Source: Citreicoccus inhibens (GTDB lineage Bacteria > Myxococcota > Myxococcia > Myxococcales > Myxococcaceae). From it: a DNA stretch of 64,000 nt. Below, one piece after another: positions 1 through 64,000 of the stretch. Positions within the stretch are counted from its first letter, which is position 1, and the number at the start of each line of letters is the position of its first letter. Under the pieces are notes generated by a model, which was not told where the DNA came from, searched no databases, and saw only the letters and a program-made list of their open reading frames with translations. The stretch is from positions 62,001 to 126,000 of the forward strand of contig NZ_JAHNZT010000002.1 of the NCBI RefSeq assembly GCF_019039035.1, read 5' to 3'. The position numbers were made by a program, and so were the translations under genes.

Positions 1-290
1 CCGAGGAGCGCGGTCAGCTGTCCCCCACCGAGTACAAGTCGCTGCGCGACAGCATCTGGAGCCCGGAGAAGTCCCCCACCGAGCTGAAGAAGGAGTTCAC
101 CGAGCGGTTCCCTCGCCCGCCCCCCGAGCCGCCGCCCGAGAGCGCGCAGGTGCGCAAGCTGGCGCAGATGGCGCGCAAGCTGGCCAGTGAGCTGGCGGGG
201 TGCCGTCGGGTGCCGAACGCTGTCGCCGAGCGAGCGGCCGCCCTGGCGGATGACGTCGAGGACCTCGCCTCGGGCGTGACGGACGCCTGA
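1..290 (+). CDS. 3' end of a hypothetical protein (start outside window)
   Basis: An open frame entering from the left edge (codons begin at base 3) and ending at TGA 288-290 encodes the last 95 residues of a protein. The visible part is charged, contains a proline/glutamate-rich patch (about residues 36-44) and ends in an Ala/Leu/Glu/Asp-rich, probably helical tail. Codon use is typical of the neighbouring genes, with G or C at most third positions, which supports a real gene. No recognisable domain is seen, so no function is given. It lies 221 bp upstream of clpX on the same strand. Confidence 0.6.
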   Translation, partial: EERGQLSPTEYKSLRDSIWSPEKSPTELKKEFTERFPRPPPEPPPESAQVRKLAQMARKLASELAGCRRVPNAVAERAAALADDVEDLASGVTDA

Positions 291-360
291 GGCGCTGTTA
301 TCGAACGCGAACCCCGTTGACCGCGGCTGAACGCTCGGCGGCGGGGTGGCACCGCTGGGC

Positions 361-389
361 TTCCTGCCCGGGGGGGAGGGCCCTATAGT
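361..389 (+). promoter_or_regulatory. Weak candidate sigma-70 promoter for clpX
   Basis: TATAGT at 384-389 is a good -10 hexamer. TTCCTG at 361-366 lies exactly 17 bp upstream but is a poor -35. A start near 396 would leave a leader of about 115 nt before clpX. The -10 is the only persuasive part. Confidence 0.3.
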
Positions 390-511
390 GGGTTCAGGGC
401 CCGTGTGGGCGGGCTCGCGGGCTGTTCGAGACGTGGGCAGCCTGGGGCGAGGGACGCGGTGTCGGTGGAGTAGGCCCCGGGAACCCGGGGTCGGCGAACT
501 CGGAGGCGGCA

Positions 512-1789
<1,278 letters not shown>

Positions 1790-1820
1790 GTCGCCAGCCT
1801 CAACCGCTCGGCTGATGCAC

Positions 1821-1858
1821 GAAGGCCCCTCTCCCAGCCGCTGGGACGAGGGGCCTTC
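1821..1858. terminator. Bidirectional hairpin terminator between clpX and hsp70-like gene
   Basis: GAAGGCCCCTC (1821-1831) pairs perfectly with GAGGGGCCTTC (1848-1858), and an inner TCCCAG/CTGGGA stem (1832-1837 / 1841-1846) closes a 3-nt loop with one bulged C. This gives about 17 base pairs. It sits in the 93-bp gap between two convergent genes, so it probably serves both strands. Confidence 0.85.
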
Positions 1859-1882
1859 TCACGTCCGGAGACGCAAGCGGGC

Positions 1883-3403
1883 TCAGCTCTGCGTCACGCG
1901 CACGGTGGTGCGCATCTCGCGGCCCGTGCTCGGGTCACGCGCCTTCATGGTGAGGATGCCCTCGACGTTCACGTCGAAGGTGATCTCCACCTGCACGCCA
2001 CCCGCGCGGGCCTGTTGGATGCCGGAGAAGGTGAACTCGCCGAGCAAGTCGTTGCGCGCCACCTGATCGTGGTCGCCCTGGAAGATGCGCATGGCCAGCT
2101 CTGTCTGGTTGTCCATGCTCGTCGTCGCCAGGAGTTGTTTGGCGTTGGGGATGGGCGCGTTGCGCGGGAAGACGGTGTGGAAGGCCCCGCCCGCCTTCTC
2201 CAGGCCAATGGCCATGGGAATCACATCCAACAATTGGATGCGCAGGTTGGTGTCGTCCTGGAGCGAGTGCGCGTAGAGCGCGGCGCCGATGGCCACGGCC
2301 TCGTCCGGGTGGACGCCCTTGCTGGGCGGCTTGCCGAAGAACTTGGTCAGGCGGTCCTGCACCACGGGCATGCGCGTCTGCCCGCCCACCAACATCACCT
2401 CGTCCACGTCCTTGGTGGACAGCCCCGAGTCCACCAGCACCCGCGCCACCATCTGGAGGGTGCGGTCCACGAGGTGGTTGGTGAGCTGCTCCAACATCTT
2501 CCGGGTGAACTTCATCTCGATGTTCAGCGGCTGGCCCTGCGCCGTCATCGTGATGAAGGGGATGTTGAAGGGGACCTCCTCGCGCGCGGACAGGTCGATC
2601 TTCGTGCGCTCGGCCAGGTCCTTGATGCGCTGCATGGCCACCGGGTCCGTGGCCAGGTCGATGCCCGTCTTGGCCGCGAAGTCCTTGAGGACGTGGTGGA
2701 TGATGGCGTTGTCGAAGTCGATGCCGCCCAGGAAGACATCGCCGCCGGTGGCCTTCACCTCGAAGACGCGATCGCGGATCTCGATGATGGAGACGTCGAA
2801 GGTGCCGCCTCCCAGGTCATAGATGATGACCTTTTCCTTGAGCCCCTTGCCCACGCCGTACGCGAGCGCCGCGGCCGTGGGCTCGTTGATGATGCGCACG
2901 ACGTCCAGGTCGATGAGCCTGCCGGCGTCCTTCACCGACTGGCGCTGCCGATCGTTGAAGTAGGCGGGCACCGTCACCACGGCCCGCTTGATCGGCATCT
3001 TCAGGTAGTTGGACGCGACCTCGCGAATCTTCCCGAGGATCTTCGCGCTGACTTCCTGGAGGGTGAACTCCTTCTTGCCCACGTCCAGGGTGACGTCGTT
3101 CTTCTTGCCGGGGCGCATGTTGTACGCCACGACCTTCTTCATCGTCTCGACGACGTCGCTCTGGAAGGGCCGCCCCACCAGCCGCTTGGCACCGTAGACG
3201 GTGTTGCGCGGATTGAGCTGCCATTGACGCTTGGCCTCGTAGCCGATGAGCTCGTTGCCCTTGTCATCGATGGCGAAGATGGAGGGGATGGTGTACTCGC
3301 CGCCCTTGTAGGGGATCAGCTTGACGTTCCCGCTGTCCTCGACGATCGCCGCGCACGAGTTCGTCGTGCCGAGGTCGATGCCGATGATGGGCTCCTTGTG
3401 CAT
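1883..3403 (-). CDS. Hsp70/DnaK-family chaperone lacking the C-terminal lid
   Basis: This is an Hsp70 ATPase chaperone. The N-terminal nucleotide-binding domain has all signatures: phosphate loop IGIDLGTTNSC near residue 7, the VPAYFNDRQRQ segment, and phosphate-2 IYDLGGGTFDVS. It is followed by a beta-type substrate-binding domain. The protein stops at 506 residues, where DnaK (about 640) would begin its helical lid and acidic tail, so the lid is missing rather than the frame being broken. ATG at 3403 starts directly before the first beta strand. No grpE or dnaJ is adjacent, so it is probably an accessory Hsp70 rather than the housekeeping DnaK. Its specific clients cannot be read from the sequence. 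Confidence 0.92.
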   Translation of the reverse strand: MHKEPIIGIDLGTTNSCAAIVEDSGNVKLIPYKGGEYTIPSIFAIDDKGNELIGYEAKRQWQLNPRNTVYGAKRLVGRPFQSDVVETMKKVVAYNMRPGKKNDVTLDVGKKEFTLQEVSAKILGKIREVASNYLKMPIKRAVVTVPAYFNDRQRQSVKDAGRLIDLDVVRIINEPTAAALAYGVGKGLKEKVIIYDLGGGTFDVSIIEIRDRVFEVKATGGDVFLGGIDFDNAIIHHVLKDFAAKTGIDLATDPVAMQRIKDLAERTKIDLSAREEVPFNIPFITMTAQGQPLNIEMKFTRKMLEQLTNHLVDRTLQMVARVLVDSGLSTKDVDEVMLVGGQTRMPVVQDRLTKFFGKPPSKGVHPDEAVAIGAALYAHSLQDDTNLRIQLLDVIPMAIGLEKAGGAFHTVFPRNAPIPNAKQLLATTSMDNQTELAMRIFQGDHDQVARNDLLGEFTFSGIQQARAGGVQVEITFDVNVEGILTMKARDPSTGREMRTTVRVTQS

Positions 3404-3779
3404 CGCGCTTGGGCTCCGGAAGTGACTGGCTGCGAAAGAGTGCCCGAACGTAGCTCACCCGACCCGGTCGCGCGAGTCGGCTGCGCGGTGTCATGCCCGC
3501 GAGGTGGGGAACCTTCCGCTCGGCGTGGTGCGCTCCCGGCCGGACAGGTTCTGGGTGGGGACGCTCCCGGAGTGCTGCCTTGCGGCCCGGCGGGTAGGGT
3601 CCGGCATCTGGCGGCCCGTCGGGTATGGGGCGGGGGAGCGACCGCCGCCTGCGAACACAAGGGGCCGGGGACGCTGGACATCCAGCGCACCCAGAGGAAA
3701 GTTCGACCCACGGGCGGGACTCGCGAGCGTTATGTGTCCCGACTCGAACGGACTGACCCGAGCACAGAGGGGAGCCGCC
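3404..3779. other. 376-bp divergent intergenic region between hsp70-like gene and prkA
   Basis: No convincing gene is present. The region must hold promoters for both divergent genes, but I find no clear -35/-10 or -24/-12 pair. It contains two notable repeats. One is a 17-mer CCCGGCCGGACAGGTTC (3535-3551) that recurs at 10124-10140. The other is an imperfect direct repeat at 3582-3599 and 3611-3630 (29-bp period, core GCGGCCC-G/T-CGGGTA). Confidence 0.6.
3582..3630. repeat. Imperfect direct repeat upstream of prkA
   Basis: Copy one (3582-3599) and copy two (3611-3630) share GCGGCCC followed by G or T and then CGGGTA-GGG, with a 29-bp period (nearly three helical turns). The spacing would suit a protein binding the same face of the DNA upstream of the prkA gene. 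No known factor is assigned. Confidence 0.4.
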
Positions 3780-6026
3780 GTGGAAGCGAAGGGCTATCTG
3801 CAGGAAGTGGGCGCGCAGGTGAGTGCCGACTTCGTCAAGAACCGGTCCATCCTGTCCTTCGAGGAGTACCTCACGCTCTTCTTCAGCGACCCGCGCAGCC
3901 AGGCGCGCAACGCCGCGCAGTTCCTGCGGGACGTGATGGACCACTTCGGCACCGAGCAGGTGCCGCATCCCACGGGCACCATCCGCCGCTTCAAGGTCTT
4001 TGACGCACCGGGCAGCGAGCGCGACGGGCGGGTTGCTGGCCAGGAGGAGGTCCAGAACGCCATCTACCGCGTGCTGGGCAACTTCGTGCGCGCCGGGCGC
4101 ATCAACAAGCTCATCCTCCTGCATGGCCCCAACGGCAGCGCCAAGTCCACCCTCGTCAACGCGCTGAAGGAGGGGATGGAGGCGTACTCGCGGCTGCCGC
4201 AGGGCGCGCTCTATCGCATCGCGTGGGTGTTCCCCTCGGAGAAGCTGGTGAAGGGCTCCATCGGGTTCGGCGAGCGCGCGGCCGCCGCGTCCGAAAGCGA
4301 TGTCTCATCCTTTGCGCACCTGGATGCCGAGTCCATCGAGCTGCGCATGCCCTGCGAGCTCAAGGACCACCCCTTGTTCGCCGTGCCGCCCACTGATCGG
4401 CGCCGCATGGTGGAGGGCGCTCTCAAGAAGAAGGGCATGGGCGATGGGCAGAACGGCGACTTCATCCTCTCGGACTACGTGCGCGACGGAGAGCTGTGCG
4501 CCAAGTGCCGGCGCATCTACACCGCGCTGCTCAACTCCTACAACGGCGACTGGCTCAAGGTGATGCGCCACGTCCAGGTGGAGCGCTTCTATGTCTCGCG
4601 GCGCTATCAGCTCGGCACCGTGACGGTGGAGCCGCAGATGAGCGTGGACGCGATGGCGCAGCAGATCACCGCGGACCGCACCCAGCTCAACGTCCCCGCG
4701 GCCCTGCACAGCACCGTGCTGTTCGAGCCGCACGGCCCGCTCGTGCACGCCAACCGCGGGCTCATCGAGTACGCCGACCTGCTCAAGCGACCCTTGGAGG
4801 CCTTCAAGTATCTGCTCGGCTTCAGCGAGACGGGCGAGGTGCCGCTGGAGCCGTTCGTCCTCCAACTCGACGAGGTGCTCATCGCCTCGTCCAACGAGAA
4901 GCACCTGGGCGCCTTCAAGGAACTGCCGGACTTCGCCTCGTTCAAGGGCCGCATCGAGCTGGTGCGCGTGCCCTACCTGCGCCGCTACAAGGTCGAGCAG
5001 GAGATCTACGACGCGCAGATCACCTCCACCACCGTGGGCAAGCACGTGGCGCCGCACGCCACCGAGGTGGCCGCGATGTGGGCCACGCTCACGCGCCTCA
5101 AGAAGCCCATCCCGGACCGCTACCCCCAGGACGTCAAGGAGCTCATCGACCACCTGACGCCGCCGGAGAAGCTCCACATCTACCAGGAAGGCGCGGCGCC
5201 GGACCGGCTCAGCTCCGCCAACACGAAGGAGCTGCGCAAGCTGCGCGCGGACCTCTACGAAGAATCCGAGGCCTATCCCAACTACGAGGGGCGCGCGGGC
5301 GCGAGCGCGAGAGAAATCAAGACCGCGCTCTTCAACGCCGCGCAGAGCCCTGACTACAAGTGCCTCAACGCGCTGGCGGTGCTCGAGGAGCTGCACGCCA
5401 TCTGCAAGGACAAGAGCGTCTACGAGTACCTCCTCCAGGAGGTCGTCGACAGCTACCACGACCATGAGACGTTCGTGCGCGTGGTGGAGGCCGAGTACCT
5501 GGACCGCGTGGACACCGAGGTCCGCGACTCGATGGGGCTCGTGTCCGAGGGGCAGTACCGCGAGCTGGTCGAGCGCTACATCCAGAACGTGAGTCACTGG
5601 GTGCGCAACGAGAAGATGCGCAACCGGGTGACAGGTGCCATGGAGCAACCGGACGAGCAACGCATGGCGGAGCTCGAGGCCATTGTCATGCCCCGGGGCG
5701 AGGACCCGCATGAGTTCCGGCGCGGGCTCATCGCGTCCATTGGCGCGCACCGGCTCGACAACCCGGACGCGCTCATGGACTACCCGCGCATCTTCCCGGA
5801 CATGTTCAAGCGCCTGCGCGACCACTACTTCGAGGAGCGCAAGCGGGTGCTGCGCAAGAACAAGGAGAACGTCCTCAAGTACCTCTCCGAGGATCGCGGG
5901 CAGCTTTCTTCGCGCGAGCAGTCGCAGGTGCAGGAGACGCTCAAGACGATGGCCGAGCGCTACGGGTACTGCGAGCACTGCGCCAAGGACGCCATCCTGT
6001 TCCTCATGCGCAAGCGCTACGGCTGA
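3780..6026 (+). CDS. prkA: PrkA-family serine protein kinase (AAA+ plus PrkA C-terminal domain)
   Basis: PrkA (YeaG) proteins are cytoplasmic Ser kinases with an N-terminal AAA+ module and a C-terminal PrkA domain, linked in other bacteria to stress and sporulation. The product is about 748 residues with start GTG 3780, chosen because AGAGGGGAG lies just upstream. ATG 3732 would add 16 residues. Walker A GPNGSAKST begins at residue 116, and the segment LQLDEVLIASSNEKH in the middle is typical of the family. At 748 it is longer than E. coli YeaG (about 640). The usual partners YeaH and SpoVR are not present here, so it stands alone. The upstream region is repeat-rich. Confidence 0.9.
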   Translation: MEAKGYLQEVGAQVSADFVKNRSILSFEEYLTLFFSDPRSQARNAAQFLRDVMDHFGTEQVPHPTGTIRRFKVFDAPGSERDGRVAGQEEVQNAIYRVLGNFVRAGRINKLILLHGPNGSAKSTLVNALKEGMEAYSRLPQGALYRIAWVFPSEKLVKGSIGFGERAAAASESDVSSFAHLDAESIELRMPCELKDHPLFAVPPTDRRRMVEGALKKKGMGDGQNGDFILSDYVRDGELCAKCRRIYTALLNSYNGDWLKVMRHVQVERFYVSRRYQLGTVTVEPQMSVDAMAQQITADRTQLNVPAALHSTVLFEPHGPLVHANRGLIEYADLLKRPLEAFKYLLGFSETGEVPLEPFVLQLDEVLIASSNEKHLGAFKELPDFASFKGRIELVRVPYLRRYKVEQEIYDAQITSTTVGKHVAPHATEVAAMWATLTRLKKPIPDRYPQDVKELIDHLTPPEKLHIYQEGAAPDRLSSANTKELRKLRADLYEESEAYPNYEGRAGASAREIKTALFNAAQSPDYKCLNALAVLEELHAICKDKSVYEYLLQEVVDSYHDHETFVRVVEAEYLDRVDTEVRDSMGLVSEGQYRELVERYIQNVSHWVRNEKMRNRVTGAMEQPDEQRMAELEAIVMPRGEDPHEFRRGLIASIGAHRLDNPDALMDYPRIFPDMFKRLRDHYFEERKRVLRKNKENVLKYLSEDRGQLSSREQSQVQETLKTMAERYGYCEHCAKDAILFLMRKRYG

Positions 6027-6039
6027 GCCGAGCCCTCCG

Positions 6040-6068
6040 GGCGGGCGGTTGGGGCCTTGATGCCCGCC
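6040..6068 (+). terminator. Possible terminator hairpin after prkA
   Basis: GGCGGGC (6040-6046) can pair with GCCCGCC (6062-6068) across a 15-nt loop. No T-run follows, so this is only a candidate. Confidence 0.3.
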
Positions 6069-6158
6069 TGCTGTTCATTCCAGACGCGGTCGGGATGATG
6101 GGAGGTCCCACGGATGTCGAGTGGGGTGTCCTTCGGCTTTCCCCCTTCCGGAGTCTCG

Positions 6159-7010
6159 ATGAAGCGGTTCGTGCTGGGCGGCAGCGTGCTGGTGTTCTCC
6201 GTGTCGTGCGCCTCGGCCTCGCGTGTCGCGCGCTTGCCCGAGGAGGAGGCGGGGCCACCCGCGACGCTCGTCAGCGCTCGCCCCTCGCGCAAGGAGATGG
6301 TGCGGCGAATCCTCCCGCACAACGTGCGGCTCGTTGCGACGGATGGGGGCGAGCCGCGACGCACTGCCTCGGGGGTCGTGGTGGGCACCGAACGCACGGC
6401 GCAGGGCGTGGCCAGCTTCGTCCTGACCAACGCGCATGCGGTGGTGACGAGCGACCTGAAGGCTCCCGCGCTGAAGATTGTCATCGATGGTCGCGGCGAC
6501 GCCGCCGAGTATCCGGCCGAGGTGGTGGCCACCGGCGAGGTGCCCGCGTTGGATCTGGCGTTGTTGCGTGTGCCCGGTGTCGCGCTGCCCGCGGTCGCGC
6601 TGGCGGACGACGACGAACTGGAGCCCGGTGAGGACGTGGTGGTGGCGGCCTCACCCTATGGTCGGGCGTTGTCCATCTCGGGCGGCATGGTGTCGCAGGT
6701 GGAGTGGGACGCCGAGACGAAGCGCCCGCGCATGCTGAAGACGGACGCGCCCATCGGCTACGGCGCCTCGGGTGGCGGCATCTTCAGCCTGGAGACGGGG
6801 CGACTGTTGGCCATCGTCGAGGGCTACCGCACCGCGCAGGTGGGCTTCGAGGTCGCCGCGCAGGCCTACAGCTTCGATGTGCCCATGCCGGGCGAGACGT
6901 TCGCGGCGCCCACCGCCAAGGTGCGCGGCTTCCTGGAGGCCAAGGGCTTTGGTCGCCTGCTCGCCCAAGGGGAGCGCTCCGGCTCGCAGCCGCCCACCGC
7001 GCGCCGGTGA
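6159..7010 (+). CDS. Trypsin-like (HtrA/S1C-type) serine protease, probable lipoprotein
   Basis: The predicted protein of 283 residues is a chymotrypsin-fold serine protease with the full catalytic triad: His93 in TNAHAVV, Asp132 in ALDLALL and Ser204 in GYGASGGG. The N-terminus MKRFVLGGSVLVFSVSC resembles a lipoprotein signal with Cys17 as the acylated residue, although Ser at -3 is not ideal. It is therefore expected in the periplasm, membrane-tethered. There is no PDZ domain, so it is not DegP itself. ATG 6159 was preferred because GGAG sits 6 nt upstream and it gives the signal peptide; an earlier in-frame ATG exists at 6114. Substrate unknown. Confidence 0.82.
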   Translation: MKRFVLGGSVLVFSVSCASASRVARLPEEEAGPPATLVSARPSRKEMVRRILPHNVRLVATDGGEPRRTASGVVVGTERTAQGVASFVLTNAHAVVTSDLKAPALKIVIDGRGDAAEYPAEVVATGEVPALDLALLRVPGVALPAVALADDDELEPGEDVVVAASPYGRALSISGGMVSQVEWDAETKRPRMLKTDAPIGYGASGGGIFSLETGRLLAIVEGYRTAQVGFEVAAQAYSFDVPMPGETFAAPTAKVRGFLEAKGFGRLLAQGERSGSQPPTARR

Positions 7011-7077
7011 GGCGCGGGGAGAACTGGACACTCCCGCACGACGGGGTACATCCGAGGCCTTTTCGGGAGGGCAGGGC

Positions 7078-7542
7078 ATGTCCGGACGCGGCTCGTGGGA
7101 TCAGTACTTCATGGACATCGCCCGGCAGGTGGCCACTCGCGCCACGTGCGACCGCAAGCACGTGGGCGCGGTCATCGTGCGCGACAAGACCATCTTGTCC
7201 ACGGGCTACAACGGCTCCATCCGCGGGCTGCCTCACTGCGATGACGTGGGCCACATGATGGAGAACGGCCACTGCGTGGCCACCGTCCACGCCGAGGCCA
7301 ACGCCATCATCCAGGCCGCGAAGAACGGCGTGGGCATCGACGGCGCGACCATCTACACGACCGCCAGCCCCTGCTGGCCGTGCTTCAAGCTCATCGCCAA
7401 CAGCGGCTGCTCGCGCATCGTGTACGCGGAGTTCTACCGGGACCCCCGCATCTTCGAGCACGCCGCGCGCATCGGCCTGGAACTGGTGGGCTTGGGCGAC
7501 GCCGCCCGACCCCCGTCCACGGGTACCGCGTCCACTGGGTGA
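7078..7542 (+). CDS. dCMP deaminase-like (ComEB-type) cytidine/deoxycytidylate deaminase
   Basis: A 154-residue zinc-dependent deaminase. Such enzymes convert dCMP to dUMP to feed thymidylate synthesis. The zinc site is clear: VHAEANA (zinc-binding His plus catalytic Glu) and SPCWPC (two zinc-binding Cys). The GHCVATVHAEANAI and YNGSIRGLPHC segments are typical of dCMP deaminases rather than cytidine or tRNA deaminases. ATG 7078 follows GGGAGGG (7065-7071) at 6 nt. The C-terminal 15 or so residues are low-complexity (Pro/Ser/Thr) and not part of the fold. Exact substrate is inferred from family resemblance. Confidence 0.85.
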   Translation: MSGRGSWDQYFMDIARQVATRATCDRKHVGAVIVRDKTILSTGYNGSIRGLPHCDDVGHMMENGHCVATVHAEANAIIQAAKNGVGIDGATIYTTASPCWPCFKLIANSGCSRIVYAEFYRDPRIFEHAARIGLELVGLGDAARPPSTGTASTG

Positions 7543-7635
7543 CAGTCCCCGCGCGGGATGATCCGCGCGGACAGCGGTAACGTTGGCTGAGCGACACTCG
7601 GGAACCCACGCAAGTGGCTGTTCCAACACGGGAAT

Positions 7636-7697
7636 TTGCCGTTTCCGGCAAGAATTACCGCCCCAGGGTTGACGTTGCGGATCCCGCTCCCTAAATC
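7636..7697 (+). promoter_or_regulatory. Sigma-70-type promoter with upstream palindrome
   Basis: TTGACG (7669-7674) and TAAATC (7692-7697) are separated by exactly 17 bp. Just upstream is the perfect palindrome TTGCCG-TTTC-CGGCAA (7636-7651), placed where an activator or repressor could act. A start near 7704 gives a leader of about 50 nt before the kinase-like gene at 7753. Confidence 0.6.
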
Positions 7698-7752
7698 CAC
7701 GCTCCGCAGGGGTGTGGGTGCAGGGAAGACGGAAAAACCCGAGGAGTTCCCG

Positions 7753-8439
7753 TTGGTTACACCGATGGTCGCGACCAGCAGTGCGTCCTCCGTCCAGGAG
7801 TCCGCGGACCCGGTGGTGGGGGCGGCCCGCTACGCGGCGGTGCCCGCGCTGATGGACAGCTTGCTGCACGACGTTCGCAATCCGCTGAACGCGCTGGCCA
7901 TCCATCTGGAGGTCCTCACCGAGAAGCTCAAGGGGGACTCGGGCCAGGTGCCTCCATCGCAGGACAAGAACCTGCGGGCCATGCGCGAGCAGATCCAGCG
8001 CGTGGACGGGATGTTGAAGATGTTCTCGGACTTCATCGTGTTCCGGGGCGCTGGTCCGTCCGGAGAGGCGCCCCTGTCCGAGGCCGCGCAGCGGGCGCTC
8101 GACGTGCTGGGCCATGAGAGCCGCCGCCGCCGCTTGCAGGTTCAGGTGTCGATCGAAGCGGACGTTCGCGTGCGTCTGGCGGACACGAGCGAGCTGGGCT
8201 TCTTCCTGATTCAAATGCTGACCCGCGCCATTCACCGCTCGGCGCCGGGCAGCGGGCTGCGCATGGGGGTGCGCTCGGAGGATGCGCGGGCGGTGCTGGA
8301 GGTGGAGGACACCGGAGGCGCGGCGGCGGGGACCGTGGCGGCGGATACGGAAGCCGCGCTGAGGCTGCGCGCGGCCCAGCTGGGCCTGGAGCTGGAGCTG
8401 CGGGCCGGCCTGTGCCGGCTGTTCTTTCCGCGCGCCTGA
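7753..8439 (+). CDS. Degenerate histidine kinase-like protein (HisKA domain, poor ATPase domain)
   Basis: The 228-residue product contains a clear H-box, SLLHDVRNPLNAL with His39, preceded by no sensor or membrane segment. The second half sits where the HATPase domain should be, but the N-box is not recognisable and only a trace of a G1-like region (EVEDTGG) remains, so autophosphorylation is doubtful. It may act as a phosphotransfer or decoy partner. Start TTG 7753 is chosen because GAGGAG (7741-7746) is 6 nt upstream; the alternative ATG 7765 would be 18 nt away. It is followed after 61 bp by an NtrC-type response regulator, its likely partner. Confidence 0.75.
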   Translation: MVTPMVATSSASSVQESADPVVGAARYAAVPALMDSLLHDVRNPLNALAIHLEVLTEKLKGDSGQVPPSQDKNLRAMREQIQRVDGMLKMFSDFIVFRGAGPSGEAPLSEAAQRALDVLGHESRRRRLQVQVSIEADVRVRLADTSELGFFLIQMLTRAIHRSAPGSGLRMGVRSEDARAVLEVEDTGGAAAGTVAADTEAALRLRAAQLGLELELRAGLCRLFFPRA

Positions 8440-8500
8440 GTCTTCCGGGCACTGGCCGCGGGTTGGCGTCATCACGTCTCACGCTGTGGAGGTCTTCATC

Positions 8501-9943
8501 TTGGGCAGCGCACGAATCCTGGCGGTGGATGACGAACGCGACACCTGTGAGGCGCTGGCGGAGATGCTGGGCACGTGGGGCCACAAGGTCGAGACGGCCT
8601 TCGACGGCCACGATGCCCTGCGCAAGGCGGGCGAGTTCCGGCCGGACGTCGTCCTGTCGGACTTGTTCATGCCCGAGACCGATGGCCTGTGGCTGTTGCG
8701 CAATCTCAAGGAAGAGCTGCCCGACTGTCCGGTGGTGTTCCTCACCGGACGCGGCACCATCGACGCGGCCGTCGAGGCCATCCGCGAAGGCGCCTATGAC
8801 TTCATCGTCAAACCGCTCGACACCGCGCGGCTGAAGGTCTGCATCGACCGCGCGTTGGAGAAGAAGGAGACCATGCGCGAGGTGCAGACCTTGCGGCGGC
8901 GCCTCAAGCAGTTGGGCTCCTCGGACCTCATCGCCCAGTCGGCGGGGATGCGCAAGGTCATCGAGCTGGTGGAGAAGGTGGCGCCCTCCAAGGCGAGCGT
9001 GTCCATCAGCGGCGAGTCCGGCACGGGCAAGGAGGTGGTGGCCCGCGCGGTCCACAACCTGTCCTTGCGCCGCGACAAGCCCTTCATCGCCATCAACTGC
9101 GCGTCCATCCCGGCCACGCTGATCGAATCGGAAATCTTCGGCCACGAGCGCGGCGCCTTCACGGGCGCGGATCAGCGCCGGCCAGGCGTGTTCGAGCTGG
9201 CCCACGGCGGCACGCTCTTCCTGGACGAGCTGGGCGAGATCCCCATCGACCTGCAGGCCAAGCTCCTGCGCGTGCTCGAGGAGGGGCGGCTGCGGCGCCT
9301 GGGCGGCAAGGTGGAAATCGAAGTGGACGTGCGCGTGCTGTGCGCCACCAACCGCGACCTCAAGCAGGAGATCAAGAACCAGCGCTTCCGCGAGGATCTG
9401 TACTTCCGCCTCAACGTGTTTCAGATCCACCTGCCGCCGCTCAGGGATCGCCGCGACGACGTGCCCATCCTCGTCCAGCACTTCGTGGACAAGTTCCGGG
9501 GGGACTCGGCCAAGCGCGTCACGGGCATGCACCCAGAGGCCATGGAGGTGCTGAAGAACTACGACTGGCCGGGCAACATCCGCGAGTTGCGCAACGCCGT
9601 GGAGCGCGCGGTCATCCTCTGCGACGGGGAGCTGATCACCCGCGAGCACCTGCCGCCCGACATGGCGGGCAAGAGCCCGGAGCGCCACACCTTCCGCTTG
9701 CCCTACGGACTGTCTTTGGACGCCGTGGAGCGCGAGTACATCCTGGGCAGCCTGCAACGGAACGGAAACAACAAGGCCCGCACGGCCGAGGTGCTCGGCG
9801 TCAGTGAGAAGACGCTCTACAACAAGCTCAATCGCTATGCGGCCGAGGCCCGCGCCCAGTCCACGCCGGGCGGCGGAGGTGGGGGCTTGGGAGGGCAGGG
9901 CGGCGACGGCCCGATCGGCGCCAGCAGCCTGCTCGCCCGCTGA
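8501..9943 (+). CDS. NtrC-family sigma-54-dependent response regulator
   Basis: A 480-residue transcription activator with a full three-domain layout. The receiver domain (residues 1-120) has the acidic pair Asp10/Asp11, phospho-acceptor Asp54, Thr82 and Lys104. The AAA+ domain has Walker A GESGTGKE from residue 171 and the sigma-54 contact loop GAFTGA at 218. A Fis-type helix-turn-helix follows near 430-465, and the Gly/Gln-rich tail looks disordered. It would oligomerise when phosphorylated and drive open-complex formation by sigma-54 polymerase. TTG 8501 was chosen because TGGAGGT (8487-8493) lies 7 nt upstream; GTG 8486 is in frame too. The gene pairs with the kinase-like gene at 7753. 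Confidence 0.93.
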
Positions 9944-9958
9944 CCTTACAGGTAGGAA

Positions 9959-9982
9959 AAGGGCCCCGGATTCCGAGCCCTT
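9959..9982 (+). terminator. Possible terminator hairpin after the NtrC-type regulator
   Basis: AAGGGC (9959-9964) pairs with GCCCTT (9977-9982), and CGGA/TCCG inside (9967-9975) can extend it. It is 16 nt past the stop codon but lacks a clear T-run. Confidence 0.35.
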
Positions 9983-10123
9983 GGCGCGGTTGCCAGGAGG
10001 CCCCTGAAGCGCGGGCGCAATGCCTGTCGCAACCCGCCGAGCGGGCCCGAAACCCGCGTCAATTCTTGACTTTTGCCCTCTGGACGGGGGATCCTCCGCC
10101 TCTCTCCCACCCGTTGGGGAGGG

Positions 10124-10140
10124 CCCGGCCGGACAGGTTC
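10124..10140 (+). repeat. Second copy of 17-bp motif CCCGGCCGGACAGGTTC
   Basis: This 17-mer is identical to 3535-3551 upstream of prkA. Similarity continues loosely for about 35 bp (a C-rich stretch, then AGTG about 19-20 bp later and GCGGCC). Here it lies 91 bp before the start of the Get3-like ATPase. TTGACT at 10066-10071, further upstream, resembles a -35 but has no good -10. Confidence 0.5.
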
Positions 10141-10230
10141 ACACCGGGCGACTCCGCCGCAGTGTTCGCGGCCGTCCAGGAGTGAGCATCTGGGGTGCCG
10201 CCGGGGGGGCACAAGGAAGGCCACAACGCA

Positions 10231-12198
10231 ATGAGCGACGCGCGAGTTCTTCACTTCTTCGGAGGCAAGGGCGGGGTGGGCAAGACCACGCTCGCGGCAG
10301 CGTACGCGTTGAGGCTCTCCGAAGGCGCGCCCAAGCAGAAGGTGCTGGTCGTCTCGATGGATCCGGTGCAGTCGCTCTCGGATCTCGTGAAGAAGAAGTT
10401 GCCGGCCAAGCCCACCAAGCTCCAGGCGGGCAAAGGCGAAGGCGGGCTGTGGGGCATGGAGATCAACCCGCCCGCGCTCCTCAAGCCCTTCCTGGCGGAT
10501 TACCTGCCCGCGCTTCAGAAGGCGGCGGTCAAGGGCACGCACCTGAGCGACGAGGAGATGGCCAAGCTGTACCAGCAGGCGGTTCCGGGGCTGGAGGAGC
10601 TGGTCGCCTTCTTCCAGGTGCTGGAGTTGGTGGAGGCCGAGGAGTTCGACCGGATCATCGTGGACACGGCGCCCACCAGCCACACGCTGCGGCTGCTCGA
10701 CCTGCCGGGTCACGTTCGCAAGTTCCTGGGCCTCGTGAAGGTGGGCGCTGATCGCGCGCAGACGTCCTCCGGAGGCAAGGGCAAGAAGGTCAAGGAGGCC
10801 GCCGCGGGTGACTTCCTGGAGCAGGTGGGCGCGCGCGTGGAGAAGCTGCTGGCGCTGGTGAAGGATCCAGCCCGCACGGCCTTCCACCTCGTCGCGCTGG
10901 CGGAGCCGGTTCCCGAGGCGCAGACGCGGATGTACTTCACGCAGCTGCGCGAGCGCGGCCTGCCGTTGGCGGAGATTCTGGTCAACCAGGTGGAGGACCA
11001 CGTGGGCTGCCCCGCCTGTCAGGGCCGTCGTGGGCTCCAGGCGCCGCACGTGCGCAAGTATCAGGCGCTGGACAAGCTGGTGCCGGTGCACCTGCTGGGC
11101 CGGCGTGAAGTGGCCCCGCGCGGGCTGGATGGGCTGAAGGAGTTCGCTGGCGTCTGGGCGACGGGCAAGGAGACCAAGGCGCTGGAGTTCTCGGCCGCCG
11201 AGGGGCCGCCCGCGCTCGTGCGCGCGCCCTCCATGCCGCCCATCGCGGCGCCGCCGCTGCCGCCCACGCGGCTCATCTTCTTCGTGGGGCAGGGCGGCGT
11301 GGGCAAGAGTTCGTGCGCCGCCGCCGCCGCCGTGACGCTGACGGAGAAGGAGGGGCCGGTGCTCCTCATCTCCACGGACCCCGCGCACTCGTTGTCGGAC
11401 GTGCTGCAGAGCCGGCTGACCGACACCGAGACGCAGGTGAAGGGCACCAAGGGCCTGTATGCGCGCGAGCTGGACATGGCGGGCTGGTTCAATGCCTTGC
11501 GCAAGCGCGTGAAGGAGAAGGCGGAGAAGGCCTTCGAGGGCGCGCCCAAGGCGGGCAATGACGTGCCGGCGGATCTGCTCTACCTGCGCAACCTGCTGGA
11601 GTGCGCGCCGCCGAACATCGACGAGCTGGCGGCGCTCTCGTGCCTGACGGACGCGCTGGTGCAGGAGCGCTTCAAGCGCATCGTCGTGGACTCGGCGCCG
11701 GTGGTGAGCGTGGTGCGGGTGGTGGAGCTGGCGGACACCCTCAAGTCGTGGCTGGGGGCGCTGCACGGCATCCTGCACAAGCACCGGGCCAAGGGGCTCG
11801 GGGAGCTGGCCGAGGACGTGGCGGCCATGCTCAAGCACGTCAAGCGTTTCGAGGACGCGCTGGCGTCGCCCAGCGAGTCTCGCTTCGTGGTCGTCACGCG
11901 CGGTGAGGACCTGGCCGCGTCGCGCACCGAGCGGCTGGTGGAGTACCTCAAGGAGCGCAAGCTCCAGGTGGAGCGGGTGCTCGTCAACCGCGTGGGCCCC
12001 AAGTCCACCTGCGACAAGTGCGAGAACCGCCGCAAGCTGGAGCTGAACGCGGCCAAGGCCATGGAGAAGAAGATTGGCCTGCCGGTGACCATGGCTCCGG
12101 CGCTCGGCCGTCATCCGGCCGGTCTGCGCGAGCTGAAGGCCTTCCGCACCGCGTGGTACGCGCTGTCCGCGCCCGCGGCGAAGATCAAGGCGGCCTGA
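10231..12198 (+). CDS. Tandem Get3/ArsA-family ATPase (two fused P-loop halves)
   Basis: The 655-residue cytoplasmic protein is a fused dimer of the ArsA/Get3/TRC40 fold. Half one has the deviant Walker A GGKGGVGKTT (Lys13 signature, Lys18). Half two has GQGGVGKSS (353-361), where the signature lysine is replaced by Gln354. Each half ends with a CxxC motif: Cys260/Cys263 and Cys594/Cys597. In Get3 such CxxC pairs from two subunits form the dimer-bridging zinc site, whereas ArsA pumps use a different Cys set, so a Get3-like targeting or chaperone role is more likely than arsenite export. No ars genes are nearby. ATG 10231 follows AAGGAAGG (10213-10220). Confidence 0.88.
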   Translation: MSDARVLHFFGGKGGVGKTTLAAAYALRLSEGAPKQKVLVVSMDPVQSLSDLVKKKLPAKPTKLQAGKGEGGLWGMEINPPALLKPFLADYLPALQKAAVKGTHLSDEEMAKLYQQAVPGLEELVAFFQVLELVEAEEFDRIIVDTAPTSHTLRLLDLPGHVRKFLGLVKVGADRAQTSSGGKGKKVKEAAAGDFLEQVGARVEKLLALVKDPARTAFHLVALAEPVPEAQTRMYFTQLRERGLPLAEILVNQVEDHVGCPACQGRRGLQAPHVRKYQALDKLVPVHLLGRREVAPRGLDGLKEFAGVWATGKETKALEFSAAEGPPALVRAPSMPPIAAPPLPPTRLIFFVGQGGVGKSSCAAAAAVTLTEKEGPVLLISTDPAHSLSDVLQSRLTDTETQVKGTKGLYARELDMAGWFNALRKRVKEKAEKAFEGAPKAGNDVPADLLYLRNLLECAPPNIDELAALSCLTDALVQERFKRIVVDSAPVVSVVRVVELADTLKSWLGALHGILHKHRAKGLGELAEDVAAMLKHVKRFEDALASPSESRFVVVTRGEDLAASRTERLVEYLKERKLQVERVLVNRVGPKSTCDKCENRRKLELNAAKAMEKKIGLPVTMAPALGRHPAGLRELKAFRTAWYALSAPAAKIKAA

Positions 12199-12219
12199 TC
12201 CATTTCTCGGGGCCCTTGC

Positions 12220-12687
12220 TCACCAGACGGGGCGAGGGCACTCGGGGAGGCGAGGCAGGCGCGAGGGCATCTGCTCCCGCGCTCGGATGAGCAGCTCCGA
12301 GGCCGCGGCCGAGAACGAGCCCCACTCCGAGTTCGGGTGCCGCTGCCCCAGGACCGTGGCGCAGGTGGGCCCGGCCAAGAGGAGCGCCACCGCCGGGACG
12401 ATGCACAGCGCGACGGGCGCGAGCGCGCCGACGATGGTGCCCACCGCGCGCCGTGTGGGCGGGAGGAGCGCGGCGGCGGGCTGCATCGCCCCGAGGATGG
12501 CGGCGAAGAGGGCGCCCCCCACGAGCCCGAGCAGCTCGGCGAACACCCAGCTCAGCCCCCCCACCGTCGTGCGCAGGACGGGCTCCAGGAGGGCGGGCTC
12601 GTTGGCGCCCAGCAGGAAGGCGAGGACGAGCGGGCTCGCCGCGATGATTCCCACGAGTCCCCAGTGGTGTCTCGAGAGTCTTTCCAC
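12220..12687 (-). CDS. Hypothetical membrane protein
   Basis: The 155-residue product starts with GTG 12687, preceded by GGGAGG 7 nt upstream. About three hydrophobic stretches (residues 11-27, 43-67 and 84-107) predict membrane insertion. The C-terminal 45 residues are polar and Arg/Pro-rich. No domain is recognised. It is convergent with the Get3-like ATPase (21-bp gap) and divergent from accA. The good ribosome-binding site and hydrophobic pattern argue for a real gene. Confidence 0.62.
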   Translation of the reverse strand: MERLSRHHWGLVGIIAASPLVLAFLLGANEPALLEPVLRTTVGGLSWVFAELLGLVGGALFAAILGAMQPAAALLPPTRRAVGTIVGALAPVALCIVPAVALLLAGPTCATVLGQRHPNSEWGSFSAAASELLIRAREQMPSRLPRLPECPRPVW

Positions 12688-12912
12688 CGCGATGCCTCCC
12701 GGCGCGGAGGGTGGGCACCGCGCTTTCGAACGCCAAGGGGCGCGCGCGCGAGGGCTGCTGGAAGCGTGCGCGGTCCGTCACCCAGCGGGCGTCCGGGGCC
12801 CGCGCGCCGTTGGCGGCTGGACCTTCCCCCTGGCCGGCCCAGGGGGGAACTACGCGGTGCGTAACGGCTTGCGCGTTGTCATGCCCCTGACGGGGGTGCT
12901 AGTTCCGCCCGC

Positions 12913-13881
12913 ATGGCAACCGGTACTGGCTACGCGCTCGACTTCGAACGCCCTCTCATCGAGCTCGAGAAGAAGATCGATGAGCTGAAGGCCCTCTCGA
13001 CCAGCGGCTCCGTGGACTTCTCGTCGGAGATCTCGAAGCTGGAGAAGAAGGCGAAGAAGCTGCAGACGGAAATCTTCAGTGACTTGTCTCGCTGGCAGGT
13101 GGTGCAGCTGGCCCGCCACAGCGCGCGGCCGTTCTTCCTGGACTACGTCCAGCACCTGTTCACCGACTACTTCGAGTTGAGTGGTGACCGCCGCTTCGGA
13201 GAGGACACGTCGCTCATCGGCGGGTTCGCGCGCTTCGATGGCAAGCCGGTCATGGTCCTTGGCCACCAGAAGGGGCGCACGACGAAGGAGAACATGTCGC
13301 GCAACTTCGGCATGCCCCGCCCCGAGGGCTACCGCAAGGCGCTGCGGCTGATGGAGCTGGCGGAGCGCTTCGAGAAGCCCATCTTCACCTTCGTGGACAC
13401 GATGGGCGCCTATCCCGGCATCGGCGCGGAGGAGCGCGGACAGGCCGAGGCCATCGCGGTGAACCTGGAGGTGATGAGCCGGCTGAAGGTGCCCATCATC
13501 TCGACGGTGCTGGGCGAGGGCGGCTCGGGTGGCGCGCTGGCCATTGGCGTGGGCAACCGCGTGCTGATGATGCAGAACAGCATCTACTCCGTCATCAGCC
13601 CCGAGGGCTGCGCCTCCATCCTCTTCCGCGACGCCAGCAAGGCCTCCAAGGCCGCGGACGCGCTGAAGCTGACGGCCAAGGACCTGCTGGAGATGAAGGT
13701 CATCGACGAGGTCATCCAGGAGCCGGCGGGCGGCGCGCACCGCGATCCCCCCAAGGCCGCTGAGGCGCTGGGCAAGGCGCTGCGCAAGCACCTGGGCCAA
13801 CTGTCCGGCATGTCGCCCGATGAGCTCGTGCGCGACCGCTACAACAAGTTCCGCGCGTTCGGCGTGTTCTCGGGACGTTGA
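12913..13881 (+). CDS. accA: Acetyl-CoA carboxylase carboxyltransferase subunit alpha
   Basis: AccA forms, with AccD, the carboxyltransferase that moves CO2 from biotin to acetyl-CoA, giving malonyl-CoA for fatty-acid synthesis. The 322-residue product has normal AccA length. It starts with the family's LDFERPLIELEKKIDEL-type helix and contains the crotonase-like core with the GEGGSGGALAIGVGN oxyanion segment and the SPEGCASILFRD motif. It heads a tight cluster: hisC starts 10 bp after its stop. No accD is present in the window. Confidence 0.96.
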   Translation: MATGTGYALDFERPLIELEKKIDELKALSTSGSVDFSSEISKLEKKAKKLQTEIFSDLSRWQVVQLARHSARPFFLDYVQHLFTDYFELSGDRRFGEDTSLIGGFARFDGKPVMVLGHQKGRTTKENMSRNFGMPRPEGYRKALRLMELAERFEKPIFTFVDTMGAYPGIGAEERGQAEAIAVNLEVMSRLKVPIISTVLGEGGSGGALAIGVGNRVLMMQNSIYSVISPEGCASILFRDASKASKAADALKLTAKDLLEMKVIDEVIQEPAGGAHRDPPKAAEALGKALRKHLGQLSGMSPDELVRDRYNKFRAFGVFSGR

Positions 13882-13891
13882 AGGGAGCCGC

Positions 13892-14983
13892 ATGCGACCG
13901 CTGGTTCCTCCGTACGTCGAGACGCTCAAGCCCTATGTGCCTGGCAAGCCCATCGAGGAGACGGAGCGCGAGTACGGCCTGCAGGGCGTCATCAAGCTGG
14001 CCTCCAACGAGAATCCGCTGGGGCCCTCGCCTCGCGCCGTGGAGGCCATGCGGGCGGCCTCGCAGGCCGTGCACCTGTACCCGGATGCCACCAGCTTCCA
14101 CCTCGTGCGCCAGTTGGCCGCGCACGTGGGCGTGAAGCCCGAGGAGGTCGTCCTGGGGTGTGGCTCCAACGAGCTCATCGAGCTGCTGCTGCGCACCTTC
14201 ACCACGCCGGAGGACGAGGTCCTCCTGTGCCAGTGCTCGTTCCCCGCGTACCGCATCTCCGCGCAGGCGCACGGCCGCCCGTTCGTCGAGGTGCCCATGC
14301 GCGCGGGCTACTCCTACGACTTGGAGGCGATGGCGCGCGCCATCACCCCGCGCACGCGCATGGTGTTCCTGGCCAACCCGGACAACCCCACGGGCACCGC
14401 CTTCGGGCGCAAGGCCCTGGAGGACTTCCTGGCCGCGGTGCCGCCGGAGGTGCTCGTCATCCATGACGAGGCCTACGCCGAGTTCGTGGACTGGCCCGAC
14501 TACGTGAGCGCGGTGGAGCTGTTCCCGCGGCATCGCAACCTCGTGGCGCTGCGGACCTTCAGCAAGATCTACGGCCTGGCGGGCGTGCGACTGGGGTTCG
14601 GGGTGATGGACGCGGGGCTGGCCACGTATGTCCAGCGCACGCGCATGCCGTTCAACCTCACGGTGGTGGCGCAGGCGGGCGGCATCGCCGCGCTGGGCGA
14701 CACCGAGCACGTGCGGCGCACGCGCGAGAACAACCTCGCGGGGCTGCGGTACTTCGAGCAGGAGCTGCCGCCGCTGGGCATCACGCTGACGCGCAGCCAC
14801 GCCAACTTCGTGTTCGCGGACTTCCACCGGCCCGCGCTCGAGCTGTACGAGTGGCTGCTGCGCCGGGGCGTCATCGTGCGCCCCATGGCGGGCAATGGCT
14901 TCCCCACGTGCCTGCGCATCAGCGTGGGCACGCCGGCGGAGAACGAGCGGTGCGTGAAGGCGCTGCGGGAGAGCCTGTCTTGA
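13892..14983 (+). CDS. hisC: Histidinol-phosphate aminotransferase
   Basis: HisC is a PLP enzyme of fold type I that transaminates imidazole-acetol phosphate to histidinol phosphate in histidine synthesis; some relatives also act on aromatic amino acids. The 363-residue product has SNENPLGPSPRAVEAM near the N-terminus, NPDNPTGT, DEAYAEF, and the PLP-lysine region TFSKIYGLAGVRLG. ATG 13892 follows AAGGGAG. It overlaps cmk by 4 nt and follows accA by 10 bp, so accA-hisC-cmk are probably co-transcribed. No other his genes are nearby. Confidence 0.93.
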   Translation: MRPLVPPYVETLKPYVPGKPIEETEREYGLQGVIKLASNENPLGPSPRAVEAMRAASQAVHLYPDATSFHLVRQLAAHVGVKPEEVVLGCGSNELIELLLRTFTTPEDEVLLCQCSFPAYRISAQAHGRPFVEVPMRAGYSYDLEAMARAITPRTRMVFLANPDNPTGTAFGRKALEDFLAAVPPEVLVIHDEAYAEFVDWPDYVSAVELFPRHRNLVALRTFSKIYGLAGVRLGFGVMDAGLATYVQRTRMPFNLTVVAQAGGIAALGDTEHVRRTRENNLAGLRYFEQELPPLGITLTRSHANFVFADFHRPALELYEWLLRRGVIVRPMAGNGFPTCLRISVGTPAENERCVKALRESLS

Positions 14984-15681
14984 GCGGGCGGCCGTTCATC
15001 GTCGCCATCGATGGTCCCGCGGGCGCGGGCAAGTCCACGGTGTCGAAGATCCTGGCGCGTCGGCTGGGCTTCGCGCTGGTGGACACGGGCGCCATCTACC
15101 GCTGCGTGGCGCTGATGGCTCGGCGCGAGGGGCTGGCGTTCAACGACGACGCGGGCCTGGAGGCGCTGCTCGCGCGCGTGCGCATCCACTTCCAGGTGCA
15201 GGGCGAAGACAACCACGTATTCCTGGGCGGCCAGGATGTCTCCGGGGAGATTCGCACGCCGGATGTCTCCATGGGGGCGTCGCAGGTGTCCAGCCGGCCC
15301 GTGGTGCGCGCGGGGCTCCTGCAGCTCCAGCGGCGCCTGGCGCTGGAGGCCCAGTCGGGCGCCATCCTCGAGGGGCGCGACATCGGGACGGTGGTGTTCC
15401 CCGACGCCGACGCCAAGTTCTTCCTGGAGGCCAATCCAGACGTGCGCGCGCGTCGCCGCTTCGAGGAGCTCTTCGAGAAGGGCGTGGAGAGCAGCCTGGA
15501 GGACGTGCTGTCGGATCAGACGCGGCGCGATGCCGCGGATACCGCGCGCACGGTGGCGCCGCTGAAGGCCGCGGACGACGCGGTGCGGGTGGACTCCAGC
15601 GCGCTGCCCCTCTCCGAGGTGGTGCAGACGCTGGAGGAGGAGATCCGCCGGCGCATGGGCTCGCGCGCTCCGGCGCGTTGA
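14980..15681 (+). CDS. cmk: Cytidylate kinase
   Basis: Cmk phosphorylates CMP and dCMP with ATP. The product is 233 residues, a normal length. It has the P-loop GPAGAGKSTVSK near residue 10, the VDTGAIYR motif, the EGRDIGTVVFP motif and the D-rich RRxDAADTART lid region. The start is TTG 14980, which overlaps the hisC stop; GGGAGAG is 6 nt upstream. Longer in-frame starts would run deep into hisC. Its end lies only 4 bp from the end of the convergent transglycosylase gene. Confidence 0.94.
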   Translation: MSGRPFIVAIDGPAGAGKSTVSKILARRLGFALVDTGAIYRCVALMARREGLAFNDDAGLEALLARVRIHFQVQGEDNHVFLGGQDVSGEIRTPDVSMGASQVSSRPVVRAGLLQLQRRLALEAQSGAILEGRDIGTVVFPDADAKFFLEANPDVRARRRFEELFEKGVESSLEDVLSDQTRRDAADTARTVAPLKAADDAVRVDSSALPLSEVVQTLEEEIRRRMGSRAPAR

Positions 15682-15685
15682 GCGC

Positions 15686-17824
15686 TCAGAAGCTCACGCC
15701 TTCCGCGGACGCCGCGGGCACCGCGAGCGACAGTCGCGTGGTGCCCGCCGCATCCGAGCCGTAGAACGCGTGGTAGAGGAACAGGTCCGCCATCACCTGC
15801 TTCACGTAGCCGCGCGTCTCCCGGAACGGGATGGACTCGACGAAGAGATCCAACGGCAGCGAGCCCTTCTCCTGCACCCACTTCGCGGCGGCCTTGGGGC
15901 CCGCGTTGTAGGCGGCGGCGGCCAGGGCCGGGTGCGCGAAGCGCTTCATGAGCTGCGCCAGGTACCACGCGCCGTAGCGGATGTTGCGCTCGGGCGCGAA
16001 GAGGTCCGCGGGCGCGGGCGCGGGCTCCGCCATCTTCAGGGCAATGGCGGTGGCGGTGGGCGGGATGATCTGCATCAGCCCGCGCGCGTCCGCCGCGCTC
16101 ATGACCTCAGGGCGGAATGTGCTCTCGCGCCGCATGATGGCCCACACGAGGAAGGGATCCAGCGATTGCCGCGTCGCCTCCGCCTCGACGGCTGACGCGA
16201 ACGCGCGGGGATAGAAGGCCGCGAGCGCATCGGGCTCACGCGCTCCGAAGGCGCGGCCCCACAGGTAGCGCGCCGCCACCGTGTGCGCGTGACCGAACTC
16301 CCCCAGTTGGAGCAGCGCGTGGACGAAGGGCAGGGCCTGGTCCGCCGTGCGCAGTCCCGCCGCGCGCACGCGCACCTCGTCCGCCGCGTCGCGGAAGAGG
16401 CCGGCCTCCGTCAGCGCCACGGCCAGCTCCAACTCGGGAGGGCGCGGCACGGTGAGCTGGCGGGGCGGCTCGGGGAAGGCGGCCGGAGGGGTGCGGCCGA
16501 GCGCGCGAAGTCGCTCGGTGGAGAGCAGCGCGTAGAACGACGCGGGCGCCGCCGCGATGACGGACTCGTAGGCCGGGCCGAGCACCGCCGCGTTCGCGCC
16601 GGAGAGCTCTTGCGTGCGCGCCAGCCAGTAGCGCGCCTGCGGCATCAGGGCTGACTTGGGGTAGGCCGCGACGAGCGCCTCCAAGGCCCTGCGCGCCTCC
16701 GCGTGCTGCTCCTGTCGGATGTGCGCGAAGGCACGGAACCACATGCCCTCGTCGCGTCGGCGCGAATGGGGATAGCGCTTCTCGTAGGCCGCGAACGACT
16801 TCGCCGCGTCCGCGAAGCGCCCGCCTTGCAGGTCCAACCAGCCCGTGAAGAACCCGCCTTCTTCGCCGGCGGGGAGCGTGGGCCAGGCCTTGTCCAACGC
16901 GGCCATCAGCGCGCGCGCCTGGACGTTGTCATCCGTGCGCAGCATGCGGCGGGCGACCACCAGCGCGGCCTCGGCGGCCACCGCGGGCGGGCCCTTGCGC
17001 GCCACCGCGAGCGCCTGCTCCGCGTCCGCGGGCTTGCCCAGCGCGAAGCTCGCCTGGGCGCGCAGCAGCGCGGCCTGGGCTCGTGCTGGAGCGGCGGTCA
17101 GCAGGTGCGCGGTGTCGGCGGCGGTCAGCTCATCCAGGGCGCGTGCGGGCGCCCCGGCGTCCAGGAACCCCTTCGCGCGCTGCATCCGCTCGGCGAGGTT
17201 GAGGGGCGTGGCGGGCTTGAACTCCGCCAGGCGGACCAGGGCCTCGTCCGCGTAGGGGTGATTGGGGTAACGCAGCGCCACGGACTTCAGGTCCGCGCGC
17301 TCGCCCGCGGCGTTGCCGGTGGCGCGGCGCGTCTGGGCCCGCTCGTAGAGCAGCTCCGGGCCGGGCTCCGCGGCGGCGGCGGACTCCAGCACCGGCGCGG
17401 CGCGGGCGGCCTGTCCGGCATCCAGCAGGGCCTCGCCCAGGCGGGCGCGGGCGCGGGCCGCCAGCGCGGGTGGGGCGACCTTCAGCGCGCGCTCGAAGTC
17501 CTTCGCGGCGCCGGCCGGGTCACCCGAGTAGAAGCGCGCCTGACCCAGGTAGAAGGCATGGAAGGGGGCCAGGAGGGCGGGCGGGGCGCGGGCCGCGAGG
17601 AGGTCTCTCGCCTCGGCGGCGCGGCCGTCCGAGAGGGCGAGCGTGCCGGCCAGCAAGGCCATCCGGCCGGCGTCCGGGCAGCGGGCGGCCACGCAGGCAT
17701 CCAATTCAGCCCGGGCCACAGCCGCCGCGTCAGGTCGGTGCAGGCGAACTGCTTCCAAGGTGGCGGGGGATTGCCCCAGGGCCGCAGTCGCTGCCAGCCC
17801 CGCCACCAACCCGCTCCAACGCAT
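15686..17824 (-). CDS. Soluble lytic murein transglycosylase (Slt70-type)
   Basis: A 712-residue periplasmic enzyme that cleaves peptidoglycan glycan strands with 1,6-anhydro product formation. It begins with a signal peptide (MRWSGLVAGLAATAALG), continues with a long alpha-superhelical, TPR-like region rich in Ala (residues 25-540), and ends with the SLT catalytic domain. The catalytic glutamate is in AIMRRESTFRPEV near residue 566, with ARGLMQIIP and AAYNAGP motifs after it. ATG 17824 was chosen because GGAAG lies 6 nt upstream and it gives a clean signal peptide; the frame is open back to 17929. Confidence 0.92.
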   Translation of the reverse strand: MRWSGLVAGLAATAALGQSPATLEAVRLHRPDAAAVARAELDACVAARCPDAGRMALLAGTLALSDGRAAEARDLLAARAPPALLAPFHAFYLGQARFYSGDPAGAAKDFERALKVAPPALAARARARLGEALLDAGQAARAAPVLESAAAAEPGPELLYERAQTRRATGNAAGERADLKSVALRYPNHPYADEALVRLAEFKPATPLNLAERMQRAKGFLDAGAPARALDELTAADTAHLLTAAPARAQAALLRAQASFALGKPADAEQALAVARKGPPAVAAEAALVVARRMLRTDDNVQARALMAALDKAWPTLPAGEEGGFFTGWLDLQGGRFADAAKSFAAYEKRYPHSRRRDEGMWFRAFAHIRQEQHAEARRALEALVAAYPKSALMPQARYWLARTQELSGANAAVLGPAYESVIAAAPASFYALLSTERLRALGRTPPAAFPEPPRQLTVPRPPELELAVALTEAGLFRDAADEVRVRAAGLRTADQALPFVHALLQLGEFGHAHTVAARYLWGRAFGAREPDALAAFYPRAFASAVEAEATRQSLDPFLVWAIMRRESTFRPEVMSAADARGLMQIIPPTATAIALKMAEPAPAPADLFAPERNIRYGAWYLAQLMKRFAHPALAAAAYNAGPKAAAKWVQEKGSLPLDLFVESIPFRETRGYVKQVMADLFLYHAFYGSDAAGTTRLSLAVPAASAEGVSF

Positions 17825-18176
17825 GTAAGTCTTCCTTTCACAACGCGGCCTTGCGGCCACCAACGAGAGGTTTTCGATGGACATTCCCCGCCGCCCATGG
17901 GCGGGGTGGTTTGACAGTCGGCTCGACAAGACCTAGATCCCCGCGCCGACAGGTCGAGCTTGCTGTCGGAAACGCGTCCCATTCGCTGAAGACGTTCGGA
18001 CGATTACCTGCACTTGGGATGGACAGCTCGACCCGTTGCGTCACCTGGGGTGAATCAATACGTTGCGTGGCTGTTGCGCGCCACTCCGGACCGTCGGTGT
18101 CCCCGGCGGGTAAGTCGTCGGTAGCACTGCTCGTTCACAGCGCTCGGGGGGGGAAACTGCTCATAGGGAGGGCTCC
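17825..18176. other. 352-bp divergent region between slt-type gene and Cys-rich small gene
   Basis: No gene is seen. It holds an inverted repeat CCCCGCC (17886-17892) / GGCGGGG (17900-17906), a strong rightward promoter directly after it (17911-17939) and a hairpin at its expected start point. The rest, about 230 bp up to 18177, could be a long leader or a small RNA. Confidence 0.6.
17911..17969 (+). promoter_or_regulatory. Strong sigma-70 promoter followed by a 5' hairpin
   Basis: TTGACA (17911-17916), a consensus -35, is 17 bp from TAGATC (17934-17939). The predicted start near 17946 coincides with the first base of a perfect 7-bp stem, CCGACAG (17946-17952) with CTGTCGG (17963-17969). The 7-bp inverted repeat at 17886-17906 lies immediately upstream of the -35. 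Confidence 0.6.
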
Positions 18177-18410
18177 ATGAAGCCGTGTCCATCCGATCTG
18201 CCGCAGACCATCAATCCCGAAGCCGGGCCGAAGCGTGCCGGCGTCGAGACGCATCGCAATCTCAATTGCAATCAGTATGACAACTGTCTGGACGAAGCCG
18301 TCCGGCGGGGTTGGCAGTCCTTCACGTGTGTGAAGTGCCCGCTCAACCAGCAGGTGGCGCCGCCGCAGATGGGCATCGAGGCCTACGCGACGCAGCGCCG
18401 CGGCATCTAG
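18177..18410 (+). CDS. Small Cys-rich hypothetical protein (77 aa)
   Basis: The 77-residue product has five cysteines (Cys4, 31, 37, 51 and 54); Cys31, 37, 51 and CxxC Cys54 could bind zinc or iron. ATG 18177 follows AGGGAGGGC at good distance. There is no signal peptide or membrane segment, so it is probably cytoplasmic. It is preceded by a strong promoter with a leader of about 230 nt, and followed by a strong terminator, so it is a single-gene unit. Function unknown. Confidence 0.75.
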   Translation: MKPCPSDLPQTINPEAGPKRAGVETHRNLNCNQYDNCLDEAVRRGWQSFTCVKCPLNQQVAPPQMGIEAYATQRRGI

Positions 18411-18422
18411 CCAGGTCTTCCT

Positions 18423-18470
18423 GACGGTGTCGGGGCACGCCCTTCCTGACGAAGGGGTGCCCCCGCCGTC
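18423..18470. terminator. Long terminator hairpin between convergent genes
   Basis: GGGGCA (18432-18437) with TGCCCC (18458-18463) and inner CCCTTC/GAAGGG form the main stem around loop CTGAC. Outer GACGG (18423-18427) and CCGTC (18466-18470) can add a further arm. It sits between the 77-aa gene and the convergent CAP gene. Confidence 0.8.
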
Positions 18471-18502
18471 GCCGTGCGGGATGTGCCGCGCCGCGTGTCG
18501 CC

Positions 18503-20020
18503 TCATGGCACCGCGGCGTAGATGACGGCCACCCAATACTGTCCTCGCCCGAAGCGCTTCGAGTCTCCTCGCACCACGCCCACGCCGACCCGGTTGTTGG
18601 TCGCGTCCGCGAGGCTTCGCGAGTCCGGAATCGCGCTCGGATCTCCTACCACGTAGAAGTCCACCGCCGCGGTTCCCGCGTCTGGGAGCACCGCGAAGAC
18701 GCGCTCGTGCAGGGGCGCCTCGCCCGGCTGGGCCGAGGGCTGGTCCAGCTCCAGCGCGCGCTGGGCATGCTGCCGCGCGAGTCGCTCCAGCACCTCACTG
18801 CGCGCCATGGGGGGCAGCTTCAGCGCGCTGCGGTGGCGCATGAGCGTGTCGTATGCGTCCGCGAGCGGATCCGCCGGCTCCGGCGCGCCGGGCGAGGCCG
18901 TGGTGAAGACCTCCGTGACGATGGCCTGTTTGCGCCCGCCAAGCTCTTGGAACGTCACGCCCACGCCCATGAAGTGGAACGCGGGATCCAACAGATTCTT
19001 GCGGTGACCGGGGCTGTGCTCGATGCCGAAGTGCGCCGCGAGCGGTCCCGAGGCCTGGCCCAGATTCTCGCCCGCGCGGATGTAGCGAGAGCCCTGCAGG
19101 CGCGATGTGAGCGAGGAGCCATCCGGCGCCACATGGGCGAAGAAGCCCTCGTGCCCCATGCGCGCGCTGTAGCGCTGCGCCACCTGCTCCAGCGTCGGGT
19201 CAGGGGTCAGCTCCGGCAGTCGGAACGCACGGCGCAGGGCATTCACCCGCTCGTACAGGACGGGGCGGGCGTCCTCGACAGTGGTGGGCTCGCGGGTGGG
19301 CTCGCGGTCGTCGCGTTGCTTGCGAGGCCCCAGGTCGGTGAGGAACAGCGCCGCCACCTCGGGGCCCGCGTCGCCAATGCCCACCACCTCCACGGTGTAG
19401 GTTCCGGGGGCGTTGAACGTGAGGCGCGAGCAGAACGTGGGGCCGCCGTTGGCGCGGGCCAGCAGGCTCGCGCGCTCCACCTCGCCGTCCGGACGGGTGA
19501 CGTAGATTTCGGGCGAGCGCATCGGCGCGCTCCAGCGCGCGCACAGCGTTCGCGCGGCCTTCTCCGCCGTGATGATGCGCGGGAAGGGCTGCAGCTCCAC
19601 TTTGCGGTCCACGAGCAGCAGGACGATGACGGCGCGCGCGTCGTCGAAGGCCACGCCCAGCCCGTAGTGGGAGGCGTGCTCCTCGTTGAAGTCCCTTCGC
19701 GCCTCGAAGGTCTCGATGGCGTGCGCGTGCGCCCAGGCTCGGATGACGAGCGTGCGCGGCGAGGGGTCCGCCGCGCCCGAGTCGCTGACTGCGTCCGTGA
19801 GGGTGAACAGGTCCGGCGCGCCCGTGGGGTAGAGCGTGAGGGCCTCGCGCGCGAGCCTGCGGGCCGCCGCGCCCAGGCTGGGGTCCGGGGCAGGCGCCCG
19901 TCGGCCGATGCGCTCGAACTCGGTCACCACGTGCTCCGAGGCGCGTGCCTCCATCGCCTCCGGGGTGTCCGGCGCGGGCGCCGCGGCGAGCACCGCGCTC
20001 AAGAGCGCCAGTGCAATCAT
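18503..20020 (-). CDS. Secreted CAP-superfamily protein with degenerate extra CAP-like repeats
   Basis: The 505-residue protein has a short signal peptide (MIALALLSAVLAAAPA). The middle part (about residues 245-370) is a canonical bacterial CAP/SCP (YkwD-like) domain, with RAGENLGQ, the HSPGHRKNLLDPAFHFMGVGV motif and a closing VTEVF strand. The last 120 residues repeat the pattern in weaker form (MRHRSALKLPP, RVGVGVVRG, YWVAVIYA), and the first 130 also resemble it (HYGLGVAFDDARAVIVLLL). It thus looks like three CAP units of which one is intact. CAP domains bind lipids or act in envelope processes; the role here is unknown. It overlaps the DciA-like gene by 4 nt. Confidence 0.85.
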   Translation of the reverse strand: MIALALLSAVLAAAPAPDTPEAMEARASEHVVTEFERIGRRAPAPDPSLGAAARRLAREALTLYPTGAPDLFTLTDAVSDSGAADPSPRTLVIRAWAHAHAIETFEARRDFNEEHASHYGLGVAFDDARAVIVLLLVDRKVELQPFPRIITAEKAARTLCARWSAPMRSPEIYVTRPDGEVERASLLARANGGPTFCSRLTFNAPGTYTVEVVGIGDAGPEVAALFLTDLGPRKQRDDREPTREPTTVEDARPVLYERVNALRRAFRLPELTPDPTLEQVAQRYSARMGHEGFFAHVAPDGSSLTSRLQGSRYIRAGENLGQASGPLAAHFGIEHSPGHRKNLLDPAFHFMGVGVTFQELGGRKQAIVTEVFTTASPGAPEPADPLADAYDTLMRHRSALKLPPMARSEVLERLARQHAQRALELDQPSAQPGEAPLHERVFAVLPDAGTAAVDFYVVGDPSAIPDSRSLADATNNRVGVGVVRGDSKRFGRGQYWVAVIYAAVP

Positions 20021-20316
20021 CTCGGCTCCAGCCGGAACGCCAGCGCCGTCACCATGCCCTCGCCCAGCCGCTCATTCAGCCGCGCGCACAGCGACGCTTC
20101 CTCGCGAGTGAGCGCCTGGGCCCACTCCGCGCTCGCCACCGTCAGCACCAGGGTGGTGCCTTCCAGCACATGCGGGGTGCAATGGCGGGCGATGTGGGGC
20201 CCCGCCGCCGCGGTCCAGACGGGGGTCAGCGGACGGGCACGTCCGGATTCTCCGGCGAGGCGCGCCAGGACACGGGGAAGTAGGCTCTCGAGGGACTTCG
20301 GCTCGCTGCTGGCCAT
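20017..20316 (-). CDS. DUF721/DciA-like protein
   Basis: DUF721 (DciA) proteins help load the replicative helicase DnaB in bacteria lacking DnaC. The 99-residue product has the conserved features: the SLESLLPRVLARLA helix, VWTAAAGPHIARHCTP, then LVLTVASAEWAQALTREEASLCARLNERLG. ATG 20316 is preferred because the domain begins at once; an in-frame TTG at 20361 would add 15 residues, and neither has a strong ribosome-binding site. Its stop overlaps the start of the CAP gene (ATGA), implying translational coupling. Confidence 0.8.
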   Translation of the reverse strand: MASSEPKSLESLLPRVLARLAGESGRARPLTPVWTAAAGPHIARHCTPHVLEGTTLVLTVASAEWAQALTREEASLCARLNERLGEGMVTALAFRLEPR

Positions 20317-20420
20317 GCCGGCGCGATCATGGGACGGGAAGTCCCGAAAGCCAACCGACAACCGCGGGGGACGTGCGGGCCGCCGCCCAGGGTCGTCGCG
20401 CGCCGGGCGTTCCGGCGGTA

Positions 20421-22817
20421 ATGTCGCAGCCGGTGTCCCCCTCCACCTCGTCCCTGTCCCCGCTCCGCCTGCTGGCGCCCGTCACGGGTGTCGCGCTCGT
20501 CGTCCTGTGCCTCTCGCTCGGCTGTGCGATGGGGGACGAGGGGACGCCCAAGGTTCCAGGGGGCTCTCCGGTCGGGGGCCCGTGCTCGGTGGATCAGGAC
20601 TGCGGCGACCCCGCGCTGTTCATGTGCAACACGGCGGTGTCTCGGTGCGAGGCTTCGTGCCGTGTGGACGTGGACTGTGGCGCGTCGCGCCGTGGTCAGG
20701 CCGCCTTGCCTCAGTGCGAGGCGAACCCCCTGGGGTGTCGCTGCGACGCGAACCGCTGTGTCGCAGCGCTGTGCACGGCGGATGCGGACTGCAAGGGCGC
20801 CGGGCAGGTTTGTCGCGATGGGCAGTGTGGCGCGGCGCCGGCGCTCTCGCTGGCCACCGCGTGTCACATCGTCCCCGATGTGGTGGTGGGGCGACCGGGT
20901 ACGCCGGTGCGCTTCTCGGTCTGGGTGATGGACGCGGCCGGACAACCCGTGGTGCCGCGCGAGCTGCCGTCCTGGGTGGCGCGCTCCGAGCGGGTGCAGG
21001 GCAGCGGGCAGGGGCTCTCCGCGACCTTCGTGCTGGGCACGCCCGGGGTTGAGTCCGATGCGGTGGGCGTCACGCTCGGCTCGGCCTCCTGCGCCGCGCG
21101 CGTCACGGTGCTGACGCCGAAGATTCCAACGGGCGGGGTTCGCGTGCGCGTGGCGGACGAGCTGACGGGGCGCGCCATCCCCGGCGCCGTGGTGTCCGTG
21201 TCGAACGGACAGGGCGGTGAGCTGGCTCGGGCGATGACGGATGGGGCGGGCCTGACGTGGGTGGCCGCCACGGGCGAGGTGACGGTGTCCGTGTTCCACC
21301 CGGACTTCGGCTACCTGACCGTCGCGGGCTACGACACGCAGGGGCTGCGCGACCTGGTGCTCCCGCTGCGCCGCAACCCCCGAGACACCTATGGCGGGGC
21401 GCGGGGCGTTGTCCCCGACGTGGTGTTTCCGTTCGCTGAGGCGACGCCGCTGTTGGCGATGGGGCTGACGGGGCTGTCCGCGCCGGGGCTGCCCGCGGAG
21501 GTGGATCCGGTGCAGCTCCTGGGGCCGGCGCGGGCCGCCAGCGCGAGCAGCGTGCTCGACTCATTGCCGCAGGGCGGCTTCGTCATGGGCTCGCCCGGCG
21601 AGCCTCCCGAGGTGCGCGCGCCAGGTGTCGCGGGCGTGTGCGACGCCTCCCTCGCCGGCGTCCTGTTCCCCGAGGAGGCGGTCCGGGCTGGGGCGTGCGG
21701 CACGCGCACGGGCTGGGCGCTGACGGGGCAGGTGCCCCGCGCCGAGGTGCTGGGGAACCTGCTGAGTCCGGCGGCGGATCCGCTCGCGCTGCTCATCCGC
21801 GCGCTGCCTGCCGCCTCGCGGTTCCACTCCACCGTGGTGCGCGACGTGCAGTTCCGGGTCGTGCCCACGCCGGGGGCCGGCACGGACTCGCCCGACATGA
21901 GCGACGTGTCGCACTTCGCGCGGGTGTCGTACCCCTTCCAGCAGGTGCCTCTGGCGTTCCCCTTCGTGGTGCGCTTCCCGCCGCTGCCTCGCGTGCGCGG
22001 CGCCTATTTGGACCGCGCGTTCGCGCTCGCCACGGTGACGGCGCCGGGGCGGGGCATGGTGCCGGTGGGAATGGGCGCGGCGCTGAATCGCGCGCCGGTC
22101 GATCCGAACACCGATGCCCAGGAGGGGCTGTCTGGCCCGGGGTTGGTGCGCCTGCGCATGGCGCCCGCGCACCATGGTCTGGAGGGACAGCCGTACCGGC
22201 TCGTCGCCATGGCCTCATCCGATGAGGTGCTGGGACAGGGCACGGCGGGCTCCGCCACCAGCACCTTGCTGGCCCCGTTGGAGGCGCCTCGGTTCGACCC
22301 CTCGGGGACTCGCCCGGTGGCGCTGGGGATGGACTTCCTCGCCCCTCCCGAGGGCGCGCTCTACAACGGCACCCTCGGGAAGACGGGCGGCTTGGAGGCA
22401 CGCGAGCTGCGGCTGGGTACCCCCGTGGAGGGGGCCACCTTGCTCCGGGCCATCTTCACCAATCGCGCGGGCCAGCGGTGGACGGTGCTGATGGATCCGC
22501 GTCGCGCGGCGCAGGGTGTCCGGCTGCCTCGCCCGCCGGGGGAGTTTGAGGACCGCACGTTCTGGGGGGACCTGCCCGCCAGCGCCGCGAACTTCGCCTT
22601 GCATGCCCTGGTCGTGCGCGGGCCCGAGGGGGCGGCACTGGGTGCGTCCGCGCTGGCCGAGGCGGATGGCTCCGACCTGGAGCGTCTGCCGGAGCTCACT
22701 CAAGCCCTCTCCACCCTCGACTATGGCGTCACGGCGACAGTGATGGGGGCAGGCTTGGCGGTGGCGCCTTCCACGGACCTCGTCCCGGTCCCCTCGACTT
22801 CGGAGGCGCAGCCATGA
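20421..22817 (+). CDS. Cys-rich lipoprotein with carboxypeptidase-regulatory-like domain
   Basis: A 798-residue predicted lipoprotein: a hydrophobic segment ends in the lipobox LSLGC at about residue 35. Residues 50-140 form three short Cys-rich repeats of the kind CSVDQDC...C...C, common in myxobacterial surface proteins. About residues 235-315 look like a carboxypeptidase-regulatory-like beta-sandwich ([40 protein letters not shown]). The remaining 470 residues are beta-rich without a known fold. ATG 20421 has no clear ribosome-binding site. Expected on the cell envelope; function unknown. Confidence 0.8.
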
Positions 22818-22915
22818 CGTGGCGGGTCGTCCGTCCTTCGCCGCCGCCTCCTTTTCCCGACGCGCGGGGTGAGGCTCGCTTTCAAGATTTGCCGGGTGAT
22901 AGCGTCAAGCCCGGT

Positions 22916-23794
22916 ATGGTGCAGAAGGAGACGGTCATCACCGTCATCTCCAAGATCTCCGAGCGGCCGGTCAATTTGGACGCGGCGCTGGTGGTCATCT
23001 ACGGCCTGGACCTGGGTCGCAAGCACGACCTGGCGCGCGAGGAGACGCTCATCGGGCGCTCGTCGAAGGCGGACATCCAGATCGATCAGGAGTCGGTGAG
23101 CCGCAACCACGCGAGCATCCGCAACACGCGCGACGGTGTGCGCATCCAGGACCTGGGCTCGACGAACGGGACGTTCATCAACGACGAGCCGGCGGCCACG
23201 CCGCGCGAGCTGCGCAACGGCGACCTGGTGAAGATTGGCCGCACCATCTTCAAGTACATCGCGGGCGGCAACATCGAGGCGGCGTACCACGACGAGATCT
23301 ACCGGCTGACCACGATGGACGGCCTCACGCAGATCTACAACCGCCGCTACTTCGACGAGCAGCTGGAGCGCGAGCTGTCTCGCAGCCGGCGCTACGAGCG
23401 CGTGCTGTCGCTCGTGCTGATGGACATCGACCACTTCAAGGCGGTGAACGACACGTTCGGCCACCTGGCAGGGGACTCGGTGTTGAAGCAGCTGGCGTCC
23501 ACCGTTCGCACGAAGATCCGCCGCGAGGACGTCTTCGCGCGCTACGGCGGCGAGGAGTTCGGGATCCTCCTGCCCGAGGTATCGCTGAGCGGCGCGCGCC
23601 AGCTGGCCGAGAAGGTGCGGCTGCTGGTGGAGAATCAGCGCTTCGAGTTCGACAAGCAGCCCATCCCCGTCACGGTGTCGCTGGGCGTGTCCGTGCTGGA
23701 GCCGCACCACCGCGAGCCCATGGACCTGGTGCGCACGGCGGATGAGCGGCTCTACGAAGCGAAGCAGGGCGGCCGTAACCGCTCCTGCGGCTGA
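22916..23794 (+). CDS. FHA-domain diguanylate cyclase (GGDEF)
   Basis: A 292-residue cytoplasmic protein. The FHA domain (residues 30-110) has a complete phosphothreonine-binding set: IGRSS, SRNHASI and GSTNGTF. The GGDEF domain (125-290) carries the active-site motif as GGEEF and an intact inhibitory site RRED five residues before it, so it should make c-di-GMP and be product-inhibited. The output is probably tuned by a phosphoprotein bound to FHA. ATG 22916 is taken because residues before it are Pro-rich and not domain-like; an ATG at 22814 overlaps the stop of the preceding lipoprotein gene. It ends 6 bp from the convergent acyltransferase gene. Confidence 0.9.
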
Positions 23795-23800
23795 CGGACT

Positions 23801-25675
23801 TCACCCCGCGAACACGGAGCGGCGCTCGCGCAGCAGGGCTTGGATCATCCCCTGGATGGACTCGCGCGTGCGCTCGGTGAGGCGCTGCACCTCGCCCAGG
23901 TCCTCCGCGGACTCGGGCGCCAGGTCTCCCAGGTCGATGGGCTCACCGAACCGGATGCTCCACTTGGCGGGCAGTGGCAGCGGGCCGGGCATGAGCGGCA
24001 GGTAGGGCAGCCCCAGGAAGCTGGCGGGGATGCGGCCCAGCAGCGGCGACGTCTCCTCCGCGCCCACGATGGCCACGGGGACGATGGGCGCCCCCGTGCG
24101 CAGCGCCAGCTTCACGAAGCCGCCGCGCCCGAAGCGCTTCAGGCGATAGCGCTCCGCGAAGGGCTTGCTCAGGCCCTGGTAGCCCTCGGGGAAGACGACC
24201 ACGGGGCGCTGCTCGTCGAGCAGGCGCAGCGCGTTCTCCGGACAGGCGCGCACGGCGCCCAGCCGGTTGAACAGGGTGCCCAGCACCGGCGCGTGGAAGA
24301 CTTGATCCTCCACCAGCCAGCGCGGCTCGCGCAGATCCGGCCGCTCCCGGGTGATGGCCTGCGCCATCACCAGCCCGTCATAGGGCAGGGCGCCGGAGTG
24401 ATTGGCCACCAGGATGGCCGCGCCCGAGGGCACCATCTCCGCGCCCTGCACGGACACGCGCCAGTACGGGCCATAGAGGAAGTCGAGCACCGGCTGGAGG
24501 TTTTCCACCAGCGCGGCGTCCTTGCCGTACTCGTCCACGCGCGTGCCACCGCTGGCGCCGAGCCCGGTGCGAACGGCCTCCACGAGCCCCTGCATGGCGC
24601 CCATGGCGCGTCCCAGTCCCTCGCTCGCGAGCGCCTGGCCGGCGATCTCCCGCGCCAGCGCGAACATTCCGCCGGCGCGGGAGGGGGGCGGACGCTCTGG
24701 CTCGGTGCCGAACTCGCCCGCGGAGAACGACTCCGCCTGCGCGCCCTCCACGGGAGGCACGAGCGACAGGGACGAGCGACGCTGCGGCGGGAACTCGTCC
24801 CGCGTGACGCTGGCCGTCAGCTCCAGCTCCTGCTCCATCGCGGCGACTTCCTCGGAGGTGGGGAGCGGCTCCTCATCGTCCGCGTCGGCGTTCAGGCCCC
24901 ACGCGTCGTGGCCCCACGCGTCCTCGTCGTCCTCGTCCTCGAGGTGACCTTCGTACTCGTCCGAGGACAGCGGGGCGCGGCTGTCGGCGCCGCGCTCCAG
25001 GGGGCCTCGGCTGGCGTGCTGCTCCAGCACCTCGTCCACCGCGGGCCCTCCCGCCGCGCCCGCGACCTGGGCGGCGACGGTGGCGGCCAGCTCCCGCGCC
25101 CGGTGCGGGCTCGTGCCGGAGTCCTGGTCCAACACCTCGCGTACGGCGGCCTCGGCCATGCCCGCCGCCAGCTCCGTGGCCAGCACGCGGTCCACGTCCT
25201 GGTTGGCTTCCTCGCGCCCCTGGAGCGCCTCGTCCACGGCGGCCGCGGCGGCGGCCTCGGCCACCTCGGCGGCGAGCGCCTCCGTCAGCGCGCGGTCCAC
25301 GCGGCGATTCTCCGCGGTGCGCTGGGCCGCGTCGTCCGCCATGACGGGGGGGCGCGCGGGTGGGGTGGTGCGAGGCGTGACGGGCGCCGCAGGCTCGCGC
25401 AGGGGCATGGCCTCATCGGCGATGGGCTCCGGCGCGACGGGCGGAGCCGCCTTCTCGCGCGCCTTCGCGCTGGCCTTCTTCGCGGAGGCCGCGGGGGGCT
25501 GACGGGACTTCGTCGCCTTGGCCGCCGCGGCCTGCTTCGGAGGTTTGCCCGAGGCCTTCGCCTTCTTCGCCGCGGGCTTCTTCTCCTCGGCGGGCTTGCG
25601 TGCGTCCGTGGCCTCCGGCTGGCGGGAGGCCGCGCCGCGCTGGAACGGATCATTCCCGAGGACACCCTTCGCCAT
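23801..25675 (-). CDS. 1-acylglycerol-phosphate-acyltransferase-like protein with long Ala/Lys-rich N-terminal region
   Basis: The C-terminal 230 residues of the 624-residue product are a lysophospholipid acyltransferase domain: VANHSGALPYDG (acyltransferase His...Asp block), VVVFPEGYQG (block III) and APIVPVAIVGAEE. The first 330 residues are unusual: a Lys/Ala/Pro-rich segment (30-90) resembling histone-H1-like tails. Three related Ala-rich repeats follow (from VDRALTEALAAEVAEA, VDRVLATELAAGMAEA and ARELAATVAAQVAGA, each ending VxEALQ/VLxQ), then an acidic stretch. It starts 3 bp after the epimerase stop codon, so the two are co-transcribed. Likely a membrane-lipid or storage-lipid enzyme; substrate not readable. 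Confidence 0.85.
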   Translation of the reverse strand: MAKGVLGNDPFQRGAASRQPEATDARKPAEEKKPAAKKAKASGKPPKQAAAAKATKSRQPPAASAKKASAKAREKAAPPVAPEPIADEAMPLREPAAPVTPRTTPPARPPVMADDAAQRTAENRRVDRALTEALAAEVAEAAAAAAVDEALQGREEANQDVDRVLATELAAGMAEAAVREVLDQDSGTSPHRARELAATVAAQVAGAAGGPAVDEVLEQHASRGPLERGADSRAPLSSDEYEGHLEDEDDEDAWGHDAWGLNADADDEEPLPTSEEVAAMEQELELTASVTRDEFPPQRRSSLSLVPPVEGAQAESFSAGEFGTEPERPPPSRAGGMFALAREIAGQALASEGLGRAMGAMQGLVEAVRTGLGASGGTRVDEYGKDAALVENLQPVLDFLYGPYWRVSVQGAEMVPSGAAILVANHSGALPYDGLVMAQAITRERPDLREPRWLVEDQVFHAPVLGTLFNRLGAVRACPENALRLLDEQRPVVVFPEGYQGLSKPFAERYRLKRFGRGGFVKLALRTGAPIVPVAIVGAEETSPLLGRIPASFLGLPYLPLMPGPLPLPAKWSIRFGEPIDLGDLAPESAEDLGEVQRLTERTRESIQGMIQALLRERRSVFAG

Positions 25676-25678
25676 GAC

Positions 25679-26641
25679 TCAGCTCCTCCTCAACGCCGCA
25701 GCGGCATCCCTGACGTGGTGGACGGGGACGAAGCCCAGCGCCGACTCGGCGCGCTCTCCATCCGCGACCCAGGAGTAATGCATGTAGTCGAGCAGGGCCA
25801 CCGGCAACGTCGCCGCGCCCGCCATGTCCAGTGCGTGAAGCGCGGCCCGGAACATCGGGCCGGGCAGGGGGAGCGGGCGGGCACCCGCCTGACGGATGAG
25901 GCCGGACAGCGGCAGCACACCGCGCCCCACGATGTTGAACGCGCCGGACGCGTTCGCCCGCAGCGCCAGGTGGAGCGCCCGCGCGGCGTCCTCCGCGTGC
26001 AGCGCCTGCCACAGCGGATCGTACCCCAGCAGGGTGGGCACCACCGCGCGCGACAGCAAGCGCGCGACGGGGTTGTCCACGTCGCTGCCGAGCAACGGCG
26101 CGAAGCGCAGCACCAGCGTGCGCGTGTCGGGGTGTCGCTCGCGGAAGGCCATGACCTGGCCCTCGACTTCGACCTTGTCGTTGATGAATCGACTGTGGGG
26201 GCAGCCCTGGAGCGGGGCTTCCTCCCGCAGCAGGGCGGGGTTGTTGCCCCGCGCGCCGTACGCGGCCGTCAGCGAGGGCACCACCAGCCGGGGCAGCCGC
26301 GCGCGCCCGGCCGCCGTGAGCACATTCATGGTGCCCACGACCTCCAGTTCGTGCGCCATCGAGCCACTGCGGATGGGGCCGAAGAGGAAGGCCAGGTGAT
26401 AGAGCGCGTCCACCGCGTGCTCGGTGAGGGCGTCGGTCAGCTCGCCCTCCGCGTCGTGCCGGGTGAGGTCCACGCGGTGGAACTCGACCTTGTCGCCCGC
26501 GGGCTTCGCCACGTCGAGCACGACGATGCGCTCGACGTTCGGGTCGCGCTCCAGCAACGGGAGCAGCAGCTTGCCGAATTCGCCACTGGCGCCCGTCACG
26601 GCGACGCGCATCGGGCCCTTGTCTGCTCGTGTCACGTCCAT
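25679..26641 (-). CDS. NAD-dependent epimerase/dehydratase-family protein (extended SDR)
   Basis: The 320-residue product has the Rossmann motif VAVTGASGEFGKLL at residue 13 and the typical strand after it (VERIVVLDVAKP). The canonical YxxxK is not obvious: the SRFINDKVEVEGQV segment lies where it is expected, with Phe in place of Tyr. Catalytic activity as an ordinary epimerase is therefore uncertain, and it may be an atypical SDR. ATG 26641 lacks a ribosome-binding site; the in-frame ATG 26611 has AAGG 5 nt upstream and may be the true start. It is followed by the acyltransferase gene in the same unit and is divergent from mutL. Confidence 0.8.
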   Translation of the reverse strand: MDVTRADKGPMRVAVTGASGEFGKLLLPLLERDPNVERIVVLDVAKPAGDKVEFHRVDLTRHDAEGELTDALTEHAVDALYHLAFLFGPIRSGSMAHELEVVGTMNVLTAAGRARLPRLVVPSLTAAYGARGNNPALLREEAPLQGCPHSRFINDKVEVEGQVMAFRERHPDTRTLVLRFAPLLGSDVDNPVARLLSRAVVPTLLGYDPLWQALHAEDAARALHLALRANASGAFNIVGRGVLPLSGLIRQAGARPLPLPGPMFRAALHALDMAGAATLPVALLDYMHYSWVADGERAESALGFVPVHHVRDAAAALRRS

Positions 26642-26743
26642 ACGCGGGTCCAGGTGTTAGCCCAGACGCCCGGGAATGTCAGCCCACTGCGTCATGGATG
26701 CGCTGGACAACGCCCTCCGGGTGGCGGAGGGTGGACGGTTGCC

Positions 26744-28570
26744 ATGTCCCGCATCGCGCGCCTGAGCGACGTGCTCATCAACAAGATTGCCGCCGGCGAG
26801 GTGGTCGAGCGACCCGCCTCGGTGGTGAAGGAGCTGTGCGAGAACTCCATCGACGCGGGGGCTCGGACCCTCCGCGTGGAGCTGGAGGGCGGGGGGCTGG
26901 GGCGCATCACCGTCTCGGATGACGGCCACGGCATGGGCCGCGAGGACGCCATGCTCTGCCTGGAGCGCCACGCCACCAGCAAGCTGCGCGAGCTGGACGA
27001 CCTGTTCCGCATCGACTCCATGGGCTTCCGGGGCGAGGCGGTGCCGGCCATCGCCTCCGTGTCCCGCTTCACGCTGCACACCGCGGAGCCGGGCGCGCTG
27101 GTGGGCACGCGCGTGACGGTGGAGGGCGGCGGCCCGGCGGTGGTGGAGGACGCGCCGCCTCGGGTGGGCACGGTCATCAGCGTGGAGGACCTGTTCTTCA
27201 ACGTGCCCGCGCGCCGCAAGTTCATGCGCAAGGGCGACACGGAGCTGAAGCACGCCGAGGAGGCGGCCATGCGGCTGGCGCTCGCCTACCCGGACGTGGC
27301 CATCTTCGTCACGCACGAGGGCAACGCGCTGTTCACCAGCGCCGCGTCCGGCAGCGACCCGCGCGACCGCATCGCCGAGGTGCTGGGCCCCGCGTCGCAT
27401 CCGCACCTGTTCCCCGTGGAGGAGCGGCGGCTGGGCGTGACAGTCACCGGCTACATCGCCTCGCCCGAGTACACGCTGCCCAACGCGCGAGGGCTCTACA
27501 CCTTCGTGAACCGACGCTACGTGCGCGACCGTGGCCTCATCAGCTGCGTGCAGCGGCCCTTCCAGGACTTCCTGCCCGCGGGCCGGCAGCCCGTGGTGGT
27601 GCTGCAGATCGACGTGGATCCGCGCGCGGTGGACGTCAACGTGCATCCCCAGAAGCAGGAGGTTCGCTTCTCGGATGCGCGCGGGGTGCAGGACACCATC
27701 GGCGCGGCGCTCACGCGGGTGCTGCGCGCGGCGCCCTGGTTGGGCGCGGCGGGGCAGGAGGGGGCCGCGCAGCCGCAGGACGCCGCGCACTACGCGCTCG
27801 CAGTGGAGCGCTTCCTCACCCGGGCCCAGGAGGCTACGTGGGGCGCGCCGCTGCCCACGGTGATGGATGCGCCCTCGGTGCCGTCGAGCCCGCAGGCCGG
27901 TCCTTTCGCGGGCGGCTTGGGCGGCTTGCCGCTCGGGCGCGCCCCCGCGTTCGGCGAGGCCCAGCCTCAACTCAACGAGGCGCCACCTCCCGGGTACTTC
28001 GGCGCGCTGCGGCCCCTGGGCCTGCTGGGCGGGCGCTTCCACGTGTGCGAGGGACCGGGCGGAACGCTCGTGGTCCTGGATCCGCACGCGGCGCTGGAGC
28101 GCGCGCGGTTGACGTCCTACCTGCGCCTCTTGGACACCTCGAAGCCCCCGGCGCCTTCGTTGTTCGGCACCACGGTGGACCTGTCGCTGGCGGCGGCCCG
28201 GTCGCTCGTGGAGGGCCGCGACGCGCTCGCGCGGCTGGGGGTGGACGTGGAGCCCTTCGGCGGCACGGCGGTGGCGCTGAAGACGGTGCCGGCCGGTCTG
28301 GAGGGGACGGAGCCGCGCGCGCTGCTGGAGGCGCTCGCGCGGGCCCTGCCGCCCCCGGGCGGCGAGCTGGATGCCGTGTCGCTGGCCGAGGCCGTGCGGG
28401 TGATGGCGTGCCATGCCGCGCGCCGCGCCACCACCACGCCGCTGACGGACGCGCAGCTGCGCGCGTTGCTGGGCGAGCTGGACAAGGCGGACTTCACGCC
28501 CCCGTGCACGCACGGCACGGTGGTGGTGCTGGAGATGCCGCTCCTGGAGCTGGAGCGCCGCGCCCGCTGA
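26744..28570 (+). CDS. mutL: DNA mismatch repair protein MutL
   Basis: MutL couples MutS mismatch recognition to downstream repair. The 608-residue protein has the GHKL ATPase signatures: NKIAAGEVVERP, SIDAGA, DDGHGM and FRGEAVPAIASV, followed by the transducer domain. A Pro/Gly-rich linker (about 375-410) leads to the C-terminal dimerisation domain. The metal motif of endonuclease-type MutL is only partly kept: DPHAALER in place of DQHAxxE, without the second Glu, so nicking activity is doubtful. ATG 26744 begins exactly at the conserved MSRIARLSD N-terminus; GGAGGG lies upstream. No mutS is present in the window. Confidence 0.95.
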   Translation: MSRIARLSDVLINKIAAGEVVERPASVVKELCENSIDAGARTLRVELEGGGLGRITVSDDGHGMGREDAMLCLERHATSKLRELDDLFRIDSMGFRGEAVPAIASVSRFTLHTAEPGALVGTRVTVEGGGPAVVEDAPPRVGTVISVEDLFFNVPARRKFMRKGDTELKHAEEAAMRLALAYPDVAIFVTHEGNALFTSAASGSDPRDRIAEVLGPASHPHLFPVEERRLGVTVTGYIASPEYTLPNARGLYTFVNRRYVRDRGLISCVQRPFQDFLPAGRQPVVVLQIDVDPRAVDVNVHPQKQEVRFSDARGVQDTIGAALTRVLRAAPWLGAAGQEGAAQPQDAAHYALAVERFLTRAQEATWGAPLPTVMDAPSVPSSPQAGPFAGGLGGLPLGRAPAFGEAQPQLNEAPPPGYFGALRPLGLLGGRFHVCEGPGGTLVVLDPHAALERARLTSYLRLLDTSKPPAPSLFGTTVDLSLAAARSLVEGRDALARLGVDVEPFGGTAVALKTVPAGLEGTEPRALLEALARALPPPGGELDAVSLAEAVRVMACHAARRATTTPLTDAQLRALLGELDKADFTPPCTHGTVVVLEMPLLELERRAR

Positions 28571-28608
28571 GAACCCCAGGCGTGTCGCGCCCTTGCGCGC
28601 CCGGAAAG

Positions 28609-28636
28609 TTGACGCGTGGGAGGTCGCTGTTACGGT
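28609..28636 (+). promoter_or_regulatory. Sigma-70-type promoter
   Basis: TTGACG (28609-28614) and TACGGT (28631-28636) are 16 bp apart. A start near 28643 gives a leader of about 50 nt for the small gene at 28694. Confidence 0.55.
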
Positions 28637-28693
28637 CCGCCACACGCCTGTAGCACGGGGCGGACTCACGGTTCCCACGCGAGGAGCGAGCGC

Positions 28694-28852
28694 ATGCGCG
28701 GTGTCATCACCTTGCGTGACGTGCTGGCCAACCTGGGCGTCGTCCTCCGGGAGTTCGGCCCGCTCTGCGTGGCCCGCTGCGTGGTCGCGTCGCTGTGTCG
28801 GCGGCGCACCACGTTCCTCGAAATCGCCGTGCGCCCGCCCCGCTCGCGGTGA
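28694..28852 (+). CDS. Small hypothetical protein (52 aa)
   Basis: A 52-residue basic protein with a central hydrophobic stretch (VLANLGVVLREFGPLCVARCVVASL), possibly an amphipathic or membrane-associated helix. ATG 28694 has GAGGAG 7 nt upstream and a plausible promoter at 28609-28636. The beta-barrel gene begins 20 bp later. Function unknown; the expression signals are the main reason to accept it. Confidence 0.55.
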   Translation: MRGVITLRDVLANLGVVLREFGPLCVARCVVASLCRRRTTFLEIAVRPPRSR

Positions 28853-28872
28853 GTCCATCCTGAGCCCGCCCG

Positions 28873-29610
28873 ATGCCCCGCCGACTCCTGCCCCTGCTCG
28901 TCCTCCTCGCCACGCCCGCGCTCGCCCAACCGGAGGACGCCGCACCGAAATCGCTGGACGGCGTGGGGCGCATCACCGTGAGCGGCGGCTGGCGGCTGAC
29001 CTCGAATGACACCCTCTTCGACTCCTGGTACCGGCCCGGCAAGGTCGGCAGCGCGTGGCTCCCTCCACCGGAGCGCGGTGAGGATCCGCGCGGTGACGGG
29101 CCCGTGCTGACGGGCACCTTCGCGTACGCGGTGACGGACCTGGTGGAGCTGGGGATCGATCTCTTCGTCAGCGGCAACAACTCGCTGCGGCTCGCCGAGC
29201 CCGTGGGCGACGGCACCTTCGAGCGCCGCAAGCTGACGACGCTGTCGTACGGCGCGCTGGTGGGCCTGCGCTTCCAGGGCGTGCTGGACGGAATTGGCCC
29301 GCAGGGGCTGGTGCCCTTCGCGGGCATCCTCACCGGGCCCGCCGTGGCGGCGTCCAAGCGCGAGGGCTCTTCGATGGTGGAGAACGTCACGCAGGCGTGG
29401 ATGGGCTCGATTGGCGCCACGCTTCGCTTGTCCGCGCACTGGGGCCTGACCGCCGAGTACCGGCTCGCCTTCCTGCGCGGCCCGGTGGAGACGCCGGACG
29501 CCGAGGGACACCCCGGTCCGTTCAGCTTCAACGGCGGCGGCAACTGGTTCACGCTCGGCCTGACGTATGCCTTCTCGCCCGAGCCTTCCAGGAGCGTTGG
29601 AAGCTTCTAG
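28873..29610 (+). CDS. Outer-membrane beta-barrel-like protein
   Basis: A 245-residue exported protein. A signal peptide (MPRRLLPLLVLLATPALA) is followed by alternating hydrophobic/polar strands with aromatic ends (GALVGLRFQG, IGATLRLSAHWGLTAEYRLAF), and the C-terminus has a strand GNWFTLGLTYAFSP of the kind found in barrels. An OmpA-like or outer-membrane-protein fold in the outer membrane is inferred; there is no C-terminal OmpA domain. It probably shares a transcript with the 52-residue gene upstream. Confidence 0.7.
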   Translation: MPRRLLPLLVLLATPALAQPEDAAPKSLDGVGRITVSGGWRLTSNDTLFDSWYRPGKVGSAWLPPPERGEDPRGDGPVLTGTFAYAVTDLVELGIDLFVSGNNSLRLAEPVGDGTFERRKLTTLSYGALVGLRFQGVLDGIGPQGLVPFAGILTGPAVAASKREGSSMVENVTQAWMGSIGATLRLSAHWGLTAEYRLAFLRGPVETPDAEGHPGPFSFNGGGNWFTLGLTYAFSPEPSRSVGSF

Positions 29611-29720
29611 TCGCGGGCAGCGACCGAGCGTGCGCGCGAGCGCGGCGACTGGAATGTGAAGGCACCCGAGTCCTGTTCCGGTGCGGAAAAGTCGCTGCAC
29701 TACCCTCGGAGTTCCCTACC

Positions 29721-30746
29721 ATGCGCGAGTCGGCCGAAGTCGTCTCCGGGCCCAGGAAGATGTCCATGCCAAGCGAACAGCCGAAGTCCGATGTCGAGAA
29801 GGAACTCTCCGAACTCCGCAGGGAAGTCATTGAGTCGCGCAACCTGGTCATCAAGACCGACAACCTGCTGAAGAACCTCCATGCGGAGGTGAAGGCGGTG
29901 GGCAAGCGCCACGAGGACTTCCAGAAGCGCCAGTGGTTGTCCTCCGCCGTGGCCTACGCGTTGTTCGCCATCCTGGCCACCGGCGCCGCGGTGATGGTGA
30001 CCAGCGCGCGCAGCTCCAGCGCCACGGGGGAACGTGAGCGCTTGGAGAAGCAGGTGGCGGACCTGAGCTCGCAGCTGGAGAAGCAGCGCGGTGAGCTGTC
30101 CTCGCACCAGACCGCGCAGCGCGCGGCGGCCGAGGTCTACAAGATGATGACCACGCTGCCCGGTGACGAGCGGCTCAAGGGCATCGACGCGCTCGTGAAG
30201 CTGGACACGTCGCGGCTCAGCTCGCTGGAGCGGCAGGCGCTGAATGATCGCGCCGCCATCCTCCGCCGCGAGACGGGCGACGCGGCGCTGGAGCGTGGCA
30301 AGGCCGCCTTCCGCCGCAACGAGATGAGCGCCGTGGTGGAGGACCTCTCGCGCTTCCTGGCCATGAACCCCTCGGAGGCGGACGCGCTGGACGCGTCCTT
30401 CTTCCTGGGTACGGCCTACAACCAGCTGCGCCAGCACGAGAAGGCGGTGCCGCTGCTGGTTCGCTTCGTCGAGAGCGACAAGAAGTCGAAGACGCGTGAC
30501 TACGCCATGCTGCTGCTGGCCCAGTCGTACCAGGAGACCAATCAGCTGGAGAAGGCGGCCGAGACGGTGCGCTCGGCGCTGGCCACGTACCCGGCCACCC
30601 AGTACCTGTCGCAGTTCCGCGGGCGCCTCTCCACGGTGAAGCGGCTGATGAGCGGTGACACCGCCGCGCCGGGCCCGGTGCCTGCCCCGGCCGCCGGTGC
30701 GCCTGCGCCGGCCCAGGCTCCCGCGGCCACCGCGGCGCCGCAGTAG
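29721..30746 (+). CDS. Membrane-anchored coiled-coil/TPR-like protein
   Basis: A 341-residue protein with a charged N-terminal helix (KELSELRREVIESRNLV), one membrane segment near residues 73-94 (SSAVAYALFAILATGAAVMV), then a coiled coil (LEKQVADLSSQLEKQ). Helical repeats resembling TPRs follow (SEADALDASFFLGTAYNQLRQHEKAVPLL; YAMLLLAQSYQETNQLEKAAE), and the protein ends in a Pro/Ala-rich tail. The bulk should be periplasmic. ATG 29721 has GGAG 9 nt upstream; ATG 29766 with AGGAAG at 6 nt is an equally good start. Function unknown, probably a scaffold. Confidence 0.75.
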   Translation: MRESAEVVSGPRKMSMPSEQPKSDVEKELSELRREVIESRNLVIKTDNLLKNLHAEVKAVGKRHEDFQKRQWLSSAVAYALFAILATGAAVMVTSARSSSATGERERLEKQVADLSSQLEKQRGELSSHQTAQRAAAEVYKMMTTLPGDERLKGIDALVKLDTSRLSSLERQALNDRAAILRRETGDAALERGKAAFRRNEMSAVVEDLSRFLAMNPSEADALDASFFLGTAYNQLRQHEKAVPLLVRFVESDKKSKTRDYAMLLLAQSYQETNQLEKAAETVRSALATYPATQYLSQFRGRLSTVKRLMSGDTAAPGPVPAPAAGAPAPAQAPAATAAPQ

Positions 30747-30756
30747 GTGTCCGGAC

Positions 30757-30792
30757 CGCCCCTGTTAGCGGACGCTGTCCATGACAGGGGCG
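30757..30792 (+). terminator. Inverted repeat after the TPR-like gene, possible terminator
   Basis: CGCCCCTG (30757-30764) and CAGGGGCG (30785-30792) pair perfectly over 8 bp; an inner AGCG/CGCT stem lies in the loop. The downstream run is TTGCC, so it is not a classic T-tract terminator. Confidence 0.4.
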
Positions 30793-30830
30793 TTGCCACG
30801 CGGGGGCCACGGTCGTAAGACCTGGACCCC

Positions 30831-31349
30831 GTGTCCGCTCCCGACCCTGGCAAAGATCCCCGCTACCGTCGATTCCGCGGTGGCGCCTATGGGATCCACA
30901 TCGCGCTCTCGACGCTGTTCTGCCTCTGGCTCATCTGGAACGTGGGGCGCTCGGTGGCGGCGATGACGCCCGCTCGGCCGCCCCCGTCCACGCCGCCGCT
31001 CACCTTCCGCGAGTGCCTGGACACCGCGCGCTCGCTCTGGGCGGACCTGGAGACGGAGCGCGAGAAGCTGGTGCGCGTGATGCCGGCGCAGAAGGTGGAT
31101 CAGGAGTGGATGAAGTTCCGCGCGGATTGGCTCACGCGCACGCGTCAGGAGGAGTCACGCTGCGCGCTGGACTCGAGGGACCCCTCGCGCGTGCAGCTGC
31201 GCACCCTGTTCCGCAGCCTGGAGCACGTGCAGGACCTCTACACCATCCACGCCGTGCAGTACGCGGGCGAGGTGGGCGGCGCGGTGGATGCGCTGCACGC
31301 CGCGTTCGACGCCGCGCAGGCCAACGCCGCGGCCGGCTCGCTGCCCTGA
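30831..31349 (+). CDS. Hypothetical single-pass membrane protein
   Basis: The 172-residue product starts at GTG 30831. One membrane segment (IHIALSTLFCLWLIWNVG, residues 23-40) anchors a soluble helical domain rich in Glu, Arg and Leu (60-165). The N-terminal 20 residues are basic, so they probably face the cytoplasm with the rest outside. No domain is recognised. It ends 4 bp before the end of the convergent six-gene operon. Confidence 0.68.
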   Translation: MSAPDPGKDPRYRRFRGGAYGIHIALSTLFCLWLIWNVGRSVAAMTPARPPPSTPPLTFRECLDTARSLWADLETEREKLVRVMPAQKVDQEWMKFRADWLTRTRQEESRCALDSRDPSRVQLRTLFRSLEHVQDLYTIHAVQYAGEVGGAVDALHAAFDAAQANAAAGSLP

Positions 31350-31353
31350 AGGT

Positions 31354-32991
31354 TCAACGGGTGGGCAGCACCACCGTGTAGTGACCGGAGCTGTCGGAGA
31401 GCGCCTGCGCCAGCAGCACGGCGGAGGGCTTTCCCGCCACGGTGACGACGCGGAAGAAGCGGATGGAGGCGTTGGGGACCAGGTCCCCCGGCGTGTGCAG
31501 CACGCCCCCCGGCATGGTGACGAGCCCCGTGATGCTGCGCCCCTTGTAGAGCGTGAAGGGCTCCAGCCGCGTGGCCCCGGGATCGCCCGAGCCCACGGGC
31601 TGCACCGTGACGAAGCGGCTGACGCGCGGCAGGTTCTCCCCCGGGGTGAAGTCCAGCCGGTAGGTGGCGGGGTCCACGCGGAACTCGAAGTGGCCGTCCG
31701 CGTCCGTGACGCCCCGAGGCTGCGTGCCCGAGGAGGGAAGGGGCCATCCGGCCACCTCGGCCAGCGGCTCGGCGACGATTCGCACGCCCGGGGCGGGATT
31801 CCCGTCGGGCGTCAGCATCGTGCCGGTGACGAGGAGCCGATCCTGGCAGGTGATGTCCGGCAGGACGGTGAGCTCGGCGGGCACCGTCACGGCCTGGCGG
31901 GTGATGCGCGCGGTGGACGCGGGCGGCGGCACCGTCACCAGGGCGAGCGCTCCCTCCGCGCCGCTCGGCAGCGACAGCAGCTCGAAGCGTCCGTCCGTGC
32001 CGGTGAGCACCGGGCGGCTCACGTAGCCGCCGCCCCCGCCGACCCTGCCCTCCATCGACACGGTGGCGCCCGAGATGGGCTGTCCGCGCGCGTCCAGCAC
32101 ACGGCCTCCCACGCGCACCAGCGTGCCGTAGGCGCCCAGCGCCAGCGGCTCGGGAAGCCCCACGCGGGGATCCACCACGAACGTCTTGCGAGGCACGCCG
32201 TCGTCGTTGTTCACCGACGTCGCGGCCAGGAGCACGGTGGCGAGTCGCGCCGCCTCGGGGGCGAGGTTGAGCACGAAGCGCCCGGTGCCGCGCTCCACGC
32301 GGACGCGCTGGGACAGCGGACGCAGGCTGGCATCCAACGCCTGCACCTCCATGTCCGTGGCCACCGGCTGTGTGCCTTGCTCCACGAGCACGCCCTCCAG
32401 GCGCACCAGCGCCTCGGGGGCGGCGAGCAAGAAGTCCAGCGAGGCGCGGAGGCCGGGATCCACCGCGCCGGCCCGGGTGATGGGCGGCACCGTCACGTCA
32501 CCGGGCACCACCGTCACGGCGTAGTCCCCGGTGCCCACGGGCATCGCGTAGGCGCCGTCCGTGGGCACGAGCGTGGCCTCGTAGTGGCGCGAGACGCCGG
32601 GGATGAGGCGGCTGGTGCCCGTGGCGCGCACGGTGATGCTGTCGCGGTACGCGGTGGGGCCCACGCCGCCGTCGGCCGTCGCGCTCACGTTGCGCGTCAC
32701 CTTCCCCTGGAGCGACGCCGGGCCGAAGAGCTGGAGGTCCTGCTGCGGGCGCAGGTTGTCCACCGGGAAGTCCTGGGCATGCACGCCCTGGCTGGGCGCG
32801 GCGGTCACCTCGACGACGATGTCCCGGCCTGGGTCTCCGCAGCCGTCCGCGAAGCAGACCTGCTTGGGGCCGCATTCGGCGTCCGAGGCGCACACGAGCT
32901 GCGCGGCCTTGGTCGAATCGTCGATGAGTCCGCACGCGGGGGCGCCCAGCGCCACCGCCACCCAGGTCGCGATGCGAAGCCGAGCGTTCAT
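31354..32991 (-). CDS. Lipoprotein with carboxypeptidase-regulatory-like repeats
   Basis: A 545-residue predicted lipoprotein (signal ending APAC near residue 20), followed by a short Cys-rich stretch with spacing CASDAECGPKQVCFADGC. It then has several beta-sandwich units of carboxypeptidase-regulatory type, best seen as VRVGGRVLDARGQPISGATV and VTGTMLTPDGNPAPGVRI. It is the last gene of the pfk-pkn4 operon; ATG 32991 overlaps the stop of the preceding lipoprotein gene by 4 nt. Its general plan resembles the lipoprotein at 20421-22817. Surface display is likely; function unknown. Confidence 0.8.
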   Translation of the reverse strand: MNARLRIATWVAVALGAPACGLIDDSTKAAQLVCASDAECGPKQVCFADGCGDPGRDIVVEVTAAPSQGVHAQDFPVDNLRPQQDLQLFGPASLQGKVTRNVSATADGGVGPTAYRDSITVRATGTSRLIPGVSRHYEATLVPTDGAYAMPVGTGDYAVTVVPGDVTVPPITRAGAVDPGLRASLDFLLAAPEALVRLEGVLVEQGTQPVATDMEVQALDASLRPLSQRVRVERGTGRFVLNLAPEAARLATVLLAATSVNNDDGVPRKTFVVDPRVGLPEPLALGAYGTLVRVGGRVLDARGQPISGATVSMEGRVGGGGGYVSRPVLTGTDGRFELLSLPSGAEGALALVTVPPPASTARITRQAVTVPAELTVLPDITCQDRLLVTGTMLTPDGNPAPGVRIVAEPLAEVAGWPLPSSGTQPRGVTDADGHFEFRVDPATYRLDFTPGENLPRVSRFVTVQPVGSGDPGATRLEPFTLYKGRSITGLVTMPGGVLHTPGDLVPNASIRFFRVVTVAGKPSAVLLAQALSDSSGHYTVVLPTR

Positions 32992-33575
32992 CGGCAGTTC
33001 CCCTGCACGGTGTTCACGACCCAGGCATAGCTGGTGGCGAAGCCCGGATTGACCACCGTGCCGCCGTCCGCCAGGTCGAGCTGTCCGCGCGGCCGGGGCT
33101 CGCGGTGGATGAGCCGGGTGTCCGTCACGATGGCCTCCACGACGTGCAGGCCCGGGCTCGCCAGGAGGCTGTTGGCCGCGCGCAGGTCCACGTGGAGCTG
33201 CGCGCCGCCCGCGCGGTCCGGGCGCCCGGTGTTGGTGAACTCGTCCACCTGCTGGATGCGGCCGTCGGTGGGATAGTCCACGTACCACTCGACGCTGAGC
33301 GTGTCGTCCACGTCGGGATCCTGCACCTCCACCGAGAAGTCGAGCGCGCACGTGCTGGCGCCGAAGTCGCGAATGAGACGCTCCGGGGGCCGCACCTGGT
33401 TCTCGATGATGCGTGGTGGGCGGTTGAGCATGACGGGCAGGTTGTCCAGGAACGAGGCGCTGTCCTGCGGGACGAGGCAGCCGGCCGCCACGCCCAGGCA
33501 CAGGGCGAGCCCGAACAGTCCCCACGTCGTGGGGGACCGTCGTTCGCGCGGGGCTCGAATCGAGGAGGGTCGCAT
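32988..33575 (-). CDS. Small lipoprotein of the pfk-pkn4 operon
   Basis: A 195-residue predicted lipoprotein with a hydrophobic signal ending in the lipobox VAAGC (Cys33). The mature part contains an apparent beta-sandwich (FSVEVQDPDVDDTLSVEWYVDYP), a pattern often seen in Ig-like or PKD-like folds. It lies 20 bp after the sigma-54 activator gene and overlaps the next lipoprotein gene (ATGA), so the two lipoproteins are probably translated together and may interact. Confidence 0.75.
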   Translation of the reverse strand: MRPSSIRAPRERRSPTTWGLFGLALCLGVAAGCLVPQDSASFLDNLPVMLNRPPRIIENQVRPPERLIRDFGASTCALDFSVEVQDPDVDDTLSVEWYVDYPTDGRIQQVDEFTNTGRPDRAGGAQLHVDLRAANSLLASPGLHVVEAIVTDTRLIHREPRPRGQLDLADGGTVVNPGFATSYAWVVNTVQGNCR

Positions 33576-33595
33576 CGTTCAGGGACCTGGCGCCG

Positions 33596-35488
<1,893 letters not shown>

Positions 35489-35508
35489 AAGAGGGCGCGT
35501 ACCTGGGG

Positions 35509-36494
35509 CTAGAACTTGAGGGTGAGGCCCGCGCCCACGCCGTCCGGGGAGGCATGCAGCCGCAGTCGCAGGGGCGGGGGGGCAGGAGAGCGGAGGGACT
35601 CGGAGGGCGAGGGCTCCGGGCGAGCCTCCATGGTGGTGCGCACGACTTGATCCTCGTGGTGGTAGATGGCGTCCACCACGCCCAGCGCATAGACGGTGTA
35701 GAAGCCCGTCGCCGACGCCAGCTTCAGCAACTGCCACGTGTCCGCTTGCCGCGCGCGGTCCGTGGGGATGTATCGCACCGGGATGGAGGCCTGTCCGTCC
35801 TCGTCATAGACATTGTCGAGGCGGATGAAGCCTTCCTTGTAGAGCGAGCCGTACGCGAAGAAGGAGATGATGCTCGTCACCGCGAGCGCGCCCTCGGTCG
35901 CGGCGAAGACGATGCCCAGGCTGTTGCGGCCTTGCTGGAACTGGCCCGCGCCAAAGGGCACGAAGTTGACCAGGAAGTTGCGCTTCTCCACCGTGCGCAC
36001 GACGACCTGTCTCGAGAGTTCCTCGGCGCGGCGGCGCTGCGTCTCGGCCGCCAGCCGCTCCTGCTCGCGGCGCTCCGCTTCGGACTTCTCGCGCTCCACG
36101 CGCAGCCGCTGCTCTTGCCGGAGGAACTCCAACTCGCTGGCCATCTGGCCCTTCAGGTCTTCGAAGAAGGCCACGGCCGGGGGCGGGACGACGAACGGAT
36201 CCAGGTTGAAGTCGGGATCCAAGCGCAGCAGCGCGCGCAGGTGCCGCGCGGCCTCTTCGGTGCGCCCCAGGTTGAAGGCCGCCAGTCCCGCCAGCTTCTG
36301 CAGCTCCTCCAGGTCCTCGGGGCCGAGGTTGCCGCGGTCGATGCGCTGGCCCGCGCGGTCCAGCACCTCGGCGTACTTGCCGTACTCGAAGGCGGCGCGG
36401 AGGGCGGACACCTCGGGGTCGGTCGGCTCCTGCGCTCGCGCGGGCAGGGCGAGCGCGAGCGCCAGGCAGAAGAGGAGGAGCGACAGGGCGCGGC

Positions 36495-36498
<4 letters not shown>
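35509..36498 (-). CDS. Exported membrane protein with N-terminal helical repeats
   Basis: A 329-residue protein. A signal peptide (LLLFCLALALALPARA) is followed by helical, TPR-like repeats (residues 30-95) and a charged coiled-coil stretch rich in Glu/Arg/Gln (125-165). Hydrophobic segments then occur near 172-215 and 265-280 (GIVFAATEGALAVTSIISFFAYG), and the polar tail is Pro-rich. Start ATG 36498 overlaps the pkn4 stop by 4 nt, indicating coupling; the FHA activator starts 20 bp after its stop. It may be an envelope partner of Pkn4, but that is inference. Confidence 0.75.
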
Positions 36499-38324
<1,826 letters not shown>

Positions 38325-38352
38325 GGTTCGCGTTTGCCCCTGCTCCCTCGAC

Positions 38353-39450
38353 TCAGTCCCCGAATCCGATTCCCATGCTCTTGGCGAACCGCACCAGCTC
38401 CCCGTGCGGATCCACCCGGCGCTCCTTGCGCGACTCACTCAGCGGCACCGCGACGATGGCGTTGTTGCGCAGCGCCACCATGTGGCCCCACTGCCCGTCG
38501 CGCACCAGGTCCAACACCTTGCAGCCGTAGCGCGTGGCCAGCACGCGGTCCGCCGCGCTGGGACTGCCACCGCGTTGCAAGTGGCCCAGCACCGTGACGC
38601 GGATCTCCGCGTCGATGTGCCGCGCCAGCAGATCCGCGCACACCTTGCCCGCGCCACCCAGCCGCACCACGCCGCGTCCCGGAATGTCCTCGGCCTTCTC
38701 CATCACCGCCAGCGTGCCGCCCTCGGGGAAGGCGCCCTCGGAGATGGCGATGATGGAGAAGCTGCGCCGGCGCGTGGCCCGGCGGCGGATCTTCTCCACG
38801 ATGGACTCCACGCGGTACGGAATCTCCGGCAGCAGGATGACGTCCGCGCCGCCCGCGATGCCGCTGTCCAGTGTGAGGAAGCCCGCGTGCCGGCCCATGA
38901 TCTCGACGACCATCACCCGGTCATGCGACTCGGCGGTGGAGTGCAGGCGGTCTAGCGCCTCGGTGACGATGAGCCGCGCGGTGTCGAAGCCGAACGTCTG
39001 GTCCGTGCCGGACAGGTCGTTGTCGATGGTCTTCGGACACCCGACGACCTTCAGGCCCTTCTCCGCCAACCGGTGCCCGATGGACAGCGTGCCGTCGCCG
39101 CCGATGGTGACGAGCCCATCCAGGCCCAGCTCCTCGCAGCGGCGCAGCACCCGGTCCGACACGTCCCGCTCCACCCAGTGGTCGCCCTCGCGCAGGGCGT
39201 AGGCGAAGGGGTTGGCTCGGTTGGACGTGCCCAGGATGGTGCCGCCCTTGGGCAGGATGCCGCGCGTGTCCTCCACGCCGAGCGGGCGGACGAGCTCCGG
39301 CTCGCACAGCCCCATGTAGCCGTTCTCGATGCCGACGAATTCATGGCCGAACTCGTGCGCGCCACGCCGGACGAGGCCGCGGATGAGGGCGTTGAGCCCC
39401 GGGCAGTCACCGCCACCGGTGAGGACTCCGAGTCGCAGGGGTCGGGTCAT
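38353..39450 (-). CDS. pfk: 6-phosphofructokinase
   Basis: PFK makes fructose-1,6-bisphosphate, committing hexose phosphate to glycolysis; in M. xanthus Pkn4 regulates it by phosphorylation, which affects glycogen use in development. The 365-residue protein has GGGDCPGLN at 12-20, GGDGT at 117-121 and PKTIDND at 139-145. Gly120 with Lys140 (E. coli 104/124 equivalents) places it in the mixed-substrate clade whose Gly/Lys members generally use ATP. Thr226 lies in a basic RRRATRRRS context and matches the position I recall for the Pkn4 site. This supports start ATG 39450 over GTG 39456. Confidence 0.93.
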   Translation of the reverse strand: MTRPLRLGVLTGGGDCPGLNALIRGLVRRGAHEFGHEFVGIENGYMGLCEPELVRPLGVEDTRGILPKGGTILGTSNRANPFAYALREGDHWVERDVSDRVLRRCEELGLDGLVTIGGDGTLSIGHRLAEKGLKVVGCPKTIDNDLSGTDQTFGFDTARLIVTEALDRLHSTAESHDRVMVVEIMGRHAGFLTLDSGIAGGADVILLPEIPYRVESIVEKIRRRATRRRSFSIIAISEGAFPEGGTLAVMEKAEDIPGRGVVRLGGAGKVCADLLARHIDAEIRVTVLGHLQRGGSPSAADRVLATRYGCKVLDLVRDGQWGHMVALRNNAIVAVPLSESRKERRVDPHGELVRFAKSMGIGFGD

Positions 39451-39600
39451 GGTCACGAGTCAAGTCGGACGTGGGTGTCACGTGGGTGAGGCCGCGCTAT
39501 GACAGCGACGTCGGGGCGGATTGTAGGAGCGCGCTCCGGGGGGTGCAACGCGTGAATACGCCCCACGTCGGATCTCCCGGTGCCAGGGAGATAGGGCACT

Positions 39601-40083
39601 TCAGTCGCGCTTGAGGCGGCGGCGGGAGGCCAGCCGATCCAGCAGGGCCTGCAGCTTGTCCTCGGGCTCCGGCGGGAGGGCCTTGTCCGTGGGCGACTGG
39701 ACGGGCAGGGCGCGAGCCAGCTCGTACAACTCCAGGAGGCGCTCCTGGAGCAGCTCGTTGCCGGGGCGATCCTGGAGCGCGCGGCGATAGGCGGCGGCCG
39801 CGCCCACATAGTCTCCCAGCGCGAAGAGTCGCTCGCCCTCCTGCATGGGCGTGGAGGGGCCGAGCGACGGCAGCTCGTGGGGCTCGCGCGGGCGGTTCTG
39901 CAGGTGCTGCAGCTCATGGGGCTGGAGCGACTCGCGCACCAGCACGAGCTTGTGGGCGAGCCCCTCCTCCGTGGGGAAGGCACGAGCGAGCTGCTCGAAG
40001 AGGCCGAGGGCCTCGGCGAGTTCGCCACGGCGCAGGGCTCGGTCGGCGCGCGCCTCCAATTCGGCCCTGGCGGCTGGAGTCAT
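39601..40083 (-). CDS. TPR-like hypothetical protein
   Basis: The 160-residue product is almost wholly helical, with two TPR-like units (ADRALRRGELAEALGLFEQLARAFP at residues 11-35; GERLFALGDYVGAAAAYRRALQDRP at about 84-108), a polar linker, and a basic C-terminus (LASRRRLKRD). There is no signal peptide, so it is cytoplasmic. ATG 40083 is taken; GTG 40122 would add 13 residues and neither has a good ribosome-binding site. It is 150 bp upstream of pfk on the same strand. Partner unknown. Confidence 0.7.
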   Translation of the reverse strand: MTPAARAELEARADRALRRGELAEALGLFEQLARAFPTEEGLAHKLVLVRESLQPHELQHLQNRPREPHELPSLGPSTPMQEGERLFALGDYVGAAAAYRRALQDRPGNELLQERLLELYELARALPVQSPTDKALPPEPEDKLQALLDRLASRRRLKRD

Positions 40084-40190
40084 CGGGGCGCGAACGTTAG
40101 CCGCGCCCGAGGGGGATGTCACACGGGGAAGCAGGCGCGCGGGACTTCCTGGAATACGGGCGGACAGGTGGCGCGGGCTATGCTCGCCGC

Positions 40191-40865
40191 GTGGTGTGGC
40201 CGCTTCTGACGCTCATGTTGATGGTGCAGCAGGGGGCGCTGGGCGCCGAGCTGCGCCGGGATGGTTACAGCTTCCGGCCCCCGGCGTCCTTCCGGATGAC
40301 AGGCTGGGAGCGCTACGCCGGCTCGCGCGTGGGCGCGGTGTCGCTGGAGCCCGGGGCGTCTCGCGGCCTGTCCGCGGTGCTGATGGATGGCGAGGGCCCG
40401 GAGGCCGCCACGTGGCTGGTGTCGGTGGTGGAGCAGGGCTTCTCCGCCAGCCCTTCCGAGCGGGACGCGTTCGCCTCGGCGGTGCCGGGGCACTTCCTGC
40501 GGGAGTTGGGACTGACGCTGTCTCCCGAGCGGGTGGACCGGGTGGGCGGGCCGGTGCCCCGGGTGGAGGTGCTGGGCACGTTGCGCGAGGCGGGCCAGGT
40601 GCGCGCGGTGCTGGTGACGGCGCTGGCGTCCGAGGGGCGTCACGCGGTGGTGACGGTGAGCGCGCCGGCGGAGCGGTGGGAGGCGCTGGCGCCCCAAGTG
40701 CGCGCGTCGTTGGAGAGCTTCCGGATGGAGCCTCCCGTCGCGGGCGTGGTGCCTCGGCGGGTGGCGGGCGCGCTGGCGGGGGCGCTGGCGGGCGCGCTGG
40801 TGGCCTCCTATGCCGCCTGGCGCAGGCGACAGCGGGGGCGCGCCGAGTTCGGGCCGCGTGGCTGA
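40191..40865 (+). CDS. Exported hypothetical protein with C-terminal membrane anchor
   Basis: A 224-residue protein starting at GTG 40191 (GTG 40194 also possible). The N-terminus (VWPLLTLMLMVQQGALGAE) is a signal peptide; the central part is a compact alpha/beta domain (YSFRPPASFRMTGWERYAGSR; VDRVGGPVPRVEVLGTLREAGQVRAVLVTALASEG). A hydrophobic C-terminal helix (VAGALAGALAGALVASYAAW) is followed by arginines, so it is probably anchored in the inner membrane with the domain in the periplasm. No known family is recognised. Confidence 0.68.
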   Translation: MVWPLLTLMLMVQQGALGAELRRDGYSFRPPASFRMTGWERYAGSRVGAVSLEPGASRGLSAVLMDGEGPEAATWLVSVVEQGFSASPSERDAFASAVPGHFLRELGLTLSPERVDRVGGPVPRVEVLGTLREAGQVRAVLVTALASEGRHAVVTVSAPAERWEALAPQVRASLESFRMEPPVAGVVPRRVAGALAGALAGALVASYAAWRRRQRGRAEFGPRG

Positions 40866-40869
40866 GCGC

Positions 40870-40897
40870 GGGCGGGCGCTTCCGTGGCGGCCCGCCC
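40870..40897 (+). terminator. Possible terminator hairpin
   Basis: GGGCGGGC (40870-40877) pairs with GCCCGCCC (40890-40897) over 8 bp with a 12-nt loop, just after the stop at 40865. TGCTTCGT follows, with no strong T-run. Confidence 0.45.
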
Positions 40898-40949
40898 TGC
40901 TTCGTCCTGTCCCTGTGTGGGGCCCCCTGGGGTACTGTGCGCCGTGCCC

Positions 40950-42269
40950 ATGATCGTCCTCATCGCCGTCGCGTTGCTCGCGCAGACGCCCGTGGTGGCC
41001 CCGGTGGAGCCGGGCGTTCCTCCTGGAGCGTCAGAGGCCGCGCGTCCCGAGGCGCCGCCTCCCGTGCTGCCGCCCGCCACCCACGAGCTGTTCCGCAAGA
41101 TTCAAGGGCGGGTCGCGCAGGTGCGCATCATCGAGCGGCGCTCGGGGACGAAGTCGTCCATCGGCTCGGCCTTCTTCGTGAGCGCCCAGGGGCACGCCAT
41201 CACCAACTACCACGTGGTCTCCGACCTGGTGCTCCACCCGGAGGACTACACCGCCGAGTTGGAGCGCGGCGCCGGCACCGTGTTGGTGCGGCTGTTGGAC
41301 GTGGACGTGGTGCACGACCTGGCCCTCATCCAGACGGATGTGCCAGCCCCGGACTTCTTCCCGCTGGATGACCACGAGCCGGCGCAGGGCACGCGCCTGT
41401 TCGCCATGGGCAACCCGCGCGACCTGGGCACCACCATCGTCGAGGGCACGTACAACGGGCTCGTCCAGGATGCGCTGTACGAGCGCATCCACTTCACGGG
41501 CGCCATCAACCCGGGCATGAGCGGCGGGCCCACGCTCACGGGCGAGGGCCGCGTGGTGGGCATCAACGTCTCCACGCTGGGCAATCAGGTCGGGTTCCTG
41601 GTGCCGGTGGCGCATGCGCGCGCGCTGCTGGCCCGCGTGCTTCAAGCTCCGCGAAAGCAGGTGGACGAGTCGTTGCTGCCGTCGGTCCATCAGCAGCTCC
41701 TGGAGAATCAGCAGCGGCTGACGGAGCGACTGCTCGCCTCACCCCTGCCGCAGCAGCCGCTGGATGACTACCGCGTGCCCGGGCGGTGGAGCAGCTTCCT
41801 CAAGTGCTGGGGGGACACGGCCCACGAGCCCGATACGCCCTACACGGTGACGAACTATCAGTGCTCGTCCGAGGAGGACATCTACCTGTCCTCCAATCAC
41901 AGCACGGGCGTGGTGTCCTATCTCCACCAGCACGTGAGCAGCCGGGAGCTGGGCGCGCTGCGCTTCGCGTCGCTGTACAGCTCGCTGTACTCGCAGGACC
42001 CGGACTCCGTCCCCGCCACGCGCGAGGACGTCACCAACTTCCGTTGCCAGTCGGAGTTCGTGGACGTGGGCGGGCTGCCCGTGCGCGCGTCGATGTGCCT
42101 GCGCGCGTACCGGCGCTTCCCGGGCCTCTATGACCTGGTGCTGCGCGCCGCCACGCTCAACGCGAGCACGAGCGGCGTGGACTCCAGTCTCACCCTGGCG
42201 GGCTTCAGCGCGGACAACGCCCGCAAGCTGGCGCGGCGCTACCTGGAGGGCCTCTCGTGGACGAAGTGA
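40950..42269 (+). CDS. HtrA-like (S1C) serine protease with unique C-terminal domain
   Basis: The 439-residue exported protein begins with a short signal segment (MIVLIAVALLAQTP). The trypsin-like domain (60-240) has a complete triad: His88 (TNYHVVSDL), Asp123 (HDLALIQTD) and Ser191 (GMSGGPT). There is no PDZ; instead the last 165 residues form a separate domain with four Cys (FLKCWGD, NYQCSSEED, NFRCQSEF, ASMCLR), likely disulfide-bonded in the periplasm. The 3' end overlaps the FHA membrane protein gene by 13 nt. ATG 40950 gives the only sensible signal peptide. Confidence 0.87.
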   Translation: MIVLIAVALLAQTPVVAPVEPGVPPGASEAARPEAPPPVLPPATHELFRKIQGRVAQVRIIERRSGTKSSIGSAFFVSAQGHAITNYHVVSDLVLHPEDYTAELERGAGTVLVRLLDVDVVHDLALIQTDVPAPDFFPLDDHEPAQGTRLFAMGNPRDLGTTIVEGTYNGLVQDALYERIHFTGAINPGMSGGPTLTGEGRVVGINVSTLGNQVGFLVPVAHARALLARVLQAPRKQVDESLLPSVHQQLLENQQRLTERLLASPLPQQPLDDYRVPGRWSSFLKCWGDTAHEPDTPYTVTNYQCSSEEDIYLSSNHSTGVVSYLHQHVSSRELGALRFASLYSSLYSQDPDSVPATREDVTNFRCQSEFVDVGGLPVRASMCLRAYRRFPGLYDLVLRAATLNASTSGVDSSLTLAGFSADNARKLARRYLEGLSWTK

Positions 42270-43225
42270 TCTTCCTGGAGGTCCTGGAGGGCGACGGTGT
42301 CCAGGCCCGGCACCGGCTGGAGCGCTTCCCCGTCAGCGTGGGGCGCGGCTACGACAACGACATCATCCTGGACGACCCCAAGGTGTCCGCGTCGCACCTG
42401 CGCGTCGAGCGGCGCGAGGACGGCGCGCTGGTGGTGCGCGACCTGGGCAGCCAGAACGGCACCTTCCGCGTGGACCCCTGGGCCCCGCTGGCCGAGGTGG
42501 TGCTGACGCCCGACGCGCGCGTGGCGCTGGGGGACACGGTGCTGCGCTTCCGCCCGCGAAGCCACAAGGTGGAGGACACCGTCATCGCGCGGATGGCCGA
42601 GTCTCCCCGCGAGCGCCTCTTCGAACAGCCTCGTGCCTTCACGGCGACCCTCCTGGTGTTGGTGTTCGCGTGCCTCGTCTCGGGCTACGTCACCAACTAC
42701 CAGCGCACGGACTGGGGCGACCTCCTCACCTCGGGGTTGATTCCGCTGGGCGTGGCGCTGCTCTGGGCGGGCGGTTGGTCGCTGGCGAGCCGCATCTCGC
42801 GCCGGAGCTTCCAGTTCCGCACCCACGCCACCCTCGGGGGGCTGATGTTGTTGGGCGTCACGCTGGTGCCGGCCGCCACCGCGACGCTGGGCTTCAGCCT
42901 GTCGTGGCACTGGGGGCTGGGGTTCCTGACGAAGGTGGCCTACCTGGGCCTGCTGGTGTGGGGGCTGTTCTGGCACCTGCGCTACGTGACGCGCTGGGAG
43001 CCCGTGCGCCTGTTGCGCGTGCTGGTGGTGGGCTCGGGCGTGTTCCTGCTGCTCACGTACATCCCCACGCTGCTCGCCAACGAGGAGTTCAGCCCGGAGT
43101 TGGACTTCTCGCGCTCGATGTTGCCGCCCTCGTTCCGCGTGGCCCGGACCCAGTCCCTGGACGCGTTCTTCCAGGACAGCGCCCAACTGCAGAAGGACGT
43201 GGACTCGCTCGCGAAGGAGGAATGA
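42257..43225 (+). CDS. FHA-domain integral membrane protein
   Basis: A 322-residue protein. The N-terminal FHA domain (20-100) has the full phosphothreonine signature: VGRGYDNDI, SASHLRV and GSQNGTF. Five or so membrane helices follow between residues 130 and 275 (for example TATLLVLVFACLVSGYV and LLRVLVVGSGVFLLLTYIP), and a short tail ends outside the membrane. FHA is on the cytoplasmic side by the usual rule. GTG 42257 lies within the protease gene, so the two genes are translationally linked and probably work together. Confidence 0.85.
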   Translation: MDEVIFLEVLEGDGVQARHRLERFPVSVGRGYDNDIILDDPKVSASHLRVERREDGALVVRDLGSQNGTFRVDPWAPLAEVVLTPDARVALGDTVLRFRPRSHKVEDTVIARMAESPRERLFEQPRAFTATLLVLVFACLVSGYVTNYQRTDWGDLLTSGLIPLGVALLWAGGWSLASRISRRSFQFRTHATLGGLMLLGVTLVPAATATLGFSLSWHWGLGFLTKVAYLGLLVWGLFWHLRYVTRWEPVRLLRVLVVGSGVFLLLTYIPTLLANEEFSPELDFSRSMLPPSFRVARTQSLDAFFQDSAQLQKDVDSLAKEE

Positions 43226-43272
43226 ACGGGGTCGCGTGTGTCGGACGGGTGAGGTAGGACGCGGGGCTGCCC

Positions 43273-44433
43273 ATGTCCGGAGTCCTGCCCGAGCCCTTCA
43301 CGCGCGTCCACGTGACGTTCGAGCTGACCTCCTTTCGCGAGGTGGCGCGCACGCTGCTGGCGCGCGGTGCGCCACCGGAGCGGGTGCTCTTCGTGGAGTC
43401 CCATGAGGGCGCTCGTGGCTTGGCGCACTCGGACCCGGAAAGCATGCGGACGCCTGGGGGGCTCGCGCCGGGCATGGCGCCCGTTGCCGCGGCGAGCGTG
43501 CCTCGGGATTTCCTCGTGCTGGCCGAGGCGGTGGCCTGTCATCGCTCCGCGGAGCGCTGGGGGCTGCTCTATCGCGTCCTCTGGCGACTCACGCGCGGGG
43601 AGCGCGCCGTGCTGGAGCGCTCGGGGGATGGGGATGTGGCGCGCCTGCGAGAGATGGAGCGCGCGGTGGGGCGTGACGCGCAGAGGCTCCTGGAAGGCGC
43701 GCGGTTTCGTCGCGTGTCCTCGGATGAGGGCGAGCGGTTCGTCGCGTGGTTCCGGCCGGCACACCGCATCGCCCGGTACGTGGCTCCGCGCGTCGCGCGG
43801 CGGTTCGCGTTCGCGCGATGGAGTCTCCTCACGCCCGACGCGAGCGCGCACTGGGATGCCGGGCAGCTGCGCTTCGCGGCCGGCGTCGCGGACCCTGGGA
43901 TGCCCGAGCCTCGCGCGCTCGGCCCCGAGGGGCAGATGGTGGGGGCGGGGGACGGCGCGGTTTCGTTGATGCTGGTGCGCGAGCGCTCCGACGTGGCGGA
44001 TGCGAGCGCGGGCCATCCGCTCTTCGGCGCCGAGGCGTCCCTGCTCGACGAGGTGCTTGCTCGGGCGCGGCTGCGGCGCTCGGCGGTGCACCGGGCGTCG
44101 CTGCCCAGGGACGTCGAGGACTCGGAGTGCCGGGCGTGGCTGGAGGCGGAGGTGGCGACGGTGCGGCCTCGGATGGTGGTCGCGCTGGGCGAGGGGGCCG
44201 CGCGCGCGTTCCTGGGGCCGAGCTTCCGCTTCCACCTGGACCGGGGGCGGCTGCTGCGCACGCCGTGGGCAGACGCTTGGATGGCCACGTTCGACCCCGC
44301 GCAGGTGCAGCGGATCGCCGAGCCGCGCGCTCGGGCCGAGGCGCGGATCCACTTCGAGGCGGACCTGCGCTCGGCGGCGGAGTGGGTGAAAGGCCCGGGG
44401 CGCTACATGCCCTTGACGGAGTGGGGCCGGTAG
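43273..44433 (+). CDS. DUF4130 protein fused to an eroded uracil-DNA-glycosylase-like domain
   Basis: The 386-residue protein has the plan of DUF4130-UdgX fusions. The DUF4130 half (1-200) is well kept, with FREVARTLLARGAPPERV, FLVLAEAVACHRSAERWGLLYRVLWRL, GERFVAWFRPAHRI and RFAFARWSLLTPDASAHW. The second half (225-385) keeps the UDG scaffold (CRAWLEAEVATVRPRMVVALGEGAARAFLG, FHLDRGRLLRTPWADAW). However, the catalytic GEQPGDxED is replaced by RERSDVAD, the histidine-bearing insert is absent, and the closing HPS is FDPA. It is thus unlikely to remove uracil. It overlaps the aldo/keto reductase gene tail-to-tail by 31 nt. Confidence 0.82.
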   Translation: MSGVLPEPFTRVHVTFELTSFREVARTLLARGAPPERVLFVESHEGARGLAHSDPESMRTPGGLAPGMAPVAAASVPRDFLVLAEAVACHRSAERWGLLYRVLWRLTRGERAVLERSGDGDVARLREMERAVGRDAQRLLEGARFRRVSSDEGERFVAWFRPAHRIARYVAPRVARRFAFARWSLLTPDASAHWDAGQLRFAAGVADPGMPEPRALGPEGQMVGAGDGAVSLMLVRERSDVADASAGHPLFGAEASLLDEVLARARLRRSAVHRASLPRDVEDSECRAWLEAEVATVRPRMVVALGEGAARAFLGPSFRFHLDRGRLLRTPWADAWMATFDPAQVQRIAEPRARAEARIHFEADLRSAAEWVKGPGRYMPLTEWGR

Positions 44434-45383
44434 GGCGCCTCCAGCATCTGGACCTCCGCGGGCTCCAGCTTGAGGTCCACCGCGCGCGCGGCGTCCTCCA
44501 GGTGCGTGAGCTTGGTCGCGCCGATGATGGGCGCCGTCACCACCGGCTTGGACAACAGCCACGCGAGAGACACCTGGGCGGACGGAACCCCGCGCGTCTC
44601 CGCCACCTGCCGCACCGCCTCCACCACGTCCCAGTCGCCGGGGTGATCGTAGAGGATGGGGGAGAGTGAGTCAGTGCCCGCGCGCTTGGTGGACTCTCGG
44701 TCATCCAGGGACTTTCGCGAGCCCGCCAGCAGCCCCCGCGCCAGCGGAGACCAGGGGATGACGCCCACGCCCTCGGCCTCGCAGAGGGGGAGCATCTCGC
44801 GCTCCTCCTCGCGGTAGACGAGGTTGTAGTGGTTCTGCATGGAGACGAAGCGACTCCAGCCACGGCGCTCGGAGACGCCGAGCGCGCGCGCGAACTGCCA
44901 CGCGAACGCGGTGCTCGCGCCGATGTAGCGGACCTTGCCCTGCTGCACGAGCAGCTCCAGGGCGGCGAGCGTCTCCTCCACCGGCGTCATCGGATCCATG
45001 CGGTGGAGCTGGTACAGGTCGATGGTGTCCACGCCGAGCCGCTTGAGGCTCGCCTCGCACGCCTGGACCACGTGCTTGCGCGACAGGCCGCGCATGTTCT
45101 GGCCATCCCCGGTGGGGAAGAAGACCTTGGTGGCCACGACCACTTCTTCCATGCGCGCGTAGCGGCGCAGCGCGCGGCCGGTGATCTCCTCGCTGACGCC
45201 CAGCGAGTACATGTTCGCGGTGTCGAAGAAGTTGATGCCCAGCTCCACGGCGCGGCGGAAGAACGGCTGGGAGGACTCCTCGTCCAGCACCCAGGGGCGC
45301 CACTTGGGCGTGCCGTAGCTCATGCACCCCAGGCAGAGGCGAGACACCCGCAGGCCCGTGCGGCCCAGGTTCACGTACTTCAT
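44403..45383 (-). CDS. Aldo/keto reductase
   Basis: A 326-residue NADPH-dependent oxidoreductase of the AKR superfamily (TIM barrel). The catalytic tetrad is present: Asp and Tyr in FFDTANMYSLG, Lys in VVATKVF and His in LYQLHRMD. The C-terminal NADP-binding segment is APIIGATKLTHLEDA. It resembles the YajO/PhrL-like subgroup, which acts on small aldehydes or ketones. ATG 45383 has AAGGAG 6 nt upstream. Two perfect 19-bp repeats lie 30 bp upstream of the start and may be an operator. Physiological substrate unknown. Confidence 0.9.
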   Translation of the reverse strand: MKYVNLGRTGLRVSRLCLGCMSYGTPKWRPWVLDEESSQPFFRRAVELGINFFDTANMYSLGVSEEITGRALRRYARMEEVVVATKVFFPTGDGQNMRGLSRKHVVQACEASLKRLGVDTIDLYQLHRMDPMTPVEETLAALELLVQQGKVRYIGASTAFAWQFARALGVSERRGWSRFVSMQNHYNLVYREEEREMLPLCEAEGVGVIPWSPLARGLLAGSRKSLDDRESTKRAGTDSLSPILYDHPGDWDVVEAVRQVAETRGVPSAQVSLAWLLSKPVVTAPIIGATKLTHLEDAARAVDLKLEPAEVQMLEAPYRPHSVKGM

Positions 45384-45412
45384 CGGTGCGCTCCTTTCGC
45401 GCGTCACGCGCT

Positions 45413-45451
45413 GCATCTTCGTGGGTCGCGCGGCATCTTCGTGGGTCGCGC
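45413..45451. repeat. Tandem 19-bp repeat upstream of the aldo/keto reductase gene
   Basis: GCATCTTCGTGGGTCGCGC occurs at 45413-45431 and again at 45433-45451 (20-bp period). A third, degenerate copy (core ACTTTCGTCGGACG) is visible near 45469-45482. A period of about two helical turns, directly upstream of a gene, suggests cooperative binding of a regulator. Confidence 0.6.
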
Positions 45452-45498
45452 CCGGTCCGCCCAGCGCGACTTTCGTCGGACGTGGCCGAAAAGACGAC

Positions 45499-45527
45499 GG
45501 GCAGGCCCCCAAGGAGGGAGCCTGCCC
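45499..45527 (-). terminator. Intrinsic terminator of bsgA
   Basis: GGGCAGGC (45499-45506) pairs perfectly with GCCTGCCC (45520-45527), with inner CCC/GGG pairs. Read leftward, the hairpin is followed by CGTCGTCTTTT, giving a T-run. It is 28 bp past the bsgA stop codon, exactly where a terminator is expected. Confidence 0.85.
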
Positions 45528-45554
45528 GCGTGACATCCGAGAGGACCGCTGGAA

Positions 45555-48047
<2,493 letters not shown>

Positions 48048-48302
48048 GAAGTTCGGCCTCTTCCTTCTTGATCCCGGTCAGCAAGCAACCGAGCCGGTGA
48101 ACCATCTGTCGTTTTTCTGCGGCAGATGAAGCAAGGTAACAACCAAAACGGATGTGGCAAACGCGGTGTGCGTTTTTTCCGTGCCTCGTCGGATGCGCGA
48201 CGCTCCTCTCGCGTCTCGCGTCCAGGAGCGGGGTGGGGCATGCTCGCCCCCTCTGTCCGAGGCGGTGCGTCGCTGGTGCGCGCCGCGTGCAGGAGGCCCC
48301 CC
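48048..48302. other. Divergent promoter region of bsgA and the VWA lipoprotein gene
   Basis: This 255-bp gap is unusually A+T-rich for the window around 48110-48175. Read leftward, TTGCCA and TACCTT lie 16 bp apart in that stretch and could form the bsgA promoter. The short ACGC/GCGT stem followed by TTTTTT at 48160-48178 is probably only part of the A+T-rich region, since nothing on the plus strand needs terminating there. Confidence 0.4.
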
Positions 48303-49520
48303 GTGACGCGCCATTCCCGAGCCCCCCTCGTCCTGTTGTCCGCCCTGCTGGCGGCGGCCTGTCATTCTCCCGTGGATGACCCGGGCTCCACCGTGCCCGG
48401 GACCTGTCAGTCCGCCCCGCCGCTCATCGCGCCGCAGAAGACGGACATCCTCTTCGTCATCGACAACTCCGGCTCCATGGCCGAGGAGCAGGCGGGCATC
48501 GCCACGGAGCTGCCCGCCTTCCTGGAGGCCATCAAGGAGGGCAGCGGGGTGGCGCAGGACTTTCGCGTGGGGGTCATCACGACGTCGGTGTATCAGCGGC
48601 ACATCCTGAAGTCGGGCCAGGACGTCGTTCGTCAGTACCCGGATCAATCCGGCCGGCTCCAGGCAGTCCCGGACGCGGCCGGGAACCCCACGGACGAGCG
48701 GTTCATCGACGGCACGGACAGCTTCGTCGTGGAGAAGTTCCGTCGGCTGGTGAAGCAGGGCACGGAGGGCAGTGGCCAGGAGACTCCCTTCGAGGCGGTG
48801 CGCCTGGCCGTCTCCAGCCCGCTGAGCACCACGTCCATCGCCCAGGGGGGCAACGGAGGCTTCCTCCGGGATGGCGCGCGCCTGCTGGTGGTGGTGGTGA
48901 CGGACGAGGAGGACTGCAGCTCCACGGTGCGGCCGCCGCCGGTGGCGCTGCGCGACGACGCCTCGCGGGACTTCTGTCACGAGCAGGAGAACCTGCTGAC
49001 GTCGGTGGAGGACTACTACGCCATCTTCCAGGGCCTGCATGATGGGACGGGCGCCTCGCGCGAGGTGCTCTGGGCCACCATCGGGCCGGTGGCGCTGAGC
49101 GACAAGCGGGCGGAGTTGGTGCAGGACAGCACGCCGCAGGGACCTGTCGTGCGCAACGCGGATTGCCCGACGTCCTATGGCCCCGGGTATCGCCAGCGCG
49201 CCATGGCGGAGAAGTTCGACCGCAAGCTGGTGAACCTGGATTCCATCTGCAAGAGCAACTACCGGGACACGCTCATCGGCATCGCGGCGCTGGCCACGGT
49301 GGGGCAGAGCCTTGACGTGATGAACCTGCCGGACGCGCGGCTGGCCCGCGTGGAGCTGACGCGGGAGGATGGCTCGGTGCAGGTGTGCTCGGTGGCCGGA
49401 GGCGAGCTGAGATACGAGCCGTCGGGCGAGGGGCGCCCGGCGCGGCTGTACTTCCTGGGTGGGTGTCTGCGTCGCGTGGGCGATACCCGGGTGGATGTGA
49501 AGCTGCTCTGCGCGGGGTAG
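48303..49520 (+). CDS. VWA-domain lipoprotein
   Basis: A 405-residue predicted lipoprotein: a signal ends in LLAAAC, and the start GTG 48303 has AGGAGG 6 nt upstream. A von Willebrand factor A domain runs from about residue 48 to 300, with the metal-ion (MIDAS) motif DNSGSM after IDILFVI-type strand DILFVI and a later strand LLVVVVTDEEDCS. Several Cys pairs suggest disulfides outside the cytoplasm. VWA proteins usually mediate Mg-dependent protein contacts; partner unknown. Similar lipoproteins are numerous in myxobacteria. Confidence 0.82.
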   Translation: MTRHSRAPLVLLSALLAAACHSPVDDPGSTVPGTCQSAPPLIAPQKTDILFVIDNSGSMAEEQAGIATELPAFLEAIKEGSGVAQDFRVGVITTSVYQRHILKSGQDVVRQYPDQSGRLQAVPDAAGNPTDERFIDGTDSFVVEKFRRLVKQGTEGSGQETPFEAVRLAVSSPLSTTSIAQGGNGGFLRDGARLLVVVVTDEEDCSSTVRPPPVALRDDASRDFCHEQENLLTSVEDYYAIFQGLHDGTGASREVLWATIGPVALSDKRAELVQDSTPQGPVVRNADCPTSYGPGYRQRAMAEKFDRKLVNLDSICKSNYRDTLIGIAALATVGQSLDVMNLPDARLARVELTREDGSVQVCSVAGGELRYEPSGEGRPARLYFLGGCLRRVGDTRVDVKLLCAG

Positions 49521-49612
49521 CTCGCGCGCGTTTTCGTCGCCAGACCTGACACGTCATCCGCTGCTTCCCACCTCCTGTGTCCACAGCGGTGGGTGTCAGA
49601 CCTCCTAGCATA

Positions 49613-49628
49613 CTGAACGACCGTCCAG
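49613..49628 (-). promoter_or_regulatory. LexA-type SOS box upstream of imuA
   Basis: On the minus strand the site reads CTGGACGGTCGTTCAG, an almost perfect palindrome (CTGGACG-GT-CGTTCAG, one mismatch). It agrees with the published myxobacterial LexA consensus CTRHAMRYBYGTTCAGS at 14 of 17 positions, including all of GTTCAG. It lies 33 bp before the imuA start codon, where a repressor would block transcription. Confidence 0.7.
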
Positions 49629-49661
49629 CCGAGGGGCTGGCGGACGTGTGCGGGAGGCGAG

Positions 49662-50543
49662 ATGAGCGCGGCGGTGGATCAGCAGGCGGCGAGCGAGGAG
49701 CCGATGACCTCGGCGCCAGGCTCGGTGGTGGAGCAGCTCCGCGAGCGCATCCGGAGGCTCCAGGCGGCGCCGCGTCAGTACCTGGCGGTGCTGCGCACGG
49801 GCGTGGCCGCGGTGGACGCGCTGCTGCCCGCGGGAGGCTTTCCCCTGGGGCAGGCCGTGGAGCTGTGCGGCGAGGCGGCCTCGGGGCGCACCAGCCTGGC
49901 CCTGCGCGCGGTGGCGGCGGCGCACCGGGAGCAGCGGCTGTGCGCGTGGGTGGATGGCCCGAAGGAGATCTATCCGCCCGCGGCGGCGGCGCTGGGCGTG
50001 GACCTGGAGCGCCTCCTGGTGGTGCGGCCTCCGCTCCCGGAGCAGCGCGTGTGGGCCGCGGTGCAGTTGGCTCGCAGTGGTGCCTTCGCGTGCGTGGTGT
50101 TGGACCTGACGCGCGGCGTGGGCGCGGCGGGGCGGCCCACGCGGCTGTCTTTGCCGGAGACGCGCAAGTTGGCGGACGCGGCGGGGCGCGGCGGAGGGTT
50201 GTTGCTGCTCACCACGCCGGACGCGCCCGCGGATGGGATGACGCGGCTGCGGCTGGAGGCCCGGGGCGTGGAGGGCTGGTCCGTGGAGCTGGTGCGCAGT
50301 CGGCAGGGCGGCACGGGCAGCCGGGTGGTTCGCCCCTGGAGTGAGCTGTACCCGGAGCTGGGGCTGGACGGCGGCGGGCACCTGCTGGACGTCGCGGCGG
50401 GCGCCGCGGACGCCACGGCGGACTTCCAGCGAGCGCAGCGGAGCGCCCTGCGCAACGGCGCTGGCGTCCAAGGTCAGGCGCGGCCCGTGCGCGTGCCCGC
50501 GATGTCGCGTGCCGAGGGGGCGCGCGAGGCGAGGCGGTGCTGA
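49662..50543 (+). CDS. imuA: ImuA, RecA-like mutagenesis-cassette protein
   Basis: A 293-residue RecA/SulA-like protein of the damage-inducible translesion cassette. The region FPLGQAVELCGEAASGRTSLALRA is a P-loop in which the usual Lys is replaced by Arg (GEAASGRTS), so ATP use may be lost; such ImuA proteins are thought to modulate RecA. A later ACVVLDLTRG strand corresponds to Walker B. The gene starts at ATG 49662 with GGGAGG 4 nt upstream, is preceded by a LexA-like box and followed by imuB after 3 bp. The identification rests mainly on this pairing. Confidence 0.85.
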   Translation: MSAAVDQQAASEEPMTSAPGSVVEQLRERIRRLQAAPRQYLAVLRTGVAAVDALLPAGGFPLGQAVELCGEAASGRTSLALRAVAAAHREQRLCAWVDGPKEIYPPAAAALGVDLERLLVVRPPLPEQRVWAAVQLARSGAFACVVLDLTRGVGAAGRPTRLSLPETRKLADAAGRGGGLLLLTTPDAPADGMTRLRLEARGVEGWSVELVRSRQGGTGSRVVRPWSELYPELGLDGGGHLLDVAAGAADATADFQRAQRSALRNGAGVQGQARPVRVPAMSRAEGAREARRC

Positions 50544-50546
50544 TCC

Positions 50547-52058
50547 ATGCGGCGAGGCTATCTGCACCTCGTGCGCTTCCCCGTACAGCGCAAGGTGGTC
50601 GAGTCGCCGGAGCTGGCGGGGCGGCCCTTCGTGCTCGTGGAGGAGGCGCGTGGCCAGCGCCGCGTGGCGTTCGCGTCCACGAGCGCGCTGCGGGCCGGCG
50701 CGCGGCCCGGGCTGACGCTGACGGCGGCGTGCGCCTTGGAGCCCGCGCTGGGGAACTTTCCCTATCGGCCGGAGGCGGAGACCGCCGCGCTCGCCGCGCT
50801 GGGGGAGGCGCTGCTGGGCCTGTCTCCGGGCTTCCAGCTCAGCGCGCCGGAGGGACTCTGGTTCGACGCGAGCGCGGCGCACCTGGTGGGTGGAGAGGAG
50901 GCCCTGGGAAGCCGGGTGCTGGAGGTCTGCGCCGAGCAGGGCTACCGCGGGCACGTGGCGGTGGCCTCGGAGTCCTTCACCGCACGGGCGCTGGCTCGGC
51001 ACGGGGCGCGGCGCGTGGAGGTCGTGGCCGAGGGCCAGAGCGGTCGGGCGCTCTCGCCGCTGTCGCTGTCCGCCCTGGAGTCTCGCGAGGCCGAGGCGTT
51101 CTCGGCGCTCGGGTTGTCCACGCTGGGGCAGGTGGCGGCGTTGCCTCCCGCGGCGGTGACGGCGCGGGGAGGCGCGGCGGGCGCGCGCATCCAGGCGCGC
51201 TGCCGAGGCGCGGATGACACGCCCTTCGTGCCCGCCGTGTTGGAGGAGGTCCTGGAGGAGCGGGTGGTGCTGGACGGGCCCGTCGAGTCCTTCGAGCCGC
51301 TCCAGTTCGCGCTGAAGACGCTGTTGGATCGCCTGGGCGCGCGGCTGTCCGGCCGAGGCTGGGCGGCGGTGAAGCTCACCTTCCTGCTCAAGCTGGATCC
51401 CTCCGGGTGTCTGGAGTTGCCGCTGACGCTGGCGCGCCCCACGGCCCGCGCGAAGCTCCTGTTGGACCTGGCCCGGCACCGGCTGAGCGAGCTGCGCGTG
51501 GAACACCCCGTGGTGGAGGTGGCCGCGCGGGTGGATGAGCACGGGGAGGACTCGGGCCAGCAGCTCTCGCTGGGCGAGGTGCCGGAGGGGGACGCGGCGC
51601 TGGAGGTGGTGTTGTCCCGGCTGGTGACCACGCTGGGGGACGAGTCGCTGTTCTCCTCGGCGCTGGAGGCGGCGTTCCGGCCCGAGGCCGCGCACCTGCC
51701 TCGGCGCTTCCAACCTCCGGAGGCCCGGCGGGGCCTGGGGATGGACCTGGGGCGGCCCGTGGAGTCCGCGCTCGGGCGGGACCCGGTGGCGTGGGAGCGC
51801 CCCCCTCGGCTGCTGGCCCAGCCCGCCTGTCTGGAGGCAGAGCTGTCGTCCTCCGGCGGGATGCAGGCCGCGTGGCTGAACGGGCGTCGTCACGGGGTGA
51901 CGATGATGGAGGGACCGGAGCGGCTGGACGGTGAGTGGTGGTCCGAGGCGGCTTTTTCGCGCGACTACTATCGCGTGTTCTTCGAGGGGCTGGGGCCCGC
52001 GTGGGTGTTCCGCGACGCGCGCGACGGCCGCTACTACCTGCAAGGGCTGTTCGACTGA
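50547..52058 (+). CDS. imuB: ImuB, catalytically inactive Y-family polymerase homologue
   Basis: A 503-residue relative of Y-family DNA polymerases that acts as a hub linking ImuA and DnaE2 to the beta clamp. The polymerase acidic residues are missing: the segment MRRGYLHLVRFP replaces the DxD-type strand. It keeps the little-finger-type region and a clamp-binding motif candidate QQLSLG near residue 351. The C-terminal ImuB signature is clear: AAWLNGRRHGVTMMEGPERL, then GEWWSEAAFSRDYYRVFFEG and a final YYLQGLFD. No dnaE2 follows, so the polymerase must be encoded elsewhere. Confidence 0.9.
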   Translation: MRRGYLHLVRFPVQRKVVESPELAGRPFVLVEEARGQRRVAFASTSALRAGARPGLTLTAACALEPALGNFPYRPEAETAALAALGEALLGLSPGFQLSAPEGLWFDASAAHLVGGEEALGSRVLEVCAEQGYRGHVAVASESFTARALARHGARRVEVVAEGQSGRALSPLSLSALESREAEAFSALGLSTLGQVAALPPAAVTARGGAAGARIQARCRGADDTPFVPAVLEEVLEERVVLDGPVESFEPLQFALKTLLDRLGARLSGRGWAAVKLTFLLKLDPSGCLELPLTLARPTARAKLLLDLARHRLSELRVEHPVVEVAARVDEHGEDSGQQLSLGEVPEGDAALEVVLSRLVTTLGDESLFSSALEAAFRPEAAHLPRRFQPPEARRGLGMDLGRPVESALGRDPVAWERPPRLLAQPACLEAELSSSGGMQAAWLNGRRHGVTMMEGPERLDGEWWSEAAFSRDYYRVFFEGLGPAWVFRDARDGRYYLQGLFD

Positions 52059-52141
52059 GCGGGGGACACGCTGTGTCTGGCCTCGCGCAGTCGCGTCACA
52101 TGTCGGTGGAGGGCGGCCGCGAGGTGGCCTAGCTTCGGGGC

Positions 52142-52678
52142 ATGTTCGCCCTCCGCGCCGTCCCCGTCCTGCTGCTGTGCCTCGTCGCCGCGTCCTGCGC
52201 GGGCCCGCGCGAGGTGCGTCCGCCGGGCGCCATCCGCAAGGTGGTGGTGGTGTCTGGCTCGCGCGTGGAGCGGCTCCCCACGGGGACCTATCGCCAGGAC
52301 ATGCTCGATGAGAGCAGCCCCCGGCTGGTGCTCGCGCGGCAGGCGGAGGCGGTGCTGAGCGAGCGCGGCTTCGAGGTGGTGGCGACGCGCGCCTCCGAGG
52401 CGCCGCTGCCGCAGACGAACGAGGTGATGTCCTTCATCCAGCAGAACCAGGCCGAGGCCGCGGTGGTCATCATCCTGGACTGGCTGGATGTGTCCGGGGC
52501 CGCGGTGATGGGCCGGGCGGACGTGGTGCTGCGCATGGGCCTGGTGGGCCCCGATGGACAGGTGAAGTGGACGGACACCTTCCGCTCCCAGCCCGTCATC
52601 AGCGTGTACGCCGCGCAGTCGGATTGGCAGTCGTACCTGCGGCGCGCGGCGGTGGACGCCGTGCGGGCCGTGCCCTGA
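52142..52678 (+). CDS. Hypothetical lipoprotein
   Basis: A 178-residue predicted lipoprotein: MFALRAVPVLLLCLVAASC has a classic lipobox (VAASC, Cys19). The mature protein has an alpha/beta pattern with VVVVSGSR, a helix ARQAEAVLSERGFEVV and the strand AAVVIILDWLDV, resembling small periplasmic domains that bind envelope partners. No family name can be given. The epimerase gene begins 5 bp after its stop, so they may be co-transcribed. Confidence 0.75.
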   Translation: MFALRAVPVLLLCLVAASCAGPREVRPPGAIRKVVVVSGSRVERLPTGTYRQDMLDESSPRLVLARQAEAVLSERGFEVVATRASEAPLPQTNEVMSFIQQNQAEAAVVIILDWLDVSGAAVMGRADVVLRMGLVGPDGQVKWTDTFRSQPVISVYAAQSDWQSYLRRAAVDAVRAVP

Positions 52679-52682
52679 GCGC

Positions 52683-53645
52683 ATGCGGGTCCTCGTCACG
52701 GGCGCGGCGGGCTTCATCGGGTTTCATGTCTGTGAGCGATTGCTCGGGCGCGGTGACCGCGTGGTGGGCGTGGACCACTTCGCTTCCTCGCTCGACGTGA
52801 ACGCGGGGCGAGCGAGGCTGGCGCGGCTGCTGGGCACGCGGGGCTTTCTCTTCCAGCCGGTGGACATCACGGACGGGCCCGCGTTGCGCGAGCTGTTCGC
52901 GCACGAGCAACCGCAGGCCGTGGTGCATCTGGCCGCGCGCGTGGGCGTGCGGGACGCGGGCAGCGAGCCTCGGCGCTACACGGACACCAACGTCACCGGC
53001 TTCCTCCAGGTGCTGGAGGCCTGTCGGGAGGCGCGTGTCGCGCACCTCGTCTACGCCTCCTCCAGCTCCGTCTATGGCGCGGGGACGCCGCCGTTTCGCG
53101 AGGACGCCGCGGCGGACCGCCCGCTCAACCTCTACGGCGCCACCAAGCGCGCCAACGAGCTGATGGCGCACGCGGCCAGCTACCAGCAGGGGTTGCCCAC
53201 CTCGGGCCTGCGCTTCTTCACCGTGTACGGACCGTGGGGTCGGCCCGACATGGCGCCCTTGCTGTTCCTGCGCGCGATGGCGGAGGGGCGTCCCCTCGTG
53301 TTGCACGGCGAGGGGGGGATGCGGCGCGACTTCACCTTCGTGGACGACGTGGCCGAGGCGGTGCTGCGCGTGCTCGACCGCCCCCCGACTGGGGCGCCGC
53401 CGCACCGCGTCCTCAACGTGGGCTTCGGCCGCGCGGTGGCGCTGCGGGACTTCGTGACGTTGCTGGAGCAAGGCCTGGGCGTTTCAGCCCGCCGGGAGTC
53501 CCGGCCCGCGCAGGTCGGAGAGATGGACGCCACCTGGGCGGACACCTCCGCGCTGGAGCGCGAGACAGGCTTTCGCCCCCAGGTCCCCGTGGAAGAGGGC
53601 GTGGCGCGATTGGTGGCGTGGCACCGGGCGTTGCGCGCGGGCTGA
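52683..53645 (+). CDS. NAD-dependent epimerase, UDP-glucuronate 4-epimerase-like
   Basis: A 320-residue extended short-chain dehydrogenase. It shows the GxxGxxG motif VTGAAGFIGFHV, catalytic YGATK (YxxxK) around residue 152, SSSSVYG, and the RFFTVYGPWGRPDMA segment typical of UDP-glucuronate 4-epimerases and close relatives. Such enzymes supply UDP-galacturonate or similar sugars for surface polysaccharides. The substrate assignment is by motif only. ATG 52683 lies just after the lipoprotein gene. Confidence 0.85.
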   Translation: MRVLVTGAAGFIGFHVCERLLGRGDRVVGVDHFASSLDVNAGRARLARLLGTRGFLFQPVDITDGPALRELFAHEQPQAVVHLAARVGVRDAGSEPRRYTDTNVTGFLQVLEACREARVAHLVYASSSSVYGAGTPPFREDAAADRPLNLYGATKRANELMAHAASYQQGLPTSGLRFFTVYGPWGRPDMAPLLFLRAMAEGRPLVLHGEGGMRRDFTFVDDVAEAVLRVLDRPPTGAPPHRVLNVGFGRAVALRDFVTLLEQGLGVSARRESRPAQVGEMDATWADTSALERETGFRPQVPVEEGVARLVAWHRALRAG

Positions 53646-53822
53646 ACCCCGCCGCGGACCCGGTGCGTCCCCTTGGCCACACGAGGCGCCCAGAGCGCGG
53701 TCCCGCTCCCACGTCTGGGGATGCGGACGGGGGGCTATGGCTGGCGAGCGCCTTGCAGTATCACCTCGTCCGGGCGGCCTGTGCGGCGCACCTTCCATCT
53801 CATGATTCGACGGAGTGACACG

Positions 53823-55022
53823 ATGAAGCGGGTTCTGGCGCTGGCGGTCTCCCTGGGTTTGGGACTGCCGATGAGCGCATTGGGGGCAGAGTCGGTTCGG
53901 GTGCAGATTCTCAGCGCGACGGTGAAGGATCAGACCATCGCCAACGCGGAGGTCATCCTTCAGAAGAACGGGGAGGCCTCCATCCAGGGCAAGACGGCGG
54001 CGGACGGCACGGCGCGCTTCGAGAAGCCCTTCGGCGGCCTGGATGACAGCGGCGTCAGCCTCATCGTGAAGAAGGATGGCTATTCCAACCTCGTGGCGCG
54101 CTGCCCGTGCAACGGCCTGACGTATGCCGTCAGCCCGGTGATGACCCAGAACCTGGACGGCATGCGCATCGTGCTGAACTGGGGCGCCAAGCCGGCGGAC
54201 CTCGACTCGCACCTGGTACACCCGTCCACCCACGTCTTCTTCTCCAAGAAGAAGGGCGACCTGGCCAACCTCGACGTGGACGACACCACGAGCTACGGGC
54301 CGGAGACCATCACCCTGGAGAAGAAGAAGCCAGGCGTGAAGTATCTCTATGCGGTGCACAACTACACCGAGGGCGACGTCCAGGGCTCCACCACGCTGTC
54401 CAACGTGAGCCAGGCCAAGGTGTTTGTCTATGTGGGCTCCTCGCTCGTCCGCACCTTCACGCCGCCCCAGGGCAAGGCTGGCAATGTCTGGGTGGTGTTT
54501 GGCATTGGCGACAACGGCGAGTTCTATGACATCAACAAGTTCACCGACGTGAGCGACCGCTCGAAGGTCGGCGACTTCATGCAGGGCCTCATCTCCGGCG
54601 AGGGCTTCAAGTCCGTGCCCGAGGTGTCGTCGGATCAGGTCAAGCTCGCGGACAAGCTCAACCGCCAGGGCGAGCAGGCCTACCACGCGAAGAAGCTGGA
54701 CGAGGCCGTGGCGCTCTACCTGGAGGCCATCGCCAACAACCCCGAGCACGGGCAGGCGTACAGCAACCTGGGCCTCGCCTACCAGAAGCTCGACCGGAGC
54801 GCCGAGGCGCTGTGGGCCAACCGCAAGGCCATCGCGCTGGCCTCGGGCCCGAACGCCAACACCATCCAGGCCAGCTCCTTCTACAACATCGCCCGCGTCT
54901 ACGAGAGCCAGAGCCAGTGGAGTGACGCGCTGGAGAACTACCAGGCCGCGCTGGGCAAGAAGGAGCACCCTGCCTACCGCAGTGGCATCGAGAAGATGAA
55001 GCAGAAGCTCGGTCAGCCCTGA
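53823..55022 (+). CDS. Exported DUF2135-like and TPR protein
   Basis: A 399-residue exported protein. The signal peptide (LALAVSLGLGLPMSALGAE) is followed by a carboxypeptidase-regulatory-like domain (25-105) and a domain resembling DUF2135 (about 115-245). The latter has LNWGAKPADLDSHL and YLYAVHNYTEGD, strands of the type found in YfaP-like proteins. Residues 275-395 form TPR repeats (AEQAYHAKKLDEAVALYLEAIANNPEH-type; IARVYESQSQWSDALENYQAAL). ATG 53823 follows CGGAGTG. The polysaccharide deacetylase gene starts 14 bp after its stop, so the two are one unit, perhaps acting on the cell wall. Confidence 0.83.
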   Translation: MKRVLALAVSLGLGLPMSALGAESVRVQILSATVKDQTIANAEVILQKNGEASIQGKTAADGTARFEKPFGGLDDSGVSLIVKKDGYSNLVARCPCNGLTYAVSPVMTQNLDGMRIVLNWGAKPADLDSHLVHPSTHVFFSKKKGDLANLDVDDTTSYGPETITLEKKKPGVKYLYAVHNYTEGDVQGSTTLSNVSQAKVFVYVGSSLVRTFTPPQGKAGNVWVVFGIGDNGEFYDINKFTDVSDRSKVGDFMQGLISGEGFKSVPEVSSDQVKLADKLNRQGEQAYHAKKLDEAVALYLEAIANNPEHGQAYSNLGLAYQKLDRSAEALWANRKAIALASGPNANTIQASSFYNIARVYESQSQWSDALENYQAALGKKEHPAYRSGIEKMKQKLGQP

Positions 55023-55036
55023 GACAGGACTCCGCC

Positions 55037-56176
55037 ATGCGCCTTGCCATTCCATTCCTCGTCGCGTCTGTCCTTGTTGCTGGGCCGGTGGCCCATGCCG
55101 CGGGTCCCAAGGAGGTAGCCTCGGCGGATCGCTCGCTGTGGCCCGATCCCATCCGCACCCCGAAGGACTTCGATCGCGCCTCCCGCGCGGAGAACCTCGC
55201 CTTCGCCCGTGCGTTGGGCGAGCTGGAGGGGAGCGACGCGGCCACCCTGAGCACGCTGCTCGGGGTGAAGCAGGTGCACGAGGACTCCGTGCGCCGCTGG
55301 TTGGGTGAAGTGAAGGGGCGCGTGGCGGAGAACCTGAAGGCGGCGCGCGTGGCGTGCGCCGCTCCGAGCGAGCTGGGCTGCGCGGGCGCGGCCCCCACCG
55401 CCGCGAACGTTGTCTCACTGGGACAGGCGTTCGCGGAGGACGTGCCGGCCAGCCATCAGGCGTGGCTGGAGATGGCCACGCGCTTCTATGGCCTCTATGC
55501 GAAGGAGCAGCTGCGGCTGGCGGCGCTGTTCCCCGGGCCCACCAGTGAGATTCTCACGCTGGCGCCGGGGGAGGTGACGGGCTCGGACTGGCCGGACCGG
55601 CAGTTCCTGCTCACGTTCGATGACGGGCCCACGCCCGCGGGCGGCGGGACGGATCGCCTCATGGCGATCCTGAAGGCGCGCAAGGCGAACGGCATCTTCT
55701 TCGTGCTCGGGGACTCGCTGAAGGCGCGGCAGACGAAGACGAGCGCGGAGAGCCTCCAGGCGCTGTATCAGGGGCAGTGCGTGGGCTCGCATGGGCAGAC
55801 GCACACGTCGCACCAGAAGCTGGCCACCTGGAAGGACTCACTGGAGGGCTCGCGCGGGCTCATTGCGTCGCTCGGCATCCAGGGCAACGCGAAGGTGCTG
55901 TTCCGGCCGCCGTATGGCCAGCGCTCCGAGGAACTGACGACGTTCCTGAAGGGAGAGGGCGCGTCGGTGGTGCTGTGGAACATCGACTCGCAGGACTGGA
56001 ACGCGAAGATCGCGCCGGCGCCGATGACGGACCGGCTCGTCAGCCTGATGCTGCTGTGGCGCCGCGGCATCGTGTTGTTCCACGACGTGCACGACAAGGT
56101 GCACGTGGCGCTGCCGCAGTTGCTGGACTTCGCCTCCGCGGCGGGGCTCCAGTGGCGCGACTGCAAGTCGTTGTGA
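55037..56176 (+). CDS. Polysaccharide deacetylase (NodB homology)
   Basis: A 379-residue exported enzyme: signal peptide MRLAIPFLVASVLVAGPVAHA, a helical region of unknown role (30-180), then the NodB domain. All five motifs are visible: TFDDGP, SHGQTHTSH (metal-binding His), RPPYG, WNIDSQDW and LFHDVHD. It should remove acetyl groups from N-acetylglucosamine polymers such as peptidoglycan or an exopolysaccharide. The N-terminal helical domain before the catalytic part is uncommon. It follows the DUF2135-TPR gene by 14 bp. Confidence 0.9.
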   Translation: MRLAIPFLVASVLVAGPVAHAAGPKEVASADRSLWPDPIRTPKDFDRASRAENLAFARALGELEGSDAATLSTLLGVKQVHEDSVRRWLGEVKGRVAENLKAARVACAAPSELGCAGAAPTAANVVSLGQAFAEDVPASHQAWLEMATRFYGLYAKEQLRLAALFPGPTSEILTLAPGEVTGSDWPDRQFLLTFDDGPTPAGGGTDRLMAILKARKANGIFFVLGDSLKARQTKTSAESLQALYQGQCVGSHGQTHTSHQKLATWKDSLEGSRGLIASLGIQGNAKVLFRPPYGQRSEELTTFLKGEGASVVLWNIDSQDWNAKIAPAPMTDRLVSLMLLWRRGIVLFHDVHDKVHVALPQLLDFASAAGLQWRDCKSL

Positions 56177-56209
56177 CGCGGGCGCGGCGTCTCCACTAGC
56201 GTAGGGGGG

Positions 56210-57373
56210 ATGTCCGTCTCCCCCACGCTGACGCGGCGCCAGCTCAACCGGGCCACGCTCGCGCGACAGATGCTGCTGTCGCGCGAGAAGGTCTCCACGC
56301 TCGACGCTGTCGAGCGCCTCGCCGGGCTCCAGGCGCAGCTGGCCCGTCCTCCCTTCCTCGGTCTGTGGTCTCGCGTGCGGGACTTCCAGCGCGAGGACCT
56401 CACGCGGCTGCTCCTCTCGCGTGACGTGGTCCGAGGCGCATTGATGCGTGGCACGCTGCACCTGGCGAGCGCGAGGGACTACCGCGCGCAGCGGGCGGCG
56501 TTCCAGGAGCTGTTCACGCAGTCCGCGAAGTCCATCCTGCGCGAGCGCGCGGAGAACCTGGACGTGCCGGTGCTGGTGGCGGAGGCGCGGGCCTTCTTCG
56601 ACGAACAGCCACGCCCCTTCGAGGCCCTGCGGGACTTCCTCGTCGCGCGCCACCCGAAGCTCGACGAGCGGGCCATGGGCTTCACCGTGCGGATGTCGCT
56701 GCCAGTCCTCCAGGTGCCCACCGGGGATGACGCGTGGGGCTTCCCCGGTACCGCGGCCTTCGCGGTGGCGGAGACCTGGCTGGGCGCTCCGCTGGGCACC
56801 GATGTCTCACCTCGGGCGCTCGTGCTGCGCTACCTCGCGGCGTTCGGGCCGGCCTCGGTCACCGACGCGCAGGAGTGGTCGGGGCTCCCGCGGCTGAAGG
56901 ACACCTTCGAGGCGCTGCGCCCCCAACTGGCCACGTTCCGCGACGAGCGGGGACGCGAGCTCTTCGATCTGCCGAAGGCGCCGCGGCCCTCCGAGGACGT
57001 GGAGGCGCCGGTGCGCTTCCTCCCCGACTTCGACAACCTGATGCTGGGCCACGAGGACCGCACGCGCGTGGTGGCGGACGCGCACCGCAAGCGCATCGCC
57101 AAGGCGAACCTGCGCATCCTGCCCACGTTCCTGGTGGACGGCTTCGCGGCGGGCACCTGGTCGTGTGCGCTGAAGCGCTCCGTGGCGGCGCTCGTGCTGG
57201 AGCCCTTCGAGGCGCTGACGAAGCCCGTGCGAGCGGCGCTCACGGAGGAGGGCGAGGCCCTCCTGCGCTTCCTGGAGCCGGAGGCTCGGGACTTCGAGGT
57301 CCGCGTCGGGGGCGAGGCGGCTAAGCCGGCTCGAGCAGCCGCCAGAACGCGCGCGCGGCCTCCGCGTCGGTGA
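56210..57373 (+). CDS. Winged-helix HTH_42/AlkZ-like DNA-binding protein
   Basis: The 387-residue product belongs to the winged-helix family that includes the DNA glycosylase AlkZ. The N-terminal helix ends in RLAGLQAQLARPPFLGLWSRV, which carries the QxQ catalytic motif (Gln41 and Gln43) of AlkZ-type glycosylases. The body has GALMRGTLHLASARDY, FLPDFDNLMLGHEDR and DGFAAGTWSC, all typical of the family. A role in repairing alkylated or crosslinked bases is therefore likely but unproven. The Arg-rich C-terminal tail is encoded in a 53-nt tail-to-tail overlap with the next gene. Confidence 0.85.
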   Translation: MSVSPTLTRRQLNRATLARQMLLSREKVSTLDAVERLAGLQAQLARPPFLGLWSRVRDFQREDLTRLLLSRDVVRGALMRGTLHLASARDYRAQRAAFQELFTQSAKSILRERAENLDVPVLVAEARAFFDEQPRPFEALRDFLVARHPKLDERAMGFTVRMSLPVLQVPTGDDAWGFPGTAAFAVAETWLGAPLGTDVSPRALVLRYLAAFGPASVTDAQEWSGLPRLKDTFEALRPQLATFRDERGRELFDLPKAPRPSEDVEAPVRFLPDFDNLMLGHEDRTRVVADAHRKRIAKANLRILPTFLVDGFAAGTWSCALKRSVAALVLEPFEALTKPVRAALTEEGEALLRFLEPEARDFEVRVGGEAAKPARAAARTRARPPRR

Positions 57374-58571
57374 GCTTGCCCAGGCCCTCGCCAATCTGGA
57401 TCTCCGTCTGCGCGATGCCGGGCACGCGGGTGCGGCCGAAGCCATCCGCCACCCAGATGCCGCTGTCCTTCGCGATGCGGTCGCGCTGGCGCATCAGGTC
57501 CATGGGCTCGCCGCGCAGGAAGACGTGGAACATGTTCGTCTGCACGGGGCGCGGCAGCACGGTGATGCGCGGGTCCGCGGCCAGGGCCTCGGTGAGCGTG
57601 CGGGCGCGCTGCACGTAGGCCGGGATGCGCGCGAGCGCGCTGTCCAGACGCATGGCGGCCGAGGCCACATAGGGCGTCATCTGGAACAGGTTGCCGCCGT
57701 GCCGGTGACGCCAGAGGCGCGCGGAGCGCATCAGCTCCTTGCTGCCCACCACCATGGCGCCGCTGAGCGCGCCCACCATCTTGTAGAGGGAGACATAGAC
57801 GGAGTCGAAGCCGCGGCAGATGTCCGCGTAGGAGCGGCCATAGTAGGGCTGGCTCTCCCACAGCCGCGCGCCGTCCATGTGCAGCTTCACCCCGCGCTCG
57901 CGGCACGCCTGCTTCAGGTCCTCCAACTGCTCCCAGGTCTGGAGCTGTCCGCCCAGCCAGCGCACGGGCAGCTCGACGCTCACCGTGCCGAGCGGCTCGC
58001 GGGCCTCGCGCACGTCGTTGGCCAACAGCGGGCGGCTCCACGGCCCGAGCAGAACGGGTTGCAGGCCGTGCAGCTCGGACTCCGCGTCGTCCTCATGCAT
58101 CACGTGGTGCGAGGACGGGTGGACGCCGAAGCTGCGCTTGCCCGTGGCCTCCGCGTGGATGCGCAGGAGGATGAGCTGGCCCATGGTGCCGGTGGGCATG
58201 TAACAGCCGTCCTCGAAGCCGAGCATCCCCGCGATGCGCTTCTCGAAGGCCTGGATGAACTCGCTGTTTCCGTAGAAGTCGCCGCGGACGCCCTGGTGCT
58301 TCATCCACTCGCCCACGCGGATGAGCTCGGAGCCGTCATCGCTGGGGATTTCGTGCGGGATGGCGGCGCGGCAGGCGTGGCGCAGCCGCTCGAACTCCTC
58401 CGGCGAGGGCGGCGGTGGTGCGGGGCGGGCCGGCGCGGCGCTGCCCGTGTTCGCGGGAGGCGGCGTGGGCTTGCCCGGGGCCGCGCCCGAGGAGGCCGGC
58501 AGGAGCGAGGTGCCCGCGAGCAGGCCCGTGAGGGCGAGGAACTCACTCCGACTGAAGTTTCGATGGGACAT
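57321..58571 (-). CDS. Exported threonine-aldolase-like PLP enzyme
   Basis: A 416-residue fold-type I PLP enzyme of the beta-eliminating lyase/threonine aldolase group: GCYMPTGTMGQLI, HPSSHHVMHED, VKLHMDGARLWES (PLP-binding Asp) and the PLP-lysine segment VSLYKMVGALSG. Unlike normal cytoplasmic threonine aldolases (about 340 aa) it starts with a putative export signal (SRSEFLALTGLLAGTSLLPASSGAA) and a Pro-rich linker; the signal resembles a Tat type but lacks the twin Arg. ATG 58571 has AAGGAAG 5 nt upstream. It probably cleaves a beta-hydroxy amino acid; substrate unknown. Confidence 0.83.
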   Translation of the reverse strand: MSHRNFSRSEFLALTGLLAGTSLLPASSGAAPGKPTPPPANTGSAAPARPAPPPPSPEEFERLRHACRAAIPHEIPSDDGSELIRVGEWMKHQGVRGDFYGNSEFIQAFEKRIAGMLGFEDGCYMPTGTMGQLILLRIHAEATGKRSFGVHPSSHHVMHEDDAESELHGLQPVLLGPWSRPLLANDVREAREPLGTVSVELPVRWLGGQLQTWEQLEDLKQACRERGVKLHMDGARLWESQPYYGRSYADICRGFDSVYVSLYKMVGALSGAMVVGSKELMRSARLWRHRHGGNLFQMTPYVASAAMRLDSALARIPAYVQRARTLTEALAADPRITVLPRPVQTNMFHVFLRGEPMDLMRQRDRIAKDSGIWVADGFGRTRVPGIAQTEIQIGEGLGKLTDAEAARAFWRLLEPA

Positions 58572-58695
58572 GCGCGCTTCCTTCCGGAGAGGACTGAGCG
58601 GCGCCACGCTAATCGCTCATCCGGAGGGGCGCAGGGATATCGCGCCCGCTCGGCGCATGAATCACCGAGCGGGCCGCGTCCCAGTTTCGCGACGA

Positions 58696-61600
58696 CTACG
58701 GCAACACGAACAGCGACGTGAGCGCCGAGATGTTGTTGTCCTCGCGCAGCTCCAACTCCTGGCGGTACGAGTCAACGACCGCGCCCAGCGAGTACACCCC
58801 GGCGAGGCCACCCGCGTCGGAGGGGAGGTACGCGTAGGCGTTCATCGTGCGCGTGATGCACTGTCCCGCGTCGAGCGGCGTGAGGACGAGGTAGCCCACC
58901 ATGAGCTGGCTCGTGGGCGGGGGCCCCGAGGGCGCCGCCTGGGGCGGGGTGATGCTGGGCACGGTGGAGATGTACAGCTCCACCGGGACGTTGCTGCTCA
59001 TCACCGCGGCGGTGCCGCGGTTGCACACGGTGACGGAGGCGGTGAACGGGGCATTGATGCGCACGCTGGGAGGACCGCTCACCTGGGTGACGACGAGGTC
59101 CGAGCGATTGCCCACGCCGATGAGGCCGGCGACGAAGGTGTTGTTGTCCTCGCGCAGCTCGGGCTCGGAGCGGTTCGGATCCACGATGGCGCCCAGATAG
59201 TAGGCCCCGTCTCCGGTGTTGGTGCTCGGGAGGTCCGCGTAGGCCTGCACCGTCTGAGTGGTGCACTGGCCGGCCGCGAGCTGCGGCACGGTGAGGATGC
59301 CCACCCGCATCTGGTTCGGATTCATCGGGCCCGGACCGGAGGTGGACGGCACGCTGAGCGTGGGGGTGGTGGACAGGTAGAGCTCCGCCGGGAGCGCGGT
59401 GTAGCTCATCGGGTACGTGCCCTGGTTGCACACCGTGACGACGGCCGTGAACGAGGTGCCCGTGCGCACGCTGGCGGGGCCCGTCACCTGCGTGACGACG
59501 AGGTCGGGGCTGGTCCCCACTCCGACGAGTCCGCCGGTGAAGGTGTTGTTGTCCTCGCGCAGCTCCGTCTCATTGCTGAGCGAATCCACGATGGCGCCCA
59601 GGTAATAGGCCCGGTCCGCCAGCGGCGAGGTCGGCGGAGGCGCGTAGGCGCTCACCGTCACGGTTCGCGTGGTGCACTGCCCCACGTCGAGGGCCGTGAG
59701 CGAGAGCGAGCCCAACAGGCTCTGCGTGTTGGGCGGCGGCCCGGAGGCGGGCGACGGCACGGTGAGCGTCGGGGTGGTGGACAGGTACAGATCCACGAGG
59801 AGGAGGCTGGCGCTCGTCATCGCGGTGCCCTGGTTGCAGACGGTGACTGTGGCGGTGAACGAGGCGCCGGGCATCACGCTGGGAGGACCGCTCACCTGGG
59901 TGACGACGAGGTCCGAGCGGTTGCCCACGCCGATGAGGCCGCCGAGGAAGACGTTGTTGTCCTCGCGCAGCTCCGTCTCCGCGCGGTACGGGTCCACGAT
60001 GGCGCCCAGCGTGTAAGCGCCGTCCCCCGTGCCGTCCGGAGGCAGGTAGGCGTTCATCGTGAGGCTGCGAGTCACGCACTGGCCCGGAGCGAACGAGGGG
60101 AGCGGGACGGAGCCCAGCAGGGTCTGCGTGGACGGCGGGGGGGCGCCCATGCCGGGCATCGTGAGGCTGGGGACGGTGGACAGGTACAGCTCCACGGGGA
60201 GGTTGTTGCTGTTCGTCCAGGCCGTGCCCTGGTTGCAGACGGTGACGGACGCCGTGAAGGGGGAGCTCATCCGCACGCTGGGCGGCGCGCTCAGCTGGGT
60301 GATGACGAGGTCTGGGCGAGTGCCCACGCCGATGAGGCCACCGACGAACGCGTTGTTGTCCTCGCGCAGCTCCAGCTCGTAGCCATACGGGTCGACGAGG
60401 GCGCCCACGTAGAGGGCGGTGTCGGGGGTGGCCTCGGGCGGCGGGTTCGCGTTCACCTGCAGGTCGCGGGTGGTGCACTGTCCCGCGGCGAGATACGACA
60501 GGGAGAAGGCGCCCAGCAGCATCTGGCTGGACGGAGGCGCCCCGGGGCCGCCCGTGACGGGCGCGATGAGGCTGGGGACGGTGGACAGGTACACCTCCAC
60601 GGGGAGGTTGCTGGCGCCCGTCGTTGACGTGCCCTGGTTGCACACCGTGACGGAGGCGGTGAACGCGCCACCCTGCGTCGCGCTGGGCGGCGCGCTCACG
60701 CGGGTGACGACGAGGTCCGAGCGGCTGCCCACGCCCATGAGGCCGCTGAGGAAGACGTTGTTGTCCTCGCGCAGCTCTTGCTCGGTGCCGTACGGATCGA
60801 CGATGGCGCCCAGCGTGTAGGCCCCGTCACCGGTGGCTGCGGGGGGAAGCTGGGCAGAGACGTTCACGTCCACGGTGATGCACCGCCCCGGGATGACCAT
60901 GGGGAGCTGCGTGGAGCCGATCATCCGCTGCGTCGCCGGGGGCGGCGTGGTGAGGCTGGCCACGGTGGACAGGTACAGCTCCACGGGGATGTTGCTGCTG
61001 TTCGTGGGGGTGGTGCCCTGGTTGCAGGCGGTGAGGGACGCGGTGAAGGGGCTGCCCGGCGTCACGCTCGGCGGCGCGCTCAGCTGGGTGATGACGAGGT
61101 CCGAGCGGCTGCCCACGCCCATGAGGCCGCTGAGGAAGATGTTGTTGTCCTCGCGCAGCTCCGTCTCCGCGCGGTACGTATCCACGATGGCGCCCAGCGT
61201 ATAGGCGCCGTCCCCCGTCGCGGCCGGAGGCAGGGTCGCGTTCACGGTCAGCGAGCGCGTGGTGCACTGTCCCGCGGCGAGCCAGCTCAAGGTCATGGCC
61301 CCCAGAAACGTCTGCGTGGGCGGTGGAGGCACGCCCATCCCGGGCTGCGTGAGGCTGGGGACGGTGGACAGGTACAGCTCCACGGGGATGTTGCTGGCCA
61401 TCGTCGAAGAGGTGCCCTGGTTGCAGACGGTGACGGAGGCCACGAAGGCGTTCCCCGCGCGCACGCTCGCGGGCGCGCTCAGCCGGGTGACGACGAGGTC
61501 CGAGCGGTTGCCCACGCCGATGAGGCCACCAACGAATGCGTTGTTGTCCTCGCGCAGCTCCGCTTGAGCCTGGTTCGCGTCGATGATTCCGCCCAGATAG

Positions 61601-62031
61601 TAGGCCGCGTCAGGCGGCGCACCCGCGGGGATGGTGGCATTGGCAGGGACGGTGCGCGTCACGCACTGGCCATTCATCATGCCCGGCACATCCAGCGAGC
61701 CGATGAGCACCTGGCTCGAGGGCGGTGGGGTGGGCGGATAGGCCACGGTCGCGGTGGTGGAGAGGTACAGCTCCAGTCGCGCCGTGGTGGAGCCCGCCGT
61801 GCCCACGTTGCACACCTTCACGGTCGCCGTGAAGGCGCCGCCCGAGGCGGCACTGGGGGGACCGCTCAGGGATGTGATGACGAGATCCGGCGCGGAGATC
61901 AGCGCCTGTCCTTTCTTGCCCAAGGTGTCTGTCGCGTTGGAATCACCTGCGCCACCACAGCCCACTGCCGCGAGCATCCCCGCGAGCCAAAGCAGGCGGG
62001 TGATGCTCGACGTCGGTTGTTGCCGTTTCAT
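58696..62031 (-). CDS. Giant lipoprotein with eight tandem CARDB domains
   Basis: A 1111-residue predicted lipoprotein. The signal ends in LAAVGC, then a short spacer precedes eight CARDB (adhesion-type Ig-like) repeats of about 130 residues. They start with (R/S/A)xDLVVTxxSGPxS and end with LREDNNxFxxGLIGVG. The repeats are close enough in sequence to suggest recent duplication, and recombination between them could change copy number. Likely a surface adhesin or stalk. ATG 62031 follows AAGGGGAG. The upstream region holds paired inverted repeats. No other genes share its unit. Confidence 0.88.
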   Translation of the reverse strand: MKRQQPTSSITRLLWLAGMLAAVGCGGAGDSNATDTLGKKGQALISAPDLVITSLSGPPSAASGGAFTATVKVCNVGTAGSTTARLELYLSTTATVAYPPTPPPSSQVLIGSLDVPGMMNGQCVTRTVPANATIPAGAPPDAAYYLGGIIDANQAQAELREDNNAFVGGLIGVGNRSDLVVTRLSAPASVRAGNAFVASVTVCNQGTSSTMASNIPVELYLSTVPSLTQPGMGVPPPPTQTFLGAMTLSWLAAGQCTTRSLTVNATLPPAATGDGAYTLGAIVDTYRAETELREDNNIFLSGLMGVGSRSDLVITQLSAPPSVTPGSPFTASLTACNQGTTPTNSSNIPVELYLSTVASLTTPPPATQRMIGSTQLPMVIPGRCITVDVNVSAQLPPAATGDGAYTLGAIVDPYGTEQELREDNNVFLSGLMGVGSRSDLVVTRVSAPPSATQGGAFTASVTVCNQGTSTTGASNLPVEVYLSTVPSLIAPVTGGPGAPPSSQMLLGAFSLSYLAAGQCTTRDLQVNANPPPEATPDTALYVGALVDPYGYELELREDNNAFVGGLIGVGTRPDLVITQLSAPPSVRMSSPFTASVTVCNQGTAWTNSNNLPVELYLSTVPSLTMPGMGAPPPSTQTLLGSVPLPSFAPGQCVTRSLTMNAYLPPDGTGDGAYTLGAIVDPYRAETELREDNNVFLGGLIGVGNRSDLVVTQVSGPPSVMPGASFTATVTVCNQGTAMTSASLLLVDLYLSTTPTLTVPSPASGPPPNTQSLLGSLSLTALDVGQCTTRTVTVSAYAPPPTSPLADRAYYLGAIVDSLSNETELREDNNTFTGGLVGVGTSPDLVVTQVTGPASVRTGTSFTAVVTVCNQGTYPMSYTALPAELYLSTTPTLSVPSTSGPGPMNPNQMRVGILTVPQLAAGQCTTQTVQAYADLPSTNTGDGAYYLGAIVDPNRSEPELREDNNTFVAGLIGVGNRSDLVVTQVSGPPSVRINAPFTASVTVCNRGTAAVMSSNVPVELYISTVPSITPPQAAPSGPPPTSQLMVGYLVLTPLDAGQCITRTMNAYAYLPSDAGGLAGVYSLGAVVDSYRQELELREDNNISALTSLFVLP

Positions 62032-62052
62032 GGACTCCCCTTCCTGTGAGGG

Positions 62053-62153
62053 GTTCTGGAGCGGCGCTGCCGGCCCTTCGTCCACTCCAGAACAGACGGG
62101 GAGTTACCAGAAACATGTAATTCTGGAGAAGCACCGGAAAGGTAGGGTTCCGG
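62053..62153. promoter_or_regulatory. Paired inverted repeats upstream of the CARDB lipoprotein gene
   Basis: Two dyads of one design are present: CCAGAA-N8-TTCTGG (62107-62126) and CCGGAA-N8-TTCCGG (62134-62153), 27 bp apart start to start. Closer to the gene, GTTCTGGAG (62053-62061) faces its exact complement CTCCAGAAC (62085-62093), forming a third, wider inverted repeat with the same TTCTGG core. These look like regulator binding sites; no factor is known. Confidence 0.65.
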
Positions 62154-62182
62154 GGTTGCGACAGGGATTGGTGTCTCGCGTC

Positions 62183-63697
62183 TCAGGTGGGGGCGGGCCC
62201 GGTGCTCACCGTCACGCCGCCGTGACCCACGCGCCAGGCCTCCTCGGTGCAGGCCTGCGCGAAGGGGCCGTCGTGACTGACGAGCACGAGGGCGCCGGGG
62301 TACTCGCGCAGGGCGGTCTCCAGTCGCTCGATGGACGGCAGGTCCAGGTGGTTGGTGGGCTCGTCCAGCACGAGCCCCCACGCATGCTGTCCCAGCCCCT
62401 GGGCGATGAGCAGCTTGCGCGCCTCCCCGGGAGAGGGCTGCTCGGAGGCGAGCAGGCGCTGCGGATCCACGCCGAGCGCCGCGACGAGCGAGAGCACGCG
62501 GCCTCGTTCTTCTGGTGGCAGCTCGCGCACGGCGTCGAGCGTGTCGCGGGCCTCCTGGTCGCTCACGTCCTGGGGCAGGTAGAGCACGCGCTCGCGCGGC
62601 ACGCGCAGATGGTCCATGAGCGCGCGCAAGAGCGTCGTCTTGCCCGCGCCATTGGGGCCTTCAATGCGCACCCGCGACTCGCGGCCCACGGACAGCTTCA
62701 CGGGGCCGAGCACCTCCACGTCCCCGGCGCGCAAGGACGGCACATCGATTGTGCACAGCCACGGGTTGGGCGAGCGCACGTAGTCCACGAAGAGCGAGCG
62801 GCCCACGGTCTTGTCCGGGACGAACTCGCCCACCGCCTTCTCGGCGCGCTCCAGCTCGCGTCGGCGCGAGCCCACCTGCGCGCCCAGCCGCGCGTCCGCC
62901 CAGCTCGCGACCGTGGAGGCCGCGAGCGTGCGCGCGTCGCTGTCGTACTTGTTCTTCATCCGCTTGCCGGTGCTGCGCGAGGCGGAGGACGCCTGCTGCT
63001 CGCGGCGGGCCTTGTCCAGCAGCTGCGCGGCGCGATCCCGCTCGCTGCGTGCTTGCTGATGCGCCGCCACCTCGACATCGCGCGCGGCCTCCCAGTGTCC
63101 TCGCGCGGTGGCATACGCGCCGGGCCACAGGCGCACCTCGCCCGCATGCACGCGCAGCGTCGAAGTCGTGAGGGCCTCGAGCAGCGCGCGATCATGCGAC
63201 ACGACGACGCCCACGCCCTTGAAGCGGCGCAGCGCGGACACGAGCCAGGTGCGGCCCTCCACGTCCAGGTGGTTGGTGGGCTCGTCGAGCAGCAACACGG
63301 TCGGCTCGGCGGCCAACGCCGCGCCAATCTGCCAGCGCTTGCGCTCCCCAGGTGACAACGAGGGCCAGCGCTCCAGCGCGGTGATATCCAGCCCGAGCTG
63401 CCCATGGAGCCGGCGCGCCAGGGCGTCATACGCGTCCGCGAAGGCGGCGATCTCCGGCGTGAGCGCCTCCACGCTCTGTGGACACAGTCGGATGAGGGGC
63501 GAGGGGGGCTCGAACTGGAGGTGCCCGTCGGTGGGCGTCAGCTCCCCGGACAGCAGCCGGAGCAAGGTAGACTTGCCCGCGCCATTGGAGCCCACGAGTC
63601 CCGTCCAGCCCGAGGGCAGGTGGAACTCGACATCGGTGAGAACGGGAACAGCGTCAGTGAAGGCGAACGACACGCCATGCGCGCGAAGGGATGACAA
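62183..63697 (-). CDS. ABC-F family ATPase
   Basis: The 504-residue soluble protein has two ABC domains and no membrane segment. Domain one has Walker A GSNGAGKST, signature LSPGERKRW and LLLDEPTNHLD. Domain two has GPNGAGKTT, a weak signature PSPGEARKL and VLDEPTNHLD. The linker is Lys/Arg-rich. ABC-F proteins act on the ribosome, in translation or in antibiotic protection. The start is TTG 63697, supported by CAGGAG 7 nt upstream. That ribosome-binding site lies in a 12-bp stem (63704-63772), so translation is probably regulated. Which subgroup it belongs to cannot be told here. Confidence 0.9.
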   Translation of the reverse strand: MSSLRAHGVSFAFTDAVPVLTDVEFHLPSGWTGLVGSNGAGKSTLLRLLSGELTPTDGHLQFEPPSPLIRLCPQSVEALTPEIAAFADAYDALARRLHGQLGLDITALERWPSLSPGERKRWQIGAALAAEPTVLLLDEPTNHLDVEGRTWLVSALRRFKGVGVVVSHDRALLEALTTSTLRVHAGEVRLWPGAYATARGHWEAARDVEVAAHQQARSERDRAAQLLDKARREQQASSASRSTGKRMKNKYDSDARTLAASTVASWADARLGAQVGSRRRELERAEKAVGEFVPDKTVGRSLFVDYVRSPNPWLCTIDVPSLRAGDVEVLGPVKLSVGRESRVRIEGPNGAGKTTLLRALMDHLRVPRERVLYLPQDVSDQEARDTLDAVRELPPEERGRVLSLVAALGVDPQRLLASEQPSPGEARKLLIAQGLGQHAWGLVLDEPTNHLDLPSIERLETALREYPGALVLVSHDGPFAQACTEEAWRVGHGGVTVSTGPAPT

Positions 63698-63703
63698 GCA
63701 GCG

Positions 63704-63772
63704 ACTCCTGAATCCGGATCACGCCCGGGGGGCGCGAAGGGGTACGTCAACGGCAACCGGGGATTCAGGAGT
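63704..63772 (-). promoter_or_regulatory. Ribosome-binding-site-sequestering hairpin in the ABC-F leader
   Basis: In the leftward mRNA, ACTCCTGAATCC (63772-63761) is followed 45 nt later by its perfect complement GGATTCAGGAGT (63715-63704). The latter contains the Shine-Dalgarno sequence AGGAG, 7 nt before the TTG start, so pairing hides it. Two further hairpins precede it (63805-63821 and 63832-63847). A possible 5-codon leader reading frame (TTG 63782 to TGA ending 63765) stops inside the first arm. Confidence 0.7.
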
Positions 63773-63874
63773 GCAGGCGCAAGGGTGTGGAAACCTCGTG
63801 TGGCGGAGGGCTGACCCCTCCAGAGCGACAAGAGGGCGGCGGCCCTCGGGATGACGCGTCGAACAGCGCGCCTA

Positions 63875-63903
63875 GCTATAAACGGCGCGCGCGATCGATG
63901 CAA
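63875..63903 (-). promoter_or_regulatory. Sigma-70-type promoter for the ABC-F gene
   Basis: Reading leftward, TTGCAT (63903-63898) and TATAGC (63880-63875) are exactly 17 bp apart. A start near 63868 gives a leader of about 170 nt that carries three hairpins before the ABC-F start codon. Confidence 0.6.
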
Positions 63904-63931
63904 CTGCTTGCTCTGTCGCGCGGCGCGGGGC

Positions 63932-64000
63932 TCACCGCTCGGCGGAGGCCTCGGTCAGCAGGCGGAGCTGTTCCGCGCTCAACTGAAGCTGGAGCATGGG
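63932..64000 (-). CDS. 3' end of a gene continuing beyond the window
   Basis: A leftward frame entering at the right edge ends at TGA (63934-63932). The visible 22 residues, from PMLQLQLSAEQLRLLTEA to the end, form an amphipathic helix with good codon use. Too little is visible to name it. Confidence 0.45.
   Translation of the reverse strand, partial: PMLQLQLSAEQLRLLTEASAER

Follow-up and report, generated by a model that had tools for sequence, protein, structure and literature searches.

The ABC-F gene and its leader

The window, a stretch of 64,000 nucleotides from Citreicoccus inhibens (NZ_JAHNZT010000002.1, positions 62,001 to 126,000), carries on its minus strand a gene encoding an ABC-F ATPase of 504 amino acids with a TTG start (62183-63697). 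The Walker and signature motifs of both ATP-binding cassettes are intact, the protein lacks a membrane domain, and its linker contains two long helices (residues 195-247 and 255-289) in the AlphaFold model (pLDDT 89). Structural alignment of this model with VIA-align ranked VmlR2 (Z 36.7), VgaL (36.3), VmlR (34.4), LsaA (33.8) and VgaA-LC (33.1) at the top, with EttA (32.6) and MsrE (28.2) both below these PLSA-type matches. The predicted structure would therefore place the PLSA-type resistance ABC-Fs ahead, by a small margin that is suggestive only. The protein missed the cut-off of NCBIfam NF000355 (ribosomal protection-like ABC-F; 286.9 versus 380 bits), and its role in resistance is thus one that we infer. 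Of the family's 96 genomes, 78 carry the gene, which is nearly universal among the main genera, unlike most mobile resistance genes. Just downstream of it, positions 58696-62085 of the same strand encode a predicted protein of 1129 amino acids with tandem repeats ending in ELREDNN, which we take to be, perhaps, CARDB-type adhesion domains.

The leader of the ABC-F gene lies on the minus strand and begins with a promoter-like pair of boxes, TTGCAT (63898-63903, predicted -35) and TATAGC (63875-63880, predicted -10), separated by 17 nt; transcription would start near 63868, giving a leader of about 170 nt. This pair was absent from the list of a strict promoter scan, and a TTGCNN-17-TANNNN-like box was found upstream of many orthologues. 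Two hairpins formed by RNAfold follow, GAGGGC/GCCCTC (63832-63847) and GGAGGG/CCCTCC (63805-63821); the second, similar to a GGAGGG..CCCTCC element of many relatives that is absent in genus g7, is located just upstream of a GAGG Shine-Dalgarno (SD) sequence (63794-63797). This GAGG serves a putative leader mini-ORF, TTG CGC CTG CAC TCC TGA (63765-63782), encoding MRLHS, the stop codon of which is held in the 5' (anti-SD) arm ACTCCTGAATCC (63761-63772). After a loop with an inner hairpin of variable sequence (63719-63737, RNAfold), the 3' arm GGATTCAGGAGT (63704-63715) includes the SD sequence of the ABC-F gene, AGGAG (63705-63709), 7 nt ahead of the TTG at 63697. Read on the minus strand (63772-63761 with 63715-63704), the two arms form a perfect 12-bp pairing in which all of the AGGAG is paired. 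RNAfold also formed this SD-hiding stem, the whole leader folding at -81.2 kcal/mol (z -2.3). An earlier note on this DNA had described the repeat with its AGGAG, a leader of about 170 nt from a good promoter, two more hairpins and a possible five-codon frame with its stop in the first arm; all of these were recovered, the repeat at exactly the same coordinates and the promoter as a predicted one.

The window held three perfect 12-mer inverted repeats with 20-80 nt spacers where 1.85 were expected, the other two lying at 50783-50879 and 54235-54327 (spacers of 73 and 69 nt), which is about the chance number. The 12-bp repeat by itself is thus near chance for a 64-kb window and unremarkable; a perfect 12-mer repeat ending at the start site was found in none of 4000 shuffled leaders, and the conservation described below decides the matter in favour of a real element. 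There was no terminator-like site in 63500-64000 and no T-run after the stem, so the mechanism would be translational rather than transcription attenuation.

Conservation of the mini-ORF and the stem

The strongest evidence comes from conservation of the mini-ORF and not from covariation in the stem. Exactly NTG, four codons and TGA occur at the same place in 64 orthologues, preceded at 10-12 nt by their own GAGG, and the stop codon adjoins or sits inside the anti-SD arm; the arrangement is kept across dozens of myxobacterial species. In addition to the MRLHS of the window, the predicted peptides are MKLHA, MKLYA, MKLFA, MKLNA, MKLSR, MKLNR, MRTLR, MRLSR, MRQNR, MRKSN, MKLHS, MKIHS, MKILS, MKMNS, MMLNA, MRLSF and MRLSS. 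Column changes were counted on a tree of 63 ABC-F proteins drawn from these 64 orthologues. The first column of the start codon changed four times, only among T, G and A and never to C, while its T and G columns and the four C-TGA columns did not change at all. Codon 2 changed seven times, yet specifies Lys or Arg (AAG, AGG, CGC) in 62 of 63, and codon 4 is free (11 changes). Among the flanking columns (-20 to -1 and +20 to +29), 25 of 30 changed 3-15 times and the others 0-2 times. Such a distribution of changes is what a translated frame would show if its length and second residue matter.

The first 31 alignment columns, covering the mini-ORF and the arm, are gap-free in the 27 distinct leaders, and the length of the loop varies. 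RNAalifold returned no structure for this alignment, because loop lengths differ and the inner hairpins are unaligned; support for the stem was therefore counted directly on the named pairs. Of the cells in the named stem, 83.6% pair, versus 17-48.5% when the partner is slid by 1-3 columns. Exchanges on both sides occur at pair 20/100 (U-A to A-U) and pair 22/98 (C-G to G-C), and the inner hairpin of genus g7 has U-A to C-G and A-U to G-C exchanges. Double-change cells were more numerous than in any of 500 shuffles; pairs that had changed on both sides were not unusually many, their number being reached by 128 of the 500. The SD core is often not fully paired (pair 13/107 is open in 22 of 27 leaders and pair 14/106 in 10 of 27), and many leaders, most notably those of genus g19, have lost the outer pairs over it; the g19 stem stops beside GGAG. 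The comparison with relatives and the RNA folding that the earlier note had suggested as checks thus support the pairing, with some compensatory changes. Its reading of the architecture as attenuation is largely supported: the SD-sequestering hairpin, the conserved leader ORF and a predicted promoter that precedes all of these elements uphold it. One refinement is that in many orthologues, including most of g19, the GAG of the SD core is unpaired and the stem adjoins it.

The stop codon lies inside the arm, so pairing could explain part of its conservation, and the leader might then be a plain hairpin that damps translation or controls it by temperature, with the mini-ORF a by-product of the conserved arm. 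We consider this very unlikely. The GAGG and NTG of the mini-ORF lie outside the stem and are kept nonetheless, with N restricted to T, G and A, and the related two-codon leader described below places TGA, TAA or TAG at one position. A search of the leader against Rfam gave no RNA thermometer or riboswitch match up to E = 1.

Predicted opening of the ABC-F start by an occupied mini-ORF

Folding calculations on the 64 leaders indicated that opening the main start region would cost 17.7 kcal/mol (sd 3.4) in the free RNA, 7.6 kcal/mol with a ribosome-sized block on the start codon of the mini-ORF and 8.8 kcal/mol with the block on codon 5, as compared with an unchanged 17.7 kcal/mol for a control block in the loop; the drop is partly built in, as the mini-ORF overlaps the arm, and the model addresses sufficiency rather than use. 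For 26 remoter leaders the corresponding values were 14.3 (free), 9.6 (occupied) and 14.3 (control), with a drop of at least 4 kcal/mol in 17 of the 26. These opening costs, which refer to the start region as a whole, replaced the simple probability that the SD is unpaired; the mean of that probability gave no switch signal, as the SD can pair elsewhere in RNA so rich in G+C. In this model, occupancy of the mini-ORF is sufficient to open the ABC-F start. Occupancy of the start codon would be enough, and hence a drug need only prevent formation of the first peptide bonds.

Another reading is a general sensor of translation stress, in which slow initiation, starvation or a shortage of ribosomes feeds a housekeeping-like ABC-F and any lingering ribosome opens the gene. 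The near universality of the ABC-F gene in the main genera fits such a role, and in Escherichia coli a uORF ahead of topAI is described as a sensor for several classes of drug (PMC12121999). However, no amino acid is enriched in the mini-ORF as a starvation attenuator would need, and related leaders are found on Cfr-like resistance genes. We therefore judge a stress sensor to be improbable compared with the drug-responsive attenuator proposed here.

Related leaders in other lineages

A scan of named genomes returned mostly unrelated ABC-Fs and left out near relatives, Sorangium cellulosum So ce26 being the only useful genome. Its orthologue, 57% identical at the protein level, is preceded by GTG AAG ATC AGC TCC TGA (MKISS) and by a matching AGCTCCTGAATC/GATTCAGGAGCT stem. 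In family f8, two genomes encode MRLSF and MRLSS, and remoter orthologues have apparent frames of 2-5 codons, for example ATG AAC GCC TGA; these remote-clade mini-ORFs were in part chosen by eye and carry less weight, and three leaders (L080, L088 and L099) are without an assigned frame. In most of the remoter leaders, the ATG of the frame lies 25-31 nt, very often exactly 28 nt, after a TTGCNN-17-TANNNN-like pair. The distance from the -10 box to the ATG of the mini-ORF is 28 nt in nearly all members of family f3 (L082-L094), and the predicted mRNA would therefore begin about 20 nt before the mini-ORF. A further set of weak R1 matches (L101-L109; E 0.0015-0.11) was rejected as chance-like, having other reading frames and no mini-ORF with an SD hairpin.

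A covariance model of the leader, run on the 96 genomes, gave no more than a single strong copy in each, on this ABC-F gene, apart from one extra strong copy in genome G003 (E 1e-6, MRLNS; L100:298-384, G003:C1:11513797-11513883). This extra leader sits on an ABC-F remnant of 33 amino acids, about 400 nt upstream of a Cfr-like gene (TIGR04432, 375.6 bits against a cut-off of 550; RlmN, 234.7 bits). Cfr-like genes were detected in 8 of 145 genomes of the order, including that of Citreicoccus inhibens. Seven of the eight have an ATG GCC stop leader and an SD-tying hairpin in front of the gene, and the eighth has a five-codon leader. Several genomes retain the leader and the Cfr-like gene but only a remnant of the second ABC-F, and in genome G143 an ATG GCC stop leader precedes an intact ABC-F gene. 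For six ATG GCC leaders, the folding model gave opening costs of 22.5 (free), 14.6 (occupied) and 22.3 (control). In the Citreicoccus inhibens genome, outside the window, the Cfr-like 23S rRNA methyltransferase gene (L111, G000:C30:127222-128220, minus strand; 367 bits to TIGR04432, cut-off 550) follows an ATG GCC TAA leader with an SD hairpin (L119, G000:C30:128661-128682, minus strand), and the remnant of a second ABC-F gene also lies ahead of it. The use of all three stops by the two-codon leader, and of mostly TAG by the mini-frames of family f3, led us to reject a sensor of RF2 or UGA.

Cfr is described as methylating A2503 in the peptidyl transferase centre (PMC8752094), and the company kept by these leaders therefore points to drugs of that site. 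It bears also on another version of the same switch, in which the leader would be tuned to sequence-dependent drugs of the exit tunnel (macrolide type), with M-R/K-L acting as an arrest peptide. MRL-type leaders precede some erm and msr genes, a lead in this direction, and the retention of Lys or Arg at codon 2 through codon changes would be consistent with it. However, codon 4 is free, so that no +X+ arrest motif is kept, the remote leaders of 2-3 codons seem too short for arrest in the tunnel, and both the Cfr-like partner and the structural neighbours of the ABC-F protein point to the peptidyl-transferase centre. Tuning to tunnel drugs therefore appears unlikely.

Comparison with known attenuators

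In the attenuators of cat-86 and cmlA, the leader ORF enters the first arm of the structure hiding the SD of the resistance gene, and a stalled ribosome opens it. The leaders of cat-86, cmlA and ermC are longer (about 9-20 codons), have defined arrest peptides and precede other resistance genes. The myxobacterial leader ORF likewise runs into the first arm of an SD-hiding hairpin, as does that of ermC, whose hairpin is opened by a stalled ribosome (PMC10219788). The features of this kind of attenuator are thus present, namely an SD within a hairpin (partly so in other orthologues) and a leader ORF overlapping the 5' arm.

The kind represented by VmlR, CplR and Are5 shares with our leader a conserved short uORF with its own SD upstream of an ABC-F gene; its intrinsic terminator was not found in the leader, which is consequently not filed as a transcription attenuator. 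In Gram-positive bacteria, the uORFs ahead of PLSA ABC-F genes are three or four codons long (cplR, MR[I/M]; vmlR, MIN; vmlR2, MK[L/Q]; lsaA, MAGN; PMC10201436), and the myxobacterial M[K/R][L/I] start resembles those of vmlR2 and cplR. The cplR leader of Clostridioides difficile also combines a short uORF with a hairpin holding the SD of a PLSA-type ABC-F; the start codon of its three-codon uORF is required, and a poly-U mutant indicates that translational attenuation alone suffices (PMC10201436). Unlike cplR, in which the SD hairpin doubles as an intrinsic terminator, the myxobacterial leader has no terminator, has five codons and places the uORF stop inside the anti-SD arm. An ultra-short uORF and an SD-sequestering hairpin are also found in vmlR and vmlR2 of Bacilli, where stalling occurs at initiation and the SD hairpin is one layer of control (PMC9226507, PMC10201436); however, these Gram-positive systems act chiefly by transcription attenuation, with antiterminators and polymerase pausing. 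Lincomycin is not known to act in a sequence-dependent way, yet the sequence of the vmlR uORF influences induction (PMC10201436). The are5sc/tiaA gene of Streptomyces coelicolor likewise follows an ultra-short uORF, the three-codon MLV, which gives start-codon toeprints with lincosamides, pleuromutilins and streptogramin A, but this actinobacterial system has a predicted terminator/anti-terminator switch (PMC12421871). In the open-licence literature we found no paper on a myxobacterial leader of this kind, in agreement with the earlier note, which knew of no described example, and nothing on the Deltaproteobacterial ABCF subfamilies.

Proposed mechanism and implications

Our analysis demonstrates the anatomy and conservation of this leader, and we favor its interpretation as a ribosome-mediated translational attenuator acting through the five-codon mini-ORF, with a probability of about 0.8. 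The mRNA would start upstream of the leader ORF. When no drug is present, a ribosome would finish the mini-ORF at once and depart, and the anti-SD arm, including the stop codon of the mini-ORF, would pair with the ribosome-binding site of the ABC-F gene and keep it shut. A drug may instead hold the ribosome on or just after the start codon of the mini-ORF, where it would cover the anti-SD arm and free the SD, allowing synthesis of the ABC-F protein, which would then clear the drug. Peptidyl-transferase-centre drugs would be the probable signal, the likeliest inducer being of the pleuromutilin, lincosamide or streptogramin A kind.

This kind of control is known from Gram-positive ABC-F genes; new here are its occurrence in this phylum, the lack of a terminator and the use of such leaders by Cfr-like genes as well. 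More tentatively, at somewhat short of even odds, the leaders may represent a Myxococcota family of terminator-free attenuators with 5-, 3- or 2-codon (Met-Ala-stop) leaders, common to ABC-F and Cfr-like genes, in which M-(Lys/Arg)-(Leu/Ile) would be a converged PLSA stalling motif. If so, this motif would stall ribosomes for drugs so far thought to be little sequence-dependent. The approximately 90 natural variants, in which leader peptide, stop codon and stem vary, could be used to test whether PLSA drugs read the first residues. The analysis also flags the Cfr-like and ABC-F genes of myxobacteria as candidate inducible resistance genes, and the proposed mechanism would mean that predatory soil bacteria of a Gram-negative phylum, too, place ribosome protection under drug-sensed control.
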